Assembly (NCBI RefSeq): GCF_051622035.1
Contig: NC_135367.1
Span: 13,754,501 to 13,818,500 of the forward strand
DNA length: 64,000 nt
Direction of reading: 5' to 3'
DNA from: Arctopsyche grandis
Taxonomy: Eukaryota; Arthropoda; Insecta; Trichoptera; Hydropsychidae
Every line of letters starts with the position of its first letter. Position 1 is the stretch's first letter. Shown here one piece after another: positions 1-64,000 of the stretch. Below the pieces are notes generated by a model, which did not search any database, had not been told where the DNA came from, and saw only the letters and a list, made by a program, of their open reading frames with translations. Position numbers and translations under genes: made by a program.

Positions 1-714
1 AATACTTTCATCTTGCAATTTATGACGAATGGTTGTAAGTTATGATTATGATATGTACATATGTATGTAGATTGGTATAAACTAGATAAATTACAGGGGT
101 CTCTACAGTGAATTTTTTAAAATTAAAATACAAATTTTCGTATGGAATGCATATGAATTATTGTGGTGGTGTGTGTGTGTGGTATTATTTGAGTTAAGTT
201 AAGTTAAGATCCCACTAAAACTTCCTCTATAATTCGTAATGGCGTTAGTTACGTCATCGGCATCACCAATTAACTCGAAATTCATATGCCTAATAGACTA
301 ATTTCATTGCATGTAGAAGAGAAAGGTGTTGACTATGAAATACATACAAAAAACCTGATATTCAACACAAAGTTAACCTAACTGGTCGAGATGGTATACC
401 TAATACTATATTATGTATCTAAAATAATAACGATAAAACTATAATATAAACGATTTGGTGATTATTCCGTCACTAAAATCTCGATCACGGAACATCTGGT
501 ACCCAAAAATTCCATCCATCGATAGCTACCCACGCGAACTATCAGAGTGCCAGATAATCTGAAGATTGGCACCGATTGTCGTGTGCGCGATTGCAATGTG
601 CGAAATAATCCGTTTGCCAATATAAATATGCAACCATGATAATCCAACTGGTATATGTACATACATATACATATGTACGTTACAGTCAAAGTTTATTTTC
701 AATTTTAATATAAT
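1..714. other. AT-rich spacer, no gene seen
   Basis: No coding region with family resemblance is visible. The stretch has short palindromic atgtatgta tracts. Around 560-620 a segment (gattgtcgtgtgcgcgatt and following bases) resembles 49,255-49,310, so it is probably an old repeat. Confidence 0.5.
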
Positions 715-1140
715 CCAACTGGCGTTACAAGTAATTCATATTCAAATACAATTCAATTAGTAAATTGTATCTCTATGTACAAGCGCAAATACAATTTCAA
801 AAATGTGCGCTTATTGAACATACATATGTAATATAACAGTTGAGTTTTAACAGTTCTGATGTTTTTACGAATACTTTAGAATTCAATAATGCGTTAATAT
901 TTGCTAGCTTTACTAGTCGAGTGATGTTTTCACGGAAACCTGACCTCTCCATCTAAATTGGTACCAACTTATGTATGTATAATTGAACTGTATTTTCAGT
1001 TGTAATATATTTTGACCAGTTGGAATGTACATACATAATTCTCCATATGAATCAAATTACGTGGGTTAGACAGAATATATTCCAACTAGTCAAAATATAT
1101 TACAACTGACAAAATACACTTCAACTGTAACATATATGTA
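715..1140. repeat. Interspersed repeat with internal foldback
   Basis: Bases 715-905 are closely similar to 58,930-59,102; both end in agaattcaataatgcgttaat. Within the rest, bases 992-1026 and 1079-1115 form an imperfect inverted repeat built on cagttgtaatatatttt. No coding capacity is seen. The class is unknown. The copy here is useful because it shows the uninterrupted sequence at gcgttaat, the site where another element sits at 59,103. Confidence 0.65.
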
Positions 1141-1700
1141 CATACAATGAAATTCGTTAAACGTGGCAAAAAAACAACATGCCATACTTACTGTGAAATG
1201 TTTGTAAAATATGCAGGACTTCTTGCTTAATAATGGTCGGCGCCACTTCACTGATCATTGAATATTAATTTATAGTGGTAAAATTGTCTTCAATCGTGAA
1301 GGCCAGAGCTTGATATGTAAAAAAATACGCGTCTATTCATCTATAGTGTGATACTAAATACCATATCAAAATTCGGTAAATGTTGTAAAGAGCAGTTTGA
1401 AATTTGATTCAATCGAATGCAACAAGTGCTGGATAGAATTTTAGCCGCATAATGCAATATGGGCAATGCATTGATTGCAAATGGACGAATTAATGAGTAA
1501 TAAATTGCACTGCACTTTATTTGGTTGTCTGGTTTATTGCACTTTATAAGTAAATTACAAAACCACAAATCCCAAATTTCTATTGTAGATACATGTAACA
1601 TACATATGTATGTATAATACTAGTTACCAGATGCACTTGATATATGTACATAAATGAGCAACCGTTTTAAAAACCACATATTGTCAAAATAATGCCACAA

Positions 1701-1776
1701 AATTGAATATTTAACTAAAGAGACTTAAAGGCACACTGAATCGTGCCTTTAAGTCTCTTTAGTTAAATATTCAATT
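1701..1776. repeat. Perfect 34-bp hairpin
   Basis: Bases 1701-1734 and 1743-1776 are perfect reverse complements, separated by an 8-base loop. The arm contains ttaactaaagagactt. No terminal duplication is recognised. It may be a tiny foldback element or a hairpin RNA source. The perfect pairing argues against an old conserved microRNA, which usually carries mismatches. Confidence 0.8.
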
Positions 1777-1779
1777 AAA

Positions 1780-1965
1780 CATGCAATTAGACTCCAGCTG
1801 TGATAGGCGTATCCTCATGTAATTGTTAAATTTGTAAGATCTCATTATTTTGACAAATTTCTCCAACATTTCTTCAAATATGGGAATCACCGTTATCGAT
1901 CACTGTCAATACAAGGATAAAATGTTTCTGAAAACATTCCAGGCGTAGAGGTTGTCTAAAATCTC
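1780..1965. repeat. Interspersed repeat R3, copy 1
   Basis: The segment around catttcttcaaatatggga and the following caccgttatcgatcactgtc recurs at 17,490-17,690 and, shorter, at 18,585-18,715. The copies also share aggataaaat and gaaaacattccag. The class is unknown; no TIRs or ORF are seen. Confidence 0.6.
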
Positions 1966-1994
1966 GTAATCTTAAATCTCGTCTCTCGATTTAA

Positions 1995-2100
1995 GATTGA
2001 TACTCGTTTCTCGAGAATATTTTATTATGAAAATTCGAGATTCTCGTTTCTCGAGAATATTTTATTATGAAAATTCGAGATTCTCGTTTCTCGAGAAATC
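1995..2100. repeat. Tandem 43-bp palindromic unit
   Basis: Two nearly identical units of about 43 bp run from roughly 2003 to 2090. Each contains ctcgtttctcgagaatatt and ends in aattcgagatt, so each can fold on itself (ttctcgagaa core). Confidence 0.65.
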
Positions 2101-2416
2101 GTTTGTATATCGTGAAGATTTTTAATTTATCACTATATGTTTTTGTTCAATAAACTGATTGATTTATATAATATATTTGTTAACTCGTAAATAATTTTGT
2201 GTGAAATGTTTAGTATGAAGCATGAAGTTTTTCTTACCCGGCAAAGATCTAGAAGTTTAAGCGTAATAACAAGAATATAAAATTTGGTAATCACCCCTCA
2301 ACCGGAAGTGGCAGTTTACTCTTGTTCGATTTTTCTTCCACTATTTTTTCGACCCCTTATATATTATATATGCCACTCATATATATTATATATACATAGT
2401 ACCGTTTACCATGCAC

Positions 2417-4288
2417 CAGTGGCGGCTCGTCCTAATGGGCTGCCGGGCTGCAGCCCCTCCTATAAAATTCTAAAATATATTAATAATACATTTAATATTT
2501 TATTTATTAATGATATTTTTTTTATTAGTTGGATGGACGAACTATTGGGGCCTTCGACAGAGTAAATATTACTTACAATATCACCCATATCCAAAAGGGT
2601 GATATTGTAAGTAATGTTGACCGTTTCGAAGACCCCACTAACTTGTATGGTGACAGATGATTTAAAATGTTGTTGTACTGGCTGTAAAGTTTTACAGCGC
2701 CGCCCTGAACGCCACGCAGCCCGGAGTTGCGGAACGAGAAAGAGAAAGAGCTATTTGCAACTGGCAGATAGCTCTTTCTCTTTCACTCACTCTGGCGTTT
2801 TGGGCTGGATAGTCGGCAGCCTTCGCCTGTTAAACGACATTCATCTGTCAGTTTGTTTAAGATTTCGCGCGCTTGATCTTACATTTGATTAGTTGAATCG
2901 CACGATCACAGCTTTATTCGTTTTCGTTACTCTTAATTGGTTGTGTACGAGCCCTCATCAAATCTTCGGTGAGTCGTTTTCATTTTGATAACAGCAAACT
3001 TTTTTCAAATCAACTTTTTCTCGTAATTTTTATTTAAATATATTAAGTTTTTTTTTCTTTTAAAAATGGAAGAAAAAAAGAATTCAGTAAAATATTTACA
3101 AAATTTGCACTTTTCGCGACTAGAACTTACCGAAAAAGTCGCTATAAAAGCATTAGGCTGCCTCACGCCCAATTTAATTATTTCACAGCCTGCAACTAGT
3201 AGATCTTTTAGTTACTCGCGAAAATTTAATCCAGACATTTATAAAACAGGAGTTATTGACTTAAAACATTTAAACGATAAAATTAAATAACACGAGGGAA
3301 GTGTCGAACACTTAAAAAATGTGTGTAATCTCACGATTTTGGGATCGGCTAACATAAAAACCCATTTAAGCGAAGCTTGTCGGCGGGAAATAGATAAGCA
3401 TAACGAAAACGTCAAAAAAATCGGGATGTTTTATTTAAAATTATTGATTAAATTTTGCGGTAAATTTGAAATGCCAATGAGGGGACACGATGGAACAGAT
3501 AATTCAAAAAATCCAGGAGTTTTTCGGGGGCTTCTAGAATATTCACAAAATTTCGACGATTCTTTAAAAAAACATTTTCAAACTTCTTCGGTTTTTAAAG
3601 GGACATCAAAAACTATTCAAAATGAACTTTTAGATTTTATTTTGAACGTGTGTAGGGAACAAATAAGTGCTGAAATAAAAAAAAAGCAACTTATCTAGCT
3701 GTTATGGCAGATGAAACAACCGATGTATATATGTACATTGTCAACAGGTTAATGTTTTTCGTTACGAATTAGGGGGTAAAGTTTTTGGGGTTTTTTTTAA
3801 TCCGGAAAATAAGAGCGCATGCATTACTGAACAATTAAAACTAGTTTTAAACGATGACAATTAAAAACTTATTGCTCAAACTTACGACGGTGCCGCTGTA
3901 ATGAGCGGAGAGAGGGGAGGTGTACAGAAAATTTTGAAACAAACTTATAAAAATGCACACTTCGTTCACTGTTATGCTCATCAACTTAATTTAGTTGTTG
4001 AGAAAGCCGGGTCGCGAAACCAGCAAGCGCGAATTTCTTTTAGAAATCTTACTGGAGTAGCAGCGTATTTTTTGAAATCTTCATCGCGTTTGGACGCACC
4101 CCTTTAATGGGTGGTGAATTTTGCTAGTTTTTTTTTTCAATAGTACTTAAATCCACATGTAAGTGGTCGTACGCTAAAAATTGTGCTTATTTTGTCCTGT
4201 TATGACATGATAGAACAATTATGGTGACAATTTTTAGACATCTTTTCAGTGCAGCCCCGCCACTAAAAATTATCACGAGCCGCCACTG
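2417..4288 (+). mobile_element. hAT DNA transposon, internally degraded
   Basis: The element is bounded by terminal inverted repeats that share CAGTGGCGGCTCGT and is flanked on both sides by the perfect 8-bp target duplication CCATGCAC (2409-2416 and 4289-4296). The plus strand carries transposase pieces in more than one frame: 3066-3287, 3321-3700, and from about 3700 to 4107. These contain the MADETTDV catalytic-region motif, QTYDGAAVMSG and HCYAHQLNLVVEKA, all typical of the hAT (KRBA2/ZMYM-like) family. Stop codons and a frameshift separate the pieces. The C-terminal dimerisation domain is absent because only about 180 bp lie between the last piece and the right end. It is therefore non-autonomous, probably fairly recent given the intact duplication. 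Confidence 0.9.
2568..2784. repeat. Two hairpins in the hAT 5' region
   Basis: Bases 2568-2586 pair perfectly with 2597-2615 (19 bp). Bases 2738-2754 pair with 2768-2784 (17 bp, gaaagagaaagagctat). Both lie between the left TIR and the first transposase ORF. Confidence 0.75.
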
Positions 4289-4296
4289 CCATGCAC

Positions 4297-4400
4297 CCTT
4301 TTTTTTTTGTTCTTTCGACTTAAGATCTTTCGATTTTCGATCTTTGCCTTTCAATATTTGCGTTTTCGGGCTTTTCACTTTCAGTCCCGTGAGTTAGACC
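4297..4400 (+). repeat. Repeat F, right part (interrupted by hAT)
   Basis: The sequence continues the repeat broken by the hAT insertion: accgtttaccatgca lies at 2401-2415, and gacttaagatctttcgat plus tttcgatctttgcctttc lie here. The family recurs at 15,533, 17,106, 28,003 and, reversed, at 59,103-59,215. It usually ends near a tagaccc motif. Confidence 0.7.
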
Positions 4401-4429
4401 CAGCAGAATTGGTCTTCACGAAAAAATTC

Positions 4430-6067
4430 AAGCATAATTCTTGTATCAATATGATGAAAATAAAAAAAATCACTAAATTCAATAAACCGGAAGTGGGATT
4501 TTGTCCACATCCCTCAACGTATTAAGCTGAAAATGTATATTTGTATTCTCTATGTACTAACTTAGAGCTGCTAAGGTTTTGGTTAGAATTCGTAAACCGG
4601 AAGTAGTATTTTTTTTAAAAACAATATATATCATTATTTTATTTTGACCTTTTAAATTATTTTAAGCTTCTTGATATTTATTGTGTATAATAAAGATAGT
4701 GATTTTAAATAAAAATAAAAAAAAAATCACCAAACTTAATGAACTGGAAGTGGGATTTTTTCCTCTTAGAATGGTTAAAAATTTTGTGGCCACTATCCTG
4801 TCCACACCCCTAAACGTATCTCAAGCTGAAAAATTATATTTTTATTCTTTTTGTACTAACTTAGAGCTTTTAAGGTTTTAATGTGAATAATGATTTTAGT
4901 GATTTTAAGTAATAAAAAAATTTCGAATATAATCCGACAAACGGAAGTAGAACTTTTGCCTTGTGTAAGTTTCCCTACATTTGCGCTCAATTCGTATTGA
5001 AAACGCTCTCCTAACCGGCATGTGTGAGCGTGTATGTATGTTTAATTATCGAATTTTTTTTTGACTTTCTTATATTCCTCAAATACATAGATAAAGTCAC
5101 GGGTTGGTCACATCCGAATTTTTTGTATTAAAACTTAACATTATTCTTTAACAAGACAAAACGTCCAATGTTGATATTAACAATTCGACAACGCAATACT
5201 CGGTCGGAAGTAGACTTTTCGTCGATCGTGGTGCAATTTTTTACAACTCATTGTCTTGACAGTAAGATCGGCAACATAGCGAATATTTTACTACTGAGTG
5301 GCTCTTCTAGACCGCTAAAAAACCATGTGAAACGTATAAGAGGTTAGTAAAAAGGGGGAAATCGTTTACATATTTATAACTAGTTTTAAGATTCTCTTTT
5401 CATATGCAATTTCAAATACATGTACATGTAGTGGAGACAACCGCTGAGGTCACTCTTCTTTTCACACCAGCATATGTATGTACATATTGCTAGTGTAGTT
5501 ATCTATCTATCATGTTCACAGCATATCGTACGTGTTGATAAGGGATAATATTTAGAAACAGCACATATTTGTAGTTCATAGAATTGCAAAGCGTGAATTC
5601 ATTTTAATCTACATAAATACCTCGACGTTCAGATAAGTTGCTCTCGAGCAGAACCGCGTGGTTCGATTTGTGAACGAGTGATTGGGGCCGACTTGTGGCA
5701 TTTAAAACATTTCTTTTTCGTCATCAAATGTGGTATATAAACATTTGTACAATAGCAAAACTGGTAGATTATGCGGACGACACACCCACAACGAAACCAG
5801 CATGCAATACTCCGTCGGAGGTGTGCTAAATGACAAAGTTCACTCTCGAACGATACCTAAAGCTCAAATTTTGATCTTTTTATAACACTGATATTGAATA
5901 CAACTACCCTATGATAGGGAGGTATTTTGAATATCATACTATCAGTCAATATACCTACATACGAGTATGTACACACATTATCAAACAACTTTTTAAAATA
6001 ACAAAGGGATAGATAGAGACTCAGTATTTGAATTTGACATAATCTTCTACTCATTAAAATATTCTGC
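4430..6067. other. Gene-free; degenerate CCGGAAGT-containing duplication
   Basis: Bases about 4440-4580 and 4700-4880 are a diverged direct duplication. Shared blocks are atcactaaattcaat-like, the ggaagtgggattttt-like block, and gtactaacttagagct. Copies of cggaagt recur at 4602, 4934 and 5208. No gene is seen in the remaining sequence. Confidence 0.5.
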
Positions 6068-6075
6068 TAATTTAC

Positions 6076-6447
6076 CAGAGAAATGTTATAATAATAGACT
6101 ATAGAATGCAATATTGTACGCGTATGCGTATGCTGTTGCCGAATGCTAGCTGTCGCCATGAAAACTTTTATATACGATGTTAATTTAATAATATGTTACT
6201 TAAATGATCAATTTACTTATAAAAATGTATCCCATGTTGTTTATTGTGTGTTTTTGAATGCATCGTGCAATTTTTAACGATGCACTTGCCCATTGCCCTT
6301 GCCCAGAGAAGATTTTATCGGACATACGTCGAGCACCAAGCATCAAACACGACTGATGCTAAAATTATTTAGGAATGTCTGTGGACAATCGTCACTTGAC
6401 AACAATATAACGCCTAAAGCCACTTCTATTATTATAACATTTCTCTG
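6076..6447. mobile_element. hAT MITE family A, copy 1
   Basis: The 372-bp element has termini CAGAGAAATGTTATAAT and its inverse. A perfect 8-bp duplication TAATTTAC lies at 6068-6075 and 6448-6455. The interior shares cccatgttgtttattgtgtg and tcggacatacgtcgagca with copies at 23,727 and 46,731. It has no transposase. The 8-bp duplication and CAG start place it with hAT elements. Confidence 0.9.
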
Positions 6448-6455
6448 TAATTTAC

Positions 6456-8250
6456 TCAGTTGTTTTCTCATTGCTAAGGGTCGTAATCAAAAGTGATAGA
6501 TAATAGTTATTTCGACGTTACTTAAATCTCCGCTTTTCTGTCAACTAATTTATTGTCATCTTAATAATTTGGTGATTTTTTTTATATTTCTCTTCCATGA
6601 CATACTTCATTTATACTTATGTATGTATTAAATATATATAAGTTCGCATCAAAAGTACTCTACCGGGTTCTTATGTACGGTACTATGACAACTGAACTAA
6701 TGACAAGAAAAAACTGTCGACGGCGCCACAACTGAATACATGACTGTTGAACACAGCGACAAGTTCATACACTGATAAGTAAAGCCCGGATAACCAGGGT
6801 GCCGTTCATTGTTCAAATGTTGTAAATGCATTGTAAAAGGTTTACCGAACCTTTTTTACAAAGCATTTACAACAATTGAACAATGAGCAGCGCGTTTTGG
6901 GTCCGTACTCTACTGATAAGTAAACTTAAAGACCACTAAACACAAACTAGCAAAAAGTTTGAAATAGTATGTAGTCCAAATAAAATAAACGATAAAAATA
7001 CTCACGTTCTTTTCACCTTATTAGATAGACTTAAACCAGAAATTTTGTTCATTGTACTAAAATTTTCACATTCTATTTTACGATTAAATTTACTGATATT
7101 TACAAAAAACCAAACCCAGCCGCAATTTTTACATGCTAAAAACGCACATTCGCGACAAGGCCACGACATGACGTTTCGCGGTCACAATAATTACCTTCGG
7201 CGATGAACAATGACTCATTGTTATTCTTCTGCGACAATCATCGTAAACGAAATCAATGGTCTCAAAAGGTGGGAGAACTCTTATAAATTTAATTTTTGTA
7301 TCAATTCAGCGTTTCAGTTTCAAATTACATATATATGAGTCATGGTAGAGATATGATTGTGCATTTTTAATAAGAATGTATCTATTCTTTGTATCAGATC
7401 AAATTGAATTACAAATGGAACAAACGTTTTGTTTTCGATAATTTCTAAGAATTGACAGAAAAAATTAAACAAATATACACTGTTCAAACATGACCTTCAC
7501 CTTAATCAGGTGTTGATAAGTTGTTGATTACCACAATCGATGAAGGAGCAATTTTGTTTTAATCAAAATAATAATAGTATCAATGCGAGACCACGTTATC
7601 GGTATGTAAATATGTATATGTACTTATCCGAAAACCAGTCAAAACCGGTTCAAATTACCAATTTTACTAAAAAAAAAAATACATAGAAGTGGTAGTAGTA
7701 GGAATGCATAAGTAAAATGTAGATTTAAAATTTTATAATAATCATCATTTGATAAAGTAAAATGTGTATGCATTCGAAAGCGAAAATTACTTACACTTTT
7801 TCTATGTGTTGTGGTATTTGTTTTCATATTGTAAGTTTTCTTTGAATGATAAACAGCAGACGTTTTGAATTTATAAAAAAATAATATTATGGATAATCTG
7901 CTTCTGTACCGGTTATAACCTGTTTAATGTCACATAGTAGTAACACTTCCGCAGTACATATTGCTAAAATATATTTGTACCTACTTCCCATGTGATCCTA
8001 AGGTTACATGTACATATATACGTATGTATGTACATATGTATCATATTTTATTATAATAAGTAATACAGATAATAAATTGCTATAAAAAACAAAGTAAATA
8101 TGATAGTTGAAAATTATTTCACACAATGCTATCTGCGAAACATTCTTAATGAGTACTGCACATATGGACATACATACATACAATGATAAAACCAAATATT
8201 TTGTTCAAAAGAAAAATTCTCAGTCCGTATAGCTTTATATCGTTACTTCT
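6456..8250. other. Gene-free spacer with one hairpin
   Basis: No coding region is recognised. Bases 6807-6843 and 6848-6885 form a 37-bp imperfect hairpin (cattgttcaaatgttgtaa arm). A degraded relative lies at about 22,972-23,021. Confidence 0.55.
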
Positions 8251-8259
8251 GAATTATAT

Positions 8260-9180
8260 ACAATTTTAAAAATTACATTATGCCTGAACAACGTGGCTTT
8301 TTTAAAGGGAGATCGGTAGATACCAACCTACTTAGATTCACCAGTACTCTCACATTTTACATATGTATATGGACCAACGGATTCAAGTGGAAATCGTTTA
8401 TACGGATTTCTGTAAATCATTCAATAAAATCAATCAACACCTACTTCTTAATAAACTTTGGTCCTTCGGAATCCGAGGAAATTTATTTCGCTAGATCTCC
8501 TCGTACATTTTAAACTGTCATCAAATTATTACTCTAAATGATTTCAAATCCTCACTTAGATCTATTCCCTCTGGAGTCCCACAAGGATCGCATTTAGGTC
8601 CCTTATTTTTCTTACTCTATATTAATGATATTTCATATATCTTTAAATACCTATTTACACTATATACGACTGTTATAAACTGTACGAAGATTTGGGTACA
8701 TTTGCCTCGTACAGTTTATAACAATCGTACTAAAATAGTTTGCCTCAATTATCTGGCAAACTTTTTATATATCCCATATAAATTTTATTGAAAAAATCCA
8801 ACTAAAATTTATCAAATCCTTACGTTACCGTTTTACTATCGACGCCCATACTACTGTTCCGATATTTTAAAACTATTATCCTTAAACAATCTATCTGCCA
8901 GGCGACGACTAACTGATGCTACATTCCTTTTTAAGCTCCTAAATGGTTTCCTTGATTGTCCCGATTTACTGAGTAAGGTTGGTTTCAGGATCCCAGTTAG
9001 GTATAATTCACTTAATCCTTTCAAAACCAAATTCCCTAAAATATTCCTTTCTTCAGCGTGTTTATCGTATGTTTAACGGGGAGCTGAATGACGTTGATCT
9101 ATTCGATATATCTTTACATCAATTCAAGACTGCCATCGGGAGAGATTTGATTGATTGATCCATTTATATTTCTAGTATAC
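8260..9180 (+). mobile_element. LINE (Jockey/CR1-like) reverse transcriptase relic
   Basis: Pieces of ORF2 of a non-LTR retrotransposon can be read in shifting frames. They begin with HGFFKGRS-like RGFFKGRSVDTNLL at 8295, continue with IPSGVPQGSHLGPLFF and LYINDISYIF at about 8560-8645, and end with LNNLSARRRLTDATFLFKLLNGF at about 8880-8950 and VRYNSLNPF. This is the thumb/C-terminal region of Jockey-superfamily elements. Several frameshifts and stops are present, and the 5' two thirds are missing, as usual for 5'-truncated LINE copies. The segment where the YADD catalytic motif should stand is disturbed by a short inverted duplication (8665-8729). Confidence 0.8.
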
Positions 9181-10330
9181 CTACATATATAATCTATATC
9201 CAATATTATATCACTTTATGTTTAGTTATGCACTGCTCTATTTAGCCATGTTTTGATTTTTATTCTTTCCTTTTTCATTTGTTTATCTCAAAGTACCATT
9301 TTATGTAATTTGAAAAAATCTATAATTGGGCTCAGGTGTTATTTTGTTACATTTATTCTTTATTTTTTTACATTTCTACATCTGTTGTCTGTTGATTTTT
9401 CAATGAATATCTTTATATTATTAGTTTTCATTGTTCATTGTTTACTATTGATTTGTGGCATAAATGTATAATACACAAAATTGTACATTAAAAATCTAAA
9501 AAAATGTCGTAAAACGAGCAATATATTTTATCTGTGTATACCATTTATTAAGATGATTTTCAGAATTTATTTGGTATTTTGGACGACTTGAACTTTAAAG
9601 GTAAATTACACACAGATATTTGCGGCACATGTTTTTTTACAAGCTTTTTATTAGCGACTGGAGTAGCATTTGCGTGAATCTCACTCAAACTTGCGTTGGT
9701 CAGTAAATAAGTTGCAAGCAGCGGTTGATCGCTTCAGAGTTCGACCTTGACTCAATCGCCGATGTTTTCGAGATCGAAACTGATTTGATTTTGGACGAGC
9801 TCGTTCGAATTTTAATCCAATGCGATGGAGAGATGTTTTTGCGTGCGACGTGGTCAGCACGTTGTCACACTGGACAAAAGCCAACAAGCACTCGACGTGC
9901 TTATTCTTATTGGATCAACGGACCGCAACAATATTTAGAAGTCGAGATGCCAACAACCTGTATCGGAAATAGGTTCTCGGATGCATTTCTTCTCTTGTAC
10001 ACAAACATATATTATAATATATTCACGTGCTCGTTTACTTTACATTTTCTCCGGTATCAGCAAAGTTGTCAATAACGACTGCTTATCTGCGCTAACTTCG
10101 TGTCGTTAGCACGTTTCGTACAATGAATAACGATTTATTAAACTACATACATATATAAATATGTGCGTGTGCGTTACAACATTATGCCGTTTGTGTTCAG
10201 TTGGTTTATCACACACCGATTGGGTCAAAATGGTCATAATTTAGACACCGATATATCGCTTGCATGTGTCGTCATTGGGTGCTACCTCAAAATGAAGCTG
10301 TTTTAACTGGTTTTGCGAATTTGGCGTGTG
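9181..10330. other. LINE 3' tail candidate and unexplained moderately GC-rich stretch
   Basis: Bases 9181-9500 are T-rich and may be the 3' region of the LINE. Bases about 9670-10,080 are less AT-rich than their surroundings and hold a 116-codon open frame. I recognise no family in it and do not call it a gene. Confidence 0.4.
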
Positions 10331-10501
10331 GATAGAAACAAATGAGTAAAAGCGTAAATGTCACCATGCACTCGTTTTTATCGGAAAATGACGGTGTAGA
10401 CATGGGTAATGGAGGTGTAGACATGGGTGATGGAAGTATGGACATTGGTGATGGAGATGTAGACAGTGGTGGTTCGCACAGAAGAAGTCCTTGGGACTAT
10501 G

Positions 10502-10621
<120 letters not shown>

Positions 10622-11343
10622 GTAGGATATTAATATAAAATGATTATAATTATGTATAATGATGTGGCTCATGCCGAACAGTTGGTATTATGCACTGTAT
10701 GTATTAATGTTAAGGTTGGTACTACCGAACCGTGTGCGGTAGCGACAGTAGTTGGCGTCGCGCCTTGACGCGCCGGTTGCGTACGCGCATCGATTACCTA
10801 TTGTTCTAAATAAACATAAGATTGAATTGAGATCGTCTTTACTTGTCTCTCTCTCCTGCAATCCTCCCTACTACCCAGCGGACTTCCTATAAAATGGGGG
10901 CTCGTCCGGGATAGGGATTAAGATTGCGAGAAAGGACGCCGACAATCTGACAGGTGGTCGCCATTGAGCACCACGACGACGACATCAGCTGTGACGTCAC
11001 GAGACGGGCGCGAAGACAGCTGTGTCGAGAAAGGTTTCTTTCGCCGAAATTCACCACATTAGCAAATGACTAGCTAAGACGACCTGATGACTGATGACCG
11101 ATGACCACCACCACGACGAGGATATCAGCTGCGACGATTTCATCGAGAGCTGATCACCTGATGCTATATCAGTGTTTGTGTGTGTGTTCAGTGCTGTGTG
11201 CATAAGTCTATATGCCCCACCGTATATTAGTGCAACGATTTTGATGAGTTGTGTTGAAACTCTTTAGGTTATAATTGACATTCTATTTGTTTATTTACCA
11301 TTCTATTTGTTTATTTGTCATTGTATTTAATTTTATTTGCAAA

Positions 11344-12390
11344 ATGGCGACTTTAGAATCGTTTGAGAATGTTAAGCGGAGTTTGAATGAAGCGGAACTG
11401 ATTGAAATAAGAGAGTTATATTTATTTGTGTTTGGAGAAGTTGGAAATTCGAGACAGTTGAGAAAGAATTTGAAAGCATTTTCAGGTTATAGATTAGATA
11501 CTTCATCGGAAGAATATGAAAAGATAATAGAAAAAGTAAAGAATATGCCTGTAAATAATCTCATAATGATATGTCGGATTTTAAATATAAAAATGATCGG
11601 GACAATGAACGATATTGCCGATCGTATTGGATCATTCTTAAACAATTTGGTCCAAGATGAAGAAGAAGATGAAGAACCGAACCAAGATGAAGACGATGAA
11701 GAAGCGAACCAAGCTGAAGACAACGACCAAGAAAACAAGGAAGAAGATGGACAAAGCTTAGGAAGTTTTAAGCAGATCCAAGTATCAAGACGAGATGCGC
11801 CTTCATTGTCATTTCGAGATGTAGAAGACTCTATATCGCCGTTTAACGGAAATGAAGACTATCCTGTGGAGAAATGGATAGCAGAATTTGAAGAGCTGGC
11901 CCAGATGACGAATTTGGACGACTTAAGGAAGCTCATGTATGCCAAAAAGTCATTGACGGGAGTAGCAAAGTTGTTTATACAATCTCAACGGGGAATAACA
12001 ACATGGAAAAAATTGAAAAATATTCTAATAGAAGAATTCAAAACAGTTACAAATAGTGCATTGATACATAAATTATTAATGACTAGAGTAAAACGCCGAG
12101 AAGAGAGCATCAAAGAATATATAATAAATATGCGAGAAATAGGTAGTCGGATAAACCTAGAGGCAGAAGTAATCATCCAGTATGTTATTGATGGCATTCA
12201 AGACGAAAGCTCAAATAAAATAATTTTATATGGAGCTAAAAACTTTAAAGAATTCAAAGAGAAAGTGGAGACATATGAAAAAATTAATGTTAGAAAAGAT
12301 GTTCCCTGGAATTCGAGGAAAGACGACGGAGTGTCAAACAAACACATGTATCAAAAGAAGGATACAGAAGAAAACAAATACAGTAGTAGT
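11344..12390 (+). pseudogene. Retrotransposon gag fossil
   Basis: The reading frame belongs to the element at 10,621-13,663. It begins MATLESFENVKR and has a strongly acidic middle (residues about 100-140, rich in E and D). A capsid-like gag region follows, with the spacing PFNGNEDYPVEKWIAEFEEL and LMYAKKSLTGVAKLF, as in Ty3/Gypsy gag proteins (Retrotrans_gag family). It is a remnant of a broken element and not a host gene. Confidence 0.75.
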
Positions 12391-13234
12391 AGGCGTCGCG
12401 CCTTGACGCGCCGGTTGCGTACGCGCATCGATTGCCTATTGTTCTAAATAAACATAAGATTGAATTGAGATCGTCTTTACTTGTCTCTCTCTCCTGCAAT
12501 CCTCCCTACTACCCAGCGGACTTCCTATAAAATGGGGGCTCGTCCGGGATAGGGATTAAGATTGCGAGAGAAGACGCCGGCAATCTGACAGATGGCGGCC
12601 ATTCGTGTTCGAGAATATTCAACGGGTGTTCCGGAGAAATTGGAGTTGGCGGCTATCATCATAGCATAGTAGCGGACGTGTGCTACGAGGACCCTGATGA
12701 CTGTGATGACCAACGACTACCAAGATGACAAGGACATCGACGATGACATCAGCCGCGACGGAGTATGACGCGTCAGCGTCGAGGACGGAGCGTGACCTCA
12801 CAAGCCGCGCGCAATTTGACATCGCACGCGACGATGACAGATGACGAGACGAGCTTACAGACGACCATCAGCTGAGAATCATAGTGTGATTGTGAGTGTG
12901 TTTGTATGTGTTGTTCATTGCGAATATAGTGAAGGTAAACGCGTTTTGTTGGCGGTGCAGAGGCGCGTCGAATTCCAAGGCTGATGATCCACGGGGATCT
13001 ATCACGACGGCTTGTTGGCACGGTCACTCTTCGAGGTTTCAACAGACGGTTGGACCTGATGGTGCCTGAGGGTTTTTATAGGGGATCGGTGTCAAGGGTC
13101 GGTGGTGCCACGTGTGAGGTGACGCTGAAGAACGAAGAAACGCTAATGTATGGCTACGAACCACGAATATTTTTATTGTTTACGACGAAATATGTTATTT
13201 TTAATGCTGATAAACAATTTTTATTTTAAATGAA

Positions 13235-13305
13235 TAACGAATGAAAGATGAAACATTACAAAGAATGAAAGATGAAACACTACAAAGAATGAAAGATGAT
13301 TTGTG
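13235..13305. repeat. Short tandem repeat, 24-bp unit
   Basis: Two and a half to three copies of a unit containing aaagaatgaaagatgaaac stand in tandem inside the LTR element. Confidence 0.75.
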
Positions 13306-13657
13306 TTTTTTCTTCAATTATTACATATCACCTGTACTATTGATTATGTACTACTGTAAATCCGAGACGTATTTATGTCAGGTATGGCCGAATGTAGGAT
13401 ATTAATATAAAATGATTATAATTATGTATAATGATGTGGCTCATGCCGAACAGTTGGTATTATGCACTGTATGTATTAATGTTAAGGTTGGTACTACCGA
13501 ACCGTGTGCGGTAGCGACAGTAGTTGGCGTCGCGCCTTGACGCGCCGGTTGCGTACGCGCATCGATTACCTATTGTTCTAAATAAACATAAGATTGAATT
13601 GAGATCGTCTTTACTTGTCTCTCTCTCCTGCAATCCTCCCCACTACCCAGCGGACTT

Positions 13658-13934
<277 letters not shown>

Positions 13935-13983
13935 ATATATATGTATATTATTACCCACCCGCACTTCGGATAAACTACTTGTA

Positions 13984-14272
13984 GTGAGCTTCATCAATAG
14001 ATATATTAAAGAAGACTTTGTTGCGACTACCCGTAAACACAAGAATCTCACAGTTAATGATATAGGTGTTGGTGTTGATAATACCAAAATCTACATAAAT
14101 GATCAATTAACCATTGCCAATAAACAACTTTTGACCAAAACAAAATCCTATGCTAAAGATAAGGGGTTTCAATACGTCTGGGTAAGAAATTCAAACATAC
14201 TTTTAAGAAAAAACTCCACTTCAAAGATTCTACACATAAAGACTTTGGACGACCTAAAAAAGATTATATAAA
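13984..14272 (+). mobile_element. FP-type C-terminal domain, LINE ORF1 fragment
   Basis: An open frame of about 95 codons reads VVSFINRYIKEDFVATTRKH and continues with DNTKIYINDQLTIANKQLL, YVWVRNSNILLRK and TLDDLKKI. This is the conserved C-terminal domain seen in baculovirus FP-25K-like proteins and in ORF1 of many insect non-LTR retrotransposons. It lacks the upstream coiled-coil part of a full ORF1. A start at 13,984 is only the edge of the frame. Below it lies a long AT-rich tract ending in (AAAT)n at about 15,495-15,513, which would suit a LINE 3' region. The fragment could also be a captured stand-alone FP-domain gene, but no intron signals or partner exons are seen. Confidence 0.65.
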
Positions 14273-14282
14273 TATTTTTTCA

Positions 14283-15513
14283 ATGAATAAGCAATCAATT
14301 CTAATTTTTTATTTATATTTTTCTTACCTTCTCTTTTATGTGATAATTATATTTACCGATCCTGTTATTCTCTTCTCTATATTTTATATCTACATTTCTT
14401 ACTTTATTTTTTACTGTATTTTCCACCATATTTTTTACTATATTTTCACTTTTATTAATAATAATTATTTTAATATAAATATTATTATCAAAGAATATAC
14501 ACTAACTAATTCCATATTTTATTTTACTAATACTTATTTCAATTCAATTGCTATCATCAATAATTGTTGTTTGATAATTGATTCTATATCTTCATTTATA
14601 ATTACATATACTTGTACATGCAATTACATTTTTTACTGTAATTTCTTCCATACTTTTTGCTCTATTTATAACTATAGTTTCACTTCTATTATTGATTATT
14701 GTCTTAATATTAATATTATTGTTAAAGAATATAAACTGGTTAATTCCATATTTCACTTTGTTAATATATGTTCAGATTCATTTACTACCATCAATGATTA
14801 TTATTTGAACAATAGTTCTATATCTTTGTTTATAATTATTGATGCATGTTCATTTTTATACATATGTCTATGCTTACCTACGCATGTAGGCTTATACGTC
14901 TATCTTTACGCACTCTATCAATTCTGCCCATATATTATGGTTTTTGTTTTCATTATTAATTATTGGTTCTTTCTTATATTTCTAAACGCACTTTATTTTC
15001 AATTCTATCGTCAATTGTCATCTAAATCATTGTTTATTATTATATTATGAACAAATACTTGCCAAAAAACTATATAATTCGCTTTATTAATTTTATTTTA
15101 ACTCAATTGGTATCACGAGTGATGGTTTGCTCGGTAATTCCGTATCGCTTCTATGGATGCAAGTATGTATGTGTATATTTATATTCATATACACATAACT
15201 GCTGATATTTATGCTTCTGGATATCTACACGTCTATCACTACGTACTCATCAATTGCCAATTCTATTTACGTTTTATAATTTATCTTATTTTTATTACAT
15301 TGCTATATTTTATTCTGTGTACTTTCCATGTTCCTTATTTCCATGTGCTTTATTTTCCTACTCTTTTCTTATTTTAAATGTTTGAGCTTTTCTTTTTTTT
15401 ACCTATATGTGAAAATTATTAATGGTTTACTTAACATAATTATATTTTTTTTACTATCAATCTATGTAACTTAATAAACTGTAAATTTTCCAAATAAATA
15501 AATAAATAAATAT
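14283..15513 (+). repeat. AT-rich tract with about 237-bp internal duplication
   Basis: The block starting taatataaatattattat at about 14,472 recurs in diverged form at about 14,708; both carry aaagaatata, ttaattccatatttyactt-like text and ttctatatctt. A 255-codon frame happens to stay open across it and reads as hydrophobic F/I/Y-rich text because the DNA is T-rich. I do not regard it as a protein gene. The tract ends in (AAAT)n, compatible with a LINE tail. Confidence 0.5.
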
Positions 15514-15532
15514 TATGTATATACATATACAT

Positions 15533-15660
15533 AGTACCGTTTACCATGCATTCATTATTTTTGATCTTTCGACACAAGATCTTTCGATTTTCGATCTTTG
15601 CTTTCCGATATTTGTTTTTTCGATCTTTCGACCTATCGATGCCGTGATGTAGACCCGACA
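15533..15660 (+). repeat. Repeat F, right part, copy 2
   Basis: The copy starts accgtttaccatgca. It then has gatctttcgattttcga and gctttccgatatttg and ends at gatgtagaccc. It matches the copies at 28,003 and 59,103. Confidence 0.75.
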
Positions 15661-15664
15661 ATGA

Positions 15665-16885
15665 TTTGAATCCACCATGAAAACAATTTGAATTGAAAAT
15701 TTCTTTTATCCAAGCGTGTCAAGGATGATGTTTGGTATATAACATGAAAGCGGAATCCTGACCTAATCCATAGAATATTTTATTTTATAGTTAGTCCGTC
15801 ATACATTAACCGTTTTTTAAGCATATGTATATACATGAGTAATTATAAAAACTCGTATATCAAATCGGAATGAATAAAAACAAATGATTCTACATAAGCA
15901 AATAAAGTACTTATATTTTTGTATAAAAAATACATAAGTTGATTAGCAAAACTTAAATTTTTTATCTCGGTTTGAGAATCACTGTAGAGCATCAAATGCC
16001 ATTTTCACAAATGCTTTGTAAATATTATGCGAACCTTACGTAATTCACGTTCCGTTTTGTTTTCATTTCACGATTGAACGGAAAAAACATGTTTACCATA
16101 CGAAACTTTAACGAGTTATAATAAACTATTTTTTTTTAATATTTATTTCTTTACGATTATTAAATAAAACAATCTAGAATCACAATAGTACTGTTTAACC
16201 TTGACTTTAATGTGGACAACAATATTAATGCCCTTTTAATGCACGAACAATTAATTTATATTGTTGACGACAGATAAATTAAGAATCTACATTGTACTTC
16301 ATGATATACGCTATGAAGAGCACGTATGCGAATGCGTTTATTTTAAGTGCAAAAAAGTGCATACAAACTCAACAGCACATCGCACATACGTGACTCAATT
16401 GAGTGCAGAAACCAGACCAAGGATTTACTCACCACAATGTTTGTGTATTATTTTTTTTTTTAATATTTCATCAAAATACTTCAATTATAATCGTACGTAC
16501 ACTCGTTATAAAATGACAAAGATGTTTGTATAAACAGCTGGATGAAGGTCACAACTCCTGCTAATTATTTATTTTTCCTAATATTATTAGGAATAGAATT
16601 GTGGGAGTATTAACGCCTATAACCAGAGTCAAAGAGACGGGGGGGAGGGGAATACTACCAATTCCCGGGTCCCGAATACTTTTAAGAGCCCTGTCCGAAA
16701 TATGTAGTAAGCGATATAAACGAAGCCTGCAAATTCCCGTCTACCCAACGGTAACGAATTCGTCGACAAAACTCACCAAAAACAGCCAAGTACTTTTTTC
16801 GACCATTGTGGCGCATTGGGGATTCCTGTAATGCCACAATGGTAAAAATGATTTGTGTCAAATATGTACAGTTATTTTTATTTTA
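15665..16885. other. Gene-free spacer
   Basis: No family resemblance is seen in either strand. A short hairpin (ccattgtggc at 16,803, gccacaatgg to 16,843) is present. The stretch near 16,620-16,800 is less AT-rich but unclassified. Confidence 0.45.
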
Positions 16886-16889
16886 TTAA

Positions 16890-17105
16890 ATTAAAATTTT
16901 ACCACGGGCCCGAATTTTCTCTCTGCGCCTATACCTATACCTCTCCTCTATAAGATCACATGTGTACATACATATGTGCATGTTGAGATATACATATGTA
17001 TAACCGGTCTCCGTTCCTCCTGTATTCTGCGCGCGCACATTAATACGGGAGGAAAAGTCTGTTCCTCTTGTTTCTGTTGTATCCTGCTCGCGCAAATTAA
17101 GTGAG
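16890..17105. mobile_element. hAT MITE M1, degraded copy
   Basis: The right part carries gttcctcctgtattctgc, gcgcgcacattaa and cctgctcgcgcaaattaa, the opposed blocks of family M1. The terminal CAGTGGCG motifs are lost. It abuts a repeat F right part at 17,106, the same order as at 27.8-28.1 kb. Confidence 0.55.
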
Positions 17106-17230
17106 TATGTACCGTTTACCATGCACTCTTTTTTTTATCTTTCGACTTAAGATCTTTAAATTTTCGATCTTTCCCTTCCGATATTTGCGTTTTCTGTAAT
17201 TTAACATTCTGGCTCGTCACGTAGACCCAT
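17106..17230 (+). repeat. Repeat F, right part, copy 3
   Basis: Bases accgtttaccatgcac, then gacttaagatcttt and cttccgatatttgcg, ending at cacgtagaccc. Confidence 0.7.
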
Positions 17231-17307
17231 GTATAACATGTGTGACTGTTTGGATAACATATTATACATCTTTATTAGATAGCATTCGTCTGCATAATGG
17301 TGAAAGC

Positions 17308-17443
17308 CAGTGGCGTGCATGCCGTACTTACCAGGATATAAAGGGACTCGGTATGACGTCACCTAGTCCCCTTGTATTCTGCTCGCGCACATGTGCGTCA
17401 AACTATGCGACAACAACAGGGAGATTTTAACGGCACGCCACTG
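17308..17443. mobile_element. hAT MITE M1-related, short copy
   Basis: The element runs from CAGTGGCGTGCATG to CGGCACGCCACTG, about 136 bp. The flanks gtgaaagc and gtaagaac are similar but not identical (6 of 8). The interior contains ggtatgacgtcacc, shared with the copy at 18,790-18,944. Confidence 0.7.
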
Positions 17444-17489
17444 GTAAGAACACACTGAAAACTATGACATGGGATGTGCTTTTGATTTC

Positions 17490-17690
17490 CACTGTGATGG
17501 ACGTATCTTCATGACATTGTTAATTCCTACAATCTTATTATTTCGACAAGTTTCTCTTACATTTCTTCAAATATGGGAATCACCGTTGTCGATCACTATC
17601 AAATCTAATTCAATATAAGGATAAAATATCACCGAAAACACTCCAGCGGATGAGTATTGCCAAGGATCACGATGGCATAGATTAGGTGTG
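17490..17690. repeat. Interspersed repeat R3, copy 2
   Basis: It shares acatttcttcaaatatggg, caccgttgtcgatcact and ccgaaaacactccag with 1780-1965. Confidence 0.6.
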
Positions 17691-18183
17691 CTACTGTTTT
17701 TACCGCTTTTAGGTTTAACCCATCGAATCTCAAAATATCTAAGCCATTGATATTTCACTATTGGTACAATAAGCAAACTGTGCAATGCCTTCCCTAGTTC
17801 ATAGTGACCTTCTCAATTCAGACTCGCCATAGAAGTTTTGTTTACCGGTTGTTTTCATTAAGCATACCTACTATTTACAATTAAGCGCAATACCTGATAG
17901 GTATGTTGTTATTCAAACTTGGTGATTCATATACACAATAGACCGATAAAGTATGAGGCCGCACGCTTATGGTCTTTGTAAGCAAGAAGGTTCAACATTG
18001 ATATCAATAGCTTCAATTGACACTTCATACTTGTATTTTATTCTATAAATATCCCATTTATATTTATGAGACTTGGTTTTAAACTAACCAATTTCCAATA
18101 TATATGTTAACTTTCAATTAAATAAACATATTGTAGTACCCATTTTCTCTATATTTTCAAGGATTGTTGTTGCAGTTAGGTAT
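17691..18183. other. Gene-free spacer
   Basis: AT-rich DNA; nothing is recognised on either strand. Confidence 0.5.
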
Positions 18184-18191
18184 GTAAGGGC

Positions 18192-18395
18192 TAGGGATCC
18201 CAAATATTCGAATATATTCGAATATCGAATGGTTTTAAATTATTTATTTGTAGTTTTAAGAAATTCCAGATATTATTAAAATTTTAAGAGAATCGTTATC
18301 TGTAAACGTCAAATAGAACTAAATGTGCTGTCGATTGAAAATAAAAAAATAACCCCGTATAAAATGTATTCGAATATTCGGATTTGGGATCCCTA
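18192..18395. mobile_element. hAT MITE, TAGGGATCCC termini
   Basis: The 204-bp element has termini TAGGGATCCCAAAT and its inverse, with attcgaata repeats next to both ends. A perfect 8-bp duplication GTAAGGGC lies at 18,184-18,191 and 18,396-18,403. The interior is AT-rich and non-coding. Confidence 0.85.
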
Positions 18396-18584
18396 GTAAG
18401 GGCAAGAGATTAGTGATCTAAAATCAATAATTTTTGTCCATCTACTACAGTCGTGGACATAAAAAATGCCGCATTACTGCATATTACATTCAATTTGGGT
18501 TTTTTCCTAGAATTATGTATGTCTCACTGTATGTGAAAACACATTAAATAGTACGGAACGCCACGTACTTGGCTCCATACTGTG

Positions 18585-18944
18585 ACATATGTCTCTCCTA
18601 CATTTCTTCACATATGTAGATTCGGGATTTGGGATTCACCGTTACCGATCACTGTCAAGCAAGGATAAATACAAGAAGAAACTATCACCGAAAACACTCC
18701 AGGGGGTGATTTTTGGGACTGTGTACCATTTATATGGGCTAGGGGCGCTGCGTTTTTTTCGCACGTTTAAAAGTATCTAAAAAAACACGTACCACTCTGT
18801 GTATTTTCACCCTTACTCGCTTGTGTGTGAGCAGGATACAAGGGGACTTGGTATGACGTCACCTGGTCCATTTGTACCCTGCTCGCGCTTATGTACATAG
18901 TGCACTGTGCGACAAAAACAGGGAAATTTCACCACATGCCACTG
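18585..18944. repeat. R3 fragment followed by M1-type MITE end
   Basis: Bases 18,585-18,715 match repeat R3 (gattcaccgttaccgatcac, ccgaaaacactccag). Bases about 18,790-18,944 match the M1-related MITE (gagcaggatacaagg, ggtatgacgtcacc) and end ACCACATGCCACTG. The left MITE terminus is not clear. Confidence 0.55.
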
Positions 18945-19134
18945 CTATTTTTAGTCAATCAGTATCCTACACAGAGGTAGGCGTTCGATGGATGCTTTTC
19001 GAACAAAAAGTGATCCACTGTTGTCATTATCAATTTTTAAGAAAACTTTATTTTCTTAGATCAAGAAAATAAAGTTGGATTTATTAATTAAAAAGACTTT
19101 TATAATCATTTTATTGAATTTGCAATAAAAATAT

Positions 19135-19496
19135 TATTACGTACACCGCGTAAGTGCAATCGGATTAAGCCGAATAGAATCCCAGAGACGGTGTGACCGT
19201 TCGAGGATTATCTCCCCCGTATGCACTTAGCGGCGATAGCATTTCCGTGCAGTTCTCAGAACTAACCCATACCGTGGGACCGAATGTCGTGGGAATACAT
19301 ATCCGAATACGTGACTATACAATAGGTAAACAGATTAGACGTCCTGAGAGATCTACCCCTTATAAGGCGGTACTTAGGCGATATCAGGTCATTCTGGACT
19401 GAGCACTGCCAGTGCGTGTATCTCCTTAATCATCAATAAATGCTGTGAAACGACTTTGGCCTTTTACTTGGATCCTCCACCCACCCCTACGCAACA
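19135..19496 (+). mobile_element. Solo LTR, family S, copy 1
   Basis: The sequence matches 55,653-56,096, including gcactgccagtgcgtgta, a catcaataaatgctgtg segment with a polyadenylation-type AATAAA, and the end ccacccacccctacgcaaca. It is flanked by ATAT on both sides. No internal region is present, so it is a solo LTR fossil of a Ty3/Gypsy- or Pao-type element. Confidence 0.8.
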
Positions 19497-19499
19497 ATA

Positions 19500-20715
19500 T
19501 TTTATCGATCAACTTGCCCACCCCTAGATTGAATCCTGGATGCCCCCACTGTAGTCCTTTCTTGGATATTGGCGTTTAAGCGCACGAAGGTAGGCATTTA
19601 TAGAAAGACATTTATATGAGTCACGTATAAGCGGAATCATATACTTTTATTTTTTCTATTTGAAGTTCATCCAGCGGAATGTTCCTGGGTCCCAACTCAC
19701 GCGAACCGATGTGGTGTCGAGAGCCTTGGAAGTGCCAAAAATAAATAGAGAATACGAAAAGCAAGCAAAGTTTCGGTAAAATTAACACACGAAACCAGCA
19801 CGTATACATATTGTATGTAGGTGGCAGAATATGCGGAAGTGTATTTGATAATAATAAAAAGGCACGGAAGACCAGCAAACCTGAACCGAACCATTTGTTT
19901 ATTCAAATTCGCTTTAGGAGTCAAGCATTGCCAAAACCAGAAGCTGCTTGTCGGTTTTACGAATTGTGTATAGTATCGTATCGTATATTCTTGGCCAGTG
20001 TTTTTCATGGTTCAATCAATTTCAGCTCATGAAAGGTTTCGTGCAATTTTTCGTCGTCCCTGAAACCGTTTTATGATAAAACGTAAATCTTAGTTTATGA
20101 AAATATTGTACGTTGTTTGGCATTGCATTGAGCACTTCAAATAAACATATTCAAGAAACGCAACCACAATAGGAAGAGGATGTGCACGAGTTTAACGATA
20201 TAGTAGACTAGACACGCCACTTTTTGGCTCAACCTCTGGCACACGAGTACATTGGTCTCGGCCTTGAACGCTCGTCTCCATATTATCGCAATAGTTACAC
20301 ACATGTTTTATGAATGAGGAATGTAAAATTTTTCGCAACAAATGTCAAGGGAGAGTGATCACTTTTGGCCTGTGGTGCTTAGCTATCGATGACACTAGTG
20401 ACGCATTACTTTGTTTTGGTTTGTTAATATGTGTTTTTTTTTTCATCCAATCAGTCGTCTGGACGATGAGATCAGAAAGTGACGTGACATTTACACCACT
20501 CGTCAAACTCATTCTATTGAAATATGTACACGATCAAAAAATACGACAAATGAATATAAAATATCATAAACAATGAATACCTTTATTTTGCTGCGAATAT
20601 ATTTTAGCAATCCTGTTATTTTAATATTTCCTTCATATATGTAGCTCCAAAATTCATACAAGACAAGCCTGCTACTCGCAGCAAGAGCTATCAGTTTTAA
20701 AGAAATGTATTAAAA
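19500..20715. other. Gene-free spacer
   Basis: Nothing with recognisable homology is seen. Bases about 19,620-20,040 are less AT-rich and carry short overlapping open frames on both strands, none of a known family. Confidence 0.45.
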
Positions 20716-20723
20716 TATATGGT

Positions 20724-20928
20724 CAGTGCCGGTTTTAGGGGGGGGATAGGTTGGGAGGCGCCAAATGAGTTAGGGCGCCGAAAGATGCACCAAAGGCGCT
20801 TTAAAATTTAAAATTAGAGCGCCAAAAATTCATTCAAAATTTTAGATTAGAGCGCCAAGGCGAAATTCTTTCTAAGGATGTCAAGAAAAAATTGCCCAAG
20901 GGCGCCATCGAGTGTAAGGCCGGCACTG
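20724..20928. mobile_element. hAT MITE, CAGTGCCGG termini
   Basis: The 205-bp element has termini CAGTGCCGG and CCGGCACTG and a perfect 8-bp duplication TATATGGT at 20,716-20,723 and 20,929-20,936. The interior repeats gcgcc-rich words (aggcgcc, agagcgccaa) several times. Confidence 0.85.
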
Positions 20929-20939
20929 TATATGGTAAA

Positions 20940-21663
20940 CGGACAGTGGCAAAACGTGAATTCCAGGAGCCCCCCCGAAAAATATTTTAAGGCACCCCCC
21001 TTCCCCTTATTATTTCCTTACATTTATAAAAAACTTTCCAAAATAATAATACATACCTTTTTTACGTGGAAAAATCTATTCTTCTGCATTTTAAGTCACT
21101 GAACCTGCATTATGTTTGGCTATCAATGGTTTAAAAAGTAGATCATAAGTTGCCACAAGTTTAATAAAAATATAAATTTTCCAGGACTGTTAGAAGATAC
21201 CAAACTGTCTTATAGGTTTTTAAGCTCTTTTCCTATTATGCTGTAGATTAGCATTAGAATAATATAATACTATGATTACTAACCAAATTAAATTAAATTG
21301 TAAAATAGAAAATGATCAGTAGATCAGTAGCTATTAAAATAGATATAAGATGTATTGTGAACATAATTTCGTAATAATAAAAAGCATTTAAAAATCAAAA
21401 TCAAACTGTCTTGATATCCTCAAAATGTCAAATTACATTTAGCCAATTTTAATGACATTAATAACACGATGAATGACTTGACGTCAATAATCTACACGAC
21501 TTTGCAATTCTGACGAGATATATTCTTCAATTGTCTCTGAATTTTTCCACAAATCGTATAGCTTCTTAAAGTACCTGCATTTACAAAAACTTTATACGGA
21601 TTTGAAGACCAGTTTAATGACATTTATTTTCATTTGTAGGACTAAATATTGAGGAAAAAAAAA
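20940..21663. other. Gene-free spacer
   Basis: AT-rich; no feature is recognised. Confidence 0.5.
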
Positions 21664-21672
21664 TAAAATTAA

Positions 21673-22173
21673 GGTTGTGGCTATTTGCAGGTACTATATC
21701 TGCAAATTATTGGCTATTTGCAGGCACTATATCTGCGACAGACGCAAAGCCTTCTGCGCATGTGCGTGAACTGTCACTGTCAGTGTGTTTACTGTTAAAA
21801 TTTTGTTTTTAATCTCTTAAAATTTTGTTCGAATTCGTAAAGTGACGTAGAGTAAAAAATATAATCCAAATTAGTTAATATTATTAATTGTTAGAAAATT
21901 ATTATCATATACAACGTATAATACCTACATACAAGTACAAGCCGCGAACTAGCTAAATGATATAAATCTATTATAATAACGTGCGAAATTTATTTGCCTC
22001 ATGTATGTATAATGAACGATTGATTAAACAAGTCTAGCATACATTAAATGTAAGAAATTATAATCGGATTATAAGTTCACGCGCATGCGCAGAAGACTTT
22101 GCGCCTGTCGCAGATATAGTACCTGCAAATAGCCAATAGTTCGCAGATATAGTACCTGCAAATAGCCACAACC
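21673..22173. mobile_element. Mutator-like non-autonomous element, copy 1
   Basis: The 501-bp element starts GGTTGTGGCTATTTGCAGG and ends with the inverse. The word tatttgcaggyactatatctgc occurs two times at each end as a subterminal tandem repeat. A 9-bp duplication TAAAATTAA lies at 21,664-21,672 and 22,174-22,182, the length typical of MULEs. It has no transposase. The second copy at 25,765 is in the opposite internal orientation. Confidence 0.8.
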
Positions 22174-22182
22174 TAAAATTAA

Positions 22183-23718
22183 ATCATTGGAGTTGGAATT
22201 AATTCGCATTGTGCGTAGTGTATTCACTGTAATTTTTGATCACTTTGATACATATTATACATAATTGTTTGCAATTGGCGAATTGACCCATCCCATTTGT
22301 TCGTAGACTGGCGAAAGAGAATAACAAGCGTTGACGGTTTATTTCGAAAGAATCTTTTGTGTTGATGTTACACGTCGGAAAGCTAATCATGGTCTGGCGC
22401 CAGAATAGAACCCACGAGGTTGGGGATCCTCCAATTCGGTCAGCGCAATCTGGGCAACTCTGATGTTTGTCGGACAGAGATGATGCAGCACACTGTCTCT
22501 GTCGTCACCTGGGCTGTACAGTTAACTAGCTTCCTCCTGTTGTCGTTGTAATTGATAAACAAGTTGTTATCCTTGAAAGTGGAGCACAATATAAAGCAAC
22601 ACCAACGCGAAACCTGGTGGCAGGGGCGAAAATAAGCTCGGAATGCGGCAAAATAATCAACATTACTACGAGAGTAAATCTGAAGTGATAATAAAAGCGA
22701 AAGTGACGTACGATAATATCACTTTCAACGATGGACAGTGAAGTAGGAGAACAACATATCGGTTTATTGAATTGACTTTTGATTTATTGGACGAGTTTAT
22801 ATTTATGAAAGGTGTTTATTGAAAAGGAATATTGTTATTTGAGTTTTAAACGTGTTGGCATAGGTCAGCCAATTCTTACTTCCTAATCTCATACATTGAT
22901 GTCGACTATCAGCACTGACTTATTTATTAAACTGTAACGTTATAACTAGAGGTAGGATAGTCACAGTGCTATCCATTGTTCGGCAAACCTTTAACAATGC
23001 ATTTACAACCTTTGAACAATACACGGCTCCCTCAGGCTCCGGTGACTAGTTATAACATTCTTATAAGTATTTTATTATTATACCGAGTATAAATAATGAA
23101 CTAAACTTAAATGCAAAATATACATACATAAGTATATTGCTACATGGGACAATCCCTACTATAATTAAGTCTAACTTACAGTCAACCAATCACAGTTTTG
23201 ATGCGATTTACACAGGTCAATTCAATTGTGATGTGATTTGAATTGATCGATGAATCAGCTTTATCATGAGTGACAGAGAATAAAGAAGATCATGCAGAAG
23301 TAGTCTGTTTTGTACTATCTTAACTCTTTGAATGCTGACCAATAAGTTAATGGGTCTGAAAAACGCCAATATGCGTTGTATTTTGAGCATGTACAAAGTA
23401 AACAAGAATACTACCCGCTAAGTCTTTCCAGGTAGCATTAAAAAAATCTGCATTGAACATGGGTCGTGTAATCCATGTCAATCATTTGTCATCGTTTATA
23501 AAGACTGGTTTACTCCGGAATTTATATTAATTTATAACCATAGCAGAATTTCCCGATGAAAATCCCTAACTGCTGAGTATTTTAGATTGTGGCTTGGCAT
23601 TTAGATTGTGAGCATTACATTTTAACAACAATGAAGAAGATGGAACTGGATTTGTAAAAATAAATTCATTAATTGACTTATTTTGTTTATTTTATATTGT
23701 TGCAAGATATATTAGAGA
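22183..23718. other. Gene-free spacer with one unexplained GC-richer stretch
   Basis: Bases about 22,380-22,760 are richer in G+C than their surroundings and contain only short frames (for example one starting ATGGTCTGG at 22,389, 24 codons). I cannot place them in a family. A decayed relative of the 6807 hairpin lies at 22,972-23,021. Confidence 0.4.
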
Positions 23719-23726
23719 GTCTAAAC

Positions 23727-24083
23727 CAGAGAAATACAATATTCATAGAAATGGCTTTAGGTGTTCTTTTGTTGTCAAGTGACATTCTGTCCACGGACAG
23801 ATCTAAATAATTTTAGCATCAGTCGTATTTGACACTTGGTGCTCGACGTATGTCTGATAAAATCTTCTCTGTTTGTTTATATTACTCGCAAGATGGGCAA
23901 GCATCGGTAAAAATTGCACAATACATTCAAAAACACACAATAAACAACATGGGATACATTTTTATAAGTAAATTGATCCGATTGTATTCCGTGCGATGTA
24001 GCGTATTTATAGAGACGTACCGCGTAAAATTGACAACAATTATTTATTCGTAAGGGCCCCTCTATTCTTAATACATCTCTCTG
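23727..24083. mobile_element. hAT MITE family A, copy 2
   Basis: The 357-bp copy runs CAGAGAAATAC to TCTCTCTG and has the perfect duplication GTCTAAAC at 23,719-23,726 and 24,084-24,091. Its interior matches 46,731-47,087 in inverse orientation over nearly the whole length (gtcaagtgacattctgtcc, acttacgcggta-type words). Confidence 0.9.
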
Positions 24084-24091
24084 GTCTAAAC

Positions 24092-25754
24092 ACACCTTTA
24101 CAAAACTCGAAATCCTCGACGGTAGTTATCTAGGGTTTGTTTGGATTAGCTAAAATTTTTATACCTGATTTCTATTGAATTTCTAAATAATTCTACATAG
24201 TTGGAAATGTTGGCGAAACTTTCAGCGTGGCGGGCATTCAACAGAAAAGACATCAGCACTCAAAGGATTAAACAATCTTATTTATGAAATTACCCCAGAA
24301 TCTTTATTTATTATATCAGAAGAATGTCTACGTACAGTTTATACCATATTCACTGAGAAAATAATTAATTACTCACTTTAAATTTATAGGGGCTGTAATG
24401 GTCGTTTTTGCAGTTTCACTTTTGTTACAGTTTATTCAGCAAGTTATAAATTATTTTTTCATAAATTTAAATATTTTATTGTTACTTAAATAATTGTATT
24501 TAATGGACGTCGATGCTACTCATTGTCAATAGTTTGGTTCAAATTAAAAAATTAAGATGATATTTCTCTGGAAAATGATCTATGGAATGACGCACATTTC
24601 ATCCCACTTCATTCATCAGTTTTTTGGTCAACAGTTCAATTAATTTCACAGATATAATATGTAAACAATTTTGTTTACGATACATTTGATATCGCACTTA
24701 ATGAATTGGCAAACAAATATATCACCGGTAAAATGTGTTATTTTAAGATTCAACACTTAGATTAGATTCTCTATCGGACGTATAAAATATAATAATCATA
24801 TTTAAAAAGAATTAAAGGTATACACAGCATTGAAAAGTCAGGATTGCAATTTGTCGGATGTTAGAAAATCGATTAGATTACGTAGGAAAAGCAAGCGTCA
24901 AGGCCGACAACGGCCAATGGCCAACGGCCAATTTGTTTACTTCGTTCGGTGCGTTAGCTCTCTTAACTTTTTATCTGATTCGTATTAATTCAAACCACCT
25001 TTCGCACAATCTATCACGCTTTAAGTAAACAATAAATACAGTGAAATACAGCAGCAAATGTCAGGCAGATGTGATAATTTCAAAAAGTAGAAGGGGTGGA
25101 TAGCAATTTGAGTCACGCGTTCGACGATAATCACCTGTGCTAACAGAGCGCTAAATAAATCATTAGAATTATATTTCCATTCACTGGATAGTGATCGGGT
25201 TGAGTCACGGGCAAATTCGTCGGATCAAAACAAACTGTTAGAACACTGTCTTTCAAAAGTGTTCGGTAGACCGAGTCGTTTCGATGAAACCATGACCTGT
25301 TTCAATGTCGCTTATACTTTTTTTGCTACTTGGTATACACATATATAATGGGGAATCACAATTGGTGTATCAATTCTGACGAGTCAACACTGAAACCATG
25401 TGTTTATTTCGTTCCATCGACCACGTGGTTAAAAAGATTCAGGTCAACTAGAAATACATATGAGAATGATGTTCAGGAACAGTTTAAAATAACAATGTGA
25501 GCAAAGTCAATACACAACACCTTCATAACATTAAAACCAAGTGAAAACAAATGATATAAAACAATTATTGTTTTATTAATGAATTATTTTACATATTCAC
25601 ATACAATATACACAATAATTATTATTGTATAACACGAATTGCTTTATTTTTATAAAGGATGAGGTTTGCTTGAAACAGGTACATTATACATCTCGATTCA
25701 TTGGTTGATTAATCTCTATTTACAAAATAGATAAAACATCAATAAAATTTTCAA
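24092..25754. other. Gene-free spacer
   Basis: No gene is recognised. Around 24,900-24,930 the word cggccaa is repeated three times. Confidence 0.5.
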
Positions 25755-25764
25755 TTTAGTCAAT

Positions 25765-26303
25765 GGTTGTGGCTATTTGCAGGTACCATATCTGCAAATT
25801 ATTGGCTATTTGCAGGTACGATATCTGCGAATTATTGGCTATTTGCAGGTACTATATCTGCGACAGGCGCAAAGCCTTTTGCGCATGCGCGTGAATTTAT
25901 AATCCGATTATAATTTCTTACATTTAATGTATGCTGGACTTTTTAATCAATCGTTCATTATACATGAGGCAAATAAATTTCGCACGTTACTATAATAGAT
26001 TTATATCATTTAGCTAGTTCGCGGCTTGTACTTTATACGTTGTATATGATAATAATTAATAATAATAACTAATTTGGATTATATTTTTTACTCTACGTCA
26101 CTTAACGAGTTCGAAAAAATTTTTAAGAGGTTTAAAACAAAATTTTAACAGTAAACACGCTGACAGTGACAGTTAACGCACATGCGCAGAAGGCTTTGCG
26201 TCTGTCGCAGATATAGTACCTACAAATATCCAATAATTCGCAGATACAGTACCTGCAAATAGCCAATAATTTGCAGATATAGTACCTGCAAATAGCCACA
26301 ACC
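25765..26303. mobile_element. Mutator-like non-autonomous element, copy 2
   Basis: The 539-bp copy starts GGTTGTGGCTATTTGCAGG and ends with the inverse. The flanking duplication TTTAGTCAAT (25,755-25,764 and 26,304-26,313) is 9-10 bp. Subterminal tandem words repeat three times at each end. The interior matches copy 1 reversed (catgaggcaaataaatttcg). Confidence 0.8.
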
Positions 26304-26313
26304 TTTAGTCAAT

Positions 26314-27020
26314 ATGTACGTATGTAAATTGATTTTTAAAAATTACGCACACCGAATACATCTAGAACAGAGTTTATAAAAAAATAGACTACCAAATGTG
26401 CAATCATTATTAGTTTAATTAAAACACAGATCTATAACAAATAAGTGTCATTTTCAATGGTAAAAAAAATCAGTCTTAAAAAAATGAGAAACTCTTTTAT
26501 ACAACTTTACGAAAATAAAATAGGAAATATTAGCAATAAAAGCCTGAGTATTTCAAAATATACATATGTTTATGCACTGCTAAAAATTAATATGTTTTTA
26601 AAATGGAATGTCATGGTAATAGGAGCAACTATGAAGTTCTTATTTATGTATATGTATACATACATTCGAACTTGCTTAATACGGTAATGAGATTTCAAAT
26701 GGAAATAGCCACAATCAATTTTATGCAAGCAGCTTTTCGTACAATCACTCAAAGCCATCATCACTTGCACATAATTATAAAATATCTTTGATTTCCCAGT
26801 ATTTTAAGGAACAAACTTTTGTCGATCGCGAAAAAGTCAAAAGTTAAATTGTGTGTTCAATCATATGTAAGTGCATTATTGTTTATAAAATCACATCAAC
26901 ACTTAAATATGGAGTACTGTTGTCAAAAAATTTGGAAGTTATATAACTCATTACTGATAATAATTTAAATATTAATAAATTATTACTACAAAGTATTGTA
27001 ATTCCTTGAGTTTTGTAATA
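26314..27020. other. Gene-free spacer
   Basis: AT-rich; no feature is recognised. Confidence 0.5.
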
Positions 27021-27023
27021 AAC

Positions 27024-27630
27024 GAATTCGACTGTATACGTTTCATAAATATGTATGTACTACAGATATTATAAATATCACTTAAAATTCATAATATGTA
27101 TAATTGAAAATTATAGTCATTTAAATCAAATAAATGCATGAACAATGATAATAATAGGTAAATATCACATAAATATTAAAAATCACTAACCAAGTTAAAA
27201 AATATAAATTTTTGAAATACATCATCTTAAATTACATAACATGCTAATCTATTAAAACTAAATTTCTCACTACTAGTACGCATTCATAATAATATAATAT
27301 GTACTAGATTTTTAACTATATTTTATAAAATACTGAATTCGACTGTATGCGTTTCATAAATATGTATGTACTACAGATATTATAAAATATCACTTAAAAT
27401 TCATAATATGTATAATTGTAAATTATAGTCATTTAAATAAAATAAATGCATTGATTAACAATGATAATAATAGGTAAATGTCACATAAATATTAAAAATC
27501 ACTAACCAAGTCAAAAAATATGAACTTTTCAAATAAATCATCTTAAATTACATAACATGCTAATTTATTAAAACTAAATTTAATATAATAATACAATATG
27601 TACTGGATATTTAACAATATTTTATAAATA
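27024..27630. repeat. Tandem duplication, about 310-bp unit
   Basis: The unit starting gaattcgactgtat at about 27,024 is repeated from about 27,342 at roughly 90 per cent identity by eye. Both units contain cataaatatgtatgtactac and attaaaaatcactaaccaag. No third copy follows. Confidence 0.85.
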
Positions 27631-27720
27631 ACTGGTAACTATGTACCAGTCTATGAATGTATATCAATTTCAGTTTAAGAAAATATATGATAATAGAATT
27701 TTTATATATATGATAATAGT

Positions 27721-28122
27721 AGGTGACCATCACCGCATCGAAAAATCGAAAATGTTCGTTTACCATGAATACATATTAAAAGCGGGTAGTATATACATAT
27801 ATCAGTGGCGTGCGGTAAAACTCTTTCTCCCCCCCCCCCCCCCGACGTACAGCCTTACTTAATTTGCGCGAGCAGGATACAAGAGGAACAGGCTTTTCGT
27901 TCCGTATCCTGCCCGCGCACATTAAGCAAGGGTGTACGACAAACAAAAAGAGAGCTAATTTCACCGCATGCCACTGATATATATTATATGTATATACATA
28001 ATACCGTTTACCATGCATACATTCTTTTCGATCTATCGACTTAAGATCTTTTGATTTTTGATCTTTGCTTTCCGATATTTGCTTATTCGATCTTTCGACT
28101 TTCGATGCCGTGATATAGACCC
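27721..28122. repeat. Repeat F with nested M1 MITE
   Basis: The left part, aggtgaccatcaccgc to the AT spacer (with gttcgtttaccatgaata), and the right part, accgtttaccatgcat to gtgatatagaccc, are opposed ends of one element. The M1 MITE at 27,803-27,976 sits in its AT-rich middle. The layout matches 59,103-59,473. Confidence 0.65.
27803..27976. mobile_element. hAT MITE family M1, copy 3
   Basis: The 174-bp copy runs CAGTGGCGTGCGGT to ACCGCATGCCACTG. The flanks acatatat and atatatat differ at one of 8 bases. It carries a run of 15 C at 27,829-27,843. Confidence 0.85.
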
Positions 28123-28603
28123 AAAATTTTTGCACTTTAATTTACAACAAAAGTTTTTATATATTTTTCATGCTTTTTGTATGCATTGTCCCAGCAACTA
28201 GTGTTTATTCAAAAGTTAAAAACAGACTCGTAATTGTATCATAATTTTTTTTAAAGTTAAAAAAGACATAATTCTTTTAAAATTGAATTAATAACCGCGA
28301 AATATGCTAAATGTTTTTGTAATTACTTAATTTGTAAGTATGTATTTGAAGAAACTAAATAGTTATAAAAAATATGTATTACATTTCGATACGAAGGCTC
28401 AATATACACGAGATCAGTTAGCATTTAAGTCTTATTAGAGATCATTTTAGTACGACTTTAAAGATGAGTGTGAAATAGAAGAGTCAATTCCTTTTATGTT
28501 GTGTGTACATATGAATCCTTACTGAATAGCTCCACGGCATAAAATTGATATGTTTACATGATAAATATATAAATACATATAGTATTACACTTCACATTTG
28601 ATG
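28123..28603. other. Spacer and probable 3' end of the PXYLP1-like gene
   Basis: AT-rich DNA between repeat F and the stop codon at 28,604. It should hold the 3' untranslated region of the minus-strand phosphatase gene; I cannot place a single polyadenylation signal. Confidence 0.4.
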
Positions 28604-31600
28604 TTAGTGAACGGAGCACGCATCTTTAAAGTTAGTCGCATTGAAAACCGTGAAATAATCTTCATGAGTGAACCTGATAATGTTTTCAATTCGACACAGA
28701 TATGATTTACTGCTTTTATTCACACCGTTCACGAGTCTATTCCCCTCAATCACGATATGATTATTCCCTTTGCAAAAGCTCAGCTGGTTCGTGACATCTG
28801 CACCATTCATCACCAAGCGAAAATAAAAATCTAGCGGAGCCGTCATTCTCGGCGGACGATTGTTCACATAGCCTTTCATTACGTGCTCTTTGCCAATATT
28901 CTTATACACTTCGATAACAATTCTAGATGCGTATTGAATATGGAGGAAATTCTCAGACGCCAAACCCAACGCTAAGCTCAAATATTGCAATGTCTTATCG
29001 TGACCCGAGAAGAGCACAAACTTGGGCTTGTTTTCGGAAATCATTTTCAACACATATTGCACTATGTGGCGTATCATACCATAAGCTCTCAGCAGAGATA
29101 CTCTCTTCAGATTTTTACTTTTGATGGATTGCTTCATTTCCCAATCGGTATAAGCAAACAACCCAGTTACTTGATCCTTACGAATGCACAATGTTTCCGT
29201 GTTAGCCGATTTCCCCACTTTACGCTCGTCTTCTTCTCGCTCTTCATAATCATCGGAATCGTCCGTATCTTGCCCGTCAAGTACACCAGGAGAATCACCG
29301 TTGAAATTAAAGTCTCCATCCATATTCCTCTTCACCAAAATAACGTCTTGATAATTAGAATCGGCATTCTCTAACAACTTTTGCTGATAATAACCCAATT
29401 TTTCCTTTTCCATTTGACTATCAAAGTCTAATGGTGCCACTTTGGGACGCATATCCAAAGATCTCGCTTTTATATCCCGTTTCACCCTGAACTGCTCCCC
29501 GATATACGATGGTGGTGCATTAAATAATAATCGTCTCAATGGATTTTCATTTGATTTGAGCAAATTTCGCATTTTACTATCCGACTTGGAATTGCTCAAT
29601 TTGTCATGATTTGATTTCTTAACCTTAGGTAGCTCTATAGGTTTTTCTACGCAAGGTAATGGAGCTGCATGACATAAATAAGCTAACAGAGCATCTTCTA
29701 AAATGTGTGGATCACTCGAAATTTGCGATGGAGACTGCGATATGACTTTCGACAACTGAGTAACCAATTCACTGATGGCTGGATGCGTTTCTAAGCGATC
29801 TTTCAATTCACGGGACAAAATTCTAAAATAAATACACCTCAATTAAAAAAAATGTGTGAACGCAGCAAGGTTATAAAACCAAACAAGATACTGACTTGGC
29901 ATATTTATCAGCAGCAGGACATGCACAATCGCTCGAACAGAATGCTAGACTCGGTGATTCATGTGCGATTGCGCTTCCGACTGCAGGATGGCCATCTAGC
30001 ATTGCCCACACTAATGCTAACGCAGATTGTAAAGCTCTCCTATATCTAGTACTGTGTACGACAATATCACCTGGAAGTTTATTACAGCTTATTTAAATAC
30101 ATATGCATTATGTTCTTATACACATACGGGTCTACCTTCAGCAGGTTTTCCGATTGACACTTTCGGATCTATAGACAAATCGCTTTTCGTATTTCCAGAT
30201 TTGATAGCATTTTTAATATCGGTCTTTGTAGTTTTATAATTATCTTTATCTATTGTTTTTATTTTAGCGTCATGAACATCATTGTTAATTTGCTTCGTTG
30301 GAAATTTCTGATTACTAAGAGCCGAAGACGGTTTCTCAAAAACTAAAAAAAAAAATTATTAAATAAATATTATCTAATAAATAATGGCAACAAATTGTTG
30401 TTCTGACCATTTATCATTTTTCGACATTCTGACTATTTATTAATTTTCACATTCTGACCATTTATTATTTTTGTTCTGACCATATACCATTTTTATTCTA
30501 ACCATTGATTATTTATTCTGACCCTGAATGATATAATTATGACGGTGTGTTATTAAAATTCTGACATTTGATTTTTATTCTTACCCAAAAACGGATTAAA
30601 ATTCTGACCCAAAAAATACAAGCCATATATAATTACGAAACAGACATATTTAGTAGTAGATTTAAAAAAATATTTTCTTTTAAATTTAGTTCAGGTTATG
30701 ATATATTTTATTCCAATTTCTATCATTGATCAAACCTGTTGTATTTGTATTATTAGGCTGAGAGTTCCACCCAAATTTAGATGAATATGCTTTTCTCAAT
30801 AGTGCTCCTGTTGTAAGCAGTTGCTGAACACCAACAAGAGTCAATTGCCCCAGTCGGCAAGCAGTCGTTGGAGCCGAAGGAAGGAGCGGAAAGTTATGAA
30901 ATGGCCCTGGACTTTGGGCCCAAGGTGCACGACCTGCTCCCGTAGCATTATTTATATATTCCTGATACCTACAATTCGAAAATGAAGCAACCATTCTATT
31001 TATTTTACATATTATAAATTAAATATCAACTAAGTAACCTTTGAAGCAGCGTTGTCGGGTTAGAAGCATCGCAATTGACATTTTCAATGTCACGCACATG
31101 GGTCAACGGTCCTCGGTCCCCGTGTCTGATTATGCCTATGACACCTTGAAGTGACCATGAATCGTCGGCAGACAGTCCTGTGTTTGTTTATATTGTGTTA
31201 TTTCAAACATACATAGTTTTAAAATTGTAATGTCAAAATTAATACCTTCAGCGCTTATTTGTATATTTTCAGGAGCATTGCAAAATTTAGCAACAATCTT
31301 CTTCAGTTTATTGTCTCCCCTAAAACTATTATGATGAGTTTCTCGGCGCAGCATGAATTGTTTTGGCATGTTCAATGTCTCTACAGTGATGATGTATTTA
31401 TACATAGCTGAAAATTAAATTAGTTTTGGACCATGAATCACATTATTTTCCATTAAAAAAGAATCACAGATAGACTCTGTATTTTTCTATAATAAACTTT
31501 ACTACTTTTAACGTGTTATTTATTCAGGAGATATTTCATGTGTTATAAATTCGTTAGGTAGTCATTTCATTAGTATAACTTAATAAAATTGAGACTCAGG

Positions 31601-32043
31601 AATACGATCATATTTGTAGATATAATTATCTTAATGGATAGGTGTGGCTTTTACCGCACCTTTGTATAAAAGCCCTTTGACAACATTTACATGTTATTAT
31701 ACTCTTTGAGTTAAAAAGTACCTTGATGTTCAGACTATTGGACGTGAATTTGACTAGCTCATTTTGTACGTATTTTGTAATGTATCTAAAAGCATTCTAA
31801 AAGTTTATCTCTGAATCCAATAAGAGGAGTATGTATGATTAGAATTGGGAAGAGGACTGCGTTCATTCTAAAATACCTGATAAATCTTTTAGTATATATG
31901 ACAACTGAACGAAGATAACAAGTATATTTATTGGTAAAGTATTGACTAGTACCAGCGACAAGAAGAAATATCCATAAGCTCATGAGGAGATAGCAGTGAA
32001 GGGGTCGTTGCTGACCGGAGAGACGAGACATCTCGGCGAGCAT
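28604..32043 (-). CDS. PXYLP1: PXYLP1-like 2-phosphoxylose phosphatase
   Basis: Model: complement join 28,604-29,822, 29,896-30,070, 30,136-30,342, 30,736-30,968, 31,039-31,177, 31,246-31,407, 31,953-32,043; 741 codons plus stop, all junctions GT-AG and in frame. The family removes phosphate from the linker xylose of proteoglycans in the Golgi, permitting glycosaminoglycan chain growth. Seen: an N-terminal hydrophobic segment (residues about 15-31, YLLMSLWIFLLVA) fitting a type II signal anchor, the histidine acid phosphatase signature RHGDRGP (about 102-108), STRYRRALQSALALVWAML, and SGHDKT (about 608-613). The C-terminal LVMNGADVTNQLSFC and ENIIRFTHEDYF match vertebrate PXYLP1. It is longer than the human protein (480 aa), mainly through a charged insert in the last exon. 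A start at 32,031 is also possible. The donor of the 30,736 exon is less certain. Confidence 0.85.
30370..30620. repeat. Degenerate TTCTGACC tandem repeat in intron
   Basis: The word ttctgaccatttatyattttt and decayed forms of it (ttctgacc, attctgacat, ttcttaccc) recur about ten times within an intron of the phosphatase gene. The unit length drifts between about 20 and 30 bp. Confidence 0.65.
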
Positions 32044-32534
32044 GACGATGATGATGATGACGAAAAATGGGCGCGTAGCACCTCCTGGTGGAGCTTCCGC
32101 CCCCGCACTCCACCTGTCACATCCGCATGACAACCAGCCGGTTATAAATATTGATTATTTTGGCCTCAACTCTAACCTTTGCACAACTATTTTGACAACA
32201 GAGGTAATTTATTTTATGAAATTTATGTTTAATTTCATGTGAATTAAAAACTGCTTTTTAAATATATTATGGTTATTTAATTCCATTTGAATTCGAAATT
32301 TCTATTCTCTTATCATAATATAAAAATATTATATTATATTTAAAACAAATGGTCTGGACGTAAATTTGAGTGTTAGGATAGAATAGGTTTGTTGTGGTTG
32401 TCATTATTTGTTTACAAATGGCCGCCAGTTTGAAATGCGCATATAAAATCGATTTTTTCATTAAAATGTCGCTATTGCTTTATCTGCAATAAATTTGTTT
32501 GGCTCGTTTAATAAATATCAAAGTTATAACTGCA
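32044..32534. promoter_or_regulatory. Divergent promoter region, PXYLP1-like / IFT140
   Basis: The start codons of the minus-strand phosphatase and plus-strand IFT140 are about 490 bp apart, so both promoters should lie here. I see no confident core motif. Bases 32,041-32,060 are a GATGAT run. Confidence 0.5.
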
Positions 32535-35500
32535 ATGACGCTTTTTTTTGATAGTAAAGTTGACTTTGGCGAAGACGTTATTACTACTATACTTGAATGG
32601 CATCAAATGGAATCATTGTTGGCTATCGCTTCTTACAGTCAAAAGAAAGGCGGTATTATATCCATAGTTGATGAATATGTAAGTTTATTTCCATTTAAAA
32701 TTTTAATCACACGTAGTCTTATTCATGAAGCATCGAAAATTTTCAGGGGAACTCTTTTGAAGAGAATGAACAACTCTCACAGACAGGGCAACAAGCGAGC
32801 GCTCTCTCTTGGCATCCCCAAAAGTCACTTTTGATAGTCGGATGGGAGGGTGGAAATCTTCACTTGTGGAGGAATGGCGTAGGTTGGCAATCGTTACAGG
32901 CTCCTCATTCGGCACCACCACTTTTACTCGCTTGGAGTACCGGAGGAGGTCGTTTAATTATATCAGATGCAGCTAGCGCTGTTACTGGTTGGAAATCGAC
33001 AACGTCTGGCCTCCTGATGGCTTATCATTTAACTGTTGACGAACCGCTCACTCACGTTGCATTCTGTCCTCATGATACAGGCGTCAGCGAAGGTATTGTA
33101 AGAGGTTTAGCAAAAGCTGCTATCGCCGGAGATGAAGGAGCTTTGGATGTATTAGCATCTTGGAGACCGCGAACAGCTCCACGTGTTGCTGGAGCACCTG
33201 GTGATAATCATTCATTGTATGCAGCTCAACAAAATGGGAATATTCTTTATATAGATGACTCTGGTACATGTTCGGAAATATTACCGTCTATTGGTATAGT
33301 ACATTTTATGGAAATGAGTTCATCCAATTGCTTGATTATTGCATGGGAAAGTGGAGGCACGCTCAGCTTGACATCATTTACGTCTAGCATTAATAGAAAA
33401 GTTTTGGATGCCAAAATGCACGTCAAGATGACAACCCGAGTTGGTTTAAGTATATGTAGCGCTGGAGGATCATTGATTGCTATTTTATCTGGTGAAACGG
33501 TTGTGCGGATTTGGGATAGTGAAACAAACGATAATTTCACTCTGCCATTTGATGAGAAATCCCCCACACACAATACTGAGATTTTTACATGCATGGCTTA
33601 CAGTTCATCGAATTCCGCCTTATGCTGTGGATCAAATCAAGGCAAAATATTCATCTGGCGCAAAGATCATCATGGCACTTGGAACATGATAAACACATCT
33701 TCAGTGAAGGGAAATGTCAAACAGATATGTTGGGGATCCGAAGCCGGTGTAAGACCATTGCTAGCTGTTAATAGTATAACGAGTGTATTGATTTTGAGAG
33801 AGCAATCGATTTGTTGGGGTTATACTAATCAAGTTTGGGGCATCCAAAAAGGTCCTACTAATATCATGCTGGAAGGCCTCAAAGGAGCTGTTACTAATAT
33901 AAATACAGATTTGGGCATCAAAGCATTATGTCTCAACGAGACTTATGTAGCTGTTACTGATGGTAAATTTATTCAAGTAAGTGAATCAGCTACATTTCTG
34001 AATTTCATTTTTAATCTATGAATAAATCACTAAATATATATTCATGAAAAAGTAAGATATGAAATATGTACTATTGTAGTATTTTTTAATGGAAAAATCA
34101 ATTATAATACATTTTGAAATTTATATTGCAGGTATTTAAAATTAGTAAGGATACATTTAACTTTTTACCGATACATAAATTTTCCTGGTCAACTGAAACC
34201 CTGCTTATACATGAAGAAACTTTAGTAGGTATAGTAGGAAATCACATTGAAGCTAAAACTACTTCAGGTATCTCATTAGGACCTCTTCCAACTATCGATA
34301 ATGAGGGTGAACCCATTGGAATTTCACGCACCGATTGCTATTTGGCCATAGCTACAATGGATGGTAGTATAAAAATTGTAGAAATAACAAAAAAAGGATT
34401 TCGTTCTCATTATAACCCAAAAAATTGTTATCAACTCTTTGACGATTTTGGTGAAATAATGTACGCTTCGGTCAATAGTGCAGGAAGATTAGTGTGTTTG
34501 GCTATAGCATCGGCTAATCTTGTTCCAGAACCAACATTATATGTATGGGACGCTGCTAATGATACATTGAATTTTATCGACCTCAGAGGTAAAGAAGGTG
34601 AAACTTGCATTCCAATAACTATATGTTGGGATTCAGTAGATCCTCGTTTAGTCGCTTGTCACATACGGTCATCCAAGGAAGATTCAATCAAATGCTATTT
34701 CGTACACAATGAAGGATTCGTTGAGTACCGAAACTGGTCTAAAGAAAATCCAAATGGACAAAATTTATGTTCCGTATCCGCTCCATTTGTGATATGTATG
34801 CAAGATGCAAAATTAGTCAAAAATATCATGTTTGAATTTATTGGATCGGAAGATTGTGAATCAGTCATCCGCGGTCATTTGTTAGATTATTTGTATCATA
34901 TGACTGTTGGAAATATGGAGCAAGCGGTGGTATCGATTGGTCATACTAAAGCAGGAGAAGCTGTCTGGGAAGCGCTGGCTCGTTCCTGCGTACATCAGAA
35001 GCGTTTGGATGTAGCGTCTGTGTGTTTGGCGAAAATGAACAATGTTAAAGGAGCTCTCGCACTGCATATGGCTATGGAAAATCCGAAACTAGGTCTCAAA
35101 TCCCGTACTGCAATACTGGCCCTGCACTTGGGTATGTTAGATGAAGCGAAGTCATTACTGGAAGAAGATGGTCGCTTCGATTTGTTGTCTCGTATGACGG
35201 CGGCTACGAGAGGTGGCCTGGAAAAGTTGACTCAGAGTTCGGTGGAAGGTGAGGCTACGTTGCTGGTTAAAAATGCCTATTTTAAACTGGGATGCTTGAA
35301 ACGGGATTCCCATGCGCTGGATGAAGCATCAGTGGCATTTCAAAAGGCTGGCGTAGAAGTTCCACACGTACCTCGCATGCTATTGCAGTCAGGTCAGATC
35401 GATTCTCTCAAACGCAAGGTGGAAAGTTCTCAAAATCCAGAACTACATTCGTGGTGGGCACACTATCAAGAGAGCCAGGGAGAGCTTGAGGGAGCCCTCG

Positions 35501-37551
35501 AAGCCTATGCCAAGGCAGGTGATGCTGGCGCTCAAGCTCGCTTACTCTGTCATATGGATCGTTTGCAGGACGCTCAAAGTTTAGCCGATAATCCTTCAGC
35601 AGCTTATTATATAGCTCGTCACTTGGAACTTCAGCCTGAGCAAGCTGAAGAATCTATTAAGGTTTTTTTTTTAAATATATTGAAGGTAATACTTGATTTT
35701 AAAACTTGATAGAAATAAGGCTTGTCGATATATTTAGTATTACATGCGAGCTGGAGCATCAGCAGCAGCCGTACGTTGTGCAACAGAGGCTCAACTTTGG
35801 GATCAAGTAGCCAAAGCTGGTGCTGCAACGGCAACCATTGGAGGAAATGCACACACATTATTAGCAGCAGCAGCTTTGGAAAAAGTTGGCCGTGCACCAG
35901 CAGCGGCATCCCTCTATCATCAAGCCGGTATGTTTCGTCTAATTTTTTACACAATTTAATATTATGTGTATGTATAAAGAATTATGTAAATTTTTAGGTA
36001 AACTTCACAAAGCGGTGGAAGTAGCTTTGAGTGCAGAAATGGATTCTGGAGTCGAGGCTTTAACTCGAGTAGCTAATTCTGTCATTGCTGGAGGACCTGG
36101 TAGTTGTTCTCCTGCCTTGGCGCGACAGTTAGTTACCTCGTTGTTATCCACGAATCAACATCAACATGCCGCTATTATTTTGGCCACTGCTAAATTGGTA
36201 TGATGAAACAGTTTAACTAGAATTTTTTTACAATGAGTTACATATATTGGTTTATTAATATGTAGTTCGACGAAGCTTTGGATTTGATAGAAGAGCACAA
36301 TATAGAAATATCTGAGGAGTTAGCAGAACGATTGACACCTGAAAAGGAATCACCAAATCGAGCAGAAATTTTAGAAAAGTTAGCCGATCTGTTGGGACAG
36401 CACGGTTATTATCATTTAGCTGCGAAAAAACTTACACAAGCTGGAGATAAGGTAGAATGTAATGTTGTGTATTAAAATTCAGTTCAAAATGCATGTAACT
36501 AAGTTGTCTGATTTTTATTTGTATCTTTTAGACAAAATATTTTTTTTGAAATGTGTTTTAAAATCAATGTTGTATTATTTTTTACTATTAATAAATAATA
36601 TTTTGATAATATTGAACATTAGGTGGCTGCTATGCGTTGGTTGGTAAAATCAGGCGACGTAGACAAGATGGTATTCTTTGCATCAGTTTCAAGAGATCGG
36701 ACTGTTTATTTGATGGCAGCTAGGGCACTTCAAGCGGCTGATTGGCGTGCTAGACCAGACCTACTGCGTCATGTTGCGTCGTTTTATACTAAAGCAAGAG
36801 CTCCTCGTCCTCTAGCTGCTTTTTACGCAGCTTGCGCACAACAAGAAATAGACGATTACCAGGTATTCAATAAAAAAAATAACATAACAAAAGCATATTT
36901 AATATACATACATATGCACATTGAATCAACTTCAACTTGCAGAATTATGAAAAAGCTGCTGGAGCATTTTCCGAAGCTCTTAGGTGTCTCACACGCTCTA
37001 ACGATCCTATGGCGGGTGAGTTTTTAGTTTTCAATCTATATATCAAAGTTGAAAGTAATTATAAGTATTTTTATTTAGCAACTGATGCTGCAATGCTTCA
37101 GACTCAAGCTGATCATGTTCGACAGTACCTGAGTGTTGAAAAGTCTTTTAATCATGGAGATTATCAAGGAGGTACATATTTTCCCCGTTTGGACAATGAA
37201 ATTTTTAGTCAAGATTCTATGTTCATTTTCATATTTCATTAGGATTATCAGCTGCTCAGCAGTTGCTGGATGAATTAGATGATAGAGGACCAGTACGTCC
37301 TTATCATCTGTTACAACTCATGGCGACGAAAAGTGCAGATGCTGGGTATACTTCCAATGCCAAAGGTAGTAAATTGTCAAGCGTATTAATTATTTAAATG
37401 ACTCAAAAATGTAATTAATTTAATTTTGATAGAATTTGCTGACCAAGCAAAAGTTTTGGAAAAGCGCGCTGAATTTTTGGAACCTGAAAGAAGAGGAAAT
37501 GAGACTCCGCCGTCTGACCAAGAAGTGCCTGAAGATTTAATAGATAACTGA
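32535..37551 (+). CDS. IFT140: Intraflagellar transport protein 140
   Basis: Model: join 32,535-32,678, 32,747-33,976, 34,132-35,661, 35,738-35,927, 35,998-36,197, 36,266-36,451, 36,623-36,862, 36,943-37,015, 37,079-37,171, 37,243-37,365, 37,433-37,551; 1375 codons plus stop. IFT140 is a core subunit of IFT-A, which drives retrograde transport in cilia and delivers membrane cargo; in insects it serves ciliated sensory neurons. Seen: N-terminal WD40 blades (LSWHPQKSLLIVGWEGGNLHLW, ETVVRIWDSETN, SNSALCCGSNQGKIFIWR), a second propeller, then TPR-like helices (SVCLAKMNNVKGALAL, YYHLAAKKLTQAGDKVAAMRW, KSGDVDKMVFFASVSRD), which match human IFT140 (1462 aa) in order. The ATG at 32,535 was chosen because MTLFFDSKV aligns with the family start. 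A polyadenylation signal candidate lies at 37,820-37,825. Confidence 0.95.
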
Positions 37552-38176
37552 ATATTTATGTAATCCAAAGAGTATGAATAAGTATTATTTATAAAGCACC
37601 GTGATATTTTCCGTCCATGATAGGTGCTTGCACAAACTACCATATTAACTTGAATATAATGTAGCCTTGAATATAACGCGACTTACTTTGAATGAAGAGT
37701 TAAAGAAAAATATATATTGCTTTAAATAGAATAAGATATTTTAAGGCAAGAAACTTGTGTTCAATTTTGAATTATTGTTTTTGCTCAATTGTAAATGTTT
37801 TTTGCAGAAAAATATTATAAATAAAAATTACGTTATATTTGATCCAATATGGTAATTAAAAACATGCACTGTCAATACTTTTCTTAATTATTTAGCTATT
37901 TGGTGTATCAAAATTTTAAAATAAATATATACACAATTTTTTTTCTTATAAATATATTAATTAATATATAAATACATATATACATAAGAATAATTAGTTA
38001 TACCTTTTTTATCTCACAAAGGCGTATCACGTATTCAATATTCAGAATTATGGGTCACCAATATTTAATTTTCTCATACATTTAAAGCCTGTCCAGTAGA
38101 ATTTTAAAAACGCAGCTTAGTGAGGTGAAAACAGTAGCTAATAAATTAAAATTATTTTTTAATTGAACGAATAGTT
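37552..38176. other. Intergenic, convergent 3' ends of IFT140 and GUF1
   Basis: AT-rich. It contains the IFT140 3' untranslated region with AATAAA at 37,820-37,825. On the minus strand the GUF1 stop codon itself lies inside an AATAAA word (38,176-38,181). Confidence 0.55.
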
Positions 38177-41100
38177 TTATTTTTTTCGAAGTACTTCTAT
38201 TAGGGTTTCTCTCGGTATGCGTATACGTGTTTCGATTCTCATTTGCTTTTTACCATCAGCTTGTTGTTTCAATAATTTCATACGTCGCGTCACATCACCA
38301 CCATACTGATAAAAGTATACAATTAATATGTAATTTTTATTAAAAATATTAATTTTGCCGAAAAATAAAACACAAACATACCAATTTCGCCGTTACATCT
38401 TTCCTATAAGCTTGGAGAGTCTCCCGAGCAATAACTTTATTGTTTACTGTAGCTTGAATGGCAATCTATTTAAACAAAAATGATTAATAAATAAACTATT
38501 AACATAAAATATATGTATGTATGCTTAAGACAACAATTACCTGGACCATTTGACGGGGTATTTTCTCTTTCAATTTTTCAACAAGTCTTCTACCATAATA
38601 GTCTACACGACTGACATGAACAATACTAATCAATTCGTCTACCTTTTCACCATTGAGTAAAATCTCTACCTGTCATACAAAGTCATATAAAATATTGCCA
38701 TACGGGATATATAAAATTTTTATATGTATATACAATTTATTTACTTTCGCCAGAGGACTGCTATAGTATTCGTCATCGTTGTAATCAAAATTTGCATAGC
38801 CGGAAGTTATGCTTTTGATAATGTCATGAAATTCGACGAGTATCTACAAATGTAAATGTTCCATAAAGAGTTATTCTTTGATTTCTTATACACACGTACA
38901 TATATAAAATAGTTATGAATGTATAAGGATGTTACCTCAGATAACGGTAAGCGAAATTGAAGTGATATATTTTCTTCGTCTAATGGCGTTGTATTCAATG
39001 GTATACCTCTATGATCCAGACAAAGTGCTGTAAGTGAACCTAAATATTTTATTGGAGTTACGATAGTTCCTAAAATTTCGAAACAGAATTATAATCTTGT
39101 GAATACTGCATTTTTTGAACGCAATATTAATAATTAAAATACATACCTACAACAAATGGTTCGAAATACTCCACTATATCCGTATGAGCAGGCATCATAC
39201 ATGGATTTGTAATGGTGATGATTTCTCCACCGTATTTTTTGATAAGTTTAGGTTGATTGATTCTGGGATGAAAGCAAATTATCATGACAAATTTGACACA
39301 TTCAAATATACATACATATGTCTGTAATGAATTTTTTACCTAAATTTAAACGGTACAGAAGGAGCTGAAATAATAGCTTCAGCTTTGTACTCCTGAAACA
39401 GACGCTGTGTGAATACTTCCATATGTAATAAACCTGAAAATCCAATTCGCCATCCTTGACCTAAAGCAGGACTATTAATAAAAGAATATTAATGATTTTA
39501 TAATTTTTAAATTAATTAAAATCAGTAAGGCCAGGCAAATAGAATGCAGAAAACAATTTTTTTTATCGAATTTAGACTCAAACTTATATTTAGTTCATTT
39601 CAAAAGGTGTTTATAATCTTATATTTTATGACACTTAAGAAATATCAAATATACTTCTTACTGGTTAAGTAAAGGAACAATACATTCGCCCTTCCCCCCT
39701 ATGACCTCATAAAATATTACTAACCTGGAATCGTCGCTGATCGTAGCTCCTGCATCATTCATTGCTAATTTATTCATTGCACTTTGAACATTTGTGTACT
39801 CAGATTGACTCATTGGAAATATTCCAGCGTATACCATGTGCCTTAATTTGTTCGGTTCGAATTTACTCTTCAAATGACTAGTAACGGTATCTGAGGATAA
39901 TAATATATCCCCAACGGCACCGCCTCCCCGTGGTCCGCAACCGAAGACGACAACTTGACCAGCACCGGCTCGTCTGATCTCTTTTTCTTCTGGTGTAAGT
40001 AAAAATAGATGTTTGACTGAATTTATTTTGTTCAACGAGAGCCATTTCACCGAGTCTCCCAATTTCAAGTAGCCACTCTCTATGTAAGCCAGACATAGAA
40101 TTCCTCGATACTTGTCATGCCATGTATCGAAAACCAAGGCTTTAACAGGGCCGTCTCTAGAAACGTTAGGCGGTGGTATTCTTTCGATAAGGGAATGCAC
40201 CAAATTTTCCACACCCCAACCTTTTTTGGCCGATACTTCCAAAACATCATTTGGTTCAATGTTGAATAGTGAAAAAAGTTGATTTTTAGCTTTGGTTGGA
40301 TTCGCACGTGGTAAATCTATTTTATTGAGTACTGGTAATAGAGTTAATTCGTTTTTGGTAGCTAGAGAGTGGACAGCGACGGTTTGCGCTCGAGGACCTT
40401 CAGCTGCATCCACTAAAAGTATAGCACCTTGACAAACTTGAACTGATCTAACAACCTATTTAAAATATACAAGCAAATTCATTTAAAGTATTTATATATG
40501 ACGGGCTGAAAACCAGACTGGTACAAGTGATATATTTAAAAAAAAAGCTGGTTTAAGTGCTAAAATAATAGCATTTCATATATGCTATTATTTTAGCACT
40601 TAAACCAGATTTTTTTTTTAAATGTCACTTGTACCAGTCTGGTTTTCAGCCCATCATATATAAAGATTAAAAGATAATTTATACATAAATTAATATAAAA
40701 GATATCAGGAAGGCCACAAGAGAGATGAGTGTATGAAATTAGAAATATATGTGAGGTGAGATGGGTAAGAGTCGCTCAAAACAGACTAGTGGTAGGGTTT
40801 TAGAGAGGCTTTCACCCAGAAATGGATGGTGTATATATGTACATACCTCATTAGAAAAATCAACATGGCCGGGTGTATCGATTAGATTTAGTAGGTAATT
40901 TTGATCTTTATAAACATAATTTAAAGAAGCTGTTACAGCTTTTACTGTAATACCTCTTTCACGTTCAACCTGTGCAAATGTAGAAATATTTGTTTAAAAA
41001 TGATAATTTTAATTACATTAAAGAAAAACATTAATAAAAATGACCTGTAATTGATCGAGCACTTGCGCATTTTTTACTCCAGATTTGATAGCACCCGTAA

Positions 41101-41388
41101 ACTCCAACAATCGATCCGCTAAAGTGCTTTTACCGTGATCTACATGCGCTATGATACTAAAATTCCTAATTCTCTCTATGGGTGGTACTTTGAGGCTAGT
41201 TTCATCTACTATTGCCTTTTGATTAGGTTTCGTGCAATATCTGAAAGGTAAATATAACGTTATGTAAATTGTAAACATTACACTTTTATGTGGCGTTTTG
41301 AAATAAAGAACCTCTTAACGAGACGAAATCTTGAATAAGTTAATGGTAAAAATAATCTTTTGTATAGTAAATGTTCTTTAAAAAACAT
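38177..41388 (-). CDS. GUF1: Mitochondrial translation GTPase GUF1 (LepA/EF4 family)
   Basis: Model: complement join 38,177-38,305, 38,382-38,465, 38,541-38,669, 38,745-38,843, 38,936-39,069, 39,147-39,262, 39,340-39,471, 39,725-40,455, 40,847-40,969, 41,045-41,240, 41,312-41,388; 649 codons plus stop. GUF1 is the mitochondrial homologue of bacterial LepA/EF4, a ribosome-bound GTPase that supports mitochondrial protein synthesis. Seen: a basic N-terminus ([13 protein letters not shown]) fitting a mitochondrial presequence; G1 AHVDHGKST (about 57-65), G2 ERERGIT (93-99), G3 DTPGH (122-126), G4 NKID (176-179), G5 SAK (207-209); then [15 protein letters not shown] and a LepA C-terminal domain ending [20 protein letters not shown]. 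Length fits human GUF1 (669 aa). All GTPase motifs are intact. The eighth intron from the 3' end (40,456-40,846) holds a long foldback. Confidence 0.95.
40492..40663. repeat. Long palindrome (foldback MITE) in GUF1 intron
   Basis: Arms of about 80 bp run from ttatatatgacgggctg to gctattattttagcact and its inverse, with a loop of only a few bases (ttcatat). The arms differ at few positions. The element lies between ta-rich flanks, so a TA duplication (Tc1/mariner-type) is possible but not provable here. In the GUF1 pre-mRNA it would form a strong hairpin. Confidence 0.8.
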
Positions 41389-42195
41389 TTTTAGGATTAC
41401 AATGCGAAACGAAACATGCCATTCAAACGTCAATTTGACATTTGAGGTTATCGGTAAATATCCAAAGTGAAGAAAATATGATCATATTTAATTTACATAC
41501 TTTTTTAAAAATTAGGATTCAGTTAGTTTTCCTAATTTAAAATAAATATCCGGTCTAGATATTAAATGTTTTTAAATAATTTTGAATATTTAGAAAACAC
41601 ATGTCTAATAGGTAGATTACGAAGCAATTTATTTTCATCGAACACGATCAAATTTGTATAATCTTTAAGTCAATAGTAATTCTTTGTCAACTTCAAATGT
41701 ATATATGTATATTGTTTTTAAACATGCCTATGAAATTAATTGCGGAAAATTCTACCTAATTCATGTTAGTTCTACTCAATGACAAAAATTTCGTGCACAA
41801 CATTTGTAAGGTCAATAAAATGTCGTATTGCTATGATTTACTAGTGAAAAAGAGCATCGTCAAAGTCATGAAGATATTTACTCGGTCATGTGAGAGAGTT
41901 AGTTTCAAAATCCAAGTGATCGATGACTTCAAAATGGCCAATGAATGTAATGTTCCTCTATATACACGGGAGCTGTATAATAAATGCACTAGGTACGTAA
42001 CGTAATTTACTAAATTAAGTGTTCGCATTTTAAAAGCCGTAGTGATCCAATTTTCTCTACAACTTTGTGTTAAATAAGAAAAGCTGTTTCGGCCAAATTT
42101 GTGCGTATGTCGCATCGTCCCCACGTGCTTTAGTTTTGACGCGGCCGAGGTTAGGCGCGTTTCCTCACTCTGTTGCCGAATAAACATACCTTAAA
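41389..42195. promoter_or_regulatory. Divergent intergenic region, GUF1 / RSL1D1
   Basis: The 807 bp separates two head-to-head start codons and should carry both promoters. The open frame at 41,763-42,005 is not recognised as a gene. Near 42,100-42,150 the DNA is richer in CpG (gacgcggccgagg), which may mark the RSL1D1 promoter or 5' leader. Confidence 0.45.
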
Positions 42196-44121
42196 ATGAA
42201 AATCAAGGCTTTCAAAAGTGTAAAAGTGGAAGAAATCACTAAGAAGAAGCCAAAAAACAAAGTGAAACCGGTCAAAAACTACGAAAAACCACAGGAAGGA
42301 CTATTCGTTAAACTGGCAAAGCCGGTCGAAGACGATGATAATCCCAAAAAATTCACTCGCAGCACTTTAAAAACAAAAAATAATACAATTAAAGCTGCAA
42401 AGAATTCTTTCAGTGACGATATAACGAAGATCGACGCAGATGCTGATATCAAAGCGAATGTCGAAAGTGATATTATTTTGCAAGCGTTGAAAGTTCTAAG
42501 AAAATTGGCACAAATTAGCGACAAGAAACGAAATGTTTTATTCGACGAAGCTAAACCTATCGCATTACAAATTGAGTGCATTAAAATACCGGATTGCGTT
42601 TCACGCAAGTTGAGATTGTAAGTACATACATATTTTCTTTATTTTATGAAAAAACAACGGTATATTTTAACCGGTTTTATTATTTACAGCACTCTGCCAC
42701 ATTGGTTAGTCACTGATACGTCAGAAGTATGCTTATTCGTAGCCGATTTAAAAAAAGGCAGTCGGAGAGATCACGAACCTACTATACACCACTATGAAGA
42801 TTTTTTAAAGGAGAAAGGAATATCATGTGTAAGATTTCAATCTATTTAGTTTTGAGTTTTTCAATAATTACTTCCTTATTGATTTCTTATTCTAATAAAA
42901 ATTTTATTTTAGATAAAAACAGTAATACCCATGCGTCAAGTGCGTGTAGAGTACGATCAGATGGAAATGAAACGTCGCCTTTTGACACAATACGATTTTT
43001 TCTTAGCTGACGCTCGTATCAGTGGGCTTTTAGCACATAAACTTGGTGTAACTTTCTCCCGAAAGAACCAAATGCCCACACCGATTAAAATTGATTCAGC
43101 AAATCTGAAAGATACAATCGAAAAAGCATTACACAAAAGTGTTATGAAGTTACATGGTACAGGTCACACATATTCCCTTCATGTAGCTAACGGAAAGCAT
43201 TCTGATGAAGAAGCGTGTGAAAATATTCAAGCTGTATTACTCCAACTTGCCAAACAGTTCCCAGGCTTTTGGGAGAATATCAGAGCAGTACATGTCAAGC
43301 ATCCACTTTCGATGGCTATACCCATTTATATGACATTAAGTAAGTATAATTTCACATTTACTAGACATTTTAAAACTTAAGTAACCTCCAAAGATATATA
43401 AGTATATATTGTACATATAAGCTCCATACTAAAAGCGTGACAGTTTAAAACCCTATATTTAAATCTTATCTCATCTCTCGCAGGCATATTAAAAATACAA
43501 TCAAATGGCAAATTTTAAATGTTTTTTATTAATTTTTCAGAAAATAAGAATACAGTTGAAAAAACAGTAATCCAACCTCTACTACCTGCCACTGAAATGG
43601 TCGAAGATGAATTGACAACAATATTGGGGGCTAAAGTTAAAGTATATCCTGGAGGTCGTGTAAAAGTTCGTGTAGATAAATCAGAACTAGACGAAGAAAG
43701 GTTGGTATTCAATATTCATATATATTTAACGATTCTTAAAGGATGATAACAATTACTTTATATATGCACTTTTTACAGTGACCAACCTCAACAGCCAAAA
43801 TCAAAAAAAAATAGAAATAAAAAAAGCGCAAAAACTGAAGATGTTGCAGTCAGTCAACCCAAAAAAAGAAAAACGAGTAATAATAGTGAAAGTATTGAAT
43901 TGGCTGAAACCCCCAAATGTGAACTAAATGGAAACTCATTTAATAGTACATTATCAGAAGAAGCTGAGTCACAAATCAGCAATGAAGATGAAGAGTCAGA
44001 TGATGAGTCTAATATAGATGTTTCAGTAAATGACGATGAAGTGAATGAAGAAAGTGATGGTACTGAAGATATTGAAGATTCCGATGAAGAGGATGATGAC
44101 GACGAATCAGCGAGTGAATAA
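42196..44121 (+). CDS. RSL1D1: Ribosomal L1 domain-containing protein 1
   Basis: Model: join 42,196-42,617, 42,690-42,828, 42,913-43,339, 43,541-43,700, 43,779-44,121; 496 codons plus stop, near the human length (490). The family is nucleolar and linked to ribosome assembly and cell growth. Seen: a lysine-rich N-terminus (KVEEITKKKPKNK), then the L1 fold across residues about 115-390, with TLPHWLVTDTSEVCLFVADL, FFLADARISGLLAHKLGVTF and HGTGHTYSLHVANGKHSDEE, and finally a Lys-rich stretch (KSKKNRNKKSAKTED) followed by an acidic Glu/Asp tail as in nucleolar chaperones. The ATG at 42,196 is the first in frame after a CpG-richer leader. The stop codon overlaps an AATAAA (44,117-44,122). It converges on ANKRD40, only about 200 bp away. 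Confidence 0.92.
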
Positions 44122-44322
44122 AAATTTGTTAATTTTTTATATTTAAATGTGTTGATAATTAAACCAATTTTGAAATATATATATTGTATGTATATAACAT
44201 ATGGCTTTTTAATTAGGAAAGGTAGAAAACACATGAAATGCAATTAATTTATTTCAGCTTAAATTAAATACAAAATAATATAAATTAATTTTTTAAATAA
44301 ATAAGTCGATATAAATATTATA

Positions 44323-45848
44323 TTAGTACAACACAGTTTGGTTTTTGTTAGTGGAGATAGATGGGTAAATGTTAGTAGAAACCATGTTTAAAACGGATGG
44401 GCATTCTCTCAAGACAACTTCTAATTCTTGAAGTGGTTTTAATCTTCGAACGTCAGCATCACAGCGAATTCTGGTATCGGGAAGTTTTCTTATTCTATGT
44501 ACCTAAAAGAATTGACTACTATTAAAAAAAAAGTAACCTTACAATAAGGTGTAGAGCAAGTCGCTTTCTGATTTGAAACATTCATAATCTTCAGATTCAA
44601 CTGAAGGAATTTCGCTTAGCCTTTGCCCGCGGCAATAAATATAACGAACAAGTCCTGTACGCGGCGGCACATTTTTCGCGAATTTGGCAATCGAGTTTTC
44701 GATTTTAAATACAGATTTAATATTTACTCAAGTAACCAGATATGTTAATTAACACAAAGTATTATTTTAAACAATAAAATACATAATATATCTCGTAGTT
44801 TTGGATTAGTTGTCAAATAATCATTCTTCATAATTGTATGAAGACGTCACATAAACGAGGTTTCAGTATGGTTCCACAAAAAACTAATTTTGACTGGTAT
44901 ATATTCATTTTAAGCAAATTGAATAGATGGCATTCAACTCTCAGTAATATATTCAACCAATTTTGAACCTTAAAACAGTTGAAATAGGCGCATATAAGGC
45001 TCAAAATCCCGTGCAAAGTTCAGAAATTCTATGGAAGACAGCCGCGCTACAGACTTGTCGTCCAAAGCTTCCATAGAAGACGGCCGCGGGCAAACGGTTA
45101 AATGAGTTGACCCGAAACGACGGAATAAATTGGATTCAAATCGGACAACGTTTCTTGCTCAGCTCCATAAGAATGTGAGAGTACTTGTTCAGGGGTAATC
45201 CCAAGTTCTTGGCAGCATATTTTAACCAAATTCAGATATGTGGCAGCGAGAGTGGGCAGTTCAATTTCGATGAAATCTGTGTCAGTGGAGTTTGCTATAC
45301 GCACCTTTATCACTGTAAATAAAAATAATAATAAAAATCACACATATTCATAGCATACGAATCATTGGAATTGTACAAGATGTCAAAACCTTGAACGGAA
45401 TGTTGGTTGACTTGCTCACTTTTGTTGACCATGTTGTGTGGTAAGTCATAAGGTAACCGATCCGATCGGTAGTCGGGCGAAATGGAAGGCGATTCATTTG
45501 CTTGTAGTAAAGCAACTATTTCGAAGGAAGAAGTTAGATCCCTAGCGGCGAGACCAGACCGGGTTTTGATAGTAGTGTCGGCACCTCTCGATAGTAGAAG
45601 CGATACCATGTGAATGTTCGACTGTTTGCAAGCCCAGTGCAGAGGCGTCCTGAATATGAATAGTATTGAAATGTGAGGTTAAGTCATTTTTCGAATTATG
45701 GTGGTTACAATTGAGAGCATATTGTATGTATTAACCATCCGTCAAGTTTGGAGGGGTAATTGGGATCTACGCCGCTGTCCAGCAGAGCGATAACTGCAAC
45801 TGCATCTCCTCGACTTACACATTCACACAAGCGGTCTCCCGACGACAT
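44323..45848 (-). CDS. ANKRD40: Ankyrin repeat domain-containing protein 40 homologue
   Basis: Model: complement join 44,323-44,502, 45,185-45,312, 45,420 (or 45,390)-45,649, 45,736-45,848; 216 or 226 codons plus stop, depending on the donor of the second exon. Seen: two ankyrin repeats near the start (CECVSRGDAVAVIALLDSGVDPN, DGWTPLHWACKQSNIHMVSLLLSRGAD), a short linker, then the family C-terminal block DFIEIELPTLAATYLNLVKICCQELGITPEQ joined to VHRIRKLPDTRIR and LKPLQELEVVL. The C-terminal match to vertebrate ANKRD40 (ELGV, IRKLPNTLLR) is strong. The protein is shorter than the vertebrate one (368 aa) because the linker is small. Function is not well known; an adaptor role is inferred from ankyrin repeats. 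The last intron contains a piggyBac MITE. Confidence 0.88.
44619..45097. mobile_element. piggyBac-type MITE, copy 1
   Basis: The 479-bp element begins CCTTTGCCCGCGGC (one base changed) and ends GGCCGCGGGCAAACGG, followed by TTAA at 45,098. On the left the duplicate has decayed to CTTA. It is closely similar along its length to 57,067-57,556. TTAA targets and CCCTTTGCCC termini mark piggyBac-family elements. It lies wholly in the last intron of ANKRD40. Confidence 0.85.
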
Positions 45849-45883
45849 CTGTCACTTTGACACTAGAATCTAGTGTCAAAGTG
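45849..45883. promoter_or_regulatory. 35-bp palindrome directly upstream of ANKRD40 ATG
   Basis: Bases gtcactttgacactaga and tctagtgtcaaagtgac form a perfect 17-bp inverted repeat about a single base. The palindrome ends immediately before the start codon on the minus strand. It may be an operator-like site, an RNA hairpin in the 5' leader or a tiny foldback insertion. Confidence 0.7.
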
Positions 45884-46109
45884 ACTAGATTGAACAGACT
45901 AAATACAAGTAAATACGTCCAAAATTACAAATATAAAAAATAAAACGCTCTTGCACTATTTATAATCCAGTGTGGCCCTATCTCTAATCTACAAATTTAG
46001 AACTTGATAAAAAGGTTCGAAGAATTTAAAATCTTTCTTTTGTAACTACCCCTTTTTCAAAATTTCGTAAAACTACAAATTATTTTAATATTCAATTGAA
46101 TTGACTGGA

Positions 46110-46665
46110 CATGTAGGAATCTAGCACGACTTGTGCTATTACGAATCAAAACCAGTGATCTCATCATCGATCCTGTACAAACATGCATAACTCAAGGGCA
46201 ACGACCCCTTCGACCATTCCAGAAGAAAGAGTTCATCGCTCGATTGTAAAACGAACGAATCCCAACAGTGATGTTATCAAGATACCCTAACACGTGTCTG
46301 AAAAGTCATTAACGCGTGGCACATGCCCACATTCTCAAACGAACGACGTCCTGGCGCTGACCCCGTAGCTATAAGCCACACGTGTACCGAGCACGCACCT
46401 CGAAAATAGCTCAACACGTGTCTCTAGCACACGTGTCCTGGAAACGAAGACAAAGCGTCTGCACATGGCACGCTACATTCCAGAACGTATATAAAGCGAC
46501 GCACCAGCTCCCAACACCAAAGTGAACCTGTGGATTTCAACCAGCTCACTTCTCCGAAGCTCAACCTCTTCGTACATACAATAACCATTGTAACGATTGA
46601 ACAAAAATAAACGATCCTCTTACAAACACAAACGGTGTTTTCTTAGACCGGGACACGGTCAACAC
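46110..46665 (+). mobile_element. LTR-like fossil
   Basis: The stretch is far richer in G+C than its flanks. It has a TATA-type word (cgtatataaagcgac, about 46,485), a polyadenylation-type AATAAA (about 46,606), and ends near cacggtcaaca, a plausible CA end. Starts such as TGTAGGAATC at 46,110 are possible. No flanking duplication could be fixed. It is probably a solo LTR of an element not otherwise seen here; boundaries are approximate. Confidence 0.45.
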
Positions 46666-46730
46666 ATCTGTCCCGCGTACTAAGGGCAGGGCTTTTTTCC
46701 CATGTATCGCGGTGAAACGGTGTTCCAGCA

Positions 46731-47087
46731 CAGAGAGATGTAATAAGAATAGAGGGGCCCTTACGAATAAATAATTGTTGTCAATTTTACGCGGTACGTC
46801 TCTATAAATACGTTACATCGCACGGAATAAAATCGGATCAATTTACTTATAAAAATCTATCCCATGTTGTTTATTGTGTGTTCTTGAATGTATTGTGCAA
46901 TTTTTACCGATGCTTGCCCATCTTGCGAGTAATATAAACAAACAGAGAAGTTTTTATCGGACATACGTCGAGCACCAAGTGTCAAATACGACTGATGCTA
47001 AAATTATTTAGATCTGTCCGTGGACAGAATGTCACTTGAGAACAAAAGAACACCTAAAGCCACTTCTATTAATATTACATTTCTCTG
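46731..47087. mobile_element. hAT MITE family A, copy 3
   Basis: The 357-bp copy runs CAGAGAGATGTAATAAG to ACATTTCTCTG, with the perfect 8-bp duplication TTCCAGCA at 46,723-46,730 and 47,088-47,095. It is near-identical to 23,727-24,083 in inverse orientation, so the two moved recently. Confidence 0.92.
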
Positions 47088-47188
47088 TTCCAGCACCTTT
47101 TTGTCTCAGCATTTTTTAAGTATCAAACGAATATTCTATATAATATAATCTTTTTCAATAAAAAAAATTACAAGAAGTGAGTTCTGGT

Positions 47189-47220
47189 CAGAGAAATGTT
47201 ATAATAATAACATTTCTCTG
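47189..47220. mobile_element. 32-bp TIR-only hAT element
   Basis: The sequence CAGAGAAATGTTATAATAA with CATTTCTCTG consists of two opposed family-A termini and nothing else. It is flanked by the perfect 8-bp duplication GTTCTGGT at 47,181-47,188 and 47,221-47,228. Family-A copy 3 lies 100 bp to the left. Confidence 0.85.
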
Positions 47221-47581
47221 GTTCTGGTACCTTTTTTCCAAAAAAAAGCCCCGAACAAGAGTAACATGTAAATTGGTCGAATGCTATTCTACTAATGACG
47301 TTTTCATCGAAAATCTGTTCACTGAAAAACGTATTTGTCGAATCACCAGACATTTACGTAGGACTACTTATAGCAATTATGCGGCCATTAAAATTTCACG
47401 TGATGTACAATGATTTCAATATTGTATGCCGTACGGGACAAAGTCAGACAAAATAAACAAGTTCTGATCAGGAATACTGGAGTGAATCAAGAATCTTACC
47501 AAGATTTGAACCTCGTACCTTTCGTCTTTCGATCTATCGATCCAAAATCACTTTACCCACAGCAGTAATAATTACTTTAAA

Positions 47582-48303
47582 TAAGGTGACCAGGTTTTGA
47601 AAATGTCAAAGGAGGACACTGGTGAAAATGGATATAAAAATAAATCGTTTAGTAACATTCTTTATTGATCATATCGTCGATTTATTACAATGTTAATGAT
47701 GTTACTTTGCCAAAAAAAACAGTTCAAAGTTCAAAAACCTTTAGAAAACTACTGAAATTTTAATTGATGTAACTCAACTCAACAATATTTATCGTTTCTT
47801 TGTATTTTCTGAGTAAATCTAAATTTTTCTTCATCAAATTTAGGATATGCAATCTAGATTTATATTTCATTTAACTATAATCATTCCTGCCAGTGTTTCG
47901 ACCGCTAGTCTGGATTTTTCATTTCTCCAAATATCATTGCCAATGGAAAATGTTCGCTCTGCGTTGGCGTTTGTAACTGGCAAACACAATGCCATTTCAA
48001 TAAAAGTTTTATATTGTCATGGGGAATATTTCGATATTCCAACAAATCAAAAATGGTCATCCATTTCTTATCAATTACATCTTCTGTCCACTCTCTTTCT
48101 TTAATAATATGGTTGATTCTGTGTACTTCGTCAAATAACAAATTGTCGTTGATGAAAATGTTGGTATACAACGGTGTACTTTTCCCATTTACCAAATTTG
48201 ATTAAAAGATCACAAGGAGGACAATTTTCCCAAGAGGAGGACAGAGAACAAGGTTTCCAAAAGGAGGACAATCCTCCTCAAAGGAGGACGTCTGGTCACC
48301 TTA
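47582..48303 (-). mobile_element. hAT transposon relic with C-terminal transposase piece
   Basis: The ends TAAGGTGACCAG and CTGGTCACCTTA are inverted repeats. Bases 47,908-48,195 on the minus strand encode IIKEREWTEDVIDKKWMTIF, IKLLLKWHCVCQLQTPTQSE and HFPLAMIFGEMKN, which follow the layout of the hAT dimerisation domain (usually LPGTNAxVERxFSxMN). Key residues of that motif are altered. Only this domain remains, so the element is dead. The flanking 8-bp duplication is not clear (actttaaa and ttttaaac). Next to the right end, the word aaggaggac is repeated several times. Confidence 0.65.
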
Positions 48304-48309
48304 TTTTAA

Positions 48310-48620
48310 ACCATATCATTTGTTCGATTTTTGGATATAATTTTTTTTTTTTTACCTACATACATACATATTTATTATGTTAATTACAAATTTTATTATT
48401 ATTAGTACATATATACACATATTTTATAATGTAACGTACTGGAATGGTGATCTGGCACCTTGTTTTTTAAATCAAGAAAAATCATGTTCAATTTTAATTA
48501 ATATAATTTTAAAAAGTAATAGTAGTTGAGTAATCTCCCTCTCCATAAAACCAAAGGTTCATTGACCGTTAATTCTTTCGGGGACATAAATGAATTAATT
48601 AGGGGTTATTTTACCCAAAC
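48310..48620. other. Gene-free spacer
   Basis: AT-rich; no feature is recognised. Confidence 0.45.
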
Positions 48621-48634
48621 TAATGTGGTCTTCT

Positions 48635-49080
48635 TCATCGTTGTTCAAATGCAACAATCGCATTATTAATAAAAATCCATCCTTGGAAATATACTGAGAA
48701 AAAACTGGTATATATCAAAAAGGAAATTTTCCAGTAATCAGTCAATGGATTTAGCTTGATCGTTCCAGTATGGAATAATCGACTTAACCATACTTTGAAC
48801 GTATCTTTGGTGAGCTGTTTGTATTGTGCGTTTTCTGATGTTGAATATGCCAAAACTTCTGCATAGAAATTAGATCGACTAACAATAATATCATAAAAAT
48901 TATCATCAGTTTGAAATAGTCAATTGGCTCATTTCCCATATCAACTTTAATACCCAGTCTACCTACATATAAATGGAATTTGTTGCTATTGGATAATGGA
49001 ATTTGACCAGGTTCATAAATTTTGTTGACTGGATGTATTCGAGGTTGGGGTTGAAAACGATGGAAATAGAAAATAAACAA
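48635..49080 (-). pseudogene. piggyBac-like transposase relic
   Basis: Two overlapping minus-strand frames carry GNEPIDYFKLMIIFMILLLVDLI (48,870-48,960) and then YKQLTKDTFKVWLSRLF and TIKLNPLTDYW (48,730-48,840). These match, in order, the N-terminal part of piggyBac-family transposases (EPIDYFxLFFDDELL, then a FLGLLLLMGIxKLPSLxDYW block). The frame changes between the pieces and the catalytic core is missing. It is not an active gene. No TIRs could be tied to it, although piggyBac MITEs lie at 44.6 and 57.1 kb. Confidence 0.6.
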
Positions 49081-49102
49081 AACTCAAAGCACATGGTGTG
49101 GT

Positions 49103-49340
49103 CAGGGCCGACGAAAAGGGGGGGAACCGGGGCAGGGTTCCAGGGCCCGGACTATTTGAGGGGCCCCATGTTGGGACGTTCGACTGACCAATATTGATAT
49201 TCTATATAGAAATACATGTGCCAGGTATTCCGTATTCACGATATTCGTGGTAATGATTGTCGTATCCGCGATCAAAATGTGCGAAAAAATCGGTTAACCA
49301 AATAAAAGTACATACATATAATAATGGTATAAATTAAACA
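49103..49340. repeat. Interspersed repeat with CAGGGCCG end
   Basis: Bases from cagggccgacgaaaagg through ggttccagggcccggac and aggggccccatgttgggacg recur reversed at about 54,140-54,229. The far ends are not resolved. Possibly a hAT-type fragment. Confidence 0.55.
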
Positions 49341-49344
49341 TGGG

Positions 49345-50375
49345 TTTTTCAAAATAGCCAATTTTATATAATACTTATTTTTTATAAAATTACAATATTT
49401 ATAATTATTTTTAAATTTAAAAACTATATTTATTTTAATTTTTTAATAATATAATTAATCAATTATTTAAAACCTTCAAATTAAATATTCAGAAACCTTC
49501 AAAGATTCATAAGCATCGTTCACAAGGACTGCATGGTTCATATTAATATTATTATGTATATTAAAACAAGATAATATAAAATTCCCAACTATGCTAATCT
49601 TAAATGCATGCCTTTATTAATCACTAATTTATTTTTATTTTAACAAATTCTTCGATTGAGGCATTACAAGATATTAATCCTAGTTCATCTTGGTGGAAAG
49701 AAATGTATAAAAGTAAAATGATAAAATACAAAAAATAATGATAAAAATAAATTAAAGAAAAAGGTAATTATCTATAGAGAAGCAATTTATGTACATACTC
49801 TACAATATACTACTCAAAAATCTGTTCCACTACACCTTGTCACAACTTAGATCGAAAATATCTAGGTGAAGTGAAACAGTGAGTAATCGAACAGCTTTTT
49901 TTAATGATTTCAATAAAAAAAATGATTAATTTAAAAAATATATTTTAATGACTCCATATAACCAATCTTACATCCTTTCAAAATAAAATCCATATTCCAA
50001 ATTGGAGGCATCAAAGTTAATGATCGTCAAAATATTCAATCGAATGGAATTGCGAGTATTAGTTTCATTCAAATTGTCAAATTAAACGAATACAGATTTA
50101 AAATACTCAGAAAATCTATTCGTAATCATCACAGACCTTCAAATTGATAGATACTTCATAGACCTGCAAGTTAACTTGGAGCAGAATTCAGAAAATTTTA
50201 ACGCAATATTAGTATATATTTAAATAATGCTCTACCACAAAATACTGCAAATTTTATTGTATTGGTCCTGTACCAAGTTACCCTCGACAATATAAATGGG
50301 TCTAGCTTCTTTGCCGCTTATTAACAACCACATGTTATCGATTTACACATCAAATTTGATTTTTGATTTATCATT
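49345..50375. other. Gene-free spacer
   Basis: Very AT-rich DNA. I looked for C2H2 zinc-finger exons downstream of the ZAD gene on the minus strand here and saw none. Confidence 0.5.
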
Positions 50376-51122
50376 TTAACACCTACCTAATCTACGTCTT
50401 TTTCTCTTCATTTTAATGTAATATAATAATATAAATGAAGCGGCAGCAATAGTTGTAGATAAAAGCGTATTTTCTTCGTGACTAATTGATGGTACAACAT
50501 TCATTAGGTCGTTACCTCGAAGTGTCCCCGAAGCAAAATCAACCTGAGCATTTCCAAACGAGGCCACCGTATGAGGCTGCTGTGCAGATTGCATATGCGG
50601 CTTTACTAAAATAGCAAATATATAAAACACATTGGGTAAACTTCAAAATGAAATAGTTTTCATCCATCATGGATTTTTTAGTAAATTAATTAAAAATATA
50701 TTTTACATTTATGTGGCGAACTTCTAACTTGCAGGTGCGAATCAGAATTAGACTCATCTTCCCAAACGATGTCTTCTAACATAACTTCTTCCGTTTTTAC
50801 ATCCGCACACTCGTCCAATTTATGTCTGCTAATTTCATCATTTTGAATGCATGTATTTTTAAAGTCGCTCAACAATTTCAAAGTAGATTCACAAGACGCA
50901 CATATTGATTTTGGCGAACTATCGTCATAGTGCACCTGTAGCGGGAATGTGATATGTATAAGATTATTCGGTAAAATAATGAGAGATACCGGTAAATTAA
51001 TATAATGATCTGACATTCAGTCGACAGGTGTTCAAAATTTGTTGCTTCAGTGGATGCGGATTATCATATAAAGAGACGGAAGATTCTGTTGATATGTGAG
51101 AAAGACAAAGGCGACACTCCAT
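50376..51122 (-). CDS. ZAD-domain protein without zinc fingers
   Basis: Model: complement join 50,376-50,605, 50,707-50,935, 51,015-51,122; 188 codons plus stop. The first 75 residues form a zinc-finger-associated domain (ZAD): MECRLCLSHISTESS with CxxC at residues 3-6, LYDNPHPLKQQIL, then a second CxxC in KSICASCESTLKLLSDFKN. ZADs are arthropod-expanded dimerisation modules usually placed before C2H2 fingers in transcription factors. Here an acidic linker follows (EEVMLEDIVWEDES) and the last exon encodes no fingers. It ends in a hydrophobic run (STTIAAASFILLYYI) followed by basic KMKRKRRR. The donor after residue 36 (GTCAGA) is weak but restores the ZAD. A possible extra donor (GTAGGT) near the stop could lead to unseen exons. 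Function is unknown. Confidence 0.7.
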
Positions 51123-51396
51123 GTCTTTCTTTAAACCTTCTGTTTCTACACACCTATTCAACAAAATGTTACTCTAACCTACGATTGACAAACAATACAA
51201 CGGGGATACCAGTCGTTCACTTCGAATTAAATTTTTGTACTGGCAGCATTAGCACCAAATCATCCTCTTTAACGACTCGGCTCACTGTATCACTGTATGC
51301 TCGGCAAAACAGGAAACGGAATACGTGGATGATTAGTATGAAAAGGGAAGAGTAAAGATATTGTTCAGACCAATTGTCGCGCCAGATTTAGACTAA

Positions 51397-52262
51397 AGGT
51401 CTGTTCATACCTAGTCGGCACGTACCGACTTCAGCAGGTATCCGGCCGTACGAAAAGTATTCTTTGGTACATTTTGTATGGGTATGTTCATATCAACCGT
51501 CACGTTTACGCCACGGCAGGCTTACAGCAGTACCCGACATTTCCTGTTCATACCTTACAGCAACATCCGTCAACGTATCGTATCCGTTTTTTTGGCCATC
51601 GTGGAGATATACACGCGAATTACGTGCCATGAGTCTGCCGCTTTGCTGTTTTGGACCAATTATCGATAGTGACAGTTGACAGCTGTTCAATCTTTCGACA
51701 TAGTTTTGGCGCTGACAATGACTTTTTGACAATGTTTCCTTAAATTTTGTAGATTTTTTGGTGATTTGTGTTTTTATTTTATCCAATATTGTTTCAAATT
51801 GGTATCGGTTCATACGGAAATATTTAAAAAAAATTTGTCCATCATCCACAAGCTCCTTATATAGTGTCCAAAACTTTCCTTCGGTTTTTCTATTTTTTAA
51901 CATGAAAACGCCTCCGTGCTTTTTTATTGCCTTCTTGAGCTTCTTCTTCCAACAACAAGGCGATTATACATAATTTTTCGTTCGATAAACACCGAAACAT
52001 TTTTGTTGACTTGTATTCTGACGCGTAGCTACGAATGCACGTGTATGCATTCATATTGTAAGTACTCGACAATACGACGTAAGCAATATTGCGCCGTATC
52101 GTCATGGCCTGTAATGTATAAGTAAGCCGATTTTACTTTGCACTCGGCCAAAGTGCTGTGAACGTGACGTGACCGCGACGTGTAGGTAGATATGAATAGA
52201 AATGCAATAAAATGAGATATTTGAAACGGAGTCGTGCAGTGCTGTTAAGTATGAACAGACCT
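51397..52262 (-). mobile_element. PIF/Harbinger-type element, internally truncated
   Basis: The ends AGGTCTGTTCATAC and GTATGAACAGACCT are inverted repeats, with TAA at or near each side as PIF/Harbinger elements prefer. The minus strand encodes an N-terminal transposase piece: LSNEKLCIIALLLEEEAQEG (about 52,020), then KFWTLYKELVDDG, FFKYFRMNRYQFETILDKI and THITKK-like TQITKKSTKF (about 51,870-51,730). The nuclease core with its DDE residues is missing, and a frame change separates the two pieces. The right end lies about 210 bp upstream of the SAP130 start codon, so this element now abuts that promoter. Confidence 0.75.
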
Positions 52263-52472
52263 GTAATCGGCTTTGATAGTGGTCAGCGGTGAAAGATGTG
52301 GTGCGAGACGAAAAGAAGTTGTTGTGTAGTGGAGTGTGGCGTCTGTCAGTGAGTGGGTTGGCTGCAGTGCGTGTCGGCGGCGACAGCGACATCGGCCGCG
52401 ACGTGATCGTTGATCGTTGATTAGGGATCGTCGATCGGCGATTGGCGATAGCGGCGGCTGACTTCCGACTCC
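52263..52472 (+). promoter_or_regulatory. Presumed SAP130 promoter and 5' leader
   Basis: CpG-rich DNA (for example gcggcgacagcgacatcggccgcgacg region) starts right after the Harbinger end and runs into exon 1, in contrast to AT-rich surroundings. Confidence 0.5.
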
Positions 52473-55400
52473 ATGAGTTCTGGTGCGGGAGGAGGCGGGG
52501 GTGGGGGTGGGGGCGGGGGAGGGGGTCCGGGCGCTCCGCCCCCCCCGCTGCACGCAACGCCGCTGCTCCGGCACGCCACGCATCTGCTGCAGAAGACGCA
52601 TTCGCACTCGCATTCGCATTCGCACTCCCATTCTTCGCATTCTTCGCACTCTTCGCAGCCCCATTCTTCGCAGTCGCACGGCCACGCCCACATCACCACT
52701 CACATCAACGCTCAGGTATTCCAGGTATTTCAGGTATTCACTATCCCTCTGCCCACCCCTTAGATTTTTGCAACCAAGTTTGGCCATTTCATACAAACGT
52801 CACGGTTTTGTACAAACTTTTGTTTCCTTTATGTCAAATTTCATACGGGTGTGTACAATCATCTGTCAAGTTTTGTTTGTCAAAATAATACATGGTGATA
52901 TTTTTAAATATTAATTTCATTATGACCTTTACTATAGTAACAAACATTTTCTATATTATATTTAAACCATAAATACGAAATTTCATTTTTAAATTGTCAT
53001 ATCTATATATTTATATTTTTTTTTGTTTTATTTTTATAATGTCAATAAATGTATGAGTAAATTCGACATTGAGAATTTGACAGTTGTGATTTTTTTTTAC
53101 AAATATTCCAGTCGACCAGACCAGGTTCCTCATCTTGTAGGTCTCCTCTTTTTTATTTTTATTATATCCTGAACTATTCGATAGGTCGAACTGAATATTT
53201 CTTTGGTGCAAGTCTTTTCTTCGTATGGCAAATTTGTTTTTTCAATTCGTATCTTTACTTTACTATTTTATACTGTAAATGTATATTTTTATTTGTACTT
53301 TTCTTCAAGAATTCGCGTATACATCACATAGATTTCTATACGGTTACACGACAATTGGTTCAAGTCCAAAAGATTCAACGACAAAATTTACCCGAAAATT
53401 AGTGCACTGACAAAATGTACCCGCGACAAAATGTTCAAAAATCCCAAATTTTCCTATTTTAATGGAAAAAGTAACTTTTTATTGTATTATATGTTATATA
53501 TCTATCGATGTATTTGGTACTTTTTATCTTATACATCGCGGGCGTTATTAAATTAGTATAAATGACAGGTGTTCTCAACCATATTGGATACGGCTAAGAA
53601 CCCCTAACATTTAAACTAATTCAATGACATCTTAATAATGATATTCAATGAGTCACAATGACATTCGCTTAAAATGTAATTGTTCAATTTAAATAAGACT
53701 AGTTGGTGCGGTTGAGAACACCTGTAATTTATACTAAATTAATAACATCCGCGATCTATACGATAAAAAGTACTATATACATCGATAGATATATAACATA
53801 TAATACAATAAAAAGTTACTTTTTCCATTAAAACAGGAAAATTTAGGATTTTTGAACATTTTGTCGCCTGGACATTATTTCCGTGAACATTTTGTCGCGT
53901 GAACATTTTATGGATATATTTTATACAACCAATATTTTCAATATGCGAAAAATCTATCAGAACTATTAGATAAATAACTATATGTTAAATGCTATTTTTT
54001 GAAATAATCGATTAAGAAAGTATGATATAACAGGTATGATTTTATATGGACACAAATAATGCGCGGATCGAAAAATAATAAACATTTAGCATTAAAGAAA
54101 TATGTATATTTTTATGTAGAATAATATAAAATATCAATATTGATCAGTCTAACGTCCCAACACGGGGCCCCTCAAATGGTCCGGGCCCTGGAACTTTAAC
54201 CCCAGCTTCCCTCCCTCTCGGCGACCCTGCATATATATGTACATATACATTAGTCCAATAAGGAACAAACGTAAAAAAAACGATACAAATTTAATATTGA
54301 ACTAAAACTTCACAGGGACAGATTGTGGGAAGTGGAGGCCAAACGATGACCGGTACCGTAGTTAGCACTGGAGGCTCCTCAGGCAATGCTGTATTCCACG
54401 GCACACAAATAGTATGTAAAAGAATTATCGTTACCTTATAAACATTTGTGACTATATTAAACGAAAATTTTTCAATATTCTTCATCAGGGTGGTTCATCT
54501 ATCACCGGTCAAGGAGCTACCGTGAGAACATTACCAACGGGTGTACGTCTTTTATCGCCCATAAATGTGCCGTTACAACAACACGGTCATATTTCGGTGT
54601 CTAGCCAGAGGACTCAGAGTAAGTGTCTGCGATATAATGCACAATGCTACTTTTATTTGTGGTAATTTAATTGAACTTTTTTCAGATCTCGGTCAAACTG
54701 CGATGACCAAACAGATAACTACCAACTATCACGTTCCAAGAGGTAATTGAGAGCGAATTATTCAACAGTCGGTGTTTGTTGCTTTACATTAATTTACATT
54801 TCTATTTTAGGTCCGGCCGCGGTGGCGAGTTTGTCGATGCCTCGTGCTACTGGTACACCTCGATTGCCGACACCTCTCAACACAGGTATGATAATTTGGT
54901 GGAGTTTATTTTTAAATTTTGAATATTTTGAATATGTGTATTATTTTGTTTCAGGATGGTCTACGACAGGTACTCAAATACGACCGGGAACTTTAGTATA
55001 CGCTCAAAGAACTTCTCGTCCGACTACCTTACAGGTAAATGGTAATTTTTAGCTGTGCCGCAAAATAACGTATGCTTTACAAACACTTACATGTGTAACC
55101 ATAGATGTAGAATAACCTAGATATGCCATTACATACAAATTTCGTTGGAGATCGTGTCGCCACTAACTGAGAGGTGCGGGGGGTTTAATTGGCGGGGAAG
55201 TGGTAAAAAAAAAGGAAGAAACGCAGCGGTCGGCAGTTGTCAGCAACCAGTTTATGTATATGTACATGCACTGAAGTTTCATTTTATTTATAACTTTATT
55301 TTATTGGACACTCCGCGTGAAAGAGTAAACCAAACTAATAAAGCCATATTAAGAAAAAAATATTTAGCTATACACACTATATTAAACTACAAATGTATGT

Positions 55401-58400
55401 TACTATAATAAAACCATCATTAACTATTACGATATTTAAACATTAGTATCTTCCACAAGGATCAATTTTAAAGCTGACACTTTAATATTTAGTTAATTGT
55501 TTATAGTTATAAACTTAATGTCAATTTCTGAATTTCCTTCAGTGCCAACAAGATATACGCGTGCATTTAGTGACACCTGTGGCAGAGGTTGTCGACCGCT
55601 GTTCCATCAGTGCATAGAAGACTACATACATCGCGTCGATATTTCATTATATTGTTACTTACGCCGCGGATTAAGCGAATAGAATCCCAGAGACTATGTG
55701 ACCGTTCAAGGGTTATCTGTTAACGGATTAACTAAGTGCTTGCACTTAGACCAACGGATATCTGTTATCGGATTAACTAAGTGCTTGCACTTACTTCCAG
55801 GATTATATCTGGACTCTAAGTGCATTTAGGCTAAACAATGACCGTTATTAGTCCTTTCTCAGAATCGGTACGGGGAGACCCAATGTCGTGGAAATACATA
55901 TCCGAATACGTGACTATACAACAGGTAAATAGATTAGACGTCCTGAGAGATCTACCCTTTATAAGGCGGTACGTAGGCGATATCATGTCATTCTGGACTG
56001 AGCACTGCCAGTGCGTGTATCTCCTTAATCATCAATAAATGCTGTGAAACGACTGTTGGCCTTTTACTTGGATCCTCCACCCACCCCTACGCAACAATAT
56101 GTTAAAATACTACTATAATTGAAGACATTATATATTAATTCTCACTTATGATATGTGATGCCATCCGCCTTTTTATGTTTTCTTGAGTAATTGTAACACA
56201 ATTTCACTGAACACGTTGGCATTTTCGAAAAATGTCAATCGACCTTCCTACTTAAAAGCTAACTAGCTACTGAGAGAGAGTGTGCATGATCTGTACTTTT
56301 TTTTGTGTGTGCGTGGTCCAACAGGGTGATCGGCTTAGAGCGTCAGGGCGTATCTATGGTATTCTATATCTATGTGTGTATCATATAAATAATAAAATAT
56401 TCTAATGAATTACATAATGTGTTATTCTAGGTAGCTACAACTCAAAGGCCGACTACTTTGCGGCAAACAACACCTCAGTCGGGTACCACAACTACTGGTT
56501 TGTTTACAAGTCAATCTTATTGCTATTGTAGATATGGTGAGACTTAATTTTCACTTACAGATGTTTTTTTTTGTTTCAGTTGTGGCTCGTGCTGTTCGTC
56601 CTGCCAATATTCCGTCACCACAAAGGACACCACCGCCACAAAGTAATTTTATTTGTTATTTCAAAATAAATATGATATGATGTGGATAGCTTATTGTCTG
56701 TCTCCGATTTACATGTGTATTGTTTTACTATTACAGTTTTGCAAACTGTCACACCTGTGCGTACAACGACAAAAGTAGTTCCTATTGTACAACGTAATTT
56801 TCAATCTGCAAAGGTATTCACTATCCGTCTTTATTTCTTTCATTACTGTGTGTATTGTATGTGTATGTCATCTACTGATAAATTTGTTTCACTTTAAGGT
56901 TGTGGGGGTAGCGACATTGGGCGTCAGACCAACAATATCTCCACGAACAGGTTCATTTCAATTTTTATGCATTATCATTTTTCAGAATTGTTTACGTTCA
57001 TAGTGAGTACATATTTGTATTGGTGAATGCTAACTTTTAATGATTTATCATTTGAACTGGTTTTAACCCTTTGCCCGCGGCAATAAATATAGCGAACAAG
57101 CCCTGTACACGGCGCGGCACCTTTTTCGCGAATTTGGCAATCGAGTTTTCGACCTTAAATACAGATTTTAATATTTACTCAAGTAACCAGATATGTTAAT
57201 TAACATATAAAGTATTATTTTAAACGATAAAATACATAATATATCTCGTAGTTTTGGATTAATTGTCAAATAATCATTCTTCATAATTGTATGAAGACGT
57301 GACGTCACATAAACGAGGTTTCAGTATGGTTCCACAAAAAACTAATTTTTGACTGGTATATATTCATTTTAAGCAAATTGAATAGATGGCATTCAACTCT
57401 CAGTAATATATTCAACCAATTTTGAACCTTAAAACAGTTGAAATAGGCGCATATAAGCCTCAAAATCCCGTGCAAAGTTCAGAAATTCTATGGAAGACAG
57501 CCGCGCTACAGACCTGTCGCCCAAAGCTTCTATAGAAGACGGCCGCGGGCAAACGGTTAATGCGTTGATATGTGATGATGGTATTTGTAATGGTAATTAT
57601 CGCATTTCCAAATTATTTTGTATGATTTTTCACTTCGTTGCATTGTGTAATATATTAATTATGAATTAAATATATTTTTAGTCACTTGGTAAGAAATTTG
57701 GAGGATTCATTTGTTTTATTTAATTTTAAACAATATTATCATTGTCATTGTTAATGTACAAGTTGTAACGATCAATCATATTATGTATATTGATCTGATT
57801 GATTGAGATGCAAACGATAAAATGTTTTAATACTGTTTGGTGTCTAAATACTTTTGCTATCAATAGATGTTTCAATATCATTATCTACATGTATATCCAG
57901 TCATTGTACGTAACGTTGATATGAATACGCATCGTAAGTTAACCCAAAATGTATGTATCATTTTTAGTTAGTGGCACGTATTATTATGAAGTGTCGAGTG
58001 GCTTGAGTAGTACAGCGGCACAGCAGAATTCAGGTCCTTCCACGATTGTACAATCGGTAGCTTTGACGACGTCCGCACACTCGTTACCCGCTAGCACCAC
58101 ACCTTCTATCACTACATCCAATACTTACAGTAGGTTTTCTTTTTATTTCTCTTCATACATACTTCATGTTACCAAACGTATGCTGTTTACGTGTATAATT
58201 GTCATTGTTGTGTATTAACTTGTAGCAACTGGAGGAAATGTAGATCACACGCGTGTAACGAACAGTCCCGTAGGTCCTCAGAGGCCGTCCATATTACGGA
58301 AGCGTGATAATGAGAGGTAAGTAGATTAAATACACAGGGGAGAGACCACAGTAGTTGACTCATTTGATTAAAGTTAAAAACTAGTGTTAGTGAGAGCAAA

Positions 58401-60733
58401 TTCTGTGGTCTTTCCTTCTATGTTATAAATGTATGTATGTACATTTATTTGTATTGCATACATATTTTATTGTGTTATAGTAACTCTCCTGTGAAGTCTC
58501 AATGGGCTGTTGTGTCTTCCCCGCCGCCTTCACCGGGAGGATCTACAACTGTATCGGCAGCCTCTAGTCCAGAGTTAGACGATGAAGAACCGTCGCTTCC
58601 ATCGGCACCCATTTCTCAACCTCAACCTAGTCTTCCAAGTTTCAATAATTGCTCTCCACGCAAGAAGCCACGAAAACAATTGTACGTTATTTTCAATAGC
58701 TTTTTATTATATACTAGTGTTTTTACCCGGCTTCGCTCGGTATTTGTAATATAAACCGCTTAAACATGGCCAATCTAATTTGTTTTTTTATTTGAATATT
58801 CATTTTTTTTATTATTATCAAATTGAACGTCACAGATTTTACGAACCAAACAAATACATATATATACAAAGTTTCTTTCGAAGTTATGTATTAGATGTTA
58901 CAGCCGAAGTGTATTTTCAGTTGTAATATATTTCAACTGCCTTTTTTGGTCATTCATATTCGAATACAATTCAACTAGTAAATAATAGCTCTACAAGCGC
59001 AAATGTACTTTCAACAATGTGCGCCAGTTGTAATATAACAATTGAGTTTTGACAGTTCAGCAATGTTTTTACGAATGCTTTAGAATTCAATAATGCGTTA
59101 ATGGGTCTACCTCACGGCAGCGTAAGTGAAAAGGTCGAAAAAGCAAATATCGGAAAGCAAAGATCTTAAGTCAAAATATAAAAAAATGGTGCATGATAAA
59201 CGGTACTATGTATATATAATATATATCAGTGGCATGCGGTGAAATTATCTCTCTTTTTGTCATACAGCCTTGTTTAATGTGCGCGTGAAGGATACGGGAG
59301 GAAAAGCCTGTTCCTGTTGTATCCTGCTCGCGCAAATTAAGTGAGGATGTACGACGGGGGGAGAGAGACTTTTACCGCACGCCACTGATATATATACTAA
59401 CCGTTTTTCATATGTATGCATGGTAAACGAACATTTTCGACTTTTTCACTGTCGACTTATATACGGTCACCCTGCGTTAATATAATATTGTATTAAATTT
59501 TATTTATTTAATTTAATATTTAATTGTTTAATATGAAAAAAAATATGACAAAACTACCTATCTACCTACATACAAAATTATAAACAACATAAAACACCAA
59601 TAGAAAGATGTATTAATTATTTAATTAAATTAATTTTCAATAGATGGCGCTATATGCTTTGAGACTATTTTTTTAGAGGAAACATTGGTAGCAAACAGTA
59701 TATATATAGAAGTTTTTTGTTGATCTGTTATTATATTCGTACGTTTTGTTGGCAGTGTTTTAACTGTGACGTACATATATCGCGTCGAAACGACTATTAT
59801 AGTACAGCGAGCGTTATCGCACACAGACACACATAATACCGCTATTATATATATATATATATTTTTTTTTTCTACATGATTGTTACTATAGTGGCGAAAA
59901 TCTATAATTTTAGGTTGAATATCGAATCTCGGGGTGCTCGTGGAGGTGATTGTGAATTTCCAGCTGAAGGGGGTCGCGCTCCGTCAGCTCCCTCACCACC
60001 TCCAGCTGCCGTTCCACCGCCAGCTCCTGCTCAGCCCGAAGCTGAGAAACCGCCTCGTCGTAAATTCAAAACCATCGGTCAGATACGAGTGTGTATGCAA
60101 TTTAAAATAATTATAATGTTTCCTTCTGTATTTCAGGAGCTTTGCTGGGTGCCGGCTGGAAGTGTGGTTGGCGTGCCAATGCACTGCACTTCACCAGACC
60201 GACTGATGTGAGAAGACGCGAGGAGAGGCGTCCGTCTGTCGTCGAGCTCGCCGCCCAAAGACAAGTCATCCAGAAAGCAAATGGATGGAAAGTTCATCAT
60301 TTAACGGCACAAATGGACGATTTGGTAATTATACATGACTGAAGGTGTGAGATTGAAAGAATCATACATTATAAAATGTTGTAATTTTTTTGTTTTTAGA
60401 TAATATTAGAATCGGAAGCATTGAAACAAGCCACAGAAGCCCTTAGGGTTTTAGAATCGAGTCCTCAATCAGATTTGCATCAAATATGTGAACTGCTGAA
60501 GGTTATTATTCATTTTATTTTATTTTCAATTATATTTTTATTTATTTATCTATTTATGTATAATTTTATTATTTTTTTAGGGAAATATACAAAGAAGTAA
60601 AATTGTATGTGAAGGTGTTGCCGAGGCCCGCACTAACGTTATGCGCATATTCCAGCACAAGGGTCATGTTAGCGACATTCTTGCTCGTCAGGCAGACAAA
60701 CGATGTTTTAAAAAGCACAGAAATCAATATTGA
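52473..60733 (+). CDS. SAP130: Sin3A-associated protein 130 (SAP130)
   Basis: Model: join 52,473-52,715, 54,316-54,411, 54,489-54,618, 54,686-54,742, 54,811-54,885, 54,955-55,034, 56,431-56,497, 56,580-56,642, 56,737-56,813, 56,899-56,950, 57,968-58,129, 58,226-58,316, 58,481-58,681, 59,914-60,077, 60,137-60,324, 60,400-60,501, 60,581-60,733; 666 codons plus stop. SAP130 is a scaffold subunit of the Sin3-HDAC corepressor. Seen: Gly run, Pro run and a His/Ser-rich tract in exon 1, long Thr/Ser/Gly low-complexity exons, a KKPRKQ basic motif ending exon 13, and a C-terminal domain (NALHFTRPTDVRRREE, KANGWKVHHLTAQMDDL, LHQICELLKGNIQRSKIVCEGVAEARTNVMRIFQHK) aligning with the human C-terminus. It is shorter than the human protein (1048 aa); small exons may have been missed in the larger introns. 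Confidence 0.88.
53340..53930. repeat. Long foldback in SAP130 intron 1
   Basis: Bases about 53,421-53,580 and 53,715-53,872 are inverted copies at high identity (shared words: gcgacaaaatgttcaaaaat, gaaaaagtaactttttattg, acaggtgttctcaacc). Shorter outer words cgacaaaatg recur on both flanks. The loop is about 135 bp. No ORF is present. Confidence 0.85.
54140..54229. repeat. CAGGGTCG-ended repeat, reverse copy
   Basis: The reverse complement of 49,103-49,200 (gcccctcaaatggtccggg, ttccagggcccgg reversed) lies in SAP130 intron 1. The end is at 54,229. Confidence 0.55.
55035..55648. other. SAP130 intron 6, left part
   Basis: No exon fitting the model and no known repeat is recognised here. A GC-richer patch at 55,150-55,245 is unexplained. 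Confidence 0.45.
55653..56096 (+). mobile_element. Solo LTR, family S, copy 2
   Basis: The 444-bp copy starts TGTTACTTACGCCGCGG, ends CCCCTACGCAACA and is flanked by ATAT on both sides (55,649-55,652 and 56,097-56,100). It has a ttataaggcggtac promoter-like word and an AATAAA near its end. It is an LTR fossil without an internal region. Compared with copy 1 at 19,135 it is longer; otherwise identity is high, so the family is not ancient. It lies in SAP130 intron 6 in the gene's orientation. Confidence 0.85.
57067..57556. mobile_element. piggyBac-type MITE, copy 2
   Basis: The 490-bp element is flanked by TTAA on both sides (57,063-57,066 and 57,557-57,560) and has termini CCCTTTGCCCGCGGC and GCCGCGGGCAAACGG. 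It matches 44,619-45,097 closely. It sits in SAP130 intron 10. Confidence 0.92.
58720..59094. repeat. Interspersed repeats in SAP130 intron 13
   Basis: A ttacccggcttcgctcgg word, often seen at the ends of insect interspersed repeats, stands at 58,725-58,742. Bases 58,930-59,102 are a copy of the repeat at 715-905. Confidence 0.55.
59103..59473. mobile_element. Repeat F, full copy with nested M1 MITE
   Basis: The element runs gggtctacctcacgg to acggtcaccct and is flanked by the 8-bp duplication GCGTTAAT (59,095-59,102 and 59,474-59,481). Within it, the gcatgataaacggt and gcatggtaaacgaac blocks lie in the two arms around an AT-rich middle. M1 occupies 59,227-59,387. The paralogous repeat at 715-905 shows the same gcgttaat without the insertion. 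Confidence 0.8.
59227..59387. mobile_element. hAT MITE family M1, copy 4
   Basis: The 161-bp copy runs CAGTGGCATGCGGTGAAA to TTTACCGCACGCCACTG and is flanked by atatatat on both sides. It is in reverse orientation to the copy at 27,803. Confidence 0.85.
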
Positions 60734-62491
60734 GACACTAGTGTGTCCACTATTGGATTTTTCGTGTAAATAATGTCAATAATAATATAACGTAAAAAAA
60801 TAATGACTATGAACGAATGTTAGTGATATTATTTTACTCAACGTAATTGGAATAAATCATCCTGTGGATGGTGAGATTTCGTTCGATTTCGATATTCATA
60901 GTACTCAGTGATAGATGACGTGGAAGAATATATGTTTGTATATTTACATAATATACGTACAGTAAGCAGTATAATTCCGAATTCTCGTATATATGTAGGA
61001 TGTGATCGCATATTATTGATTTTGAATCATAAGTTAAATATTTCTCTGAACACAAATGAAGTTTTAAATTGTTCGTTGTTGTTTTACATACACTGTATAT
61101 GGTTTAGTTTCAATGAACTTTGGTTTTTGTGTCGGTGGCTATATCAATTGGTGCTGCTTCAGCTTTTGATGTATTTTTAGTCACACGATTAGTTCAATGC
61201 GTCCATCGATGAACATTTATAGTAATAATTCGACAAAATAAATATTTTACGTTTATTAAAAGTACTTGAACGCATGAATTTTTTATATTGTGATTTCGTT
61301 ATACATCTTTTTCTGGTTGTTTTTTATGATGAGGGTGTTTATTGTATGTTCAGTGCCATTTTCATTACTGTTAATATTATATTCGTAATTGCCAGAGGTG
61401 TTTCTAATTCTCTATCCGAAGACTGTCATGAGGATCGTCGATGCGTACCATTTCTAATTATGTTATTATATCTCGTAATGTACATGCTCATATTACATTT
61501 AACACAAAAAACCCTTTAAATAATATGTATATCAATCTCTTTTTGTCTCATTTGAACTATTTTGCTGACATTTTATCATATTTTTTAGGATGAATTTACA
61601 CTTAGTTTATATTGTCAACAAACTGTAATACGTGTTTTTATTTTTCAATTTGCTCCGATTTTCCTCTGGTAATTTTATACTTGTTGCTTTTTCATTTTCT
61701 AAAGGAAAATGTAATAAATACATTGAACCAACCTCTAGCACAAAATAATATAATTTATTCTCCTGTTCGGTCTTACAATGTCATCAACGATGTGCTTGAC
61801 AGTCTTCAATCAAACTGTGATTAATGATATATCGTCGAATCGTAGCCAAGGGTTACTATGATAACTCCAATTGATTAGTTTATATTTTTTAATCGTGTGT
61901 GTACTTCGACTTGCATTTTAAATTATGGACCGATATATGAAATTGTGTTCAATTAACGTGTTTTTTAAATACCATTTGTGTATAAACCGACAAAGTATCT
62001 CGTTTATGTTTCTCAATACAAGATGCTGTTATGGGCTCGTAATTCAATTGAATTAAATCTAGTTATATGTACATATTTTTTCAATATAATTTAAATATTT
62101 ATGAAAAATGGTCTTTATATTTGTTTGATGAATTCTAATTGTGATGTTAGTATACTTTTTGAAGTTGTTTTTTAATTTATTCAATTTCTTCTGATTAAAA
62201 ATTCATTTTATACAGATTGTATAATAAAAATTGTATTCATTACACAATTTATTGTGTAAATGTGTGACCTTTCAAGTTGTTTATATTCGGAAAACAAAAA
62301 AATACATATTTTTCTATGAATGCATTGTTTGGTTTCATTATTAGTTATGATTTTTTAATTGTTTTTATTTAAGTGTATTCATTTTTTTTTTCAGAATATG
62401 GACGAGGAAGAGAAAGTACATGTTATATGCAAACGTTAATATTTATTTTACACTTTGTATGTATTTACGTATATAATATGAAAATCTCAGT
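60734..62491. other. SAP130 3' untranslated region and intergenic DNA
   Basis: AT-rich, non-coding. AATAAA words at 61,237-61,242 and 62,223-62,228 are candidate proximal and distal polyadenylation signals for SAP130. The 3' end of the PEBP gene converges from the right. Confidence 0.5.
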
Positions 62492-63358
62492 TTAGAAGCC
62501 TAATTGCTTGTACAAAATAGGTACGTAGTCGTCGAATTTAGCCTGATAGAAGTTTCCGGCAATAGGATCTCCCAATGCATACTTGGCTGCCAATTTGGCA
62601 ATTGAAAATCCTCCTCTGTTGTCAGCATTCCTATAAATTTAACGCATCCGATACATTATTATCTCAAAATAAATGCAATTGCATGTACGTATATGCATAT
62701 GTATATGTTCGACTTACGTATTGGTCAAGCGTGGTTCGCCGAATTCAAGCTTCGATGGCTGTTTGTAAACGAGGAATACGTATCGGTGGAGACCAGTATC
62801 TGGTGGGGGTCCACTGCCGACATACTGAGACAAAGTTTCACCCTTCTCAACCGAGTTTCCGGGAATGTTTCCCACCAGCCAGTGATGCCATTCACGGTGC
62901 TGGGGCTCTTTGCGGCTCGGAGCATCGGGATCTGTTGTAATTTTATTTGATTACAAAGCAAATTCAGCTTATTCAAACCATCCTCTAATCTAAATAATTT
63001 GCTATTTTGTTTATGTACTTACCAGTCATGCACAAAGTATAGAGTGAATTAGGATCGGCACTCCATTGTACGCTCGGGACGTCTTTAACTTGGGTCGGAG
63101 TCAATTCATTGCCTTCGGATACTTCCACACCACTCGGATACTTTACCTGTGTATACATTACATAATTTTAATACATATAAAATGAACTTTCTGTTATATT
63201 ATAGTAAGGTTTAGATTGTTTTGTGAGAATATTAATATTGATTAACTTACTTTTAGTAGTTCTTGGGGAGCGACCGCAATAACATCAGGGACAACCTGGT
63301 TAGTTTGGAAACTCTTGGCAACGGTAGACATTGCGCGGATTATGATGCCAGAACGCAT
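62492..63358 (-). CDS. Phosphatidylethanolamine-binding protein
   Basis: Model: complement join 62,492-62,630, 62,718-62,931, 63,023-63,146, 63,251-63,358; 194 codons plus stop. PEBP/OV-16 family proteins bind anionic ligands and phospholipid head groups; members inhibit Raf signalling or act in innate immunity in insects. Seen: [20 protein letters not shown], the PEBP signature region [20 protein letters not shown] with DPDAPS at residues about 78-83, [31 protein letters not shown], and the family C-terminus [36 protein letters not shown]. All motifs are intact. The first ATG used (63,356-63,358) gives a short hydrophobic leader [10 protein letters not shown] second ATG at 63,329-63,331 gives MSTVAKSFQ. 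The frame stays open to an acceptor at 63,369, so an upstream exon beyond the window or in it may exist. Confidence 0.88.
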
Positions 63359-63369
63359 AGCAAGTACAC

Positions 63370-64000
63370 CTACGGAAATTATATACCACACGTTATGTTG
63401 AATGCAGTAATTATTGTCGACATTGAATAGCAGGAGTGTTATTTTATTTTCATTTATAAATTACTGAAGCTATGTAACTTTAACAATAGCCATCGTATTA
63501 TGTTATTTTGTTTTAGGTATCAATCAGATGAGTTTGTCATACTTCATTGTTGATATTGTCAAATTATAATCATCAACTTGTGAATTTTGTTGATATTGTT
63601 TGAATACAGTTGGTTTTTTTTTATTTTTGTTTCTAGGGCATGTAGATACTAATGGTGAAAATATTTTGAGAAGTAAATATACATATGTATTACATAGAGT
63701 TTCCAAATACTCGACTTCATCAACTATCTGAGTATCGAATAGTAAAAATTGAAAATAGCCAAGTATCCCGGCTATATTCGACAAATTTTTTTTTTTTTTT
63801 AATGTGTTGAATACGAATCATTTGAAGGTCACTTACCACAAGAGTTCAAATGTCACTAATATAATTATTTATGAAATTTCAACGATGACTGTTCGAAAAT
63901 GATGATTCACAATATGATTGTACTCTACTGAATATCGGAGTGAAATGACTTTGTTTTGTGGATGATAAGGAATGCCAAGTTAAAAAATAAAAGTAACGCG
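63370..64000. other. Right edge, upstream of PEBP
   Basis: AT-rich. No first exon of the PEBP gene is recognised, though one may lie here or beyond the window. Confidence 0.4.

What the first reader, a model, noticed from the sequence alone, without database searches (positions are those of the whole stretch)
47189..47220. A 32-bp transposon made only of its two inverted ends, with a perfect target duplication
The sequence between two copies of GTTCTGGT is nothing but two opposed family-A hAT termini. Its full-length relative (46,731-47,087) lies 100 bp away with its own duplication. Either the two ends alone were mobilised, which would set an extreme lower limit for a hAT substrate, or an inserted MITE lost its entire interior precisely.
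Basis: partly seen in the sequence, partly recalled or inferred. Interest (0 to 1): 0.7.

Follow-up and report, generated by a model that had tools for sequence, protein, structure and literature searches.

The report
Scar of a departed P-type transposon
The 32-letter sequence is most likely not a tiny jumping gene but the scar left when a larger P-element-like transposon was cut out, one of dozens of similar sequences in this animal genome.

Summary
In detail: 32 bp made only of two opposed transposon tips lies between perfect GTTCTGGT repeats. The interpretation changes twice. (1) The family looks P, not hAT: a 3,530-bp relative has a 24-bp terminal repeat, a perfect 8-bp duplication and a P-type transposase, and the window's MITEs match it and a sister copy at 74-84%. 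(2) The 32-mer is one of a class. The genome holds 58 exact-tip units of 22-52 bp but 8 of 54-114 bp; reversed-pattern controls gave 0. The 50 listed were read: 38 independent sites, 22 with a duplication at <=1 mismatch. None of the 50 keeps the TAGA found 20-23 nt inside nine of ten full-length tips; junctions show overlaps or AT-rich filler. Laboratory P-element excision junctions look alike (PMC2895639). Best reading: an excision scar sealed by end joining. Against it: 16 of 38 sites lack a clear duplication, retained lengths do not peak at 17 nt, and one 29-bp form recurs at five sites, so a mobile minimal unit is not excluded. No filled, empty or sister-species allele was seen.

The parts
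47189..47220 (.). 32-bp TIR-only unit: left tip (readable as 17 nt plus one A, or as 21 nt with 3 nt shared) and 14 nt of right tip; proposed excision scar
47181..47188 (+). left copy of the 8-bp target duplication GTTCTGGT
47221..47228 (+). right copy of the 8-bp target duplication GTTCTGGT
46731..47087 (+). neighbouring 357-bp MITE of the same family with its own duplication TTCCAGCA (46723-46730, 47088-47095)
6076..6447 (+). 372-bp MITE, 23-bp perfect TIR, duplication TAATTTAC; its left tip matches the first 21 nt of the 32-mer exactly
23727..24083 (-). 357-bp MITE, 96.6% identical to 46731-47087, duplication GTCTAAAC

Best explanation
A P-superfamily MITE with tips like copy 6076-6447 once sat at this site and made the GTTCTGGT duplication when it inserted (inferred). 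A P-type transposase from a related element later cut it out (inferred). In Drosophila, P transposase cuts one strand at the element end and the other 17 nt inside the TIR, so that the broken chromosome ends carry 17-nt tails of TIR sequence (PMC7776569 passage; PMC2895639 passage). End joining united such tails here: 17 nt of the left tip plus one A plus 14 nt of the right tip give the 32-mer; equally, the junction can be read as sharing 3 nt (ATA). The unit is then a repair scar, not a transposon, and its flanking duplication is inherited from the departed element. Shown here: the anatomy, the duplication, a genome-wide class of such units, limited tip retention, and a P-type transposase in a relative. 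Inferred: the excision itself, the 17-nt cut in this family, and the repair route.
For: 58 exact-tip units at 22-52 bp against 8 at 54-114 bp, controls 0. Of the 50 listed places, 38 are independent; 22 of 38 keep a duplication at <=1 mismatch, 10 of them perfect; L059, counted among the other 16, is perfect if read as a 30-bp unit. 0 of 50 units contain TAGA/TCTA between the 11-nt tips, while 9 of 10 tips of the five full copies read have TAGA at positions 20-23; interior G+C is 25 of 544 bases. Under uniform breakpoints about a third of units would lack it at both ends (34%, computed with a threshold one base generous; a simple null that ignores filler and microhomology). Junctions over 43 sites: 20 with overlap >=1 nt, 3 blunt, 5 with 1-3 nt filler, 15 with >=4 nt filler. 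A 56-bp unit reads as 17 (18 with one tip variant) + filler + 17 nt. Same anatomy in part of the P-element junctions of PMC2895639 Table 1 (section 7 read). P-type transposase in a 3,530-bp relative with 24-bp TIR and perfect duplication GCTCTATG: PF12017, PF21787, PF21788 in one frame and PF21789 in the next; PDB 6p5a/6pe2 at E 3.3e-18.
Against: Retained lengths do not peak at 17: 86 tips spread from 6 to 24 nt (12-14 nt: 39; 16: 11; 17: 6; 18: 7; 19: 13; 21 or more: 6), best of 13 tip variants taken, and AT-rich sequence after position 17 blurs the boundary. 16 of 38 independent sites lack a duplication at <=1 mismatch as listed, including other 32-bp sites (L003, L004, L071). One identical 29-bp form, in either orientation, occurs at five sites, four with different perfect duplications. 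The exact tip variant of the transposase-bearing relative (CAGAGAAGTGT) gave no TIR-only unit (0 matches). The relative's transposase is interrupted in L082, and the 4,504-bp sister copy in L081 has no matching 8-bp flanks. In PMC2895639 Table 1 the 20 long-microhomology junctions (of 68 sequenced) lose most or all TIR, so tip-keeping is not the only P outcome. No filled or empty allele of any site was seen.
Confidence: 0.68

Rival explanations
1. Abortive gap repair: after excision the gap was copied from a sister chromatid or homologue that still held the element; synthesis stopped early from both sides and the new strands annealed inside the TIRs.
For: Gives the same product with duplications kept and microhomology junctions. 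Of the 8 units at 54-114 bp, the 89-, 97- and 106-bp ones keep inner MITE sequence and the 55-bp one keeps 24 nt of a tip. Such copying, often incomplete, is described for P (PMC1562414 passage; PMC2895639 passage).
Against: Should give a broad range of retained lengths; there are 8 units at 54-114 bp against 58 at 22-52 bp, and 0 of 50 short units keep the TAGA at 20-23 nt. Longer internally deleted copies could not be counted (search for 341-401 bp unanswered).
Confidence: 0.13
2. The TIR-only unit itself is mobile: transposase can mobilise two bare tips of about 30 bp.
For: An identical 29-bp sequence at five sites, four with different perfect duplications (L046, L052, L062, L065; L053 without); 22 of 38 independent sites with duplications at <=1 mismatch.
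Against: Most units differ in length and interior. The recurrent 29-, 26- and 32-bp forms have TIR-TIR overlaps of 4, 6 and 3 nt, so recurrence by repair is plausible. D. melanogaster P needs at least 138 and 216 bp of its ends; the same paper suggests about 100 bp may do in Anopheles (PMC1562414 passage). Were the family hAT, Hermes with 50 bp of left end is immobile and about 220 bp of both ends are needed (PMC10368747 section 15).
Confidence: 0.08
3. Transposase-independent deletion: the inverted tips fold together during replication and the interior is lost by slippage between short repeats in the TIRs, like nearly precise excision of bacterial Tn10 (recalled; one search gave only one listing, not followed).
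For: 20 of 43 junctions have overlaps of 1-8 nt; the 26-bp form joins at a TTATAA present in both tips.
Against: 15 of 43 junctions carry >=4 nt of filler, some of it by eye like copied tip sequence, and two sites (L030, L042) have inverted flanks like fold-back rearrangements; these look more like break repair.
Confidence: 0.08

Closest known systems
Drosophila P-element excision repair junctions (Chan et al. 2010, PMC2895639)
   Same: 8-bp duplication on both sides, up to 17 nt of each TIR kept, junction by microhomology, blunt join or short, often AT-rich insertion (section 7, Table 1).
   Different: Those were recovered in laboratory crosses from one marked P insertion in flies lacking Rad51, and the 20 long-microhomology junctions lose most or all TIR; here the units are genomic sequences at many sites of an unnamed animal, with different tips and some tips matching 21-24 nt.
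P-MITEs of Anopheles gambiae (PMC1562414)
   Same: Non-autonomous copies with P-like ends and 8-bp duplications (passages), like the window's 357/372-bp copies.
   Different: They have P-like ends of under 100 bp and a central region unrelated to P; the word 'footprint' does not occur in that paper, and the passages I saw mention no TIR-only units.
hAT MITEs, e.g. Mar of Drosophila (PMC3517528)
   Same: 8-bp duplications and ends beginning CAG (CAG(G/A)GGTAGGC) (passages).
   Different: The transposase found with ends of the present type is P-type.

Membership tests
P superfamily of DNA transposons | Transposase with P-type HTH, RNase H-like and GTP-binding domains in an element with the family's type of ends | tested here: met
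   3,530-bp element in L082 (C6:27173478-27177007): PF12017 3.4e-19, PF21787 2.3e-43, PF21788 1.5e-34 in one frame, PF21789 3.2e-15 in the next; a 625-aa frame in L081 has all four; PDB 6p5a E 3.3e-18. Its tip CAGAGAAGTGT differs from the MITE tip CAGAGAAATGT at one of 11 positions. Six other PF21789 loci (L075-L080, 3.1 kb each) show no such tips.
P superfamily of DNA transposons | Window MITEs share terminal and subterminal sequence with that element | tested here: met
   6076-6447: positions 98-280 match L082 at 80%, and 98-372 match the sister copy in L081 at 74% up to its last base (E 3.6e-45); 46731-47087: positions 106-211 match both at 83-84%.
P superfamily of DNA transposons | 8-bp target duplication | tested here: met
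   Perfect at four of five full MITE copies read and at the 3,530-bp element; one mismatch at the fifth. The L081 copy has none.
P superfamily of DNA transposons | N-terminal THAP DNA-binding domain | tested here: inconclusive
   No THAP zinc-finger match in the four frames scanned; a weak THAP9_C match (E 0.0052, below its cut-off) in one; introns were not modelled.
hAT superfamily | hAT transposase (Pfam PF05699) within elements with these ends | not tested
   The search did not complete.
hAT superfamily | Target preference; nnnTAnnn for Buster is in PMC3517528, nTnnnnAn for Ac is recalled | tested here: inconclusive
   23 duplications of TIR-only units, symmetrised: G1 0.57, T2 0.41, T3 0.65, A6 0.65, A7 0.41, C8 0.57; the five full copies: T4 0.7, A5 0.7. 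Fits neither clearly.
P-element excision footprint | Both target duplications kept, with only TIR tips and junction sequence between | tested here: met
   Met at the window site and at 22 of 38 independent sites (the window among them) at <=1 mismatch; not met at 16 of 38, L059 among them unless read as 30 bp.
P-element excision footprint | Not more than 17 nt of each TIR retained | tested here: inconclusive
   0 of 50 units keep TAGA at 20-23; positions 18-21 (AATA) cannot be told from AT filler; one 55-bp unit keeps 24 nt.
P-element excision footprint | Arises on transposase-induced excision | not testable with these tools
   Needs an excision assay or population alleles.

The most novel reading that the evidence does not exclude
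Two bare tips of about 29-32 bp are a mobile unit: the 29-bp form at five sites, four with different perfect duplications, transposed as such, far below the end requirements cited here for P and hAT elements.
Probability: 0.07. Interest if true: 0.85.

Novelty: new member of a known kind. Interest (0 to 1): 0.42.

Why it matters
If right, genomes carry a readable record of P-type excision: each TIR-only scar marks a place where an element came and left, and its junction shows how the break was mended. With dozens of sites in one genome, repair signatures and excision history could be read without an experiment. It also warns that tiny 'elements' with perfect target duplications need not have transposed.

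Tried and rejected
Origin from the neighbour 46731-47087: unlikely, its tip matches 19 of 21 nt while 6076-6447 matches 21 of 21.

Viral-contig scan for a 20-nt tip: one hit, L001, with no opposed tip in the 801 bases I read and no 32-mer-like unit in the locus; taken as chance. Phage collection, 46731-47087 as query: no match. tRNA scan and Rfam at gathering threshold: nothing in the window.

Sampling: of 20 ten-kilobase stretches, 13 were chosen without regard to known copies (three on C1, two each on C2, C3, C4, C5, C7). A scan of 273,121 bases held (L001, L002, L006, L007 left out) for paired tips with a duplication at <=1 mismatch found pairs only in the window and in L005 and L014, which overlap each other. 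Given up as inefficient.

Empty site of the 49-bp unit in the P-type copies: among sequences held, no match ran across the joined flanks without an insert; most copies carry the 49-bp unit and L084/L064 the 38-bp form; L044, L051 and L005/L014 matched on one flank only. Neither for nor against.

TIR-only units with the exact tips of the transposase-bearing relative: 0 matches, a negative result for the general rule.

Never answered: count of copies of 341-401 bp, copies of the host repeat around the 26-bp group, hAT transposase, copies of 6076-6447.

Literature: ten searches listed no title or abstract start that describes genome-wide TIR-only scars. I saw passages of PMC3517528, PMC3942097, PMC3212995, PMC7385995, PMC7776569, PMC1562414, PMC10368747 (plus its section 15) and PMC2895639 (plus its section 7), and listings of the rest, so I do not claim that none is in print.

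Full report
What is there. At 47189-47220 the window holds CAGAGAAATGTTATAATAATAACATTTCTCTG between GTTCTGGT and GTTCTGGT. Three longer copies of the family are in the window, 6076-6447 (372 bp), 23727-24083 and 46731-47087 (357 bp each), with perfect 8-bp duplications. The 32-mer is the first 21 nt of the 6076 tip and the last 14 nt of its other tip with 3 nt shared; the neighbour, 101 nt away, matches 19 of 21 nt and is unlikely to be the parent.

How many. The window's genome is 475.7 Mb in 189 contigs. The pattern for two exact 11-nt tips 0-30 nt apart (22-52 bp) gives 58 places, the reversed pattern none. The class of 54-114 bp gives 8 places and no control match. The count of 341-401-bp copies did not complete. 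Of the 58 places 50 were listed; flanks of these 50 were read. Twelve share flanks with another place and are taken as copies of two host repeats, leaving 38 independent sites (L044 assigned by hand, the L062-L068 link set aside). Duplications at <=1 mismatch: 24 of 50 places, against a shuffled mean of 0.63 and maximum of 5; by independent site 22 of 38, of which 10 perfect. L059, one of the other 16, is perfect if read as a 30-bp unit.

What the interiors say. The 50 units run from 22 to 49 bp. The space between the 11-nt tips is almost pure A+T (25 G or C in 544 bases), and none of 50 units contains TAGA or TCTA there, while nine of ten tips of the five full copies read have TAGA at positions 20-23; the exception is one end of the 932-bp copy in L014. 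If breakpoints were uniform under the length limit, about a third of units would lack it at both ends (34%, threshold one base generous, filler and microhomology ignored); all 50 do. Of 43 sites (the 38 plus five of the 8 longer units), 20 junctions share 1 or more nt, 3 are blunt, 5 have 1-3 nt and 15 have 4 or more nt of filler. Retained tips range from 6 to 24 nt with no peak at 17; positions 18-21 are AATA, so filler and tip cannot be told apart there. Among the 8 longer units, those of 56, 62, 66 and 72 bp are tips plus AT-rich filler, the 56-mer reading as 17 (or 18) + filler + 17; the 55-mer keeps 24 nt of one tip; the 89-, 97- and 106-bp units keep inner MITE sequence.

Which superfamily. 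A search for the P-type domain PF21789 found 44 matches in the genome and none in the 14 control genomes. Four matches lie about 0.5-2 kb from 49- or 38-bp units. In L082 a 3,530-bp element has a 24-bp perfect TIR (CAGAGAAGTGTTATACAATAGAAG), a perfect duplication GCTCTATG and two open frames with P-type domains, interrupted between them; the one solved-structure match of the first frame is P transposase 6p5a/6pe2. L081 holds a sister copy with a 625-aa frame but without matching 8-bp flanks. The window's MITEs match these two copies at 74-84% in their end regions. So the family is most likely P, not hAT. Limits: the MITE tip differs from the relative's at one of 11 positions, the six other PF21789 loci fetched (L075-L080, 3.1 kb each) show no such tips, no THAP zinc finger was found in the frames scanned, and the hAT search did not complete.

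Mechanism. P transposase cuts 17 nt inside the TIR on one strand (PMC7776569 passage), and the ends left after excision carry 17-nt tails (PMC2895639 passage). In Drosophila lacking Rad51, many repaired P donors read as duplication, up to 17 nt of one TIR, microhomology or insertion, up to 17 nt of the other TIR, duplication; 20 long-microhomology junctions of 68 lose most or all TIR (PMC2895639 section 7; number sequenced). The window's 32-mer has the tip-keeping plan, and my pattern, which needs both tips, could not see the other kind. I therefore take it as an excision scar. The chain from excision to joining is inferred; no allele with the parent element was seen. What fits badly: 16 of 38 sites without a clear duplication, among them the 32-bp sites L003, L004 and L071; the identical 29-bp form at five sites; no peak at 17 nt; no TIR-only unit with the exact tips of the transposase-bearing relative.

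Rivals. Early-stopped gap repair gives the same kind of product but should give a broader length range. Slippage between TIRs explains overlaps but not long filler. A mobile minimal unit would explain the recurrent 29-mer, but D. melanogaster P is reported to need at least 138 and 216 bp of its ends, with about 100 bp suggested for Anopheles (PMC1562414 passage), and Hermes, a hAT element, about 220 bp of each (PMC10368747 section 15).

Verdict. The kind is known from the laboratory; here it appears as a set of natural sites.

Noticed in passing
L030 around 121-153 and L042 around 121-153: Two TIR-only units have inverted, not direct, flanks (CCCTCAAG/CTTGAGGG; CCTAAAAT/ATGTTAGG) near MITE end sequence; by eye they look like fold-back (template-switch) rearrangements of a MITE end.
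   Followed up: partly
L082:2311-2359, L081:5414-5462, L083:2102-2150, L084:2684-2721: A 49-bp (38-bp in L084) TIR-only unit with near-matching flanks sits about 0.5-2 kb from the P-type transposase domain and, in L082, inside the 3,530-bp element; it seems to have been copied along with these elements.
   Followed up: partly
L014:5404-6335: A 932-bp family copy with perfect duplication GCTTATGT carries what looks like another inserted element with its own inverted ends (ACACTGTTCGACA...TGTCGAACAGTGT) near one tip.
   Followed up: no
L059:121-150: A 30-bp unit with perfect duplication GTCGTATG has a 22-bp perfect palindrome and then a second CTCTG (CTCTGGTCCTCTG), as if one end had been joined twice.
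   Followed up: no
G000 C4:32050189-32050215 and C4:32050818-32050914: A 27-bp TIR-only unit (L048) and a 97-bp internally deleted copy lie about 600 bp apart.
   Followed up: no
window 11275-12447: A 390-aa open frame with a weak retrotransposon gag match (PF03732, E 2.1e-4, below its cut-off).
   Followed up: no
window 32729-35709: Open frames match IFT140 beta-propeller and TPR domains; the window looks animal, species not identified.
   Followed up: no
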